Below, one piece after another: positions 1 through 43,590 of a DNA stretch of 43,590 nt; within the stretch, counting starts at the first letter, position 1, and each line of letters opens with the position of its first letter. Under the pieces are notes generated by a model. The model had not been told where the DNA came from. It made no database searches and saw nothing but the letters and a program-made list of their open reading frames with translations. Location of the stretch: contig CALMXF010000001.1 in NCBI GenBank assembly GCA_937870985.1, positions 1 through 43,590 on the forward strand. Reading direction: 5' to 3'. The stretch is from an uncultured Chloroflexota bacterium. GTDB taxonomy: Bacteria > Chloroflexota > Chloroflexia > Thermomicrobiales > CFX8. The position numbers and the translations under genes are program-made.

Positions 1-288
1 GACACGACGGCTGCCGCGGCGATCGAGCGCGCCCAACGTCATGCGACCGTCAGCGGACATTGGGGATTGACATCTTCGGCGCCAGTCGTTGGTCGGTTCA
101 TCGTGCTCGGCCAGCGTGTCCTCCGGATTGGGCTCCGCTGGTATATCAACCCGATCGTCGAGCAACAGAACGCGTTCAACGACGCGGCGGTCGCAGCATT
201 GTTCGAGCTTGAGCTCGAGAATCAACGACTTCGTCGCGTTGTGGCCCAGTCATCGCGCGACGGTGATGGAGAGCCAACCCCATCGTGA
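1..288 (+). CDS. C-terminal part of an unrecognised protein of a glycan cluster (5' end outside window)
   Basis: The frame is open from base 1 to a TGA at 286-288, giving 95 residues, so the true start lies upstream of the window. A TTG at 67 would make a 73-residue protein, but the open frame before it favours a truncated larger gene. Visible are the segment WYINPIVEQQNAFNDAA and a glutamate/leucine-rich stretch (FELELENQRLRRVV) that could form a short coiled coil. I recall similar segments in methyltransferases and glycosyltransferases of bacterial polysaccharide clusters, but I cannot assign an activity. Its stop overlaps the GTG start of the next glycosyltransferase by four bases (GTGA), so the two are probably co-translated. 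Confidence 0.6.
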   Translation, partial: DTTAAAAIERAQRHATVSGHWGLTSSAPVVGRFIVLGQRVLRIGLRWYINPIVEQQNAFNDAAVAALFELELENQRLRRVVAQSSRDGDGEPTPS

Positions 289-1310
289 ATATCCTGATTC
301 TTCACAGCCAGGTGCCGTTCGTTCGCGGTGGGGCTGAAGTGCTCGTAGAGGGTCTGCGCGACGCGTTGATCGAGTACGGGCATACCGCAGACATTGTCGC
401 GCTCCCGCTTGGCTGGAATCCTCCTGAGAAGCTGCTTACCACGGCGCTTGCCTGGCGGTTGCTCGATGCCACGTCGTTCAACGCTCGCGCGGTGGACCGT
501 GTCATCTGCACGAAATATCCGACATGGGCCGTCGAGCATCCGAACAAAGCGCTCTGGCTGATCCATCAACACCGTCAGGCATATGATCTGTTCGGCGCTC
601 AATTCAGTGAATTCGGCGTCGACACCCGGTCGCGGGCGCTGCGCGAGAGGGTTGTTGATATCGATCGCGCTGGCATCGGAGAATGTCGACCGCGATACGC
701 GATCAGCCGCAATGTGGCCGGCCGTCTTCGTCGCTACTGTGGCATCGACGCCCAGCCACTCTACCCGCCAGTCCCGCGAAGCGGTTTGCGAGCCGAGCGC
801 TACGATCCGTTTGTACTGAGCGTTGCACGTCTGGATGCCAGCAAGCGTATCGACCTCGCGATCCAGGCGCTGGCTGAGTCACGATCGGCGTTGCGCCTCG
901 TTGTTGTCGGCGACGGACCGGATGCGGCATCACTGCGAATGCTCGCCGAGAGGACAGGAGTTGCCGACCGCGTCGACTTCCTGGGTCGGATATCGGATGA
1001 CCGGCTCCGCGAGCTCTACAACACCTGTCGTGCTGTTTACTACGCTCCGGTCGATGAGGATTACGGGTACACGACCGTCGAAGCGTTAAGCGCGGCCAAG
1101 CCCGTTCTGACGACTGACGACGCGGGTGGGGTCCTCGAATTTGTCGATCATCGCGTCGATGGCTTTGTCACCAACGCCGACCCGACATCTCTAGCCGAAT
1201 CGATCCGCGCGGTCGGGGACGAGCGCATCGCCCGACAGCTCGGGGGACATGGGCCGGATCGGGTTGCGGCGCTGTCGTGGGACGCTGTCATCGAGGCGTT
1301 AGCAGGATGA
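285..1310 (+). CDS. GT4-family glycosyltransferase
   Basis: A 341-residue retaining glycosyltransferase of the GT-B fold, expected to move a sugar from a nucleotide donor to a glycan or lipid acceptor in the cytoplasm. The N-terminal acceptor half begins with MNILILHSQVPFVRGGAEV, the glycine-rich loop typical of GT4. The C-terminal donor half starts near residue 170 (FVLSVARLDASKRIDLAI). It contains VVVGDGPD and the E-x7-E donor motif at E258-E266 (EDYGYTTVE). GTG at 285 was chosen because it overlaps the previous stop as GTGA. The end overlaps the next ATG (ATGA at 1307). Donor and acceptor cannot be read from sequence; capsule or exopolysaccharide synthesis is inferred from the run of glycosyltransferases. 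Confidence 0.88.
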   Translation: MNILILHSQVPFVRGGAEVLVEGLRDALIEYGHTADIVALPLGWNPPEKLLTTALAWRLLDATSFNARAVDRVICTKYPTWAVEHPNKALWLIHQHRQAYDLFGAQFSEFGVDTRSRALRERVVDIDRAGIGECRPRYAISRNVAGRLRRYCGIDAQPLYPPVPRSGLRAERYDPFVLSVARLDASKRIDLAIQALAESRSALRLVVVGDGPDAASLRMLAERTGVADRVDFLGRISDDRLRELYNTCRAVYYAPVDEDYGYTTVEALSAAKPVLTTDDAGGVLEFVDHRVDGFVTNADPTSLAESIRAVGDERIARQLGGHGPDRVAALSWDAVIEALAG

Positions 1311-2890
1311 GCGGCAGGCCGGGCGACCCAGTGCTCCAGATGGTAACGCCGCTCCCGCCGCTTCAAACCGGCATCGCGCAATACAGCCGCGACCTCCTGG
1401 GGGCGCTGGATGGACGTTGGCAGGTTCGTGTCGTCGCCGAGCGTGGATCGATGGACCGGGGGCCATGGTCGACAATCGATGTGGCCACGATGCGTCGTGC
1501 AGGGCGTCTTGCCGATCTTCCAACGGTGTACCAACTCGGCAACAGCGGCTTTCACCGTATCGCATTCGAGGCTTCCCTTCGCCGGCCGGGCGTCGCTGTT
1601 CTCCACGATACCGTCCTGCACCACGGGCGATTGGCGTCGATGTTGCGCGGCCGCGGAGCCGGCGACTATCGGCGGCTGATGCGCATGCTCTATGGAGATG
1701 ACGGAGAACGCGCCGCGCTTGACGCAGCAGCCGGAAAGATCGTGGATCTGAACGACTTCCCGCTGGTCGAGGATATCGTTGCCGGTTCGCGCCTGGTCGT
1801 CGTCCATTCTGACTACGCACGGGACAAGTTGCTGGGGCGATGTCCGGATGCGGCGATCGTTCGTGTCCCGATGGGTATCCCGCTGCCTGACCTGACAGAT
1901 CAGGCGGCAGCGCGTCGGTTGCTTGAAATTCCCGATAGCGCGTTTGTCGTCGCCTCCGTCACTCATGTGAATCCATTCAAGCGGCTACCGGTGGTGTTGC
2001 GCGCGGTTCGGATGCTGCGGCATCGGATTCCGGAGCTGATTCTGGTCATCGCCGGATCATCGGCGCCTGGGATCGACCTCGCGCGACAGGCTCACGCCTA
2101 TGGCGTCAGCGATCAGGTTCGATTGTTGGGTTACGTCGGCGATGACGTCGCGCGATTGGTTGCGCGAGCATCCGACGTCTGTGTCAACCTGAGATTCCCC
2201 AGCGCAGGGGAGACATCAGCGAGCCTCTTGCGGCTGATGGGCGCTGGCCGGCCAGTGCTTGTGACCCGGGATGCATCGACAGTTGAGTACCCATCCGACG
2301 CAGTGCTGCCGGTCGATGTCGGTCCATTCGAAGATGAGCTGGTGGCAGAGCTACTCCTTCTGCTGTATGGAAACGACGAGTTGCGTCAGTCTGCTGGAAA
2401 TGCTGCACGGCGATTCATCGAGGCAGAGCACGGCGTCGGCCGAATGGCGGCTGGATACCGCGATGCGATCCATCTCGCGTTCGGGCTCGATTTCGCGCCT
2501 GTAGCCGATATCACGTCGTTCGAGCCACCGGTGGTGACTGAGCGTGGCAGTCCCACGACAGCGCGGGCGATCGACCCGCCCTCGGCTGTCGACCGGGATG
2601 TTGCGCGGGCGATGACATGGCTGGGGATTGACGATCGCGATGATACGATCCAATCTGTGTCCGCAGCGATGGTGGCGCTGCGGTTAGATCGGCTCCGCGA
2701 CGAGCGAAAGGTGGATCCGAGGATGACAGACACCTCGCTGATTCGTACCGAACTGCTGGAGATCCTCGCTTGCCCCGCCTGCAAGGCGAGAGTGCGCCTG
2801 GAGGACGAAGAGTTGATCTGCGAAGGCTGCGGCCGGCGCTATCCAATCGAGGATGGGATCCCGATCATGTTGATAGAGGCAGCAAAATAG
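1307..2890 (+). CDS. GT4-family glycosyltransferase with C-terminal Trm112-like zinc domain
   Basis: The 527-residue reading frame starts at the ATG overlapping the previous stop (ATGA). Residues 1 to about 390 are a GT4 glycosyltransferase: [15 protein letters not shown] near the N-terminus, [15 protein letters not shown] opening the donor domain, and [19 protein letters not shown] in place of the classical E-x7-E. After a linker, residues 473-527 form a complete Trm112-like domain with two CxxC pairs (CPAC and CEGC) and the ending [15 protein letters not shown]. Such domains are usually separate proteins of about 60 residues. An ATG at 2723 with AAGGTGG eight bases upstream could start the zinc domain alone. 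So this is either a fusion or two overlapping in-frame products. The stop codon's last base begins a LexA box. Confidence 0.85.
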
Positions 2891-2901
2891 AACAAGTGTT
2901 C
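2890..2901. promoter_or_regulatory. LexA (SOS) box upstream of ruvB
   Basis: GAACAAGTGTTC matches the Gram-positive-type LexA operator GAAC-N4-GTTC exactly. It lies 13 bases upstream of the extended -10 element of the ruvB promoter, covering the -35 region, which is a standard position for repression. ruvB is a classical SOS gene in many bacteria, so sequence and context agree. Confidence 0.75.
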
Positions 2902-2910
2902 GTCGCCGTT

Positions 2911-2919
2911 TGCTATACT
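2911..2919 (+). promoter_or_regulatory. Extended -10 promoter of ruvB
   Basis: TGCTATACT is an extended -10 (TGnTATACT). No good -35 is visible at the right distance. The ATG of ruvB lies 42 bases downstream. The LexA box ends ten bases before it. Confidence 0.6.
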
Positions 2920-2960
2920 CTCCATGTGAATGTGGAGCAGCGCAGGACGGGCATTATTCT

Positions 2961-4013
2961 ATGACGGGCCGTGTCGTTTCGGGGAAGCATCGCGACGAGG
3001 ACGCGGCTATTGAGACGAGCCTGCGACCCAGGCGTCTGGCGGACTACATCGGCCAGGACAAGGTCAAGGACACGCTCTCGATCTTCATCGAGGCGGCGTT
3101 GGCTCGTGGCGAGCCACTGGATCATGTCCTCCTCTACGGCCCACCCGGGCTCGGCAAGACGACTCTGTCGAATATCATCGCCGCCGAGATGGGCGTGGGT
3201 GTCAAGATAACCTCCGGGCCGGCCATCGAGCGCGCTGGAGATCTTGTCTCGATCCTCACCAACATCAAGGCCGGTGACGTGTTGTTCATCGACGAGATCC
3301 ATCGGCTGAACCGTACGGTCGAAGAGGTCCTCTATCCGGCGATGGAAGATTTCGCGGTCGATATCATCATCGGTAAGGGTCCAGGCGCGCGGTCGATGCG
3401 ACTGAACCTGCCGCGATTCACACTCGTCGGCGCGACGACACGGCTTGCGCTGCTCACCAGTCCGCTGCGCGATCGTTTTGGCAGTGTGTTCCGCCTGGAT
3501 TTCTACGACGACAGGGCGATGACGCAGATCGTCACGCGTTCTGCCAGGATTCTGGACGTTGAGATTCTCGGAGACGGCGCCACCGAGATCGCCAGGCGAT
3601 CACGTGGGACCCCGCGCGTCGCGAACCGGCTGCTGAAGCGGGTTCGTGATTTCGCGCAGGTTCGCGCATCCGGCGTGATCACCGAGGAGGTGGCGCGCGA
3701 CGCGATGTCGTTGCTTGATGTCGACCAACTGGGTCTCGATGACGTCGACCGGCGCATCCTGCTGGCGATCATTGAGAAGTTTGATGGCGGGCCGGTTGGC
3801 GTTGACACACTGGCGGCGGCGACAAGCGAAGAGACCGACACAATTATGGATGTCTATGAACCGTACCTGATTCAGCTTGGATTTCTTCAGCGCACGCCAC
3901 GCGGCCGGGTAGCAACAAGACACGCCTATCTTCACCTGGGCCTGCCTGCTCCGACACTGTCGGATGACGCTCGGCAGGCATTGCTGTTCAGTCGCGAACC
4001 GGACAACGAGTGA
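2961..4013 (+). CDS. ruvB: Holliday junction branch migration ATPase RuvB
   Basis: RuvB is the AAA+ motor that drives Holliday-junction branch migration with RuvA in recombinational repair. The 350-residue protein shows Walker A GPPGLGKT at 60-67, Walker B ending in D111-E112 (DVLFIDEIH), sensor 1 around GATTR (157-161) and the arginine finger R170 in SPLRDRFG. The C-terminal winged helix ([13 protein letters not shown]) follows. ATG 2961 was preferred over upstream in-frame codons because the family starts shortly before the [11 protein letters not shown] segment and the promoter -10 lies at 2914-2919. ruvA and ruvC are not adjacent. The upstream LexA box predicts DNA-damage induction. The stop overlaps queA by four bases, an old and widespread ruvB-queA pairing. 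Confidence 0.97.
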
Positions 4014-5056
4014 CCGATTCCGCGATCCCGCTCAACTGGTTCGATTACAAGCTTCCACCAGATCTGATTGCCCAGCAGCCGGTTGAGCCGCGTGACGCAG
4101 CGCGACTTCTGCTCGTAGATCGTTCTTCCGGCGCGCTCTCCGACCGGACCTTTCGTGATCTTCCCGATCTGCTGAACCCGGGCGATCTGATCGTCGTCAA
4201 CGACACGCGGGTGTTGCCGGCACGGCTGTTCGCTCGCAGGCTGAGCGGCGGTCGCGTCGAGCTCTTGTTGCTCGACCGCAACGCTGATGGAGTCTGGCGG
4301 GCCATGGGTCGCCCGGCACGGCGGCTGCGAGCGGGAGAGCGCCTCGAGTTGCTGGATTCACAAGACGAGGTTACTAACGACGGAGTCGACGTCGTGGGTC
4401 GCGATGCGGAGCAGGTGTTGGTGCGGTTCGACGACGAAGAGGCGATCGAGCGCCACGGTCACGTGCCACTGCCGCCGTACATCCACGACCGCCTCGACGA
4501 CCCGGAACGCTACCAGACGGTCTACGCTCGGGATCCGGGTTCGGCGGCGGCGCCGACCGCCGGCATGCACTTCACGGTCGATCTTCTGGAGCGATGTCGG
4601 TCACGGGGCGTCCAGGTAGCTCCGATCACACTCCATGTTGGTCTTGGGACGTTTCAGCCAATCAAGACGGTCGATGCGCGAGATCACGAAATGCATGCGG
4701 AGATCTTCTCGATGTCGGCCGCGACGGTTGAGATGATCCGGGAGACACGGGTATCCGGCGGTCGGGTGCTGGCAGTCGGGACGACATCGGTGCGGACGTT
4801 GGAGACAATCGCGAGCTCGGTATTAGCGGGTGGTCCGGCCCGATCTCTGGCGGGAGAGACGCGACTGTTCATCACCCCGGGCACGCCGTTTCAATTGGTC
4901 GATCTGATGCTGACGAACTTCCACCTGCCGAGAACGACATTGCTCCTGCTCGTGGCTTCATTCGCCGGGGAAGCGTTGATGCGTCAGGCTTATCAGCATG
5001 CGATCGCGGAGCAGTACCGTTTCTACTCCTTCGGCGATGCGATGCTGATCGTGTAG
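4010..5056 (+). CDS. queA: S-adenosylmethionine:tRNA ribosyltransferase-isomerase QueA
   Basis: QueA transfers and isomerises the ribosyl moiety of SAM onto 7-aminomethyl-7-deazaguanine in tRNA, making epoxyqueuosine at the wobble position. The 348-residue length is normal for the family. Diagnostic segments are [19 protein letters not shown] at the start, [30 protein letters not shown] and the C-terminal [17 protein letters not shown]. The GTG start overlaps the ruvB stop (GTGA), implying translational coupling and shared SOS-controlled transcription, although queuosine synthesis itself has no known repair role. No other queuosine gene (tgt, queC/D/E/F) is in the window. Confidence 0.96.
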
Positions 5057-5116
5057 GATGTCGGGTGGCCCGCCCAGCGGGATACGATCCGATCTGCAAA
5101 GGAAGGGCGCGGCGGA

Positions 5117-5713
5117 TTGGCCGAGATGGAGCTAACGCGCGACAACGCATGGTCGCTGCTGACCGAATACGTTCACAACGAGCCATTGCTACGGCATTGC
5201 CTCGGCGTCGAGGCGTGCATGCGCGAGTATGCCCGTGTCTTCGACGCCGATGAGAATCTTTGGGGATTCGTGGGGCTGATCCACGATTTTGACTTCGAAA
5301 TGCACCCGACCCTCGACCAGCACCCTCAGGATGGCGCTCCTATTCTCCGTGAGCATGGAGTGCCCGAACATGTGGTTCAGTCGGTTCTGTCGCACGCCGA
5401 TCACCTCGATGTCCCGCGGGCGACATCGCTGGAACGAACACTGGCGGCGGTAGATGAGATGAGCGGCTTTGTCACCGCGGTTGCGCTCGTCCGGCCGACG
5501 AAGTCGATCGACGAGGTGACGCCTCGCGCCGTCCGGAAGAAGATGAAGGACAAGGCCTTCGCGCGGGCAGTGCACCGTGAGACGTTGATCGCGACCGCAG
5601 AAGAGCTGGGCGTCGATTTCGACGTTCATATCCAGCACGTCATCGACGGGATCGCGACAATCGCTCCTCAACTTGGCCTGACGCGCACCGAGACAACACA
5701 GGTGGTGGACTAG
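5117..5713 (+). CDS. HD-domain hydrolase, possible nucleotidase/phosphodiesterase
   Basis: A 198-residue HD-superfamily metal-dependent phosphohydrolase. The likely metal ligands are H27, the H56-D57 doublet (GLIHDFDFE), H80 and H93 (SHADH). The substrate is unknown; small HD proteins of this length act on nucleotides or cyclic nucleotides. The TTG at 5117 has AAAGGAAGG ten bases upstream. An ATG at 5126 (protein MELTRDNAW) is the alternative, with a worse-spaced ribosome site. It lies 60 bases after queA and one base before the cyclophilin gene, so it probably sits in the same transcript. The body of the protein is clear; only the start is uncertain. Confidence 0.85.
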   Translation: MAEMELTRDNAWSLLTEYVHNEPLLRHCLGVEACMREYARVFDADENLWGFVGLIHDFDFEMHPTLDQHPQDGAPILREHGVPEHVVQSVLSHADHLDVPRATSLERTLAAVDEMSGFVTAVALVRPTKSIDEVTPRAVRKKMKDKAFARAVHRETLIATAEELGVDFDVHIQHVIDGIATIAPQLGLTRTETTQVVD

Positions 5714-5714
5714 T

Positions 5715-6401
5715 ATGCGCACTGCTCTTGTGATCATGCTGATCCTCGCCAGTGGGGTTTTCGTTGCGTGTGGCAATAGTGGCAATTCCGGGGGTGGCCC
5801 GGACGCGGCATCGACGAACGCAAGCGGCAGCTCGTCGTCGGCCAGTGATTCGACCGAAACACCAGGAGGACAAGTGTCCAACCCCAAGCAATGGAGCTCC
5901 CCACCAGCTATGCAGCTGGAGGAGGGCAAGGACTATCAGGCGATTCTGCACACCAACAAGGGCGACATGACGGTCGACCTGCTGGAGAGTGATGCGCCGA
6001 AGACAGTCAATAATTTCGTCTTCCTTGCCAAGCAGGGATACTACACCAACGTGCCGTTTCATCGGATCATCAAAGGATTCATGATCCAGACCGGTGATCC
6101 GACGGGAACCGGGGCCGGCGGTCCTGGCTATCGATTCGCCGACGAGCCGGTCACCCGCGACTACGTGCGCGGAACGGTCGCGATGGCGAACGCGGGACCG
6201 AACACAAACGGCTCCCAGTTCTTCATCATGCACCAGGACAACCCGCTGCCAAAGAACTACACCATCTTCGGTGAGTTGATCGACGGGTTCGACACGCTTG
6301 ACGCGATCGCGAATGCACCGGTCGGGCCGAGCAGAAGCGGCGAAATGTCGACGCCGAAGGAACCACTGACGCTGGAAAGCGTCGAGATCGTTACCAAGTA
6401 A
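5715..6401 (+). CDS. Lipoprotein cyclophilin-type peptidyl-prolyl cis-trans isomerase
   Basis: A 228-residue protein with an N-terminal lipoprotein signal: hydrophobic MRTALVIMLILASGVFVAC with a lipobox ending at C19, then a Ser/Gly/Asn-rich tether to about residue 55. The rest is a cyclophilin domain (about 75-228) with the hallmark segments VPFHRIIKGFMIQTGDPTG, TVAMANAGPNTNGSQFFI and YTIFGELIDGFDTLD. The catalytic-pocket arginine in FHRI, Q of MIQTGD and the SQFFI core are all present. It should catalyse prolyl isomerisation of exported proteins outside the membrane, anchored by the lipidated cysteine. It starts one base after the HD-protein stop. A hairpin follows the gene. Confidence 0.95.
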   Translation: MRTALVIMLILASGVFVACGNSGNSGGGPDAASTNASGSSSSASDSTETPGGQVSNPKQWSSPPAMQLEEGKDYQAILHTNKGDMTVDLLESDAPKTVNNFVFLAKQGYYTNVPFHRIIKGFMIQTGDPTGTGAGGPGYRFADEPVTRDYVRGTVAMANAGPNTNGSQFFIMHQDNPLPKNYTIFGELIDGFDTLDAIANAPVGPSRSGEMSTPKEPLTLESVEIVTK

Positions 6402-6415
6402 ACAAACCTCGAACG

Positions 6416-6455
6416 CTGCGCGGGCAGGGCCGTGACCATCTGCCCGCTCGCGCAG
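6416..6455. terminator. Stem-loop after cyclophilin gene, possible weak terminator
   Basis: CTGCGCGGGCAG at 6416-6427 can pair with CTGCCCGCTCGCGCAG at 6440-6455, leaving a four-base bulge and a 12-base loop. There is no T tract, so it may act as a processing or attenuation structure and not a true intrinsic terminator. Confidence 0.35.
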
Positions 6456-6483
6456 TACACGGGACAGGATGGTCGGGACTTTC

Positions 6484-7158
6484 ATGCGGCTCTGGTTGAT
6501 TCGTCATGGCGAGACGATGTCGAATGCGAGTGGCGTGTTCCAGGGTCATCTGGACATTGAGCTGAACGAGCGCGGCGTCTCGCAGGCTCGCGCGGTCAGC
6601 GCCTATCTCGCGCCGATCGCGTTCGCGGCTGTTTTCTCCAGCGACCTGCAGCGAGCGGCACGGACAGCCGAGCTTCTTGCGGGCGATCGCGCTGTTGCCT
6701 TTGACCCTGACCTGCGGGAAATGAACTACGGTGTCCTGCAGGGAGTCGCCTATCGGGATGCGGCAGAGACGTTGCGACCGCACAGGCTCGAGGAGGCCTG
6801 GCTACGTGGAGAGATCCATCGTGGTCGCCAGTCGCTGCCGGCGGGCGAGAGCCTCGCGCAGTTCCGCCGCCGGACATCGAGGTTCGTGGACAAGCTGGAC
6901 GATCGGTTTCTCGATGACGAGTCCGCAAATGTCCTGGTCGTCGGACATGGCGGCCAGTTGGCGGTGCTGTTGACTGTTCTGCTCGGCATGCCGGCGCGAG
7001 CTCGATACTCGTTTCGTTTCGCGAACTGCGGAATCTCGGTCCTTACACGCATACCCGGGAACACCACGCTGGATCTGCACAACCTCGTGGTTTGGGATGA
7101 AGGGCGCGTATTCAGCGACCGCGGGCTATCCGGCCAACTGCCTCAACGAGCCGAGTAA
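6484..7158 (+). CDS. Histidine phosphatase (phosphoglycerate mutase-like) family protein
   Basis: A 224-residue branch of the histidine phosphatase superfamily. The phosphorylated histidine is H8 in LIRHGET. The second catalytic histidine is in VVGHGGQLAVLL, and the general acid glutamate is in REMNYG. The length and lack of the mutase insertion fit a broad-specificity phosphatase (CobC/GpmB-like), not a dimeric phosphoglycerate mutase. ATG 6484 (MRLWLIRHGE) was chosen because the family begins almost directly with the RHG motif. ATG 6469 adds five residues. The last 47 bases overlap the end of the convergent aminotransferase gene. Substrate cannot be inferred. Confidence 0.92.
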   Translation: MRLWLIRHGETMSNASGVFQGHLDIELNERGVSQARAVSAYLAPIAFAAVFSSDLQRAARTAELLAGDRAVAFDPDLREMNYGVLQGVAYRDAAETLRPHRLEEAWLRGEIHRGRQSLPAGESLAQFRRRTSRFVDKLDDRFLDDESANVLVVGHGGQLAVLLTVLLGMPARARYSFRFANCGISVLTRIPGNTTLDLHNLVVWDEGRVFSDRGLSGQLPQRAE

Positions 7159-8311
7159 TATCCGAATCATCGGTGAAGTAGGTACAGGAAACGCGCACTG
7201 CGCTCGGCTCCTCGACGCGACGCTGGGCGATCCTGTCGCGATCCCAAAGCTCCTGGCTGATATCAATTCCGCTCATCCCGGCGATCGTGAAGGTGACGAT
7301 TCCTGAGGAGTCGTGCCACTCGACCGGCGTGATGACATCGATGCCAGGGGTTTCGTTCAGCGCTTCTTTCATTCGACTCGACATAGTATTCACGTGACTG
7401 AATATCGCGTCCCAACCGAGGGTTGCCTGATACTCGATCGCGTCGGCGAGAGCTTCATAGGTGTGCCAGGCACGTGTGCCGTACTCGAAACGCGAGGCGT
7501 CCCCCGCGAAACGAAGCGTGGGAGGTGGATCGGTCTGGTAGTAGCTCCGTGTCCACTGTGGCTCAACCGCTCCGTCGCCGAAATAGGCTGGCGGGACGAG
7601 ATCGATCTTCTCCGGATCGAACCAGGCGAAGCCGCTTCCCTTCGGACCGGCCAGCCACTTATGGCCGTTGCCAATGACGAAATCGGCATGCAGCGCAGGA
7701 ATGTCGATCGGGAATTGTCCGACGGACTGCGATGCGTCGATCAGAATGACGACATCCGGCCCGACGAGGTCGCGGATTCGTTCGACTGGCACTCTCGTTC
7801 CGGTCTCGCATGAGACGTGGCTGATTGCAACCACCCGGGTTCGGTTGCTGAGGACGGCGTGGATATTGGCAAGGAGTGCGTCCGGGTCGGAGCTCAACTG
7901 CGTAAATCGCAACCGGGCCTCGGCACGCTCGCAGGCTGCCAGCCATGGATAGATCATTGCCGGATGCTCTTCGGTGGAGGTAATGACCTCATCACCGGCC
8001 ACAAGCGGAAAGCGGGCGGCAATCCAGTTGATTCCATCAGTCGCGTTTCGATTAAGAGCGACGTCGGATGGCTCGACACTGAGGAACGACGCGAGCGTTC
8101 GACGAGCGCGTTCGTACCCCTCTACTGCTCGTGCCTGCGTGGCGTGCCCACCGCGCTCGTGGTCGACAATGTACGCGAGATGCCGGGCAAGCACTGGCTC
8201 GGCCATGATCCCTACAGTGCCGGTGTTGAGGTAGGTCCAGTCATCCAGTATCGGAAGCGCCGACCGGGTTGCCGCGAGATCGTAGCCGGTGGTGTTTGCC
8301 GCGTCGTTCAT
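7112..8311 (-). CDS. Class V aminotransferase-like PLP enzyme
   Basis: A 399-residue fold-type I PLP enzyme of the class V aminotransferase group, related to cysteine desulfurases and isopenicillin N epimerases. The PLP lysine is in the segment GNGHKWLAGPKG. The cofactor aspartate is in VILIDASQSVGQFPID, and NRNATDGINW forms the phosphate-binding start. The N-terminus YLNTGTVGIM is typical. No SufS/IscS catalytic-cysteine loop is evident, so the epimerase/aminotransferase-like subgroup is more likely; substrate unknown. The ATG is preceded by an AAGAGGC ribosome site. It is probably a single-gene unit, with its own extended -10 and converging on the histidine phosphatase. Confidence 0.9.
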   Translation of the reverse strand: MNDAANTTGYDLAATRSALPILDDWTYLNTGTVGIMAEPVLARHLAYIVDHERGGHATQARAVEGYERARRTLASFLSVEPSDVALNRNATDGINWIAARFPLVAGDEVITSTEEHPAMIYPWLAACERAEARLRFTQLSSDPDALLANIHAVLSNRTRVVAISHVSCETGTRVPVERIRDLVGPDVVILIDASQSVGQFPIDIPALHADFVIGNGHKWLAGPKGSGFAWFDPEKIDLVPPAYFGDGAVEPQWTRSYYQTDPPPTLRFAGDASRFEYGTRAWHTYEALADAIEYQATLGWDAIFSHVNTMSSRMKEALNETPGIDVITPVEWHDSSGIVTFTIAGMSGIDISQELWDRDRIAQRRVEEPSAVRVSCTYFTDDSDITRLVEAVGRIARGR

Positions 8312-8353
8312 TGCCTCTTTTGCCTGTCGTTCACGACGAATTCACGCGACCGG

Positions 8354-8362
8354 ATGGTAGCA
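8354..8362 (-). promoter_or_regulatory. Extended -10 promoter of the aminotransferase gene
   Basis: On the minus strand TGCTACCAT lies 43 bases before the ATG. It matches the TGnTANNNT style seen at several other genes here. No clear -35. Confidence 0.45.
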
Positions 8363-8399
8363 GAACGCTTGGTCGTGGTCGATTGTGGGTCGGATGGCG

Positions 8400-8428
8400 A
8401 ACGGACCCGACGCATTGCCGGGTCCGTT
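8400..8428 (-). terminator. Stem-loop terminator after the 69-residue gene
   Basis: A perfect 10-bp inverted repeat (AACGGACCCG at 8400-8409 and CGGGTCCGTT at 8419-8428) with a nine-base loop. It lies 28 bases beyond the stop of the 69-residue protein on the minus strand and before the aminotransferase promoter. The trailing T run is only two bases, so efficiency is uncertain. Confidence 0.5.
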
Positions 8429-8456
8429 GGACAGCGCGCCGAAGATAGCCGGGTGA

Positions 8457-8666
8457 CTACGCGACGAGCGCGTCGTAAACACGCTCGTAATCGTTGAGCA
8501 GCTTGAGCCAGTGACGTTCCCAACGTGTCACGTCCTGACCTTCTTCGAGACCGCTGTCGATCATCCGATACCCGTCCTCGAGGCGGGCTTCGATCTCACG
8601 AAGGTAGGCCAGCAAGTGCTCAGTGTCTTCGTTCGTCTCGATGATCATGGTTGGCATCGCCGACAT
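8457..8666 (-). CDS. Small acidic helical protein, unknown function
   Basis: A 69-residue protein, rich in Glu/Asp and Leu (NEDTEHLLAYLREIEARLEDG, then WERHWLKLLNDYERVYDALV), probably two helices with coiled-coil character. The ATG has AGGAAGG seven bases upstream, a strong ribosome site, and the gene starts 31 bases after the annealing-protein stop on the same strand. It is probably co-transcribed from the LexA-controlled promoter. I do not recognise the family. The operon suggests a partner or modulator of the annealing protein, but that is inference. Confidence 0.7.
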   Translation of the reverse strand: MSAMPTMIIETNEDTEHLLAYLREIEARLEDGYRMIDSGLEEGQDVTRWERHWLKLLNDYERVYDALVA

Positions 8667-8697
8667 TGTTCAGTCCTTCCTGGCCAGTCCCGGTGAA

Positions 8698-9285
8698 TCA
8701 GGAAGCCGCCCGCTCGGCTTGGAGTAGCTCGATCAGTTGCGAGATATCTCGACGGCTCAGCTCGGCAACAACCTGGCCGAATGACTGCTGTGCTCGCTCT
8801 TCAAGTCCGTCGCTGGTGATACCAGCCTGGCGCGCAATAGTCTGGAGGTAGTGGAGTTGGCGGTCCGTCGCAGCAAGGCGAGCGCCATTGGTTGATGGGT
8901 CACCGTCGCGGGCCGCGCGGATATCGACCGGGGAATCCACGACACGTTGCTGTTCCACGCCAAAGTCGAAGTCCCAGCAGAACTGCGTGCCGAAACCAAC
9001 TGCCGCGAGTGCCCGACCGAGCGCCTTCGTCTCTGCCTTCTCAAGATAGTCAGCGAAGTCGCCGGCGCGCTCGCTGCCCCATCCGGTGGCAGATGCGCCC
9101 CCTGGCAGGATCACCCGCGCGCGGAAGATGGCAGCATCATCGCGGTGCTCAACGAGCGCTGTCTCGATCTGCGCTTCTGGATGGGTCGACCGCAGCCAGA
9201 CGAGTCTCCACTTCACTTCGAGGTAGTCGCGCCCGCTGATCTTCGTCAAATAGCGGGTGGGGTCGAATGCGGACTGCTCGCTCAC
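8698..9285 (-). CDS. Putative single-strand annealing protein (Rad52/Sak3-like)
   Basis: A 195-residue protein. The core (about 10-110) has the pattern YLTKISGRDYLEVKWRLVWL, a central ARVILPGGASATGWGSE strand region and EKAETKALGRALAAVGFGTQF. This resembles phage single-strand annealing proteins of the Rad52 superfamily (Sak3 group), in which an A-x-G-R-A-L helix is characteristic. The C-terminal region (about 145-190: ATDRQLHYLQTIARQAG then LIELLQAE) is the small helical tail often attached to such proteins. GTG 9285 has GGAGAG eight bases upstream. The gene sits behind a TTGACT-N17-TATCAT promoter with a GAAC-N4-GTTC LexA box at the start site, so induction by DNA damage is likely. Family assignment is from memory of the pattern; function is inferred. 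Confidence 0.6.
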   Translation of the reverse strand: MSEQSAFDPTRYLTKISGRDYLEVKWRLVWLRSTHPEAQIETALVEHRDDAAIFRARVILPGGASATGWGSERAGDFADYLEKAETKALGRALAAVGFGTQFCWDFDFGVEQQRVVDSPVDIRAARDGDPSTNGARLAATDRQLHYLQTIARQAGITSDGLEERAQQSFGQVVAELSRRDISQLIELLQAERAAS

Positions 9286-9326
9286 CGTCTGCTCTCCGTT
9301 TCAATCATCAATCTGGCGTCCGCCTA

Positions 9327-9338
9327 GAACGTATGTTC
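9327..9338. promoter_or_regulatory. LexA (SOS) box of the annealing-protein operon
   Basis: GAACGTATGTTC fits GAAC-N4-GTTC exactly, with one further paired base on each side (A/T at 9326 and 9339). It lies just downstream of the -10 of the minus-strand promoter, around the expected start of transcription. Confidence 0.75.
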
Positions 9339-9345
9339 TGAATGC

Positions 9346-9374
9346 ATGATATACGGGACTTGTCCGCGAGTCAA
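9346..9374 (-). promoter_or_regulatory. Promoter of the annealing-protein operon
   Basis: On the minus strand TTGACT (9374-9369), a 17-base spacer and TATCAT (9351-9346). This is one of the few good two-box promoters in the window. Its -10 is followed within eight bases by the LexA box. Confidence 0.6.
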
Positions 9375-9442
9375 GTACCCTCGGAACTGTGGATATCAGA
9401 AGATGGGTCGGTTCTGACAATCACGGCGAGGCCGGGGCGCTG

Positions 9443-9451
9443 TGCTATAAT
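9443..9451 (+). promoter_or_regulatory. Extended -10 promoter of dnaN-recF
   Basis: TGCTATAAT, a perfect extended -10, 41 bases before the dnaN start. No convincing -35. It diverges from the SOS promoter about 70 bases away. Confidence 0.6.
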
Positions 9452-9492
9452 GCGGCTCAATTCGAGTGTACGGACACCAAGGAGCGAGTCTC

Positions 9493-10635
9493 GTGCGGGT
9501 AACGTGCTCACAGGGTAGCCTCCACCGCGCGCTGTCGATAGCCGGCCGCGCCGTCGCGTCGAAGAGCACACTCACAGTGCTCGGGAACTATCTCCTCGAG
9601 GCCGCTGAGGATGCGTTGACGGTCTCCGCGACGAATCTGGATCTCGCAATAACGTGTCGTATCCCGGCGGAAGTCACCGAGTCGGGGCGAATCACGGTTC
9701 AGGCGAGAGTCCTCAGCGAGTTTGTCGCGAGTCTCGACGACGACACGGTGGAGCTGAGCCAGGAGCAGGGGCCACTGACGGTCACTGTTCGGCAGCGTGC
9801 TACCCAGGCGCATGTGCGTGGCACCGACCCGGAGGATTTTCCGACAATCGCGCGGGCGATCGAGGGCGGCGCCTCGCTGGCGCTGGAGCCGGGCGCGTTT
9901 CGCGACGCGATCTCTCGCGTCGTGTTCGCGGCGGCAACCGACGATAGCCGGCCAGTTCTGGCCGGCGTGCAGCTCACCGCGCGGGATGAACGACTCACCC
10001 TCGCTGCGGCCGATGGGTTTCGGATGTCCGTCCAGCAGGTCAATCTCGGCCGACCGGTCGATCAGGATCTGTCGATCATCGTCCCGGCTCGGTCGTTTCA
10101 GGAGGTCTCGCGCGTCCTCGCGGATGCCGGGGATGTCGTTACCCTCACCGTTACGCCGAACCAGAGCCAGCTCATGGTGACGCTCGAAGACGTCTGGATC
10201 ACAACTCGACTTATTGACGGCACATTCCCAGACCTGAGCCAGATCATCCCGAGGGACTGGAACACGCGCACAACAGTCCAGCGGGACGACCTGCTTGATG
10301 CAACCAGGCGCGCGACGATCTTCGCTCGTAGCAACAACGACGTTGTCAAGCTGGAGATCGCGCCGTCCAGCGAGTCGCTGGATATCGGCCGGATCACCGT
10401 AACCGGGACAGCCGCGGACACCGGCGACAACCGCGACGATATCGACGCGCAAGTGGAAGGCGGCGAAATGCAGATCGCCTTCAACGGTCGCTATCTGAAC
10501 GACGTGCTGTCGGTTCTCCGAGACGCCCGGGTTGCCTTTGAGCTTCAGGGCCCCAACAGTGCCGGGGTGATCAAGTCGGCTGAGTCCGAGGACTTTGTCC
10601 ACGTCATCATGCCGATGGTCATCGGCGCGAATTAG
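9493..10635 (+). CDS. dnaN: DNA polymerase III beta subunit (sliding clamp)
   Basis: The ring-shaped processivity clamp for the replicative polymerase. The 380-residue protein has the three-domain organisation of the family: MRVTCSQGSLHRALSIAGRAV at the start, TLTVLGNYLLEA, DDSRPVLAGVQLTARDERLTLAAADGFR in the middle domain, and the C-terminal FVHVIMPMVIGAN carrying the conserved (M)P(M/L) end. GTG 9493 is preceded by AAGGAG eight bases upstream and gives the usual N-terminus; GTG 9466 is less likely. It is transcribed with recF, 13 bases downstream. dnaA is absent from this neighbourhood, so the classical dnaA-dnaN-recF order is broken here. Confidence 0.96.
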   Translation: MRVTCSQGSLHRALSIAGRAVASKSTLTVLGNYLLEAAEDALTVSATNLDLAITCRIPAEVTESGRITVQARVLSEFVASLDDDTVELSQEQGPLTVTVRQRATQAHVRGTDPEDFPTIARAIEGGASLALEPGAFRDAISRVVFAAATDDSRPVLAGVQLTARDERLTLAAADGFRMSVQQVNLGRPVDQDLSIIVPARSFQEVSRVLADAGDVVTLTVTPNQSQLMVTLEDVWITTRLIDGTFPDLSQIIPRDWNTRTTVQRDDLLDATRRATIFARSNNDVVKLEIAPSSESLDIGRITVTGTAADTGDNRDDIDAQVEGGEMQIAFNGRYLNDVLSVLRDARVAFELQGPNSAGVIKSAESEDFVHVIMPMVIGAN

Positions 10636-10648
10636 CCGCGCTCCTCAA

Positions 10649-11857
10649 GTGACGGAGATTGAACAAGTCGCCGTTCAGCGCCTGGAGCTCGAGCAGTTCC
10701 GCGTGTACGAGTCGTTAAGGCTCGAGGTTCCGGCTGCCGGCCTCCGCATCGTCGGAGCGAATGGCACGGGAAAATCGTCGCTCCTTGAAGCGCTCGAGCT
10801 GCTGTCAACAACGCGACCCAGACGCGGCGCAAATGATGGAGACCTGATCGCCCATCGGAGCGGAGTCGAGCTCGGCGTGCCACCGTACACGCGGGTGGAG
10901 GCGCATGTGCTTCGAGGCGACGCGTTAGCTGTGCTCGAGGTCTTCATTCAGCAACGTGAGCATCGATCGGGGACGAAGAAGCTACTGAAGGTCGCGAATC
11001 GATCCCGACGAGCCGCCGATGTTGTTGGGATCGTGCCGACGGTATCGTTTGCTCCCGATGATCTCGATCTGGTGCTCGGCTCTCCGTCAGTGCGGCGACG
11101 TTTCCTCGACATCATGCTGTCACAGACTGATCGTCGATATCTCGGACATCTGTCGCGCTACGCGCGCATCCTGGCGCATCGCAACAGCCTGCTGAAGGAT
11201 CCGGGATCTTCTGTGCCAGGGGGTGATGACCAGTTCTCGTACTGGGACGAACAACTGGTTGCGCTCGGTGCGTACATCATCGCGGCCCGGGCAGGGGTGA
11301 TCAGGAGTCTGGATGATCTTGCCCGCCAGCGGTTTCACGAGCTATCACCAGATTCAGGAACACTCCAGATCAGATATACGTCGACGCTGACAGCGGCGGA
11401 GTCGTGGTGGGATAGCGTGAACACCGTGAGCGGCGACGCGCTTGACGGCGCGCAACGAGTGGGCACGCTCTTCGAGAGTCAGCTCCGGCGAGGGCGACAC
11501 GCAGATCTGGCGCGAGGCGTGACGTCGATCGGTCCGCATCGCGATGATCTGGAGTTTCTCCTGGATGGACGACCCCTTGCGCGGTTCGGATCACGCGGCC
11601 AGCAGCGCCTGGTCGTCCTCGCTCTGAAGCTCGCGGAGCTGGGAGTGGCTGAGACGAGAATCGGGTTCAGGCCGATTCTGTTGCTCGACGATATGCTCTC
11701 AGAGCTCGACCCGGCACATCGTGAATCGCTGCTCGCGGCAGTCTCGGTCGGTGGCCAGGTGTTTATCACGGCGACAGAGCCGGGATTGGTCGATCGAGCG
11801 GATCTGTCGGCTCTCGGGCACGTGTGGCTGAAGGAACCAGGGCAGATCGGCCTGTAG
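10649..11857 (+). CDS. recF: Recombination mediator RecF
   Basis: RecF is the ABC-type ATPase that, with RecO and RecR, loads RecA at single-strand gaps. The 402-residue protein has Walker A at 36-43 (GANGTGKS), the signature region ending in FGSRGQQRLVVLALKLAEL and Walker B ILLLDDMLSELD. IGPHRDDLEF before the signature is diagnostic of RecF within the SMC-like ATPases. GTG 10649 gives a standard N-terminus (VQRLELEQFRVYESL). The ribosome site is weak, suggesting translation coupled to dnaN, whose stop is 13 bases upstream. tRNA-Gln follows with its own promoter. Confidence 0.95.
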   Translation: MTEIEQVAVQRLELEQFRVYESLRLEVPAAGLRIVGANGTGKSSLLEALELLSTTRPRRGANDGDLIAHRSGVELGVPPYTRVEAHVLRGDALAVLEVFIQQREHRSGTKKLLKVANRSRRAADVVGIVPTVSFAPDDLDLVLGSPSVRRRFLDIMLSQTDRRYLGHLSRYARILAHRNSLLKDPGSSVPGGDDQFSYWDEQLVALGAYIIAARAGVIRSLDDLARQRFHELSPDSGTLQIRYTSTLTAAESWWDSVNTVSGDALDGAQRVGTLFESQLRRGRHADLARGVTSIGPHRDDLEFLLDGRPLARFGSRGQQRLVVLALKLAELGVAETRIGFRPILLLDDMLSELDPAHRESLLAAVSVGGQVFITATEPGLVDRADLSALGHVWLKEPGQIGL

Positions 11858-11872
11858 TAGCACTCGTCGGCG

Positions 11873-11901
11873 TTGCGTGAAGGAGTTGGCGACCGTATAC
11901 T
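11873..11901 (+). promoter_or_regulatory. Promoter of tRNA-Gln
   Basis: TTGCGT at 11873-11878, 17-base spacer, TATACT at 11896-11901. The tRNA begins 20 bases after the -10. Confidence 0.5.
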
Positions 11902-11921
11902 TCGTGGTCGTGGTCAGACGA

Positions 11922-11992
11922 TGGGGAGTCGTCTAACGGTAGGACGTGTGACTCTGAATCACAAAGTTGGGGTTCGAATCCCTGCTCCCCAG
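11922..11992 (+). tRNA. tRNA-Gln (anticodon CTG)
   Basis: Cloverleaf with 7-bp acceptor stem (TGGGGAG/CTCCCCA), D-arm, anticodon loop CTCTGAA, T-arm loop TTCGAAT and discriminator G. The anticodon is CTG, reading CAG. The U1-A72 pair with G73 is typical of tRNA-Gln. The 3' CCA is not encoded (CCT follows), so it must be added by the CCA enzyme. Confidence 0.95.
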
Positions 11993-12005
11993 CCTGTTGA
12001 GAGAT

Positions 12006-12050
12006 GAACATCGCCCTCGCACGAACTTGCGAGGGCGATGTTCTTTTTTT
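12006..12050 (+). terminator. Strong intrinsic terminator after tRNA-Gln
   Basis: A perfect 16-bp stem (GAACATCGCCCTCGCA at 12006-12021 and its complement at 12028-12043), six-base loop, then seven T residues. It is the clearest intrinsic terminator in the window and separates this unit from the convergent one-carbon operon. Confidence 0.95.
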
Positions 12051-12065
12051 CATGTTCGAGGCCTG

Positions 12066-12386
12066 CTACTCGACATTCCATTCCTGGTAGATGAGCTTGC
12101 GCCGGCGAGCGCGAACACGCAGGAGACGCATTCGCACGCGCCCGGTAACGCCGAAGTAGAACAGCGCCGCGATGAACCATGGCACCGAGAGCGCAACGAC
12201 AACGGCGACCGCATCAAGAGTCGGAAAGACGATCAGTATCAGAATCGATGTTACGACCTTGAATGCGAACAGCGTCCAGACCGACGCCCAGACGACCGTC
12301 CGCATCTCGGAGGGGTCTTCGTGATAGACGTAGCGGGAATCGGCTTCGTCCGGTCCGGGACGTTGCCGCTTAGTGTGGGGAGACAT
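12066..12386 (-). CDS. Small two-span membrane protein, unknown function
   Basis: A 106-residue protein with a charged N-terminus, two hydrophobic segments (about 30-53 TVVWASVWTLFAFKVVTSIL and 58-80 AVAVVVALSVPWFIAALFYF) and a very basic C-terminal tail (RMRLLRVRARRRKL). That basic tail should face the cytoplasm. It is the last gene of the fchA-folD-fhs unit, 26 bases after fhs. No family was recognised. Its end lies 15 bases from the strong terminator of the convergent tRNA unit. Confidence 0.75.
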   Translation of the reverse strand: MSPHTKRQRPGPDEADSRYVYHEDPSEMRTVVWASVWTLFAFKVVTSILILIVFPTLDAVAVVVALSVPWFIAALFYFGVTGRVRMRLLRVRARRRKLIYQEWNVE

Positions 12387-12412
12387 ATCCCGCCTGCTCG
12401 TTTCTATCCAGA

Positions 12413-14104
12413 CTAGTTCAGCCCGATGATCTCGCCTTCGTCGTTGATGTCGACCTTGAGCCCGCCTGGTGACTTGCCAAGGCCGGGCATCGTTCGCATT
12501 TCGCCCGCGATGGGATAGATGAATCCCGCGCCTGCCGAAGCACGCACCTCCCGAATGAGCAGGTCGAACCCTTCTGGCCGGCCGACCAGTTGCGGATCCC
12601 CGCTCAGCGAGAGATGTGTCTTGGCCATGCAGATCGGTAGATTGTCATAACCAAGTGCCGTGTAGGTGCGAATCGCCCGGTTGGCCGCCGGCGTGTAACT
12701 GACCGATCCTGCGCCATACATCTCCTTCGCGATGGTCTCGATCTTCGACTTGATCGGCGCGTCGAGCGGGTAGAGGTGGTGGAAGTTGCTTCCGTGCTCG
12801 GCCGCTCGCAATGTTGCGCGCGCGAGATCCGTGCCACCGGCGCCTCCTTCGGCAAAGACCTTGCTGACTGCAACATCGAATGCGCCAGCCTCCATCGATA
12901 CCTTCCGAACGAGCTCGATTTCGGCTTCGGTGTCATCCGGGAAGTGGTTGATCGCCACAACGACCGGAATGCCGTACTTCTGGACGTTCTCGATCTGCTT
13001 GACCAGGTTGCCGATTCCCGCAGCGAGGGCGTCAAGGTTCTCGGTCCGCAGTCCTGGGTCCAACGGTTTCCCTGCGATGATCTTGAACCGGCCGCTGTGC
13101 GCCTTGAGCGCCCGAATCGTTGCGACGAGGACAGCGGCATCTGGCTTCAATCCGCTGACGCGGCACTTGATGTTGAAGTTCTTTTCAGCGCCAAGGTCGG
13201 CGCCAAATCCCGCCTCGGTGATCAGAATGTCGGCAAGGCGCAGGCCAATCTGATCGGCCAGAACCGACGAATTGCCATGTGCGATGTTGCCGAATGGTCC
13301 TGCGTGAACGAGCGCGGGAGTGTTCTCGAGTGTTTGCAGCAGGTTCGGCTTGATCGCGTCCTTCATCAACACGGTCATTGCGCCAGCGATCCCGAGCTGC
13401 TCGACGGTGACGGGTTTCTTGGCCTTCGATTGACCGACGATGATGCGCTTGAAGCGCTCGCGGAGATCGTCGAGGCTGGTCGCGAGCGCGAAGATCGCCA
13501 TCACTTCGGAAGCGGCTGTGATGTCGAATCCGGTCTGGCGCGGGACGCCATTGCCATCACCGAGACCCGTCACGATCTCCCGGAGCGCCCGATCGTTGAC
13601 GTCCAGAACGCGCCGCCAGGTAATCGTTGATGGATCGATATCCAGCGGATTGCCCTGAAACAGAGAATTGTCGAGGAACGCTGAGCAGAGATTATGGGCT
13701 GCAGTGACAGCATGGAAGTCGCCAGTCAGATGGAGATTGAGATCCTCCATCGGAATCACTTGCGCGTGTCCGCCGCCGGCCGCCCCGCCCTTGATACCGA
13801 AGACAGGGCCGAGTGATGCCTGTCGGACGGCGATGATGGCGTTGGCCCCGACGTGCGCCATTGCCTGCCCAAGCCCGACTGTCGTCGTTGTCTTGCCCTC
13901 GCCAAGTGGAGTCGGGGTGATCGCCGTGCAGACGACGTATTTCCCGAGCGGTCGATCGGTCGGGCGGTCCAGCGCAGTCAGATTGATCTTCGCCTTGTGA
14001 CGTCCATAGAGCTCGAGGTCGTCATCGTGAATGCCGAGATCGGCCGCGATCTCGGTAATTGGCTTCAGCGTCGCCTGACGCGCGATTTCGATATCGGACA
14101 GCAT
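12413..14104 (-). CDS. fhs: Formate--tetrahydrofolate ligase
   Basis: ATP-dependent formation of 10-formyl-THF from formate and THF. The 563-residue protein is near the usual 557. The nucleotide-binding region TPTPLGEGKTTTTVGLGQA, GIKGGAAGGGHAQVIPMEDLNLHLTGD and AINHFPDDTEAEIE are diagnostic, and the end PGLGKSPGGLKVDINDEG fits. ATG 14104 (MLSDIEIARQATLKPI) with AAGGGG six bases upstream is preferred over the upstream in-frame start at 14152. It begins one base after folD. With FchA and FolD it links formate to methylene-THF, supplying formyl groups for purine synthesis or, in reverse, recovering ATP. Confidence 0.97.
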   Translation of the reverse strand: MLSDIEIARQATLKPITEIAADLGIHDDDLELYGRHKAKINLTALDRPTDRPLGKYVVCTAITPTPLGEGKTTTTVGLGQAMAHVGANAIIAVRQASLGPVFGIKGGAAGGGHAQVIPMEDLNLHLTGDFHAVTAAHNLCSAFLDNSLFQGNPLDIDPSTITWRRVLDVNDRALREIVTGLGDGNGVPRQTGFDITAASEVMAIFALATSLDDLRERFKRIIVGQSKAKKPVTVEQLGIAGAMTVLMKDAIKPNLLQTLENTPALVHAGPFGNIAHGNSSVLADQIGLRLADILITEAGFGADLGAEKNFNIKCRVSGLKPDAAVLVATIRALKAHSGRFKIIAGKPLDPGLRTENLDALAAGIGNLVKQIENVQKYGIPVVVAINHFPDDTEAEIELVRKVSMEAGAFDVAVSKVFAEGGAGGTDLARATLRAAEHGSNFHHLYPLDAPIKSKIETIAKEMYGAGSVSYTPAANRAIRTYTALGYDNLPICMAKTHLSLSGDPQLVGRPEGFDLLIREVRASAGAGFIYPIAGEMRTMPGLGKSPGGLKVDINDEGEIIGLN

Positions 14105-14105
14105 C

Positions 14106-15011
14106 CTAGCCCCTTTCGCCCGTAACTCGTTCGACCAAGTTGTCGCCAGCACTGTTTCGTTGATATTGAAGCGTGGCTGCCTTGATTGTGTTCCGCAACA
14201 AGACCGACGTAGTGACGCGGCCGGTGCCGCCCGGAACCGGTGTCAAGGCTCCTGCAATCTCCGCGACCGCCGGCGCATCGGCGTCACCGACCATCTTGCC
14301 ATCAACGAAGTTCACACCGAAGTCTATTACGGTTGCGCCGGGACGGATCATATCCGCTCTCAGGCTTCCAGGGCGTCCGACGGCGGAGATGACGATATCT
14401 GCTTCGCGAGTGAATCGTTCGGGGGTTGGCGTGCGCGAGTGACAGGTTGTGACGGTTGCGTTCTCGGCGAGGAGCATCGCTGCCATCGGCCGGCCGACTA
14501 CCGGGCTACGCCCGAGCACGACCGCGAGTCGTCCTGCGATCGGGATCTGATAGTGCTTGAGGAGTGCCATGCCACCGGCGGGTGTCGACGGCGCCAGGAC
14601 ATTGCGATCGTCGTGGAAGAGGCGCCCCGCATTGAACGTGGTCACGCCGTCAATGTCCTTCAGCGGGTCAAGTAAGTCGGCCACCTGGATACGTGAGAGG
14701 TGTGGCGGCAACGGCTGGAGGATGAGAACCCCGTTGATCTCGGGGCGATCGTTGAGCTCAAGCACGTGACGATTCAAGGCTTTCTGGCTAACCGTGCTCT
14801 CCAGCTCGACGATGGTCGTGGGCATGGAAATGCCATCCGCCGCTTTGACGATTGCGTTCAGGTAAGCGCGCGCGCTGGGGTCGGCGCCGACCAGCATGAT
14901 GGCCAGCCTGGGGGTGGTCGCGTAACTGTTGTGGAATCGCCGTAACTCGTCAACGGCTCGCTCCCGTAGCGCACGTGACACGGGGCGACCGTCAAGCACA
15001 TGTGCAGTCAA
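14106..15011 (-). CDS. folD: Methylenetetrahydrofolate dehydrogenase, FolD-like, probably without cyclohydrolase activity
   Basis: A 301-residue FolD homologue that aligns with the E. coli enzyme without gaps through the catalytic region. Tyr50 and Asp121 (KDIDG) are kept. The cyclohydrolase lysine at position 54 (YxxxK) is isoleucine (YLNAI), and the glutamine at 98 is leucine (ILQP instead of VQLP). The NADP region GRSPVVGRPMAAMLL and PGGTGRVTTSVLL are intact, so the dehydrogenase half should work. Known human Lys56/Gln100 substitutions abolish the cyclohydrolase, so this protein is probably a monofunctional dehydrogenase. The adjacent FchA would hydrolyse methenyl-THF. The TTG start overlaps the fchA stop by four bases and has GGAG five bases upstream. 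Confidence 0.93.
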   Translation of the reverse strand: MTAHVLDGRPVSRALRERAVDELRRFHNSYATTPRLAIMLVGADPSARAYLNAIVKAADGISMPTTIVELESTVSQKALNRHVLELNDRPEINGVLILQPLPPHLSRIQVADLLDPLKDIDGVTTFNAGRLFHDDRNVLAPSTPAGGMALLKHYQIPIAGRLAVVLGRSPVVGRPMAAMLLAENATVTTCHSRTPTPERFTREADIVISAVGRPGSLRADMIRPGATVIDFGVNFVDGKMVGDADAPAVAEIAGALTPVPGGTGRVTTSVLLRNTIKAATLQYQRNSAGDNLVERVTGERG

Positions 15012-15682
15012 CTGACTCCACCCTTCCTCTGTCCTCCGATTACTGCCTCCCGAGTAGCTTGTTCGATCTCGGCCGCGTGCGCCACCACGCGTGCATGGAT
15101 GTCATCCCATTGCTGGCGCAGTTGCTCGGAGCGTTCTGCCGACTCGGGATTCTCGGCAAGGAGCACGATGTTTACCTCCGCGGTAAGAAGCGCGCCTCGT
15201 GCCGCGCCTTCCGCGATCGTCGCCGCCGCGCCGAGATCGCTGACCGTGAAGCGCGTCGCGATGGGCAGGTGTAGGGTGATGATGCTCAGAAGCTTCCCAA
15301 CCTGCTCGGCAATATGAATGGGCGCCAGCGCGGCGCGCTCGAGCGCGGAGTAATAGGTGGTCCAGTCGCCGGTTGCTTTGGCGTTGCGCTGCGCGGCAAG
15401 CAGTTCCTGAAGCGACGCGATGTCATCGTCGGCGGCAGCGTAGAAGCTGTCGATCAACATTTCGAGGTCGTTGATCGACGCTGCGATATCGTCGCGTCGC
15501 GGCGCGTTTGACTTCCGGCGATGGCTGAGGCGAAACACGAGCAACGCGCTGGCTGCCGCGCCCGCGCAGGCGAGCGCGGCAACGCTCCCGCCACCGCAGA
15601 AGACATCGGGGTCGGCGATTCCTCGATTGAACTCGCGCGCCGAGAGATCGGCGACATAGTCGGATCGGTCGTTCGTCGTCAT
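15008..15682 (-). CDS. fchA: Methenyltetrahydrofolate cyclohydrolase, cyclodeaminase/FTCD family
   Basis: A 224-residue member of the formimidoyl-THF cyclodeaminase/cyclohydrolase family. In C1 operons this family acts as 5,10-methenyl-THF cyclohydrolase. Recognisable parts are PDVFCGGGSVAALACAGAAA near residue 25-45 and SDLGAAATIAEGAARGALL near 165, a pattern shared by FchA and the cyclodeaminase domain. ATG 15682 is preceded by AAGGGA. It is the first gene of the fchA-folD-fhs unit, overlapping folD by four bases, with an extended -10 about 50 bases upstream. Absence of histidine-degradation genes, and the altered FolD next door, favour the cyclohydrolase role. Confidence 0.88.
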   Translation of the reverse strand: MTTNDRSDYVADLSAREFNRGIADPDVFCGGGSVAALACAGAAASALLVFRLSHRRKSNAPRRDDIAASINDLEMLIDSFYAAADDDIASLQELLAAQRNAKATGDWTTYYSALERAALAPIHIAEQVGKLLSIITLHLPIATRFTVSDLGAAATIAEGAARGALLTAEVNIVLLAENPESAERSEQLRQQWDDIHARVVAHAAEIEQATREAVIGGQRKGGVS

Positions 15683-15728
15683 GGCGTTCCCTTCTGAATC
15701 GGTGAAACAGCCAGGGTATCTCCGCGAA

Positions 15729-15737
15729 GTTATAGCA
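15729..15737 (-). promoter_or_regulatory. Extended -10 promoter of fchA-folD-fhs
   Basis: TGCTATAAC on the minus strand, 47 bases before the fchA ATG, leaving a leader of about 40 bases. I saw no THF riboswitch in it. Confidence 0.5.
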
Positions 15738-15839
15738 GCCCGCCCGACACAGAGCCTCCGAACAACGCGCCACGACAACGGCGCGATACTGTGTCATTGA
15801 TGGCGCGATGTTGACACCTGTGGATTCTCACCTCACCAC

Positions 15840-15868
15840 TTGACCACCTGTCACTTGCGTGTTAGTCT
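15840..15868 (+). promoter_or_regulatory. Promoter of the XRE regulator gene
   Basis: TTGACC at 15840-15845, 17-base spacer, TAGTCT at 15863-15868, which is also preceded by TG (TGTTAGTCT), making it an extended -10. Confidence 0.5.
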
Positions 15869-15875
15869 ATGCAAC

Positions 15876-15896
15876 ACGAACGGACGATGTGTTCGT
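15876..15896. promoter_or_regulatory. Inverted repeat, candidate operator for the XRE regulator
   Basis: ACGAAC at 15876-15881 and GTTCGT at 15891-15896, separated by nine bases, lie just after the -10 of the XRE promoter, at the expected transcription start. The position suits autoregulation. The half-sites resemble LexA half-sites but the spacing is wrong for LexA. Confidence 0.4.
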
Positions 15897-15961
15897 TCGC
15901 AGGCAACGGTCCTCGGGCGAGGCGGGGCCACCGTGCGAAATGGATGAGCGAGGAGCACGAA

Positions 15962-16414
15962 ATGGATGACCTCCAAGGGGCACGCGGTCACGAACCTTCG
16001 ATCCTTGGTTTCGCGTTGCTGCTGCGTGAATTGCGCGACCGACGAAAACTGTCACAGAGCCGTCTGGCAGGGGCCGCCGGCTTCGACCATTCCTATGTCA
16101 GTCGTCTCGAGAGTGGCAATCGCATGCCGACGCGCGACGCCGTTCAGAAGTTGGCTGAGGCGATGGCGCTTGGCGAAAGCGAGCGCGACGCGCTACTCGC
16201 CGCAGCGGGATTCATGCCGGGCCGAATTGAGAGCCTCTTCGCCGACGAGCCTGTCCTCTCCGAGGTTCTCGGGCTGCTGCAGGACGGCACGGTGCCCGAT
16301 GAAGTTCGCGATGATGTGCGGCGAATGATCTCGCTGCTTGTCCGACAGGCCCAGCGAGCGTCGTATCCCGCCGCGGTTGGCGCTGGACACGCCGCGGTGA
16401 TTGCTGCCGCATGA
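15962..16414 (+). CDS. XRE-family transcriptional regulator
   Basis: A 150-residue DNA-binding protein. The helix-turn-helix (about 14-70) reads LLRELRDRRKLSQSRLAGAAG then DHSYVSRLESGNRMPTRDAVQKLAEAM, a clear Cro/CI-type domain. A helical C-terminal half (VLSEVLGLLQDGTVPDEVRDDVRRMISLLVRQ) probably mediates dimerisation or ligand sensing. ATG 15962 is preferred since AGGAG lies eight bases upstream. In-frame ATGs at 15944 and 15869 would add 6 or 31 residues without a good ribosome site. Its targets are unknown; an inverted repeat at its own promoter suggests autoregulation. dnaE follows 146 bases downstream. Confidence 0.88.
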   Translation: MDDLQGARGHEPSILGFALLLRELRDRRKLSQSRLAGAAGFDHSYVSRLESGNRMPTRDAVQKLAEAMALGESERDALLAAAGFMPGRIESLFADEPVLSEVLGLLQDGTVPDEVRDDVRRMISLLVRQAQRASYPAAVGAGHAAVIAAA

Positions 16415-16451
16415 GCGGCCCTCGAGCCTGGCGCGGAGGCGTCGCTGTCGG

Positions 16452-16480
16452 TTGTCGACGGGCGACGCCTGGCGTATCCT
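16452..16480 (+). promoter_or_regulatory. Possible promoter of dnaE
   Basis: TTGTCG at 16452-16457, 17 bases, TATCCT at 16475-16480. Both boxes are imperfect. A ten-base palindrome follows at 16489-16498. Confidence 0.35.
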
Positions 16481-16488
16481 GACCCCGT

Positions 16489-16498
16489 TGTACGTACA
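16489..16498. repeat. Palindrome TGTACGTACA upstream of dnaE
   Basis: A perfect ten-base palindrome that also occurs at 40227-40236, again at a predicted transcription start (rsfS). It is a candidate site for a shared regulator. Confidence 0.4.
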
Positions 16499-16560
16499 GC
16501 GCGTGAGCATGGCCGGCCGTAGGCGCGGACGCTACAGCGCGAGCCCTGCTGGAGGGACTG

Positions 16561-19500
16561 ATGTCGTCGTTTGCCCACCTTCATCTACATACCGAATTTT
16601 CGTTGCTCGATGGGTTGGGGCGGATCGACGACTACATGGCCAAAGCGGTCGAGTTCGGTATGCGACACGTCGCGCTGACCGATCACGGCGTCATGTATGG
16701 GGCTCTCGACTGGTATCGAGCCGCGAAAAGCCACGATCTCGCCCCAATTGTCGGTGTCGAGGCGTACCTCGCCCCGAAGAGGATGAGCGATCGAGACAGC
16801 CGTTCTAACTATCACCTGCTGCTCCTTGCTGAGAATGAGCGCGGATACCGCAATCTATTGAAGCTATCCAGCAAGGCCAGCATTGACGGGTTCTACTACC
16901 GACCGAGAATCGATCTCGAGCTGCTCAACGAGCTGCGGGATGGGTTGATCTGTACCTCCGCCTGCCTGGGCGGTCCGATTGCCAACAACTACCTCGAGGG
17001 CCGTGACACTGAAGCCGAGAGGCTCGCGGGGTCCCTCGCGGAGATATTCGGGCGAGATCACTTCTATCTGGAAGTGCAGGATCATGGCATGCCGGAGCAG
17101 CAGCGGGTCAATCGCCAGCTCGTCGATCTGGCGCGGAAAATGAACCTGCCGCTGGTCGCTACCAACGATGTTCACTACGTCAACCGCGAAGATGCAGCTA
17201 CTCAGGATCTTCTGGTCTGCATCCAGACAAACACGACTCTCGACGATCCCAAACGAATGAAGATGGACTCGGATCAGCTGTACTTCAAGTCGCCACAGGA
17301 GATGGAACAGCTGTTCGGTGACCTTCCGGAAGCCCTCGAAAACACGATCCGCATCGCGGAACGCTGTAACTTGTCGTTGGACTTCGACCGGCTTCTGCTG
17401 CCCGATCCTGGAATTCCCGAAGGGCTCACGCCGCAACAACACCTGGCCGAGCTGTGCTGGGGCGGTCTGGCGGCGCGCTACCCGGTTCTCACTGACGAGG
17501 TTCGCCAGCGCCTCGAATATGAGCTGTGGGTGATCGAGCAGACCGGGTTTGCCAGCTATATGCTGATCGTCCGCGACTTCGCACAATTCGCCCGTGATCG
17601 CCGGATCCCCTTCGGGGTACGCGGATCGGCGGCGGCGAGCATCGTCCTCTTCACCCTGGGGATCACTGATATCGATCCGATCGCCAATCGGTTGGTCTTC
17701 GAGCGTTTCCTGAATATCGAGCGACGCGAGATGCCGGACATCGATATGGACTTCGCCGACAACCGGCGCCAGGAAGTCATCGACTACGTGGCCCAGAAGT
17801 ACGGCCACGATCGGGTCGCGCAGATCATCACCTTCGGCACCATGGGCGCGAAGGCCTCAGTTCGCGACGTTGGCCGCGCGCTCGGCTGGGCTCCCGTGGA
17901 TGTCGATCGAGTCGCGCGGCTGATCCCCACCACATTGGGAATGACACTCGAGCGGGCATTGATCGAGAGTAGCGAGCTCCGTTCGCTCTTCGATGATGAC
18001 GAGCGTGTTCGCCGGATGATTGAGGTCGCCCAGAAGCTGGAAGGGATCTCGCGACACGCTGGCACACATGCGGCAGGCGTCGTGATCAGCGCCGAGCCAT
18101 TGGTGGAGCACGTCCCTCTGCAGCGGCCGGCGCGCGGCGACGAGAACGCGCTGCCGACGACGCAGTTCTCGATGGAGAACGTCGCGGCGATCGGTCTGCT
18201 GAAGATGGATTTCCTCGGGCTTGCCAACCTGACGATTCTCGGCGATGCCGTCGATATCATCAAGCAGACGCGTGGTGAGTTGCTTGAGCCGAACGATCTA
18301 CCCGATGGCGATCGCGTTACCTATGAACTGCTCGCGCAAGGCGAGACGTTCGGAGTCTTCCAGCTAGAGAGCGCCGGCATGCGGCGGGCCATTCGGGAAT
18401 TGCGGCCGGGCTCTGTCGCCGAGCTTGCAGCCCTGGTCGCGCTCTACCGGCCGGGCCCGATGCAACATATTTCGACATTCTGTCAGGCCAAGCACGGCGC
18501 CCAGGAGATCCGCTACCCACACCCCGACCTGGCGGAGATCCTCGACGAGACGTATGGGGTCATTGTCTATCAGGATCAGGTCTTGCTGATTGCTCAGCGC
18601 TTCGCTGGATATACCCTCGGCGAGGCCGACATCATGAGGAAGGCGATGGGCAAGAAGATCCCGGAGAAGATGCGCGCGGAGCGCGAGCGCTTTCGTTCTG
18701 GGGCGGTCGAGAAAGGCTACACGCCGGCCGATGCCGACAAGATCTTCGACCTCATCGAGCCATTCGCCGGCTACGCGTTCAACAAGGCGCATGCCGTGTG
18801 TTATGGGACGATCGCCTATCAGACGGCGTACCTGAAGGCGAATTACCCAGCCGAGTACATGACGGCCGTCCTGCGGCTAGCGCCGAGCCATCCCTCTGGC
18901 ACTGCCGTCCGGGTGGCGGCAGCGGTGGCAGAGTGCGCGAAGCTGGGGATTCAGATCCTTGGACCCGACATAAATCACAGCGATGTGAACTTCAACATCG
19001 AGTCACTCGACGATGGGCGACTGGCAATTCGATTCGGCCTTGCGGTCATCAAGAACGTCGGCGAGGGTGCGGTCGAGGAGATCTGCCGGGTTCGTAACGA
19101 ACAAGCTGGTGGATTCGCATCGCTCGAGGCGCTTTGCGAGGCCGTTGATCACAGCTCTCTCAACAAGCGAGTGTTCGAGAGCCTCATCCGTGGTGGAGCC
19201 CTTGACACCCTCGGCGGCCGCGCGTCAGCGCTCGCGCGGCTTGACACAGCGATAGCGTCGGCGCAGCGTTCGCAACGAGCGCGCGACCGTGGACAGATGG
19301 ATCTCTTCGGCGGATTCCTGGATGATGCTGCCCCGACGGCAACGACGGAGATCGACGTGAATCCGCTACCGAAAAAGCAGTTGCTTGCCTGGGAGAAGGA
19401 ATACCTCGGCACGTATCTGAGCGAGCACCCGTTGACTGACATAACAGCTGACGCCCGGGCACATGGTCGGCAATATCAGCCGATCGCCGATCTCGATCCG

Positions 19501-20043
19501 GAGACTGCCGGCCAGAACATCCGCATGCTCGGCATTGTTGCAGCGATTCGAAAGCTATCGACGAGAACGAATCGGACGATGGCAGTGCTCCAGTTCGAAG
19601 ACCTCACCGGAGCGGTCGAGGTTGTGCTCTTTCCTGAAGCATTCGATCGCTTCGGCGCGCTCTGTGTCGAAGATCAGATCCTTGTCGTGCGCGGGCGCGC
19701 TGATTCACGGAATGACAGCGTCCAGGTTATCGCCGAAGATATCAGCCCCTACGAAGTGACGGATGAGCCTCCGCCAGCGATGGCGACAGTTGTCTGGTTG
19801 CGCCTCGCGGGCAGCGATAACCTGGATGAGGACGTGCGGCGAATGGAGCAGCTCGCGCGATTGCTCCGTGACTTTCCGGGAGACGACGAGGTGCTGCTGG
19901 AGATCGAGACCGCGCGAGAAGTTACCCATCTGCGCTCGAACCTCCGCGTCGATTGGTGCCCAGATCTCGACCGCGCTGTGAGCGACATCCTCGGGCGGGA
20001 CTGCGCGCGTGTCATCTCCGTCGCTGTACGCGAGAGACGATAA
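16561..20043 (+). CDS. dnaE: DNA polymerase III alpha subunit
   Basis: The replicative polymerase catalytic subunit, 1160 residues, standard length for DnaE. The N-terminal PHP domain keeps its metal-binding histidines (H6, H8, H10 in AHLHLHTEFS, and D41-H42), unlike E. coli, so it may retain a PHP proofreading nuclease. The polymerase core shows GVRGSAAASIVLFTLGIT and the catalytic aspartates in MPDIDMDFADNRR, and HAAGVVIS. The OB-fold domain near 980-1060 (MLGIVAAIRKLSTRTNRTM, TGAVEVVLFPEAF) follows the HhH tandem. ATG 16561 has GGAGGG at the correct spacing. It ends convergent with the Mur-like ligase gene. Confidence 0.98.
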   Translation: MSSFAHLHLHTEFSLLDGLGRIDDYMAKAVEFGMRHVALTDHGVMYGALDWYRAAKSHDLAPIVGVEAYLAPKRMSDRDSRSNYHLLLLAENERGYRNLLKLSSKASIDGFYYRPRIDLELLNELRDGLICTSACLGGPIANNYLEGRDTEAERLAGSLAEIFGRDHFYLEVQDHGMPEQQRVNRQLVDLARKMNLPLVATNDVHYVNREDAATQDLLVCIQTNTTLDDPKRMKMDSDQLYFKSPQEMEQLFGDLPEALENTIRIAERCNLSLDFDRLLLPDPGIPEGLTPQQHLAELCWGGLAARYPVLTDEVRQRLEYELWVIEQTGFASYMLIVRDFAQFARDRRIPFGVRGSAAASIVLFTLGITDIDPIANRLVFERFLNIERREMPDIDMDFADNRRQEVIDYVAQKYGHDRVAQIITFGTMGAKASVRDVGRALGWAPVDVDRVARLIPTTLGMTLERALIESSELRSLFDDDERVRRMIEVAQKLEGISRHAGTHAAGVVISAEPLVEHVPLQRPARGDENALPTTQFSMENVAAIGLLKMDFLGLANLTILGDAVDIIKQTRGELLEPNDLPDGDRVTYELLAQGETFGVFQLESAGMRRAIRELRPGSVAELAALVALYRPGPMQHISTFCQAKHGAQEIRYPHPDLAEILDETYGVIVYQDQVLLIAQRFAGYTLGEADIMRKAMGKKIPEKMRAERERFRSGAVEKGYTPADADKIFDLIEPFAGYAFNKAHAVCYGTIAYQTAYLKANYPAEYMTAVLRLAPSHPSGTAVRVAAAVAECAKLGIQILGPDINHSDVNFNIESLDDGRLAIRFGLAVIKNVGEGAVEEICRVRNEQAGGFASLEALCEAVDHSSLNKRVFESLIRGGALDTLGGRASALARLDTAIASAQRSQRARDRGQMDLFGGFLDDAAPTATTEIDVNPLPKKQLLAWEKEYLGTYLSEHPLTDITADARAHGRQYQPIADLDPETAGQNIRMLGIVAAIRKLSTRTNRTMAVLQFEDLTGAVEVVLFPEAFDRFGALCVEDQILVVRGRADSRNDSVQVIAEDISPYEVTDEPPPAMATVVWLRLAGSDNLDEDVRRMEQLARLLRDFPGDDEVLLEIETAREVTHLRSNLRVDWCPDLDRAVSDILGRDCARVISVAVRERR

Positions 20044-20140
20044 GCACGACGCGACTGCTGGCCGCTCGCGCATACGACATATCCCAGTAGCGCTAATACC
20101 CGTCAGGCTGCCCCGACCATCGGTCAATGATTCTCTGTCA

Positions 20141-20163
20141 CCGGACGCGGCGTAGCGTCCCGG
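20141..20163. terminator. Hairpin between convergent dnaE and Mur-like ligase genes
   Basis: CCGGACGC (20141-20148) can pair with GCGTCCCGG (20155-20163) with one bulged base and a six-base loop. No T tract on either side. Nothing else was seen in the 141-base gap. Confidence 0.3.
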
Positions 20164-20184
20164 CGCACGGCATGCGTCTGGACG

Positions 20185-21456
20185 TTATGAGTTGTGGGCG
20201 CCTTCGGGATTGCCGTGGCTGCTCCCCCGTCGTCGCGAGCTGAGATTGATTGCCGGAGCGGGCCAGAGGTGCGAAAGCGCCACCTCGGCGTCATCGACAA
20301 GGACAAGCGCGAGATCGTCGGTACCGATTGTATTGAGCAGTTGATCGACGGCCATCTCCTCATTCGCGACATTGATCACGATCGGTGGCACGGCGACTGT
20401 GGCTATTCCTGCCTTGATTGCCGCTATTCGTGCCTCATCGTCCGTTTCACCGTGCAGGAGGATGATTCCACCGATGCCACCGATAACGCGACCTGCCTCG
20501 TGGATCTCCGTGTCGGACAATCGAGGCAGACGCCCGCAGACGACAAGCGACCGGCGGTGGGGGATGTGACGAATGCCTCGCGCCAGTTGCTTGAGTGTCG
20601 CGACGAGCTCGGGCGCATCGGCAATGACGGTGGCTTCGTTGTACGCGAAGACATTTGCCGCAGCAGGCTGCAGATCGGGTTCTGTGGTGAACGAGAGCAG
20701 TGCAGCCTCAATGATGAGCGGGTCGATCCCGATCGCGACAGCAGCCGCTGTCGCGGCGAGGAGATTCTGAACCTGGAAGAGCATCGTGCCGCCCAATGTA
20801 GCAGGGACCGAGGCGACATCGATGACATGAGAGGACTCGTGTCGGTCACCGACGACTACTTGCCCGTCCTGGATCCAGCACCCGATCCCTCCCGCATTGA
20901 GGCGGGCCTGCAGGACGGGGTTGTCGTTGTGGAGCGCATAGGGGAACACCAGGCAGTGTGCCTTCGATGCAACCTCGTTGACATCGTAATCGTCGGCGTT
21001 GACAACAAGCATGCCGTCGGGTCGCATCGATTCCACGACGATATGCATAGCCTGCCGTTCCCGACTCGCATCCTCAGATAACAGGCAAGCCTCATTGTTG
21101 CCGCAGAGCGTTGTCATGATACCGACGGGGTATGTGTCCTTCGGAAGGCCTGCGGCGACAACAGTCGCGGCGGCCATCTCCTGAACGACGACCCGCAACT
21201 CCCCATAACGGGCGGCAAGGAGAACGCGAGCCCATGGCCCGAGCTCGCCATCCTGCTGTTCTCCCTCGACGTAGACGCCGGACGAGAGCCAGGCGGCGTC
21301 GGGCCATCCGGCCTTGTTGAAGATGCTGTTCAGCATCCAGGCGATCGTCGTCTTGCCAGACGTCCCAGCGATGGAGATGAGCGGGAGTGTCTCAGATTGT
21401 CCGCGATCGACGACCCGGCTTCTGAAACCGGGCGGTCGTGTGATGGTGTCGGTCAC
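20185..21456 (-). CDS. Mur ligase-family protein, similar to the C-terminal half of cyanophycin synthetase
   Basis: A 423-residue protein of the Mur ligase superfamily, with the P-loop GTSGKTT at 31-37 and the middle-domain segment VVVQEMAAATVVAAGL followed by GIMTTLCGN. The C-terminal domain (about 280-410) resembles the ligase domain of cyanophycin synthetases and does not match MurC-F. There is no ATP-grasp half, so it is not a normal cyanophycin synthetase. It should form a peptide-like bond through an acyl phosphate, with unknown substrates. GTG 21456 has GGAGTAGAGG upstream. It is the last gene of the glmS-tatD-rdgB unit, six bases after rdgB. Confidence 0.8.
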   Translation of the reverse strand: MTDTITRPPGFRSRVVDRGQSETLPLISIAGTSGKTTIAWMLNSIFNKAGWPDAAWLSSGVYVEGEQQDGELGPWARVLLAARYGELRVVVQEMAAATVVAAGLPKDTYPVGIMTTLCGNNEACLLSEDASRERQAMHIVVESMRPDGMLVVNADDYDVNEVASKAHCLVFPYALHNDNPVLQARLNAGGIGCWIQDGQVVVGDRHESSHVIDVASVPATLGGTMLFQVQNLLAATAAAVAIGIDPLIIEAALLSFTTEPDLQPAAANVFAYNEATVIADAPELVATLKQLARGIRHIPHRRSLVVCGRLPRLSDTEIHEAGRVIGGIGGIILLHGETDDEARIAAIKAGIATVAVPPIVINVANEEMAVDQLLNTIGTDDLALVLVDDAEVALSHLWPAPAINLSSRRRGSSHGNPEGAHNS

Positions 21457-21462
21457 CAGCCT

Positions 21463-22098
21463 CTACTCCTGTACTTCGTCAGCCGCGAGATGAGCCAGTA
21501 GCCCATGCGCGCGAAGACCGACGACGAGCGCTCGAATTGCCCGTCCCCGGTGCGAGATCGCGTTTTTTTCCTCTATCGACAGTTCGGCCATCGTTCGGCC
21601 GGCGAACGCGGGCGCGTCTGAATCGTGAATCTCGAAGAGTGGGTCGAAGCCGAAGCCATTCGAACCGCGCGGATGTTCCAGCACGATCCCGCGAATCGAC
21701 CCTTCGGTAACGCGCTCCTCACCGTCACGAGTGACAAACGCCGCCGCAGACACGAACCGTGCGCCTCGTTGGGCGCGGGGAACCCCGGCGAGTCGTCGGA
21801 GGAGCTCGCGATTGTTCGACTCGTCAGTTGCGCCGGGGCCGGAGAACCGCGCCGAGCGGATTCCAGGCTCTCCCTGAAGCGCATCGACCACGATCCCGGA
21901 GTCGTCGGCAATCGCGGCGTCGGCTCCCCCGGCCGCGTGCCGGGCCTTCAGAAGCGCGTTCTCTACAAAGGTCTCGCCATTCTCTTCGGGTGACTGAAGC
22001 CCCATCTCACCAAGCGTGAGTAACGTGACGTTCGCGGGTAACAGACGCTGGAGCTCCGCGATTTTTCCGGCGTTGTTGGTCGCGACAACTATTCGCAT
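21463..22098 (-). CDS. rdgB: XTP/dITP pyrophosphatase (RdgB/HAM1)
   Basis: Hydrolyses non-canonical purine triphosphates (XTP, dITP) to monophosphates, keeping deaminated purines out of DNA and RNA. The 211-residue protein shows VVATNNAGKIAELQRLL at the start, the active-site IADDSGIVVDALQGEPGI, GFGFDPLFEI and the closing ISHRGRAIRAL. ATG 22098 has GGAGG upstream and lies within the end of tatD (10-base overlap). It is part of the glmS-tatD-rdgB-Mur-like unit, so its expression probably falls when the glmS ribozyme cleaves. Confidence 0.96.
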   Translation of the reverse strand: MRIVVATNNAGKIAELQRLLPANVTLLTLGEMGLQSPEENGETFVENALLKARHAAGGADAAIADDSGIVVDALQGEPGIRSARFSGPGATDESNNRELLRRLAGVPRAQRGARFVSAAAFVTRDGEERVTEGSIRGIVLEHPRGSNGFGFDPLFEIHDSDAPAFAGRTMAELSIEEKNAISHRGRAIRALVVGLRAHGLLAHLAADEVQE

Positions 22099-22901
22099 GC
22101 GCGCCTCCGCGTTCCCGCCTTAATGGCGTCGGCAAGCGAATCGCCAAAGAGCTCGATGGCATTGTCTGTCGTTGCCTCGGCCAACTCCGCGAGATTCATT
22201 CCATGAATGCTGGCGAGCGTCTCGGCTGCGCGAACAATCATCGCTGGCTCATTTCGCGAACCGCGATGCCCCTGTGGCGCCAGATAGGGTGCGTCGGTCT
22301 CCAGGATCACTCGATTGAGGGGCGCAAACGCGAGCGCATCCCGGACCGAATCGGATGACTTATACGTCGCGACTCCGCCGACGCCAAGATACAGCCCGAG
22401 CTCGAGGCAACGCGACGCGAATTCCCGGTCGCCTGAGAAGCAATGCAGCACTCCCCGGATGGGGCCTTCCTGCTTGAGGAGGGCGATGACATCGTCCTCG
22501 GCGTTGCGCTGGTGAATTACAATCGGCGCATCAAGCCGCCGGGCGAGTCGCAGTTGCTCTTCGAACACAGCCCTCTGGATCGCTGGCTCGGCATGATCAC
22601 GGTAGTAATCCAGCCCTATCTCCCCGATGGCGACAACGCGTTGGTCGGCGGTTTCGCGTTCCAGGAGTGCCGGGAAGTCGTCAGTCCAGTCCTCGGCATG
22701 ATTCGGATGCAGACCGACAGTCCGGACGATCATGGGGTAGTGCTCGACCAGTGCCGCCGTTGTCGCCCAGCGTTCCTGGCTGAACCCGATTGCGATCATG
22801 GCGCTGACTCCGGCGGCGATGGCGCGCTCGATGGCCGCCTCCCGATCATCGTCAAACACCGGCAGATCCAGGTGCGCATGCGTGTCGACGAGCGTGATCA
22901 T
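22089..22901 (-). CDS. tatD: TatD-family metal-dependent deoxyribonuclease
   Basis: A 270-residue TIM-barrel hydrolase with the TatD metal ligands: H8 and H10 in DTHAHLD, the glutamate in AIGEIGLDYY, a histidine in IVIHQRNAE, another in GVLHCFSGD, and the aspartate in ILETDAPYLAPQGHRG. Members degrade DNA 3'-5' and help in repair or DNA clearance. The ATG overlaps the glmS stop as ATGA, and the end overlaps rdgB by ten bases, so the three are translationally coupled. Confidence 0.95.
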   Translation of the reverse strand: MITLVDTHAHLDLPVFDDDREAAIERAIAAGVSAMIAIGFSQERWATTAALVEHYPMIVRTVGLHPNHAEDWTDDFPALLERETADQRVVAIGEIGLDYYRDHAEPAIQRAVFEEQLRLARRLDAPIVIHQRNAEDDVIALLKQEGPIRGVLHCFSGDREFASRCLELGLYLGVGGVATYKSSDSVRDALAFAPLNRVILETDAPYLAPQGHRGSRNEPAMIVRAAETLASIHGMNLAELAEATTDNAIELFGDSLADAIKAGTRRRACE

Positions 22902-24673
22902 TTCACGGTCACACTCTTCGCGAGGTTCCGTGGCTTGTCCGGGTCGAACCCACGACGCAGCGCGAGCTGATAGCCGAGCATCTGGGCAGGAGGCGCCATC
23001 ACCAATGGTGAGGCATCGGCGACGTCAGCGATCGGCAGGTGAATATCGAAGACCTCGTCGTTCTCGGGCGAGATACCGATGATCAACCCTCCACGGGCTT
23101 TCAGCTCCATCGCCCCAGAGATGATGTCCGTCCGCGTCTCGTCGAGCGGCGAGTATACGATGCACGGAGTTCCGGGCTCGATCAACGCGATGACGCCATG
23201 TTTGAGCTCTCCCCCCGCGAAACCCTCCGCGTGGAGATACGAGACCTCCTTGATCTTGAGCGCGGCTTCAAGGGCGGTCGGGTAGGAGAGTCCGCGGCCA
23301 ATGATGAACAGGTTCTGGCTTGCGTTGACGGTCTCGGCAACGCCGTGAACGCGGTCGATGAACCCGGGTGTCAACGCCGCGCTGACGCCATCCACCGCGC
23401 GCCAGAGCAGATCACGTCCGACATGTTCCGAGCCGTTGAGGATATGCGCGGTGAGCAGCAGCGTCGCGACTTTTGCTGTGTAGGCTTTGGTTGACAGAAC
23501 ACACTGTTCTGGGCCGGCATCGAGATGCACGGAGAAATCGGCGATTCGGTCAAGGGTCGAACCTTTGACGTTCACGAGTGCCACGATCTTCGCGCCGCGC
23601 TCGCGGGCTGCCAGCACCGGCTCGATGACATCCACCGTCTCGCCCGATTGCGACAACGCGACCACCAGCGAGCGATCGGTGAGGAAATGTTCCTGGTATT
23701 CGAACTCGCTGCCCACCACGAAGTTGACGTGCCGTCGGGCGATCCGCGAGAACAGGTAACTTCCCGTGAGGGCGGCGTATGACGCGGTTCCACAGCCGAC
23801 CAGGAACGTGCCATACGAACTCTGGATCAGCCGGGCGAGCTCCCGCGTCTCATCAAGCTTGTCCCGCGCGATTCGCTCGAGGACGGCCGGCTGCTCGTGC
23901 ATCTCCTTGAGCATGTAGTGTGGATAGCCGCCGAGCTCGGCCGAACCCTCCTCAACGGGAATGTCGGCCCAGACGAGCGGCCATGCCTGACCGTCACGAG
24001 CATCGATCGAGGTGATGCCGTCATGCTCGAGCTGGACGAGCTGATAGTCCTCCAGATAGGACACGCGCTCGGTATGCCCTGCGAGAGCGAGTGTGTCTGA
24101 CGCGATGAACGATCCGGATTCGCGTTGCCCGATGACCAGCGGAGAGACGTGTTTGATCGCAGTCAGTGTTCGCGTTGAACGATCGAGCACGATGATTGCG
24201 TTCAGGCCCCGCAACTGCATGAACGCCCGTGCGACGGCGGAGCGCACAGCCTCGGGGGTATCACCCTGGCCCAGCAGATCGCTGACGAGGTGTGCCACGA
24301 CCTCCGTGTCGGTTTCGCTGTGAAATGCGTACCCGCGCTCTGTCAATGACGTGCGTAGCGAGCGGAAGTTCTCGATGATGCCATTGTGAATGACGGCCAG
24401 CCGGCCAGATGCGTCCGGTATTGGATGTGCGTTCGCTTCGCAGACGCCACCGTGGGTGGCCCAGCGCGTGTGGCCGAAGCCGATATCGGAGGCCGGCAAG
24501 TCGACCATGGCAGACCCGATCTTGCCGACGTGCTTCTCTATCTCGATGTGGTTGTTGATTCCGACTGCGACACCCCAGGAGTCATACCCCCGGTATTCGA
24601 GTCGTTTCAATGCCTGAAGGACCATCCCGCCGGTGTCAGTGTACGCTCCGACATAGCCGAATATTCCGCACAT
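22898..24673 (-). CDS. glmS: Glutamine--fructose-6-phosphate aminotransferase (isomerizing)
   Basis: Makes glucosamine-6-phosphate from fructose-6-phosphate and glutamine, the entry to UDP-GlcNAc, peptidoglycan and glycans. The 591-residue protein (family about 600) begins MCGIFGYVG with the N-terminal nucleophile Cys2, then RWATHG and HNGIIEN of the glutaminase domain. Two SIS isomerase domains follow (VGCGTASYAALTG; ALSQSGETVDVIEP; IGRGLSYPTALEAALK), ending FDPDKPRNLAKSVTVK. The gene is preceded by a leader of about 280 bases containing a glmS ribozyme, so feedback by glucosamine-6-phosphate is expected. It is the first gene of a four-gene unit; tatD overlaps its stop by four bases. Confidence 0.98.
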   Translation of the reverse strand: MCGIFGYVGAYTDTGGMVLQALKRLEYRGYDSWGVAVGINNHIEIEKHVGKIGSAMVDLPASDIGFGHTRWATHGGVCEANAHPIPDASGRLAVIHNGIIENFRSLRTSLTERGYAFHSETDTEVVAHLVSDLLGQGDTPEAVRSAVARAFMQLRGLNAIIVLDRSTRTLTAIKHVSPLVIGQRESGSFIASDTLALAGHTERVSYLEDYQLVQLEHDGITSIDARDGQAWPLVWADIPVEEGSAELGGYPHYMLKEMHEQPAVLERIARDKLDETRELARLIQSSYGTFLVGCGTASYAALTGSYLFSRIARRHVNFVVGSEFEYQEHFLTDRSLVVALSQSGETVDVIEPVLAARERGAKIVALVNVKGSTLDRIADFSVHLDAGPEQCVLSTKAYTAKVATLLLTAHILNGSEHVGRDLLWRAVDGVSAALTPGFIDRVHGVAETVNASQNLFIIGRGLSYPTALEAALKIKEVSYLHAEGFAGGELKHGVIALIEPGTPCIVYSPLDETRTDIISGAMELKARGGLIIGISPENDEVFDIHLPIADVADASPLVMAPPAQMLGYQLALRRGFDPDKPRNLAKSVTVK

Positions 24674-24779
24674 GCGCGCAACCTTCCGGCCCGCGCGGTA
24701 ACGCGGGCGAGTGCGATGTCAACATCACGAGCTTGTTGGAAGCGCGGCGGGCGATCTGAACCCCGTCGGGATCCTCTAT

Positions 24780-24923
24780 CTGCACATGGGATCCGATTGT
24801 GCGGTGAATTGCTCCACCGGTTTCCGAAAACCCTGCGAGCGTGCTACCCGGAAGGCCATCCGCCGAATCGTTCGATCAGGCCTTCTCCTCGTCACCTCAC
24901 GCCTCCACGTGAGGCCAGGCGCT
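24780..24923 (-). ncRNA. glmS ribozyme (glucosamine-6-phosphate-activated self-cleaving riboswitch)
   Basis: Minus-strand RNA in the glmS leader. The cleavage site A/GCGCC lies between 24923 and 24922. P1 is a perfect 7-bp stem (24908-24914 with 24895-24901). The invariant UGACGAGG follows (24894-24887). P2 arms AGAAGGCC (24886-24879) and GGCCUUC (24857-24851) enclose UGAUCGAAC and the hallmark AUUCGGCGGAU (24868-24858). Further hairpins (P3/P4 region) extend to about 24780; the 3' edge is approximate. In the family, glucosamine-6-phosphate acts as the catalytic cofactor, and cleavage leaves a 5'-OH mRNA that is degraded, shutting down glmS. A promoter about 40 bases upstream fits. Confidence 0.9.
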
Positions 24924-24963
24924 ACAGTGCCGGAACCTTCATCCCAGCGCGCATTCCATCGTC

Positions 24964-24992
24964 ACTATACCCGCCTGCCATGCGCCGGACAA
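24964..24992 (-). promoter_or_regulatory. Promoter of the glmS operon
   Basis: Minus strand TTGTCC (24992-24987), 17 bases, TATAGT (24969-24964). Transcription would start near 24957, about 35 bases before the ribozyme cleavage site. Confidence 0.55.
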
Positions 24993-25022
24993 GACGGCGC
25001 GCCATCGATCGCGAACGTTCGG

Positions 25023-25028
25023 TATACT
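25023..25028 (+). promoter_or_regulatory. -10 element of the purine operon promoter
   Basis: TATACT about 165 bases before purB. Immediately upstream is the palindrome CGAACGTTCG (25012-25021), possibly an operator. No clear -35 or TG extension. Confidence 0.4.
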
Positions 25029-25063
25029 CATGCGGACTGGCCGTTCGGGCGCGGCGGAGATGC

Positions 25064-25195
25064 ATGAACGATCGACCAAGACGCGAACCGATCCTCAGCA
25101 GGTCGGCATCCTGGGCCGGCCCGGTCTCAGCGCACACCCGCCATTTTGAACTCACCACCACAGTGAAGCAACGAGAGAGCGACGCGCACGCGTGA
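25064..25195 (+). CDS. Possible 43-residue upstream ORF in the purB leader
   Basis: ATG with GGCGGAGA five bases upstream, encoding a basic 43-residue peptide (begins MNDRPRREPILSRSASWAG) and ending in a TGA that overlaps the purB GTG by four bases (GTGA). purB itself has only a weak ribosome site, so translation may be coupled to this ORF. The peptide has no recognised family and no run of regulatory codons. It may be a leader, a coupling device or chance. Confidence 0.35.
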   Translation: MNDRPRREPILSRSASWAGPVSAHTRHFELTTTVKQRESDAHA

Positions 25196-26517
25196 TCGAA
25201 CGCTACACGCTGCCCGAGATGGGCATCATCTGGAGTGAGCAACACAAGATCGACCAGTGGCTTGCCGTTGAAAAGGCGGTCTGCGAAGCGTGGGCCGCAC
25301 GAGGCGTGATTCCGGCAGACGCGATGCCGGCCATTCGCCAGGCCACCTGCAGCGTCGATCGAATGAAGGAGATCGAGCGCGAAACCGACCACGATGTCAT
25401 CGCGTTTCTGCGCGCCACCGGGGAGACAGTCGGCGAAGCGGCGCGGTTCATCCACCTCGGATTGACAAGCTCCGATGTCATCGACACTGCTCTGGCGATG
25501 CAGACAGTCAACGCGGTCGATCAGCTGCTTTCGCGGCTCGACATTGCCATTGATGTCGTCGGGCGGCAGGCGCTCGCGCATCGGAAGACGCTGATGATCG
25601 GTCGGACCCACGGAGTGCACGCCGAACCAATCACGTTCGGCTTCAAGCTCGCAGTCTGGTACGACGAGCTCCGCCGTAATCGCGTCCGCTTGCAGGCTGC
25701 ACGGGAGACGATACGGGTCGGCAAGATCTCCGGCGCCGTGGGCACTCATGCAAACGTGCCACCGGATATCGAAGAGGATGTCTGCGTGGCCCTGGGTCTG
25801 GCTGTCGCGCCTGTCTCAACTCAGATCATTCAGCGCGACCGTCATGCGGAAGTTGTTGCAGCGCTCGCAGTTCTGGCGTCGTCGCTGGACAAGTTCGCTG
25901 TCGAGATCCGCCACCTCGCGCGCACTGAAGTGCGCGAGCTCGAGGAGGCGTTTGACCCGGGCAATCAAGGCTCGTCCGCGATGCCACATAAGCGCAATCC
26001 GCACGAGAGCGAGCGTCTCAGTGGACTGGCCCGACTTGTTCGCGGCTACGCGGTGACGGCGCTTGAGAATGTCGCGCTGTGGCATGAGCGGGATATCTCC
26101 AACTCATCAGCCGAGCGTGTCATCTTCCCGGATGCGTTCATCATCGTCGATTACATGCTGCACCTGTTCGCCGATCTCGTTGACAACTGGGTGGTATATC
26201 CGGAGCGGATGCGCCAGAACCTCGATATGACCGGCGGCGCGATCTTCTCGCAACGCGCAATGCTCAAGCTCATCGAAGGCGGCCTCGATCGACAGGTCGC
26301 CTACAAGCTCATTCAACGCAATGCGATGCTGGCGTGGGACAAGGGCGGTCACCTTCGCGATTACTTGCGGAGCGAGCCGGACGTTACCGCCTTGCTGACC
26401 GACGATCAGATCGACGATCTGTTCGACTACGGCTATCACCTCCAGCATATTGACCGCGCATTCGAACGCGTTGGCCTGTTGGATCCAGCGCAATCCGGAC
26501 CAGGAGGTCGAGCATGA
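25192..26517 (+). CDS. purB: Adenylosuccinate lyase
   Basis: Cleaves SAICAR to AICAR and adenylosuccinate to AMP, each releasing fumarate. The 441-residue protein has the superfamily signature SSAMPHKRNP at 261-270 on the mobile catalytic loop, H67 in ETDHDVIAF and H140/H143 in GRTHGVHAEP, all family active-site elements. The length is that of the B. subtilis type. GTG 25192 starts MIERYTLPEMGIIWSE, the usual N-terminus, and overlaps a small upstream ORF. It opens the operon purB-C-S-Q-L-F, with a 4-base overlap to purC. Confidence 0.97.
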   Translation: MIERYTLPEMGIIWSEQHKIDQWLAVEKAVCEAWAARGVIPADAMPAIRQATCSVDRMKEIERETDHDVIAFLRATGETVGEAARFIHLGLTSSDVIDTALAMQTVNAVDQLLSRLDIAIDVVGRQALAHRKTLMIGRTHGVHAEPITFGFKLAVWYDELRRNRVRLQAARETIRVGKISGAVGTHANVPPDIEEDVCVALGLAVAPVSTQIIQRDRHAEVVAALAVLASSLDKFAVEIRHLARTEVRELEEAFDPGNQGSSAMPHKRNPHESERLSGLARLVRGYAVTALENVALWHERDISNSSAERVIFPDAFIIVDYMLHLFADLVDNWVVYPERMRQNLDMTGGAIFSQRAMLKLIEGGLDRQVAYKLIQRNAMLAWDKGGHLRDYLRSEPDVTALLTDDQIDDLFDYGYHLQHIDRAFERVGLLDPAQSGPGGRA

Positions 26518-27410
26518 CGATGCCACTCCGCAGCATCGACATTCCCACGCTGCGCCGCTTCCGGCAGGGGAAGGTGCGTGACTCGTTCGACCTGGGCGAT
26601 CGTTTGCTAATGGTTGCGTCGGATCGTGCTTCGGCCTTCGACGTGATTCTTCCGGATGCCATTCCGGATAAGGGCCGCGTTCTGACGATGCTCGCGTCCT
26701 GGTGGTTCCGTCAGACTGACGCGATCGTGCCGAACCACCTGCTCTCTACCGATGTAGAGGACCTGCCAGACGAAGTTCAGCCGGTTCGGGAGGTGCTGAG
26801 GGATCGCTTCATGCTGGTGCGGAAGGCTGAGCGCATTGATATTGAGTGCGTCGTCCGTGGCTATCTGGCCGGCTCGGGATGGGCGGAGTACCAGAAGTCA
26901 GGGTCCGTTTGTGGTGAGCGGCTGCCCAAGGGACTACGGGAGAGCGATAAGCTGCCAGCGCCGATCTTTACTCCCGCGGCCAAGGTCGATGATGGACACG
27001 ATCAGAACATCTCGTTTGCCGAAGTCGAACGACGGGTTGGCGTCGATACAGCTCGCCGGCTTCGCGAAGCATCCTTCGCGCTCTATACGTTCGCCGAGCG
27101 CAAGGCACGCGAGCGTGGAATCCTGATCGCCGACACCAAGTTCGAGTTCGGGATGATCGATCGCCAGCTCATCGTCATTGATGAGATGCTGACGCCGGAT
27201 TCGTCGCGGTTCTGGGATGCCGCTCTCTATGAGCCCGGCCGCGCTCAGGACAGTCTCGATAAGCAACCGATTCGTGATTGGTTGCAGCTGTCTGGTTGGG
27301 ATAAGACTCCCCCCGGACCGCCACTCCCTGCGGAGGTGATCGAGGCTACAACACGGCGTTACCGAACAGCCTTCGAGCGACTGACCGGGATGGAGTTTCC
27401 TGACGCGTGA
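26514..27410 (+). CDS. purC: SAICAR synthase (phosphoribosylaminoimidazole-succinocarboxamide synthase)
   Basis: Joins CAIR and aspartate with ATP to make SAICAR. At 298 residues it belongs to the longer, ADE1-like class and not the 235-residue class common in operons such as that of B. subtilis. Key segments: RRFRQGKVRDSFDLGDRLLM at the start, ASDRASAFDVILPDAIPDKG, IECVVRGYLAGSGW, FTPAAKVDDGHDQNISF and IADTKFEFG. The ATG overlaps the purB stop and has GGAGGT five bases upstream. Its product is the substrate of PurB encoded just before. Confidence 0.97.
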   Translation: MTMPLRSIDIPTLRRFRQGKVRDSFDLGDRLLMVASDRASAFDVILPDAIPDKGRVLTMLASWWFRQTDAIVPNHLLSTDVEDLPDEVQPVREVLRDRFMLVRKAERIDIECVVRGYLAGSGWAEYQKSGSVCGERLPKGLRESDKLPAPIFTPAAKVDDGHDQNISFAEVERRVGVDTARRLREASFALYTFAERKARERGILIADTKFEFGMIDRQLIVIDEMLTPDSSRFWDAALYEPGRAQDSLDKQPIRDWLQLSGWDKTPPGPPLPAEVIEATTRRYRTAFERLTGMEFPDA

Positions 27411-27439
27411 ACCTGAAGAAGGATGGGGTGGGTCTAGCG

Positions 27440-27706
27440 GTGAAGCAGTCGTACCTGGCCGAGGTGTTCATTTCGTTGAAGCCGGTTGTGAACGATCCTG
27501 AAGGGCTGTCGATTCGCGATGGACTCCGGTCTCTCGGCTACGCCGACACCGAGAGCGTCCGCGCGGGCAAGTATCTGCGAGTTACGCTGAGCGCGAGCTC
27601 GACGGCGGACGCCGAAGAGTCGGTGGCGCGAATGTGCGACCAGTTGCTCGCGAATCCGGTGATGGAGACGTACCGGATTCAGATGACGGCGTTGGCCGAC
27701 AATTAG
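27440..27706 (+). CDS. purS: Phosphoribosylformylglycinamidine synthase subunit PurS
   Basis: The small bridging subunit that holds PurQ and PurL together and helps channel ammonia in the Gram-positive-type FGAM synthase. GTG 27440 gives an 88-residue protein (MKQSYLAEVFISLKPVVNDP, DTESVRAGKYLRVTL, MCDQLLANPVMETYRI) that matches the 80-85 residue family over its full length. An earlier GTG at 27407 overlaps the purC stop as GTGA and would give 99 residues. That overlap makes it a real alternative. It lies directly before purQ and purL, as expected for the complex. Confidence 0.93.
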   Translation: MKQSYLAEVFISLKPVVNDPEGLSIRDGLRSLGYADTESVRAGKYLRVTLSASSTADAEESVARMCDQLLANPVMETYRIQMTALADN

Positions 27707-27716
27707 GGGGAGTGCG

Positions 27717-28421
27717 ATGCGTTTCGGGGTCGTGATCTTTCCCGGATCAAACGGTGACCACGACGCTCTGTCGTCGATTGAGCATGGACTGGGCGAGGAG
27801 GTCGTGCCAGTCTGGCACAAGGATCGCGCAGTGGATCACTGTGACGCGCTACTGATACCTGGAGGCTTTTCGTATGGTGACTACTTGCGGGCCGGCGCGA
27901 TCGCGCGATTCTCGCCGATCATGGACGCAGTCATCGAGTTTGCGAACCAGGGCGGGCCGGTGCTTGGCATTTGCAATGGATTCCAGATCCTGACTGAGGC
28001 GCACCTGCTGCCTGGCGCTCTCCTTCGAAACGGCAGCCTGCACTTCGTCTGTACCTGGGTCCACGTGCGCGTCGAGACCGATAAGACCCCGTTCACCGCG
28101 GAGATCGACCCGGGCTCGGTGCTGCGGCTTCCGATCGCCCATGGCCAGGGTCGGTATTTCGTGACGCCCGAGCAATACGCGGAGCTGGAGGCCAACGATC
28201 AGATCGTCTTCCGGTACTCGGACGCTCGTGGCGAAGTTCATGACGATCACAACCCGAATGCGTCGATCGGGCATGTTGCGGGTGTCTCGAACCGGCGTGG
28301 CAACGTCGTTGGGCTGATGCCGCACCCAGAGCGTGCCTACGATGGCGCGCTAGGCGGCGATGATGGTCTACGAATTCTCGGGTCCGTCAGTCGGGCCATG
28401 TTGCGGACGGTGGGCGCGTGA
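27717..28421 (+). CDS. purQ: Phosphoribosylformylglycinamidine synthase, glutaminase subunit PurQ
   Basis: A class I glutamine amidotransferase supplying ammonia to PurL. The 234-residue protein has the nucleophile C86 in [10 protein letters not shown], the oxyanion region [19 protein letters not shown] and the catalytic His-Glu pair in [15 protein letters not shown] precedes the ATG. It follows purS by ten bases and overlaps purL by four (GTGA), which fits the 1:1 assembly of the synthase. Confidence 0.97.
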
Positions 28422-30640
28422 GTACCGATATCGTCACTGACGCCGTGCTTCGGGAGGTCGCGCTAACGCGGGCTGAGTACGATCAGGTGGTTGAGCTGCT
28501 CGGCCGGCCGCCGAGCCCCGTCGAGCTTGGGATGTTCGGGGCGATGTGGAGTGAGCACTGCGGCTACAAGAACTCACGGCCACTGCTCAAGCACTTTCCA
28601 ACGTCCGGCGACCGTGTGCTTCAAGGTCCGGGCGAAAACGCCGGGGCAGTTGATATCGGCGATGGACTCGCGGTCGTGTTCAAGATCGAATCGCACAACC
28701 ACCCATCGGCGGTTGAGCCATACGAGGGTGCGGCGACCGGGGTCGGAGGCATTGTCCGCGACATCTTTACGATGGGCGCGCGGCCGATCGCGTTGCTGAA
28801 TTCGTTGCGGTTCGGCTCGCTCGATCGCCCACGGAACCGCTACCTGTTCGATGGGATCGTAGGTGGCATCGGCGGGTACGGCAATTGCCTGGGAATCCCG
28901 ACCGTGGCCGGTGACATCTTCTTCGACGACCGCTACAACGGGAATCCGCTCGTCAACGCCATGTGCGTCGGAATCGTCCCGCACGACAAGATCATGCGCG
29001 CGACCGCCTCCGGTGTCGGCAACCTCGTCGTGCTCGTGGGGGCTGATACTGGACGCGACGGTATCCATGGCGCGACGTTCGCCTCGGTCGAGAATCCGGA
29101 AGAGTCCCATCGCGGCGTGGTCCAGGTCGGCAACCCATTCCTTGAGAAGCTGCTGCTCGAGGCATGCCTCGAAACGCTGGAGGTTTCCGGCGTTGTCGCG
29201 ATGCAGGATCTCGGCGCTGCCGGGCTGACCTCTTCCGCCGTTGAGGTCGCCAGCAAGGGCGGGCTTGGGATCGAGATCGATGTGCAGAAGGTGGCGCGCC
29301 GCGAAGTCGGCATGACGGCGTATGAGGTGATGCTCTCCGAGAGCCAGGAGCGCATGCTGATTATCGTCGAACCTCCGTCGCTCGATGCATTGGTCACGAT
29401 CTTCGATCGCTGGGATCTGCATTCGGATGTGATCGGCGTTGTGACCGACGATGGGCGAGTCCGCATTCTCGATGGCGAGGATGTGGTTGCCGATGTCCCT
29501 GCAACCTTCTACACGGATGATTGCCCCGTCTATATTCGCGATGGAGTTGAGTCGGCCGCTATTGTGGCGCTGCGAAATACCGACATCTCCAGCTGGGATG
29601 CGCTGGAGGCTACCGATGTGTTGCCGGCGCTGGGCCGGCTTCTGGCGAGCCCGAACATTTGCTCGCGGCGGCCGGTCGTCAGCACCTACGACCACACGAT
29701 TCTCTCGAACACCGTCGTAGCCCCGCTCGAAGGTGACGCGGCCGTTGTTCGTATCAAGGGCACTCGCCGCGGACTGGCGCTGAAGACCGACTGCAATCCG
29801 CGCTACGTCTATCTGGATCCGCGTCTCGGCGGGATGCATGCTGTCGCTGAGGCGGCGCGAAATGTCTCCTGCGCTGGCGCCACACCGATCGCGCTGACGA
29901 ACTGCCTCAACTTCGGCTCGCCGGAGAAGCCAGAAGGCTACTTCCAGCTCGAACAGTCAATCCTCGGTATGGCGCAAGCTGCGGAGGCGTTCGGCACGCC
30001 AGTTGTTAGCGGCAACGTCAGCCTCTATAACGAATCAGAGGGTGAGGCGATCCTGCCGACGCCGACGATCGGTGTCGTCGGTGTTCTCGATGATGTGACG
30101 AAGCACTCCGGGTCTACCGCCCCGTCGGGGACGGAACTCTGGCTCATCGGCAACCTTGAGGCGACGCTTGGCGGGTCAGAGTATCTCGCCGAGATTCACG
30201 GCATTACTGCGGGCCGACCGCCCGCGCTCGACCTGAACCTGGAGCGGCTGGTCCAGGCAGCAACGAGGGCGCTGGTCGGTGAGGGGATCGCGCGCGCTAC
30301 CCACGACACGTCAGAGGGTGGCCTGCTGGTTGCGGTCGCCGAGATGCTGGCGCCCAGCGGCACGGGAGCATCCATCGATATCAGTGCGGTGGTCACGGCC
30401 AACGACAACAGCCTGGCGCGCGCGTGCTTCGGTGAGGCCGCATCGCGAGTCATTGTCGCGATCGAGCCGGCGGATCGCGATCTGTTCGTTCGCCGATGCG
30501 CCGAGCTTGGAGTCCCTGCGACGGCGCTCGGCACGGTTACTGGTCGCTCGCTGGAGGTCGCAACCGTTGGTAGCGTCGCGATAAGCGACCTTGCCGCACA
30601 GTGGACGAGTGGGCTAGGCACGAGCGATGCGATTGTATAG
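28418..30640 (+). CDS. purL: Phosphoribosylformylglycinamidine synthase, synthetase subunit PurL
   Basis: Small-type PurL, 740 residues, converting FGAR to FGAM with ATP and ammonia delivered from PurQ through PurS. Diagnostic segments are [45 protein letters not shown], the paired AIRS-synthase folds (AGVTGL-like [20 protein letters not shown]) and the second-half [20 protein letters not shown] start overlaps the purQ stop. The gap to purF is 49 bases. Long antisense frames across this gene are composition artefacts. Confidence 0.98.
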
Positions 30641-30689
30641 CGCGGACACGTGGAATTGAACGCAGAGGACACGGACGGGTGAGCGACTG

Positions 30690-32111
30690 ATGTACCTGGA
30701 CGATAACGATAAGCCGGCGGAGGAGTGTGGCATCTTCGGTGTCTACGCTCCGGGCGCCGATGTCGCTCGTATGACCTTCTTTGGCCTGTTCGCGCTTCAA
30801 CATCGCGGGCAGGAAAGCGCTGGAATCGCCGTTTCCCACGTTGGCGAGATCCGCTTGCGCAAGCGGCTGGGGCTTGTGGCAAACGCGTTCTCTGAGTCTG
30901 ACCTGCGACACCTGCCTGGACAGATTGCCGTTGGCCACACCAGATACTCGACAACCGGCTCGACGATGCCGGAGAATGCCGGGCCAATGGCGGCCGAGAG
31001 CGACCTCGGCACCATCGTGGTTGCACATAACGGCAACATCATCAATGCTCCCGCGCTGCACGATGAGCTTGTTGAGGCGGGCGTCCGTCTGCAGACCACC
31101 ACCGACTCCGAAGTGATGACTCATCTCATCGCCCGCGCGCCCGGAGCGACGATTACCGACAAGCTGGCGGTTGCGCTGCCACGCCTCGTCGGCGCCTACA
31201 GTCTCGCGATCCTGACTCCGACACGCCTCATCGCCGTTCGCGACCCGAATGGCATTCGGCCGCTCTGCCTGGGTCGGCTTGACGATGGCTGGGTCGTGGC
31301 ATCTGAAACGTGCGCCTTGGCGACTGTCGGCGCTCGATTCGAGCGCGAGATCGAGCCGGGCGAGATCGTCTCGATCGGCCCGGGTGGGATCGAGACGACC
31401 ACGATCGACCAGCTTCGACGGAGCAAGCTCTGTGTTTTCGAGCTGATCTACTTTGCCCGACCCGACTCCCTGATGCAGGGCGAGCGCCTGTACCTGGTCC
31501 GTCAGCGTATGGGCGCGGAGTTGGCACGGGAACATCCGGTCGATGCCGATATCGTCGTTGGCATCCCCGATTCTGCGACCCCGGCAGCCATCGGTTATGC
31601 GCGCGAGGCGGGCATCCCGTATTCCGAAGGGCTGATCAAGAACCGCTACATCGGGCGGACATTCATCCAGCCCGACCAGCGGCTCCGTGAGGTTGGCGTT
31701 CGACTCAAGTTCAACGCCCTGCCCGAAGTTGTCGAGGGCAAGCGCGTCGTTCTCGTCGACGACACGATCGTGCGCGGGACGACGAGCAGGCCGCTCGTGA
31801 ACTTGATCCGCGACGCCGGCGCGCGGGAGGTACACATGCGCGTCCACGCGCCACCGGTGATGTGGCCATGCTTTCTCGGTGTGGACATGGCAACTCGCGA
31901 GGAGTTGATCGCCGCCAACTTGACCTTGGCCGAGATCACGCGCGAGATCAACGCCGACTCACTGGGCTATCTCTCGCTGGACGGGCTGTTCCGCGCGATC
32001 GGGCAGGAGAGCGGACGATTCTGCTCGGCGTGCCTGACTGGCACATATCCCGTTGAGGTGAATGGTGTGGTCGGGAAGATGGCGCTTGAGCGAACGGTCT
32101 CACACAGCTGA
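30690..32111 (+). CDS. purF: Amidophosphoribosyltransferase PurF, Fe-S type
   Basis: First committed step of purine synthesis: PRPP plus glutamine to phosphoribosylamine. The 473-residue precursor has a short propeptide ending at E12, then the nucleophile C13 (EECGIFGVY). The PRPP loop is VVLVDDTIVRGTTSRPL. Cysteines at the positions of the B. subtilis [4Fe-4S] ligands are all present: LCVFELIYFARPDS, WPCFLG and FCSACLTGTYP. So this is the oxygen-sensitive, iron-sulfur type with a cleaved propeptide. It is the last pur gene of the operon; the glycine cleavage genes follow 85 bases later. Confidence 0.98.
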   Translation: MYLDDNDKPAEECGIFGVYAPGADVARMTFFGLFALQHRGQESAGIAVSHVGEIRLRKRLGLVANAFSESDLRHLPGQIAVGHTRYSTTGSTMPENAGPMAAESDLGTIVVAHNGNIINAPALHDELVEAGVRLQTTTDSEVMTHLIARAPGATITDKLAVALPRLVGAYSLAILTPTRLIAVRDPNGIRPLCLGRLDDGWVVASETCALATVGARFEREIEPGEIVSIGPGGIETTTIDQLRRSKLCVFELIYFARPDSLMQGERLYLVRQRMGAELAREHPVDADIVVGIPDSATPAAIGYAREAGIPYSEGLIKNRYIGRTFIQPDQRLREVGVRLKFNALPEVVEGKRVVLVDDTIVRGTTSRPLVNLIRDAGAREVHMRVHAPPVMWPCFLGVDMATREELIAANLTLAEITREINADSLGYLSLDGLFRAIGQESGRFCSACLTGTYPVEVNGVVGKMALERTVSHS

Positions 32112-32144
32112 CACGCGGGCGTTAGAATACTGCGTCGAATGGCA

Positions 32145-32153
32145 TGATAGAGT
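32145..32153 (+). promoter_or_regulatory. Possible extended -10 promoter of gcvT-gcvH-gcvPA
   Basis: TGATAGAGT in the purF-gcvT gap, 42 bases before the gcvT ATG. It follows the local extended -10 style. No glycine riboswitch could be seen in this 84-base gap. Confidence 0.35.
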
Positions 32154-32195
32154 GTCCCGGCGCGATATCGTCGCGTTGTGAATGGGGAGGGCTTG

Positions 32196-33299
32196 ATGAA
32201 GAAGACAGCGCTCGCTGAAAAGCACGAGCAGCTTGGCGCGCGGATGGTCGATTTCGCCGGCTGGTATATGCCGGTCCAGTATTCGGGCATCATCGAAGAG
32301 CACCGCACCGTTCGCACCGCCGCCGGCCTGTTCGATCTTGGTCATATGGGGCAGGTCGGAGTTACTGGCGCGGACGCCCTCACGTTCCTGAACTACATCG
32401 GATCAAATGACGCCAGTGTTCTCGCGCCGGGGCAGGCAATCTATTCATTGATGCTCAACCCGACCGGCGGCGTGATCGACGATATCATCATCTACCGCAA
32501 TCCCAGCGGTGTTGGCTACTTCGTCGTGATCAATGCATCGAACACCGATAAGGACGTCTCCTGGCTGCAAGAGCAAGCCGGGAAGCGCAACGATCTCGCG
32601 GTGCAGGTCGATCACCTGTCGGACACGATGGGAATGATCGCGATCCAGGGCCCGAACGCAGCGTCGATCGTCGCAAAGCTATCGTCGGTCGATCTGTCCG
32701 ACATGGAGTCGTTCTCCATGCGCGAGACGCAGATCGCCGATGTGACCTGCATGGCTGGACGCACCGGCTATACCGGTGAGGACGGCTGGGAGTTCTACTG
32801 CCCGGTTGATGATTCCGCGCAGGTCTGGGATGCGCTGATGGCGGCCGGCCAGGATGAGGGCTTGCGACCGATCGGCCTTGGCGCTCGTGACACGCTACGT
32901 CTTGAAGCACGGATGCCACTCTATGGCAACGAGATGAACGACGAGATCAACCCCTACGATGCAGGGCTCGGCTGGGCGGTCAAGCTCGATCGAGATGACT
33001 TTGTCGGGCGCGATGCGTTGTTGGCAGTGCGCGAACGCGGCATCAACAAGCGCACCGTCGGATTCAAGATGGTCGAACGAGGTGGCGTGCCTCGGTCGCA
33101 TTACGAGGTGCAGGTCGATGGCAAGGTCGTCGGCTTCGTGACAAGTGGCACCGCGTCGCCGACGCTGGGCGAGAACATCGGCCTTGCGATGATTGACAAG
33201 GCCTATGCAGGCGTTGGCAAGCCGCTGGACATTATGATCCGGGGTAAGGCCGTGCGGGCCGAGCAAATCAAGACGCCGTTCTACAAGCGCGGCGCATAG
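32196..33299 (+). CDS. gcvT: Glycine cleavage system T protein (aminomethyltransferase)
   Basis: Transfers the methylene group from the aminomethyl-lipoyl arm of H protein to THF, giving 5,10-methylene-THF and ammonia. The 367-residue protein starts MKKTALAEKHEQLGARMVDFAGW and keeps GLFDLGHMGQVGVTGADA, TGYTGEDGWEFY and LGARDTLRLEARMPLYGNE, the folate-binding and structural hallmarks. ATG 32196 has GGGAGGG just upstream; GTG 32178 would add six residues. It follows the purine operon and precedes gcvH and gcvPA. Confidence 0.97.
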   Translation: MKKTALAEKHEQLGARMVDFAGWYMPVQYSGIIEEHRTVRTAAGLFDLGHMGQVGVTGADALTFLNYIGSNDASVLAPGQAIYSLMLNPTGGVIDDIIIYRNPSGVGYFVVINASNTDKDVSWLQEQAGKRNDLAVQVDHLSDTMGMIAIQGPNAASIVAKLSSVDLSDMESFSMRETQIADVTCMAGRTGYTGEDGWEFYCPVDDSAQVWDALMAAGQDEGLRPIGLGARDTLRLEARMPLYGNEMNDEINPYDAGLGWAVKLDRDDFVGRDALLAVRERGINKRTVGFKMVERGGVPRSHYEVQVDGKVVGFVTSGTASPTLGENIGLAMIDKAYAGVGKPLDIMIRGKAVRAEQIKTPFYKRGA

Positions 33300-33353
33300 T
33301 GTGGGGAAGCGCGCGTCACTGGACGCGGCACATTGACGTTGGGAGGTTGGACT

Positions 33354-33746
33354 GTGGAGATTCCTCAGGGCTACAAATTCACCAAGACGCATGAGTGGGT
33401 CAAGGTCGACGGTGACATCGTGACGATTGGCATCAGCGACTTCGCGCAGGGCGAGCTGGGCGATATCACGTATCTCGAGCTTCCGGCGGTCGGACAGTCA
33501 ATCACGAAGTCAGATCCGCTCGGCGTCGTTGAGTCCGTCAAGGCTGCGACCGATGTCTACTCCCCGGTCAGCGGTGAGGTCGTTGAAGAGAACGAGAGCG
33601 TGATCGACGCTCCTGAGCTCGTCAACTCATCTCCCTACGGCGATGCATGGCTGGTCAAGATCCGCTTGAGTGATCCAAGCCAACTCGACGAGTTGATGGA
33701 TTCCGGCGAGTACGCGAAGCATGTCGCGGAGTCGGGCGGCCATTAG
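33354..33746 (+). CDS. gcvH: Glycine cleavage system H protein
   Basis: The lipoate carrier that shuttles the aminomethyl group between P, T and L proteins. The 130-residue protein carries the lipoylated lysine K63 in GVVESVKAATDVYSP, with THEWVKVDGDIVTIGISDFAQ before it. GTG 33354 has GGGAGGTT eight bases upstream, better than the earlier in-frame start at 33333. It lies between gcvT and gcvPA. Confidence 0.97.
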   Translation: MEIPQGYKFTKTHEWVKVDGDIVTIGISDFAQGELGDITYLELPAVGQSITKSDPLGVVESVKAATDVYSPVSGEVVEENESVIDAPELVNSSPYGDAWLVKIRLSDPSQLDELMDSGEYAKHVAESGGH

Positions 33747-33793
33747 GAAGCTGGCATGCCGGTAGCCGTCTGCGGCGCCGGCCGGAGGTCGTA

Positions 33794-35134
33794 ATGACGT
33801 TTAACCCACACACTGAGGAGGACCGCGCAGCGATGCTCGCGGCGGTCGGGGCTGCAGGGGTGGAGTCGCTCTTCGACGCAATCCCCGACGCGGTCCGCTT
33901 TCCGACGCTCGACCTGCCGCCGACGTTGTCGGAACAGGAGGCGTATTCTCGCCTGTCCGAGCTTGCGGCGAAGAACCTGAATACGATCGAGCATCCGAGC
34001 TTCCTTGGCGCTGGACTCTACTCCCATTACGTTCCGGCTGCTGTCCAGCAGATTCTGTTCAGGGGCGAGTTCTACACTGCCTACACTCCGTACCAGCCCG
34101 AGGTGGCTCAGGGGACGCTGCAGGCGATCTACGAGTATCAGACGATGATCGCCAACCTGACGGGAATGGACGTATCCAACGCGTCGCTTTACGATGGCGC
34201 GACCGCGCTCGCTGAGGGCGCCTTGCTGACGGTCTCGCTGCCGCGAAAGCGCACGCGCGTTGTGTTGTCCGGAACTGTCCATCCCAACTACCGCGAGGTG
34301 GTCCGGACCTACACCAGCGGTCTGGGCCTCGATATTGTCGAGCTGCCGGTCCCGACCGACGGTCTGGCCACTGATCCGTCGGCCTTCGATGACTACCTCG
34401 ACGATAACCTGGCTTGCCTCGTCGTCCAGTACCCGAACTTCTTCGGGACGATCGAGGACATCGCCGCTGTAGCCGAAAAGGCGCACTCCGTCGGCGCCAA
34501 CCTTGTTGTCTCGACATATCCGACATCGCTGGGGTTGCTCAAGCCTCCCGGCCAGCTCGGAGCTGATGTTGTCACCGGCGAAGGCCAGTCACTTGGCAAT
34601 GGCCAATCATTTGGCGGTCCGGTCGTCGGACTTCTGGCGACCCGAGAGAAGCTGGTGCGACAGATGCCGGGCCGGCTTGCCGGCATTGCATACGACAGTG
34701 AGGGCAAACGCGGGTTTGTGCTCGCGCTGCAAACGCGGGAGCAACATATCCGGCGTGAGAAGGCCACCAGCAACATCTGCACGAACCAGGGCTTGATGGC
34801 GCTGGCAGCGGCGGTTTACCTGGCAACGCTCGGGTCACAGGGCCTGAAGCAGGTGGCAACGCTCTGTTATCAGAATGCTCACTATCTGGCTGCGCAGCTG
34901 GAGGCGACCGGCAAGTTCACGATTGAGAACGATGGGCCGTTTTTCAACGAGTTCACCGTTCGGACGTCCGAATCTCCGGCCTCACTGAACGCCCGCCTGC
35001 GGGACGCCGGGATCATCGGCGGATACGAGCTATCCAAGGTGGATCCATCGTTGGATGGGCGGATGCTTCTGGCGGCAACCGAGATGACCGGCCGCGACGC
35101 AATCGACCGCTTCGTCGCCGTCGCGTCATCCTAG
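33794..35134 (+). CDS. gcvPA: Glycine dehydrogenase (decarboxylating) subunit 1
   Basis: The alpha part of the split P protein. GcvPA plus GcvPB form the PLP decarboxylase that loads glycine onto GcvH. The 446-residue protein shows FLGAGLYSHYVPAAVQQIL, EFYTAYTPYQPEVAQGTLQ, YDGATALAEGALL and the later TSNICTNQGLMALAAAVYL. The PLP-bearing lysine is in GcvPB, which is not the next gene here, so the partner must be elsewhere. GGAGG lies upstream of the ATG. A terminator follows, ending the purine/glycine block. Confidence 0.96.
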   Translation: MTFNPHTEEDRAAMLAAVGAAGVESLFDAIPDAVRFPTLDLPPTLSEQEAYSRLSELAAKNLNTIEHPSFLGAGLYSHYVPAAVQQILFRGEFYTAYTPYQPEVAQGTLQAIYEYQTMIANLTGMDVSNASLYDGATALAEGALLTVSLPRKRTRVVLSGTVHPNYREVVRTYTSGLGLDIVELPVPTDGLATDPSAFDDYLDDNLACLVVQYPNFFGTIEDIAAVAEKAHSVGANLVVSTYPTSLGLLKPPGQLGADVVTGEGQSLGNGQSFGGPVVGLLATREKLVRQMPGRLAGIAYDSEGKRGFVLALQTREQHIRREKATSNICTNQGLMALAAAVYLATLGSQGLKQVATLCYQNAHYLAAQLEATGKFTIENDGPFFNEFTVRTSESPASLNARLRDAGIIGGYELSKVDPSLDGRMLLAATEMTGRDAIDRFVAVASS

Positions 35135-35154
35135 GCTCGCGATCGAGTTCCGAG

Positions 35155-35183
35155 GCCCGCGGGTTGTACGCCCGCGGGCTTTC
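35155..35183 (+). terminator. Intrinsic terminator after gcvPA
   Basis: Perfect 9-bp stem GCCCGCGGG (35155-35163) / CCCGCGGGC (35171-35179), seven-base loop, then TTTCGT. A short T run, but the stem is very stable. Confidence 0.75.
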
Positions 35184-35212
35184 GTGTCCGTCGTTCGTGG
35201 CATGACTATCAT

Positions 35213-35221
35213 TGTTAGAAT
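35213..35221 (+). promoter_or_regulatory. Extended -10 promoter of der-plsY-glyA
   Basis: TGTTAGAAT, 45 bases before the der start and just after the terminator of the previous block. Confidence 0.5.
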
Positions 35222-35266
35222 TGGCTGGACGGATCTTCGTCTACTCGTCTGGAAGTGTTTCTCATC

Positions 35267-36607
35267 GTGAAACCGATCGTTGCAATTGTCGGCCGGCCGA
35301 ATACCGGAAAATCGACGCTGTTCAATCGTCTCGTCGGTGAGCGACGCGCGATTGTGTCGGATGTGCCTGGAACAACGCGTGACCGGATCTACGGTGACGC
35401 GGAGTGGATGGGTGTCGAGTTCTCCGTCATCGACACGGGTGGTCTGCAGGATGACGACGAGCTGGGGCGACTCACCACCCGCCAGATCGGGGAGCGCACT
35501 CAAGCGCAGGCGCGGGTTGCGATCGAGGAAGCGGATGTCGTTCTCTTCCTTGTCGACGGCAAAGGCGGCCTGACTGCCGCCGATCTCGACGTTGCGGGAG
35601 TTGTTCGTGAGTCAGGCAAGCCGGCCGTGCTTGGCGTGAACAAGACCGAGACCGAATCGCGTCGCGAGGCTGCCTGGGAGTTCTTCGAGCTTGGGCTCGG
35701 CGAACCCGTCCCCTTTTCGGCGTTGCATGGGATTGGAACCGGCGACCTTCTTGATGAGGTCGTTCGTCAATTGCCACGCGCCGATGAGACTGAGGAAGAA
35801 GAGGATCTCCCCGCAATTGCCATCGTCGGCCGGCCAAACGTGGGAAAATCTGCGCTGCTGAATTCGCTGCTGGGATCCGAGCGATCGATTGTCGCCGATC
35901 TGCCTGGCACGACTCGAGACACGATCGACAGCATTGTGGACTGGGCCGGGAATCGTGTCCTGCTGATCGACACGGCCGGTATCCGGCGACGGGGCAGGAT
36001 CGAGTCGGGTATCGAGAAGTACAGCGTTCTTCGCTCGGAGCGCGCGGTCGATCGCGCCGATGTCGCGCTGGTCGTCATTGATGCTGACGAGGGGTTTACC
36101 GCCCAGGATCAGCACATCGCAGGCTACGTTGTCGAGCAGGGCAAGGGCCTCGTGCTGGTTGTCAACAAGTGGGACCTTGTCACAAAGGATCACCGGACGA
36201 TGGATGCATTTCGGGCGAAGGCGGCCGAGGCATTCAATTTCGCGTCGTGGGCGCCCCTCATCTTCGTGTCCGCATTGAGCGGTCAGCGCGTCAACCAGAT
36301 CATCGAAGTGGCGCTTCATGTCATCGGGGAGCGCCATAAGCGGATCGGCACCGGCGAGCTCAACCGCCTTCTTCGTGATGCTGTAGCCCATCATCCGCCA
36401 CCTTCGCGATCGGGCAAGTGGGTCAAGTTCTACTATGCGACACAGATCGACATTTCGCCGCCGCGTTTTGTCTTCTTTTGTAACGATCCGAAATCGGTTC
36501 ACTTCTCCTACGAACGCTACCTCGAGAATCAGCTCCGCGATCAGTATCGGTTCGACGGAACACCGATCGTGTTGCACTTCCGTGGTCGGCGTCGTGATGA
36601 TGAGTAG
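35267..36607 (+). CDS. der: Ribosome biogenesis GTPase Der (EngA)
   Basis: Tandem-domain GTPase required for 50S subunit assembly. GTG 35267 gives 446 residues beginning MKPIVAIVGRPNTGKST; GTG 35255 adds four residues and has no spaced ribosome site. GTPase 1 (1-165): P-loop GRPNTGKST at 9-17, DTGG. Its base-specificity motif is NKTE at 125-128 where NKxD is normal. GTPase 2 (about 180-345): GRPNVGKSALLN, DTAGIRRR, and a canonical NKWD. The KH-like C-terminal domain ends VHFSYERYLENQLRDQY. The acidic linker ETEEEEDLP separates the two GTPases. plsY follows after nine bases. Confidence 0.96.
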   Translation: MKPIVAIVGRPNTGKSTLFNRLVGERRAIVSDVPGTTRDRIYGDAEWMGVEFSVIDTGGLQDDDELGRLTTRQIGERTQAQARVAIEEADVVLFLVDGKGGLTAADLDVAGVVRESGKPAVLGVNKTETESRREAAWEFFELGLGEPVPFSALHGIGTGDLLDEVVRQLPRADETEEEEDLPAIAIVGRPNVGKSALLNSLLGSERSIVADLPGTTRDTIDSIVDWAGNRVLLIDTAGIRRRGRIESGIEKYSVLRSERAVDRADVALVVIDADEGFTAQDQHIAGYVVEQGKGLVLVVNKWDLVTKDHRTMDAFRAKAAEAFNFASWAPLIFVSALSGQRVNQIIEVALHVIGERHKRIGTGELNRLLRDAVAHHPPPSRSGKWVKFYYATQIDISPPRFVFFCNDPKSVHFSYERYLENQLRDQYRFDGTPIVLHFRGRRRDDE

Positions 36608-36616
36608 AGGCCGAGG

Positions 36617-37228
36617 GTGAGCGAGCTTGCCGCACTGCTGATCGCCTATCTGCTGGGAACCCTCCCAACCGGCTATCTGCTGACTCGCTTTATCGCAGGG
36701 GTCGATCTTCGCAGTATTGGCAGTGGCGGCACCGGGGCGACAAATGCGCAACGCGCGCTCGGGACACGTTGGGGGATTATCGTCCTGGTCGTCGACTTGC
36801 TAAAAGGCGTCGCAGCGATTCTGCTGGCTCGCTGGCTGGGCGTCGCAGAGCTGTGGGTCTCGTTGGCGGGTGTTGCTGTCGTTGCCGGTCATTGCTGGCC
36901 CGTCTGGCTGCGATTTCGCGGTGGCAAGGGCGTTGCCACTGGCGCCGGCGCCGCATTCGCCCTGTCTCCATGGATGCTTCTGCTGATCCCGATCATGGTG
37001 ATTCCGATCGCGACATCACGCTACGTCTCGCTTGGCTCCGTCGTGGCGGCGCTATCGACGCCGGTGCTGTTTGCGGTGCTGGCCTGGGTGGGCGCTGTGT
37101 CGTGGGAGACCGTGGTGTTTGGTCTGGCAGCCGGTGCGATCATCATCTATCGGCATCGGTCGAATATTGATCGTCTTCGCGCGGGCACCGAGCGCAAGCT
37201 TGGCAGAACCCCGGCGGAGGCGCATTGA
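36617..37228 (+). CDS. plsY: Glycerol-3-phosphate acyltransferase PlsY
   Basis: Integral membrane enzyme acylating glycerol-3-phosphate from acyl-phosphate, the first step of phospholipid synthesis. The 203-residue protein has about five membrane segments and the three PlsY motifs: LRSIGSGGTGATNAQRALG, GHCWPVWLRFRGGKGVATG and YRHRSNIDRLRAGTERKLG. GTG start with GAGG upstream, nine bases after der. plsX is not in the window. The gene sits between der and glyA in one apparent transcript. Confidence 0.96.
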   Translation: MSELAALLIAYLLGTLPTGYLLTRFIAGVDLRSIGSGGTGATNAQRALGTRWGIIVLVVDLLKGVAAILLARWLGVAELWVSLAGVAVVAGHCWPVWLRFRGGKGVATGAGAAFALSPWMLLLIPIMVIPIATSRYVSLGSVVAALSTPVLFAVLAWVGAVSWETVVFGLAAGAIIIYRHRSNIDRLRAGTERKLGRTPAEAH

Positions 37229-37278
37229 CCCTCGTGAGCGCCCTGGGGCGTGCGCGTATTGAATGAATCGGAGCGCAG

Positions 37279-38529
37279 GTGAGCGAGCTTGAGAAGGTAG
37301 ACCCGAACATCGCCGAGATCATCCGGTTGGAGGAGCGCCGGCAACAGAGCACGATTGAGCTCATCGCATCGGAGAACTTCACCAGTGCCGCGGTGATGGA
37401 GGCTGTCGGCAGCGTCCTCACGAACAAGTACGCCGAAGGGTTGCCCGGCAAGCGCTACTACGGCGGTTGTGAGTTCGTGGACCAGGCCGAGAATCTGGCG
37501 ATCGACCGAGCCAGACAACTGTTCGGCGCATTCCACGCGAACGTTCAACCTCATTCGGGCGCGTCAGCGAATCTGGCCGCCTACCTCTCGGTGTTGAAGC
37601 CAGGAGATCGCATTCTCGGGATGAACCTGTCAGAAGGCGGCCATCTGACGCACGGATCACCGGTCAACTTCTCCGGGCAGATCTTCGAGGCGCACTTCTA
37701 CGGCGTGTCGAAAGACAACGAAACGATCGATTACGACGTTGTGCGTGACGTGGCGAGGCGTGTTCAGCCGAAGATGATCGTCTGCGGCGCGAGCGCGTAT
37801 TCGCGAACGATCGACTTCTCCAGATTCCGGGAGATCGCCGATGAGGTCGGTGCATTCGTCATGGCCGACATCGCGCATATCGCTGGAATCGTCGCGGCTG
37901 GGAAGCACCCAACGCCGATTGGCAGCGCCCACCTCACCACGACGACGACGCACAAGACGCTCCGCGGCCCACGTGGTGGAATGATCATGGCCGATGAGGA
38001 GCGAGCCGCGGCGGTGAACAAGACGCTTTTCCCCGGGCTTCAGGGAGGGCCGCTGATGCACGTGATCGCTGGCAAAGCGGTTGCGTTTGGCGAGGCGCTA
38101 CAGCCGGCATTCAGTGACTACATCGATCTCGTCCTGGAGAACGCCCGCGTGCTCAGTGAGACCGTACAGGAGCACGGCTTGCGCGTCGTTTCCGGCGGCA
38201 CCGACAACCACCTGCTGCTCGTCGACCTGACCACGGCAGGCATCAGTGGCCGCAAGGCGGAGCGCGCACTCGAAGCGGCCGGCATTACGGTCAACAAGAA
38301 TGCGATCCCGAATGATTCGCGGCCACCGATGCAAACCAGTGGCATTCGACTCGGCACCCCAGCCGTTTCGACTCGTGGGTTCAGCCCCGATGACATGCGG
38401 CGAATCGGCTCCTGGATCGCCGACATTGTCCACGCTCCGGACGATGAAGCGCTCATCGGACGGATTGGCGCAGAAGTTCATGAGTTGGCCGCGGGATATC
38501 CGCTGCCAGGCGTCGGCGTTGATGCCTGA
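37279..38529 (+). CDS. glyA: Serine hydroxymethyltransferase
   Basis: Interconverts serine and glycine with transfer of the hydroxymethyl carbon to THF, a main source of methylene-THF. The 416-residue PLP enzyme has its cofactor lysine K226 in [14 protein letters not shown], plus [27 protein letters not shown] and [22 protein letters not shown] start with GGAG upstream, 50 bases after plsY. It completes the C1 set of the window (GCV, GlyA, FolD, FchA, Fhs). Confidence 0.98.
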
Positions 38530-38560
38530 GCCGTGCGCGCGCCATCGGAGGCGCTGACCG

Positions 38561-39634
38561 ATGCCGCATTGGCTCGTCGCTGCTATCGTCGGCATTGTCG
38601 CGTTCGCCGTCTCCTATACGGTGGTTCCCCGGCTCCGCTCGCTCGCGGTGCAGGCGAACCTGTTCGACATGCCGGAAGCCCGGCGAGTTCATACGAAACC
38701 GGTGCCTCGCATCGGTGGGCTCGGGATCTACCTGGCTTTCGTCGTCGCGGTGGGCGTTTCGTTTGCGCTGCCAGTCGATCGTTTCCAGATCGAAGTCGAG
38801 CGGATCATCCTGCTTCTTGTTGGGGCGACACTCGTGGTCGGAGTGATGGCGTTCGATGATATCGTCGGCATCCCGCCGATACCGAAGCTAGCGCTGCAGA
38901 TCATTGCGGCGGCGCTCGTCGTCGTCCCGCGATGGCGCGGCAGTGACTACGGGATCATCGTCGATCAGTTCAACGCTCCCTGGGTGGGGACGGTTCGGCT
39001 ACCGGTTGTCATCGCGGCGGCGTTCACCATCTTCTGGATCGTCGGCATGATGAACGCCGTTAACTGGTCGGATGGGCTCGATGGGCTGGCCGGCACGATT
39101 GCGCTCGTCGCTAGCGTCGTGCTCTTCCTGCACACGTTCTTCCGCCCGGCCGGCGACCCCCAGTTTACGATCTCACTCCTCGCGATTGCGTTGGCCGGCG
39201 CAATCATCGGGTTCTTGCCATTCAACTGGTATCCGTCGCGGATCATCATGGGTGATTCTGGCGCTATGTTTCTCGGGTTCGCGCTAGCAACAATCAGTGT
39301 CATCGGTGGCGCGAAGATCGCCACGACACTGCTTACGATGGGTATTCCGATCCTCGACACCGCCTGGGTAATCGTCTATCGGTTGATGCACGGCCGGTCG
39401 CCGGTGGTCGCTGACCGAGGACATCTGCACCACCGGCTGCTCGACGCAGGACTTACGCAGCCGCAGGTCGTCGGTTGCTTTGCCGCACTGACGGCCGGAT
39501 TTGGCGCGCTGTCGTTGTTGTTGCCGACTCGCGAATCCAAGCTCTATGTGTTGATGCTGATGGCGATCGGGCTACTGGGCGTGATCACCTGGCTGGCGCG
39601 CCGACGGCCAGTTCACCGCAACGCGACGGAGTAG
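38561..39634 (+). CDS. UDP-GlcNAc:undecaprenyl-phosphate GlcNAc-1-phosphate transferase (WecA/TagO-like)
   Basis: A 357-residue polytopic membrane protein of the polyprenyl-phosphate sugar-1-phosphate transferase family. It loads the first sugar onto the lipid carrier for cell-surface polysaccharide. Visible motifs are RRVHTKPVPRIGGLGIYLAF, FDDIVGIPPIPKL, MNAVNWSDGLDGLAG, GDSGAMFLGF and the HLHHRLLDAGL loop typical of the WecA/TagO/RfbD branch rather than MraY. About ten membrane segments are expected. ATG with GGAGG nine bases upstream, 31 bases after glyA. The exact sugar is inferred. Confidence 0.92.
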   Translation: MPHWLVAAIVGIVAFAVSYTVVPRLRSLAVQANLFDMPEARRVHTKPVPRIGGLGIYLAFVVAVGVSFALPVDRFQIEVERIILLLVGATLVVGVMAFDDIVGIPPIPKLALQIIAAALVVVPRWRGSDYGIIVDQFNAPWVGTVRLPVVIAAAFTIFWIVGMMNAVNWSDGLDGLAGTIALVASVVLFLHTFFRPAGDPQFTISLLAIALAGAIIGFLPFNWYPSRIIMGDSGAMFLGFALATISVIGGAKIATTLLTMGIPILDTAWVIVYRLMHGRSPVVADRGHLHHRLLDAGLTQPQVVGCFAALTAGFGALSLLLPTRESKLYVLMLMAIGLLGVITWLARRRPVHRNATE

Positions 39635-39639
39635 CTTCC

Positions 39640-39653
39640 ACCGGTCCGCCGGT
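39640..39653. terminator. Short hairpin between convergent genes
   Basis: ACCGG-tccg-CCGGT between the wecA-like gene and the convergent 55-residue ORF. Five base pairs, no T tract. Weak evidence for termination. Confidence 0.25.
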
Positions 39654-39662
39654 TCGCGATGA

Positions 39663-39830
39663 CTACTGTGCGAGCAGCTCTCGGCGCGGATGCCTTGGTT
39701 CAGATCGTCGGATCGTCGTTGTGAGCAGTTCGCGTCTGGATGACTCTCGCATAAGCGCCGCAACGCCGGCTGCCAGTGCGAGCGTTACAAGCACAATCAC
39801 CCCGGCTACAAAGGACTCCGAGCGTTCCAT
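39663..39830 (-). CDS. Small single-span membrane protein (55 residues)
   Basis: A 55-residue ORF 35 bases after rsfS on the same strand. The ATG has AGGGG-type purine stretches upstream. The N-terminal half MERSESFVAGVIVLVTLALA continues into AGVAALM, one clear membrane helix; the rest is basic (RESSRRELL, TIRRSEPRHPRR). The protein would be N-out or N-in with a basic cytoplasmic tail. No family recognised. Position behind rsfS and a hydrophobic profile in the correct frame support it as a gene, but shortness makes this tentative. Confidence 0.5.
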   Translation of the reverse strand: MERSESFVAGVIVLVTLALAAGVAALMRESSRRELLTTTIRRSEPRHPRRELLAQ

Positions 39831-39865
39831 CCCCTTGCCATCCCCTCTGGCTGCGTCCCCGACCT

Positions 39866-40213
39866 CTACTGAATAACGAGTAGTCTTGGCGCTTCCGACC
39901 AGAGATCCTCGAGTCGGTAGAACTGTCGTTGATCCTCGGTGAAGAGGTGCACGACGACATCACCATAATCCAGCAGGATCCATCCGGTTTCGGAGGTGCC
40001 CTCGACGCGTAGCGGCCTGATCCCGTGTTCCAGCAACCCCTCGGTCACATCCTCTTGAACGGCTCGCAACTGACGAGAGTTGTCGGCCGAGCAGACGACG
40101 AACATATCGGCGATGACCGAAAGCTTGCCGATATCCAGCACCGTGATATTGGTCGCCAGGGCATCGGATGCTAACTCCGCGATACTACGAGCAACGTCGA
40201 TTGGCTCAGGCAT
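39866..40213 (-). CDS. rsfS: Ribosomal silencing factor RsfS
   Basis: RsfS binds uL14 on the 50S subunit and blocks subunit joining in starvation or stationary phase. The 115-residue protein shows AELASDALATNITVLDIGKL, ADMFVVCSADNSRQLRAVQED and GWILLDYGDVVVHLFTEDQR then FYRLEDLWSEA, the whole family signature. ATG 40213 (MPEPIDVARSIAEL) with GGAGGA upstream is preferred over an upstream in-frame start at 40237, which would lie at or before the predicted transcription start. The usual partners nadD and the ytkX-type genes are not adjacent here. Confidence 0.95.
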   Translation of the reverse strand: MPEPIDVARSIAELASDALATNITVLDIGKLSVIADMFVVCSADNSRQLRAVQEDVTEGLLEHGIRPLRVEGTSETGWILLDYGDVVVHLFTEDQRQFYRLEDLWSEAPRLLVIQ

Positions 40214-40226
40214 TGTCCTCCGAGTA

Positions 40227-40236
40227 TGTACGTACA
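40227..40236. repeat. Palindrome TGTACGTACA at the rsfS transcription start
   Basis: Second copy of the ten-base palindrome seen before dnaE (16489-16498), four bases downstream of the rsfS -10. Confidence 0.4.
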
Positions 40237-40239
40237 CAC

Positions 40240-40268
40240 ATAATACCGATGTTCGGCTACAACATCAA
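40240..40268 (-). promoter_or_regulatory. Promoter of rsfS
   Basis: Minus strand TTGATG (40268-40263), 17 bases, TATTAT (40245-40240): the best two-box promoter in the window. Confidence 0.65.
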
Positions 40269-40272
40269 TGCG

Positions 40273-40344
40273 TGGGCCTGGCAGGAATCGAACCTGCGAC
40301 CATGAGGTTATGAGCCCCTTGCTCTGCCGCTGAGCTACAGGCCC
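40273..40344 (-). tRNA. tRNA with CAT anticodon (elongator Met, or Ile2 if modified)
   Basis: 72-nt cloverleaf: acceptor GGGCCTG/CAGGCCC, anticodon loop CTCATAA, T-loop TTCGATT, discriminator A, CCA not encoded. The paired 1-72 base excludes the initiator. CAT could read AUG (elongator Met) or AUA (Ile2 with lysidine); sequence alone does not decide. The base pair at the foot of the anticodon stem (A-A) is mismatched. Confidence 0.9.
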
Positions 40345-40379
40345 GCTGCCGGCCGACGGTTCACGTCGGTGCGGCCATC

Positions 40380-40385
40380 AGTATA
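40380..40385 (-). promoter_or_regulatory. -10 element upstream of tRNA-CAT
   Basis: Minus strand TATACT, 35 bases before the tRNA. The -35 position is poor. Confidence 0.35.
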
Positions 40386-40421
40386 CCGATGACAGCCGCG
40401 ACAGGACGTGAACGAAACCGA

Positions 40422-40457
40422 CACAGAACCCCACTGAATCATTCGCAGCGTTCTGTG
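40422..40457. repeat. Inverted repeat downstream of the M81 peptidase gene
   Basis: CACAGAAC (40422-40429) and GTTCTGTG (40450-40457), 20-base loop, 68 bases after the M81 stop on the minus strand. It may act as a weak terminator, but no T tract is present. Nothing else is seen in the 180-base gap apart from the tRNA promoter. Confidence 0.3.
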
Positions 40458-40524
40458 CCGGTCGATGGTGTCCACCTCCGCACGACATATCCCATTGAAT
40501 CAACGAACCCGATGCGCCAGCCCA

Positions 40525-42039
40525 CTACCTCCGCGCGTCCGCCGGTGACCATTCAAGGTCCGGATCCAGTGGGTAGATCGGGCGGCGCAATGCCTTGTAG
40601 TCGAACGAATCAAGCTTGGGGCTGCTGATACCCGGCGCGTCCACCTCGATGACCTTTGTGGCGATCGGCTCGAACGCTGCTCGGAAGTGGGCGGCGCTCT
40701 TGAGCACGAGGATTCGGCGTTCGGTGGGCTCAATCCCGAATGCGCGAAAGAAATTCAGGTCATTCGGGTGGCCGCGTAGATCGGTCAGTTGCAGCTCGAT
40801 TCCACCAGGCCCGTTGACCTCCAGAACGACAGTCCGGCCGCGGCTGGCAGTCCCGCCGCGACCCATGACGCCGCCCATCGGGAAGCGACCCTCGTGGATC
40901 AGTCGTACCATCCCGGTCACCTCAACGGGCTCGCCATGGCGCCTGTCATGCTTCCCGCCAACCCGGAGTGTGACTGTTGCGCCGACACCCGCGTCAATGC
41001 AGGCTTGAACTGCGTCGCGATCCATGATCTGGGCTACCGCCGCAGACTTGGCGCTTGCCTCCAGCAGCCCTCTCAGCACCTCGGCGCCGTCGCCTGCCGT
41101 GCCGCTGGCGCCCGAATCGGAGATATCGGCCAGCACGTAGACGCTACCAGGCTCGCCGGCCAGCGCGTCGTCGATTGCTGCCGCAATCGGTGTCGGATGG
41201 ATCGTGAACTTCTCGCGCCGATCCCAACACATCTGAGCGAGCTCATCCGCGTAGCGTTGGGCAAGCGCGCGATCTCCATCGGCAACGACGATCGTCGCGA
41301 CCCCGGTGAATGGCACATCGGCAAAGGGGAATCCGCCGAGTACTGTTGCGGCGAGGATTCCGGGTTCCTGCTCCATGTCTCGTGCGCGGTCGATCGCATC
41401 CTTGAGCGGTGACTGCCATGTGGTCACCATCGACTGGTTCGGCGCGATCAATGGCACTCTGACGTAGGCCATCTCGGGGCGAACGTTGCCATTGATTGTG
41501 TCGATCAGAATCTGCATCGCCTGCCGGCCTGTCTCAGGCATGTCGATGTGTGGGTACTCCTTGTAGCCGACGAACGCGGTTGCCTCACCCATCATTTCGT
41601 CGGAAAGGTTCGTGTGCAAGTCAAGCGGCGCAACGATCGGTACGTCGGGACCGACCAGCTCGCGAACGGCGGTGATCAGGGGTCCTTCGCCGTCATCTGA
41701 GTGCTCCAGCGCCATCGCGCCGTGGATGCCAAGCAGCACACCATCCACCGGCATGGCCGCGCGAATTCCGGCGAGAATCTCATCTCTCAGCGATTCAAAC
41801 GCCTCGCGCGAGACTCTGCCGCCGGGCACCGCTTGTCCGTACGTCGTCGGGATCAACTCGACTCCCTGACGACGTGCTTCGGCGACGATGCCGCCGTAGA
41901 TGCCGCCAGTTCCATCGAGGTCGAGGATCTCCTGACCGCGAGCGATGCTGCTGGAGCCTTTCGTGAAATCACTCAGGCTCGTCGGTTCCCATTGAAAGGT
42001 GTTCGTTTCCTGCGCAATGCCGCCGGTCACGATCTTCAT
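40525..42039 (-). CDS. M81-family metallopeptidase (MlrC-like)
   Basis: A 504-residue protein of the M81/MlrC family, named for microcystin-degrading MlrC. Most members have unknown substrates and are metal-dependent amide hydrolases or lactonases. The N-terminal domain (1 to about 295) starts MKIVTGGIAQETNTFQWEPT and contains GVLLGIHGAM, PIVAPLDLHTNLSDEM and YKEYPHIDMPETG with conserved His/Asp probably binding metal. The C-terminal domain begins near ADISDSGASGTAGDG. ATG 42039 has GGAGGGAG upstream and its own TTGTTC-N17-GATACT promoter. It lies 72 bases after the glycogen synthase gene. Confidence 0.88.
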   Translation of the reverse strand: MKIVTGGIAQETNTFQWEPTSLSDFTKGSSSIARGQEILDLDGTGGIYGGIVAEARRQGVELIPTTYGQAVPGGRVSREAFESLRDEILAGIRAAMPVDGVLLGIHGAMALEHSDDGEGPLITAVRELVGPDVPIVAPLDLHTNLSDEMMGEATAFVGYKEYPHIDMPETGRQAMQILIDTINGNVRPEMAYVRVPLIAPNQSMVTTWQSPLKDAIDRARDMEQEPGILAATVLGGFPFADVPFTGVATIVVADGDRALAQRYADELAQMCWDRREKFTIHPTPIAAAIDDALAGEPGSVYVLADISDSGASGTAGDGAEVLRGLLEASAKSAAVAQIMDRDAVQACIDAGVGATVTLRVGGKHDRRHGEPVEVTGMVRLIHEGRFPMGGVMGRGGTASRGRTVVLEVNGPGGIELQLTDLRGHPNDLNFFRAFGIEPTERRILVLKSAAHFRAAFEPIATKVIEVDAPGISSPKLDSFDYKALRRPIYPLDPDLEWSPADARR

Positions 42040-42076
42040 GCTGGGTATCTCCCTCCGTCATCAAGCCATTGGTGGC

Positions 42077-42105
42077 AGTATCGCCGTGATGCAGGGAGAG
42101 AACAA
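42077..42105 (-). promoter_or_regulatory. Promoter of the M81 peptidase gene
   Basis: Minus strand TTGTTC (42105-42100), 17 bases, GATACT (42082-42077), in the 72-base gap after the glycogen synthase gene. Confidence 0.45.
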
Positions 42106-42111
42106 CACCCG

Positions 42112-43353
42112 CTAGAGCGAGTCCACTGGCCGGCGATACTCGTCGATCACCTGCCGATAGAGATCGATCGTCTTCTCAGCAATGGCGTCCCACGAGAAAT
42201 GCGCCTCGACCCTTGCTCGCCCACGTTCACCGAATGCACGCTGGAGCGCCGGATCCATCCCGACCCGGTTGATGGCTGCCGCGAGCGACGCGGAGAACCC
42301 TTCTGGGTCGATCGGGTCGAACGTGCCCGGACGAAGCACAAGGTCGACAAGCAACCCCGTCTCACCCGGCACGACAACCTCAGGGATGCCACCGACATTG
42401 GATGCAACGACGGGCGTCCGGCAGGCCATCGCCTCGAGATTGATGATCCCGAACGGCTCGTAGACCGACGGACAACAGAATGCTGCGGCGTGCGAATAGA
42501 ACTGGATAACCTCCGGCCGAGGCAGCATTTCATCAATCCAGATGACATCTGGCCGGCCGGCGCTAACCTCAGCGACCCGCTCGGCCATCTCTCTGCCGAT
42601 CTCAGGCGTATCAGGCGCGCCCGCCAACAACACGATCTGCAATGAGGGATCGATCGATGGTATTGCGTTGACGAGGTGCAGGATCCCCTTCTGTCGAGTG
42701 ATCCGCCCGACAAAGAGCACATATGGGCGCGTTGGATCGACCCCGCGCGCGACGATTGCGTCGGTGGCCGGGTCACGCTGATACTCATCCAGATCAATGC
42801 CGTTGTGAATGACATGAACTCGCTCAGGCGCGACGGCGAAGTTCTCCAGGATATCGTTCCGTGTTTCTTGCGAAACGGCGATGACCGCGTCGGCCGATTC
42901 GATCGCGCTGCGCTCCATCCACGCGCTCATGTGATAGGCAGCGCCAAGCTGCTCGACCTTCCAGGGCCGGAGTGGTTCCAGTGAATGCGTCGTCAGCACG
43001 AATGGCACGTCCCACAGCATCCGAGCGAGGAAGCCGGCCATATCCGTGTACCAGGTGTGACAATGGACTACCTGTGCCTCGAGCGTATCCTTCGCCATCG
43101 CGAGACTCCGGGAGAGGGCGTCGAGCGCGCCGCGATAGCGTGGGTCGGTGCCATGTTGAAGCTCCGACCAACCTTCATACCCGCGAACCCGCAGTTGACC
43201 TGCGATGACATTCTGTTTCCCGAAGGAGCGAACCTCAACGGAGAGGTGCCTCGCCAATGCACGGCTGAGATACTCGACGTGGACACCGGCGCCGCCATAG
43301 ACGTTCGGCGGGTATTCGTTCGTAAAGAGAGCAACGCGCTCGAGATCTGCCAC
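42112..43353 (-). CDS. GT4 glycogen synthase / alpha-maltose-1-phosphate synthase
   Basis: A 413-residue GT4 enzyme close in pattern to mycobacterial GlgM and actinobacterial GlgA. It starts VALFTNEYPPNVYGGAGVHVEYLSR, then VVHCHTWYTDMAGFLARML, LTTHSLEPLRPWKVEQLG, VHVIHNGIDLDEY, VLFVGRITRQKGILHLV and the donor motif YEPFGIINLEAMACRTPV with E-x7-E. Such enzymes use ADP-glucose to extend alpha-1,4-glucan or to make maltose-1-phosphate. Which of the two cannot be told here because glgE/treS/glgC are not in the window. GTG 43353 with GGAGGT five bases upstream. Confidence 0.9.
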   Translation of the reverse strand: MADLERVALFTNEYPPNVYGGAGVHVEYLSRALARHLSVEVRSFGKQNVIAGQLRVRGYEGWSELQHGTDPRYRGALDALSRSLAMAKDTLEAQVVHCHTWYTDMAGFLARMLWDVPFVLTTHSLEPLRPWKVEQLGAAYHMSAWMERSAIESADAVIAVSQETRNDILENFAVAPERVHVIHNGIDLDEYQRDPATDAIVARGVDPTRPYVLFVGRITRQKGILHLVNAIPSIDPSLQIVLLAGAPDTPEIGREMAERVAEVSAGRPDVIWIDEMLPRPEVIQFYSHAAAFCCPSVYEPFGIINLEAMACRTPVVASNVGGIPEVVVPGETGLLVDLVLRPGTFDPIDPEGFSASLAAAINRVGMDPALQRAFGERGRARVEAHFSWDAIAEKTIDLYRQVIDEYRRPVDSL

Positions 43354-43419
43354 GAAACCTCCAGGTGATCGGTGGATCGCATAGGTTCGGCGCGCTAGCG
43401 CCTGAACACCACGACGATG

Positions 43420-43428
43420 ATCGTATCA
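43420..43428 (-). promoter_or_regulatory. Extended -10 promoter of the glycogen synthase gene
   Basis: Minus strand TGATACGAT, 67 bases before the GTG. No -35. The remaining sequence to the tRNA at 43549 shows nothing else I can support. Confidence 0.4.
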
Positions 43429-43548
43429 CCGATATGTCTCATGACCGGACACCGGGATCTGTGGTCTCAATAGAATGACATAATAGGCCGTGGCGAGATA
43501 GGGCGATGGACATCTGTCTGGGGGACTACCGGGAAAGATGCTGAAGGG

Positions 43549-43590
43549 AGCGGGGGACGGGATTCGAACCCGCGACATTCTGCTTGGAAG
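43549..43590 (-). tRNA. tRNA-Gly (anticodon TCC), 3' part; 5' part beyond the window end
   Basis: Read on the minus strand: anticodon loop CTTCCAA (anticodon TCC at 43588-43586), 3' anticodon stem, variable loop, T-arm GCGGG-TTCGAAT-CCCGT, acceptor strand CCCCCGC and discriminator T. CCA is not encoded. The 5' half lies past base 43590. Confidence 0.88.

Follow-up and report, generated by a model that had tools for sequence, protein, structure and literature searches.

A glmS ribozyme in the leader of a four-gene unit of a Thermomicrobiales bacterium and its variant relatives in Chloroflexota

The minus-strand glmS leader in a 43,590-nucleotide (nt) stretch of Chloroflexota DNA (the window, analyzed at its full length) raised two questions: whether it contains a genuine glmS ribozyme, as an earlier note on the letters of this DNA had proposed, and whether such a ribozyme would control glmS alone or the genes behind it as well.

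Identity and fold of the leader element

Scanning of the whole window with cmscan and Rfam 15 yielded a single glmS (RF00234) match, at 24934-24778 on the minus strand. With 72.6 bits (E 6.3e-15), it scored nearly twice the gathering score of 37, and it covered model positions 1-167 of 167, showing that the element is full length and not truncated (feature 24778-24934). The Infernal search of the minus strand proposed in the earlier note thus gave one significant full-model match, and the ribozyme call was confirmed. The Rfam alignment places the predicted self-cleavage site between A24923 and G24922, where the earlier note had expected it. In a genome-wide search, no second glmS ribozyme copy was found.

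The whole set of core motifs, A/GCGCC (cut at the slash), GACGAGG, AUCGA, and UUCGGCGGAU, was found in the window element. These motifs are invariant or nearly so across an alignment of 33 sequences (the window element and 32 relatives, most of them from its own order), and every core position that is invariant in the alignment is also present in the window. P1, P2, P2.1, P2.2, P3, the P3.1 pseudoknot, and P4 with a GNRA loop were all resolved, each on the minus strand. The P1 stem-loop (24894-24915) has 8 pairs from G24915-U24894 inward, 6 of which are changed on both sides across relatives. It is followed by GACGAGG (24887-24893; present in 33 of 33 sequences), the last G of which (G24887) corresponds to G42 of Bacillus subtilis, the active-site guanine (PMC11602151). 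The P2 region including the double pseudoknot P2.1/P2.2 spans 24851-24885; its strands 24885-24880 and 24856-24851 form P2, with 5 of 6 pairs covarying. P2.1 comprises C24891-G24873 and G24890-C24874, and P2.2 comprises C24921-G24861, G24920-C24862, C24919-G24863, and C24918-G24864. P2.1 and P2.2 are 100% paired and never vary in the 33 sequences, and are therefore conserved without independent covariation support. The order P1, UGACGAGG (24894-24887), P2, and AUUCGGCGGAU (24868-24858) given in the earlier note agrees with the coordinates of the Rfam alignment.

The 3' part of the element had been described as unusual, a description that did not hold: it contains a standard P3, P3.1 pseudoknot, IL4 purine loop, and GNRA-capped P4. 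The P3 hairpin (24836-24850; stem 24850-24846 with 24840-24836) carries the loop GCAC, which pairs with GUGC at 24785-24782 to form P3.1 (97.7% paired; 3 of 4 pairs covarying). This GUGC strand is the true 3' edge of the ribozyme, so that the previously given edge at 24780 was nearly right. P4 (24788-24833) contains the IL4 purines (AAA / ACAA) and a GCAA tetraloop (24812-24809), and 13 of its 14 pairs covary. In the window, it has one U-U mismatch and some weak or wobble pairs, and the third base of the 3' purine run of IL4 is U, not A; U also occurs at this place in relatives.

Covariation was scored in the alignment for 44 named pairs, all pseudoknots included, with 500 shuffles and slid partners as controls. 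Pairing was found in 96.0% of the pair cells, versus a shuffled mean of 79.2% and 31-41% in the slid controls. The covariation score was 0.500 versus 0.179 for the shuffled alignments, none of which reached 0.500, and 28 of the 44 pairs change on both sides. By minimum free energy (MFE), the 157-nt element folded no better than its shuffles (z -0.5). This poor value, and nothing beyond it, would suit a chance resemblance or a different kind of leader RNA. It is uninformative, however, because the real fold is pseudoknotted, and it is expected for a G+C-rich pseudoknotted RNA. The E-value of 6e-15, the covariation, and the presence of the ribozyme upstream of glmS across Thermomicrobiales loci refute this reading, the probability of which we regard as negligible.

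We also considered a degenerate relic that kept the fold of a glmS ribozyme and lost its activity. The score of 72.6 bits, compared to up to 107 bits in thermophilic relatives, and the mismatched P4 could be read in this way. However, the catalytic and pseudoknot positions are all intact, and compensatory changes continue between two members of the genus: a same-genus relative, identical to the window element at 128 of 157 positions, differs from it in P4 by U-A/C-G and G-C/A-U replacements. A relic is thus very improbable. With high confidence, we consider the window element to be a genuine full-length glmS ribozyme, which, judging from its family, would exert negative feedback on glucosamine-6-phosphate (GlcN6P) synthesis.

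Compared to the RF00234 examples of B. subtilis, B. anthracis, and T. tengcongensis, the element has the same cleavage site, P1, P2/P2.1/P2.2 double pseudoknot, P3/P3.1, IL4, GNRA-capped P4, and position in the glmS leader. It differs from them in being G+C-rich, in its short P1 (8 pairs), in the single P4 mismatch, and in heading a glmS-tatD-rdgB-Mur/CphA-like unit. The ribozymes of other Thermomicrobiales (Sphaerobacter sp. HOG56, Thermalbibacter longus, and Thermomicrobium sp.) share its architecture, leader position, operon, and divergent purB, and differ from it mainly in stem sequences. Structural variants with extra core stems were reportedly described by McCown in 2011 from Deinococcus-Thermus. 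Such stems are absent from the window element and present in Chloroflexia-class and glnA-linked relatives (see below).

The glmS-tatD-rdgB-Mur/CphA-like unit and its control

The ribozyme ends approximately 108 nt upstream of the start of glmS (22898-24673, minus strand), which encodes the isomerizing glutamine--fructose-6-phosphate transaminase (TIGR01135, 574 bits) and is the only glmS found in a search of the genome. On the same strand follow genes for a TatD-family nuclease (22089-22901; PF01026, TIGR00010), the RdgB/HAM1 non-canonical purine NTP pyrophosphatase (21463-22098; PF01725, TIGR00042), and a stand-alone protein with a Mur ligase middle domain (20185-21456; PF08245, 35 bits). The best NCBIfam match of the latter was to cyanophycin synthetase (NF010623), with 190 bits, covering residues 473-859 of 871 and thus the C-terminal half; this score is well short of the 877 set as the cut-off for a full-length match. 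Because of this match and the Mur middle domain, we named the product a Mur/CphA-like ligase; the "Mur-like" label of the earlier note was right about the domain, although the protein resembles true Mur enzymes less than it does the C-terminal ligase half of cyanophycin synthetase. The fourth gene is conserved behind rdgB in Thermomicrobiales, and a search of viral contigs yielded no relatives of it.

The glmS stop codon and the tatD start codon share ATGA, rdgB and tatD overlap by 10 nt, and the fourth gene lies 6 nt behind rdgB. The ATGA and the 10-nt overlap suggest translational coupling. The unit is flanked by a divergent purB and a convergent dnaE, and a ribozyme followed by genes in the order glmS-tatD-rdgB-Mur/CphA-like was present in at least 26 related loci. 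The ribozyme therefore heads a four-gene coupled unit, as had been claimed.

A sigma-70-like promoter candidate (TTGTCC-17-TATAGT; 24964-24992, minus strand) lies ahead of the ribozyme, with 41 nt between the -10 box and the cut; a promoter some 40 bases upstream had been predicted. Taken alone, such a match is no more than chance would give (1 found versus 1.3 expected per region), and it carries weight only through its conservation within the genus: the same-genus relative L112 has TTGCCC-17-TATAGT, likewise 41 nt from the cut. Beyond the family, the position of the promoter is not constant. In a simple scan of 19900-25400, the site ahead of the ribozyme was the sole promoter-like site, and no promoter-like or terminator-like site was detected between the four genes.

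In B. subtilis, GlcN6P occupies a pre-formed pocket as the cofactor for self-cleavage of the leader, and the product with a 5'-hydroxyl end is degraded by RNase J1 (PMC3328962; PMC11476745). One RNase J above the cut-off (527 versus 400 bits) was found in the genome studied here. By analogy, plentiful GlcN6P would enter a pre-formed pocket as a cofactor, and the leader would be self-cleaved at A24923/G24922, after which RNase J would degrade the downstream product, now with a 5' hydroxyl end, in the 5' to 3' direction. The GlmS level would fall, and the co-transcribed tatD, rdgB, and Mur/CphA-like genes would probably fall with it. A reduction of the last three genes on cleavage is plausible on this model, and internal promoters invisible to a simple scan could blunt it.

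Does the ribozyme act on the operon or on glmS only? That it serves in Thermomicrobiales as an operon-level switch, in which GlcN6P-dependent cleavage would set the levels of the TatD nuclease, RdgB, and the CphA/Mur-like ligase together with that of GlmS, is a proposal that we find evenly balanced between true and false. A real ribozyme whose cleavage controls glmS alone, with tatD, rdgB, and the fourth gene expressed from internal promoters or stabilized by processing, seems to us rather unlikely. It would fit three loci of the order (L041, L044, and L118) and the class-level relatives, in which the ribozyme precedes glmS and tatD does not follow directly; these arrangements argue against a functional bond between the genes and the switch. 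Against control of glmS alone stand the lack of promoter-like and terminator-like sites between the genes in the scan described above, the overlaps suggestive of translational coupling, and the gene order kept in the related loci.

Occurrence and variant relatives in Chloroflexota

The earlier note had called a copy in Chloroflexota notable. We counted a ribozyme as present in a genome if a match had an E-value of 0.001 or better. By this measure, 54 of 61 genomes of the window's own order (identified from GlmS relatives as Thermomicrobiales), 75 of 101 relatives, and 128 of 400 genomes sampled across the phylum contain a glmS ribozyme. The remaining 7 genomes of the order are drafts with 65-90% completeness. 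The named GlmS relatives, from Sphaerobacter, Thermalbibacter, Thermomicrobium, and other Thermomicrobiales, have approximately 60-68% identity and assign the window to this order of Chloroflexota. Essentially every Thermomicrobiales GlmS locus for which enough upstream sequence was available has a ribozyme ahead of glmS. Since the class is widespread in the phylum, its occurrence in the window is unremarkable. In the literature examined, we found no count of glmS ribozymes for Chloroflexota. Three loci labeled Rubrobacter (L053 and L057) or Proteobacteria (L056) have a GlmS and a ribozyme that are both of Chloroflexota type, and their organism labels are probably wrong. A Levyibacteriota (Patescibacteria) bin contains a glmS ribozyme directly upstream of glmS (L068, 5744-5943; 62.5 bits), possibly owing to a binning error; the remaining Patescibacteria GlmS loci that were retrieved yielded none.

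In relatives of the class Chloroflexia (L125-L130), P2 holds large additional hairpins and the core sequences vary. The core is GCGCA/AUCAGCGG in L125, L126, L127, and L130, and AACGAGG in L128 (2215-2495) and L129 (1971-2235), where a stricter Rfam scan misplaced the 5' end. A loss of GACGAGG in the f12 relatives was ruled out: the Rfam match was misplaced, and a permissive scan reached the true 5' end with AACGAGG.

In the Chloroflexota family f52, some genomes hold two glmS-class RNAs, the second of which lies approximately 300 nt in front of glnA. In five genomes, this glnA was above the curated cut-off for type I glutamine synthetase. The variant pattern was present in 36 of 121 f52 genomes (13 of 40 genera), versus 0 for reversed-pattern controls, and in the 400-genome phylum sample it was found in f52 and f19 only. 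Among 31 fetched variant loci, 30 have glnA downstream (29 of 30 in f52 and one in f19). Loci with the variant are L133 (2330-2547), L135 (4879-4662), L139 (1889-2108), and L144-L173 and L181 (around position 1501; for instance, 1495-1712 in L153). The exception is L164 (1501-1780), in which the variant precedes a 44-aa open reading frame with a good ribosome-binding site; this genome has a second copy. In L138 (1598-1773), L168 (1759-1584), L170 (1283-1458), and L181 (1297-1472), the glnA-type ribozyme is closely preceded by a match to 6S RNA.

The variant core AGCGRCUG / AUCAGCGG reads as a P2.2 in which a purine is bulged out and pairs are added (C-G, G-C, bulge, C-G, U-A, G-C). Two extra hairpins inside P2 are present in addition to P3, P3.1, and a GNRA-capped P4. 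Across the variants, 39 pairs are kept at 96.9%, with a covariation score of 0.366 versus 0.157 for shuffled controls. The Rfam scores of these loci straddle the gathering score, ranging from 53 bits down to below 30. A possible role of the variant would be feedback of GlcN6P on glutamine supply. In the 2011 work of McCown, only two of 463 glmS ribozymes reportedly lay outside glmS mRNAs, and our literature search found no paper on control of glnA by a glmS ribozyme.

The glmS-linked copies in the same f52 genomes have the canonical GCGCC/GGCGG core and seemingly lack P4, as in L132 (2480-2648), L134 (5024-4814), L136 (1884-2088), and L137 (2074-2232). Some of them have only a few dozen nt between P3 and the glmS start. 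In genome G371 (L132), a glnA-type (395-602) and a glmS-type ribozyme (2480-2648) are arranged in tandem before glnA and glmS, 2 kb apart.

Taken alone, the window element adds little to the known picture and serves chiefly as a lead to these variant relatives. Judged by the glnA-linked subclass, the copies without P4, and the copy in the Patescibacteria bin, glmS ribozymes of Chloroflexota and its surroundings seem to vary more in structure and regulation than the picture drawn from Firmicutes conveys. The glmS ribozyme is a standard regulator in a large phylum outside the Firmicutes, and it can head long operons. If the operon-level switch is true, it would link the upkeep of the nucleotide pool and an amino-acid ligase to the supply of precursors for the cell wall.
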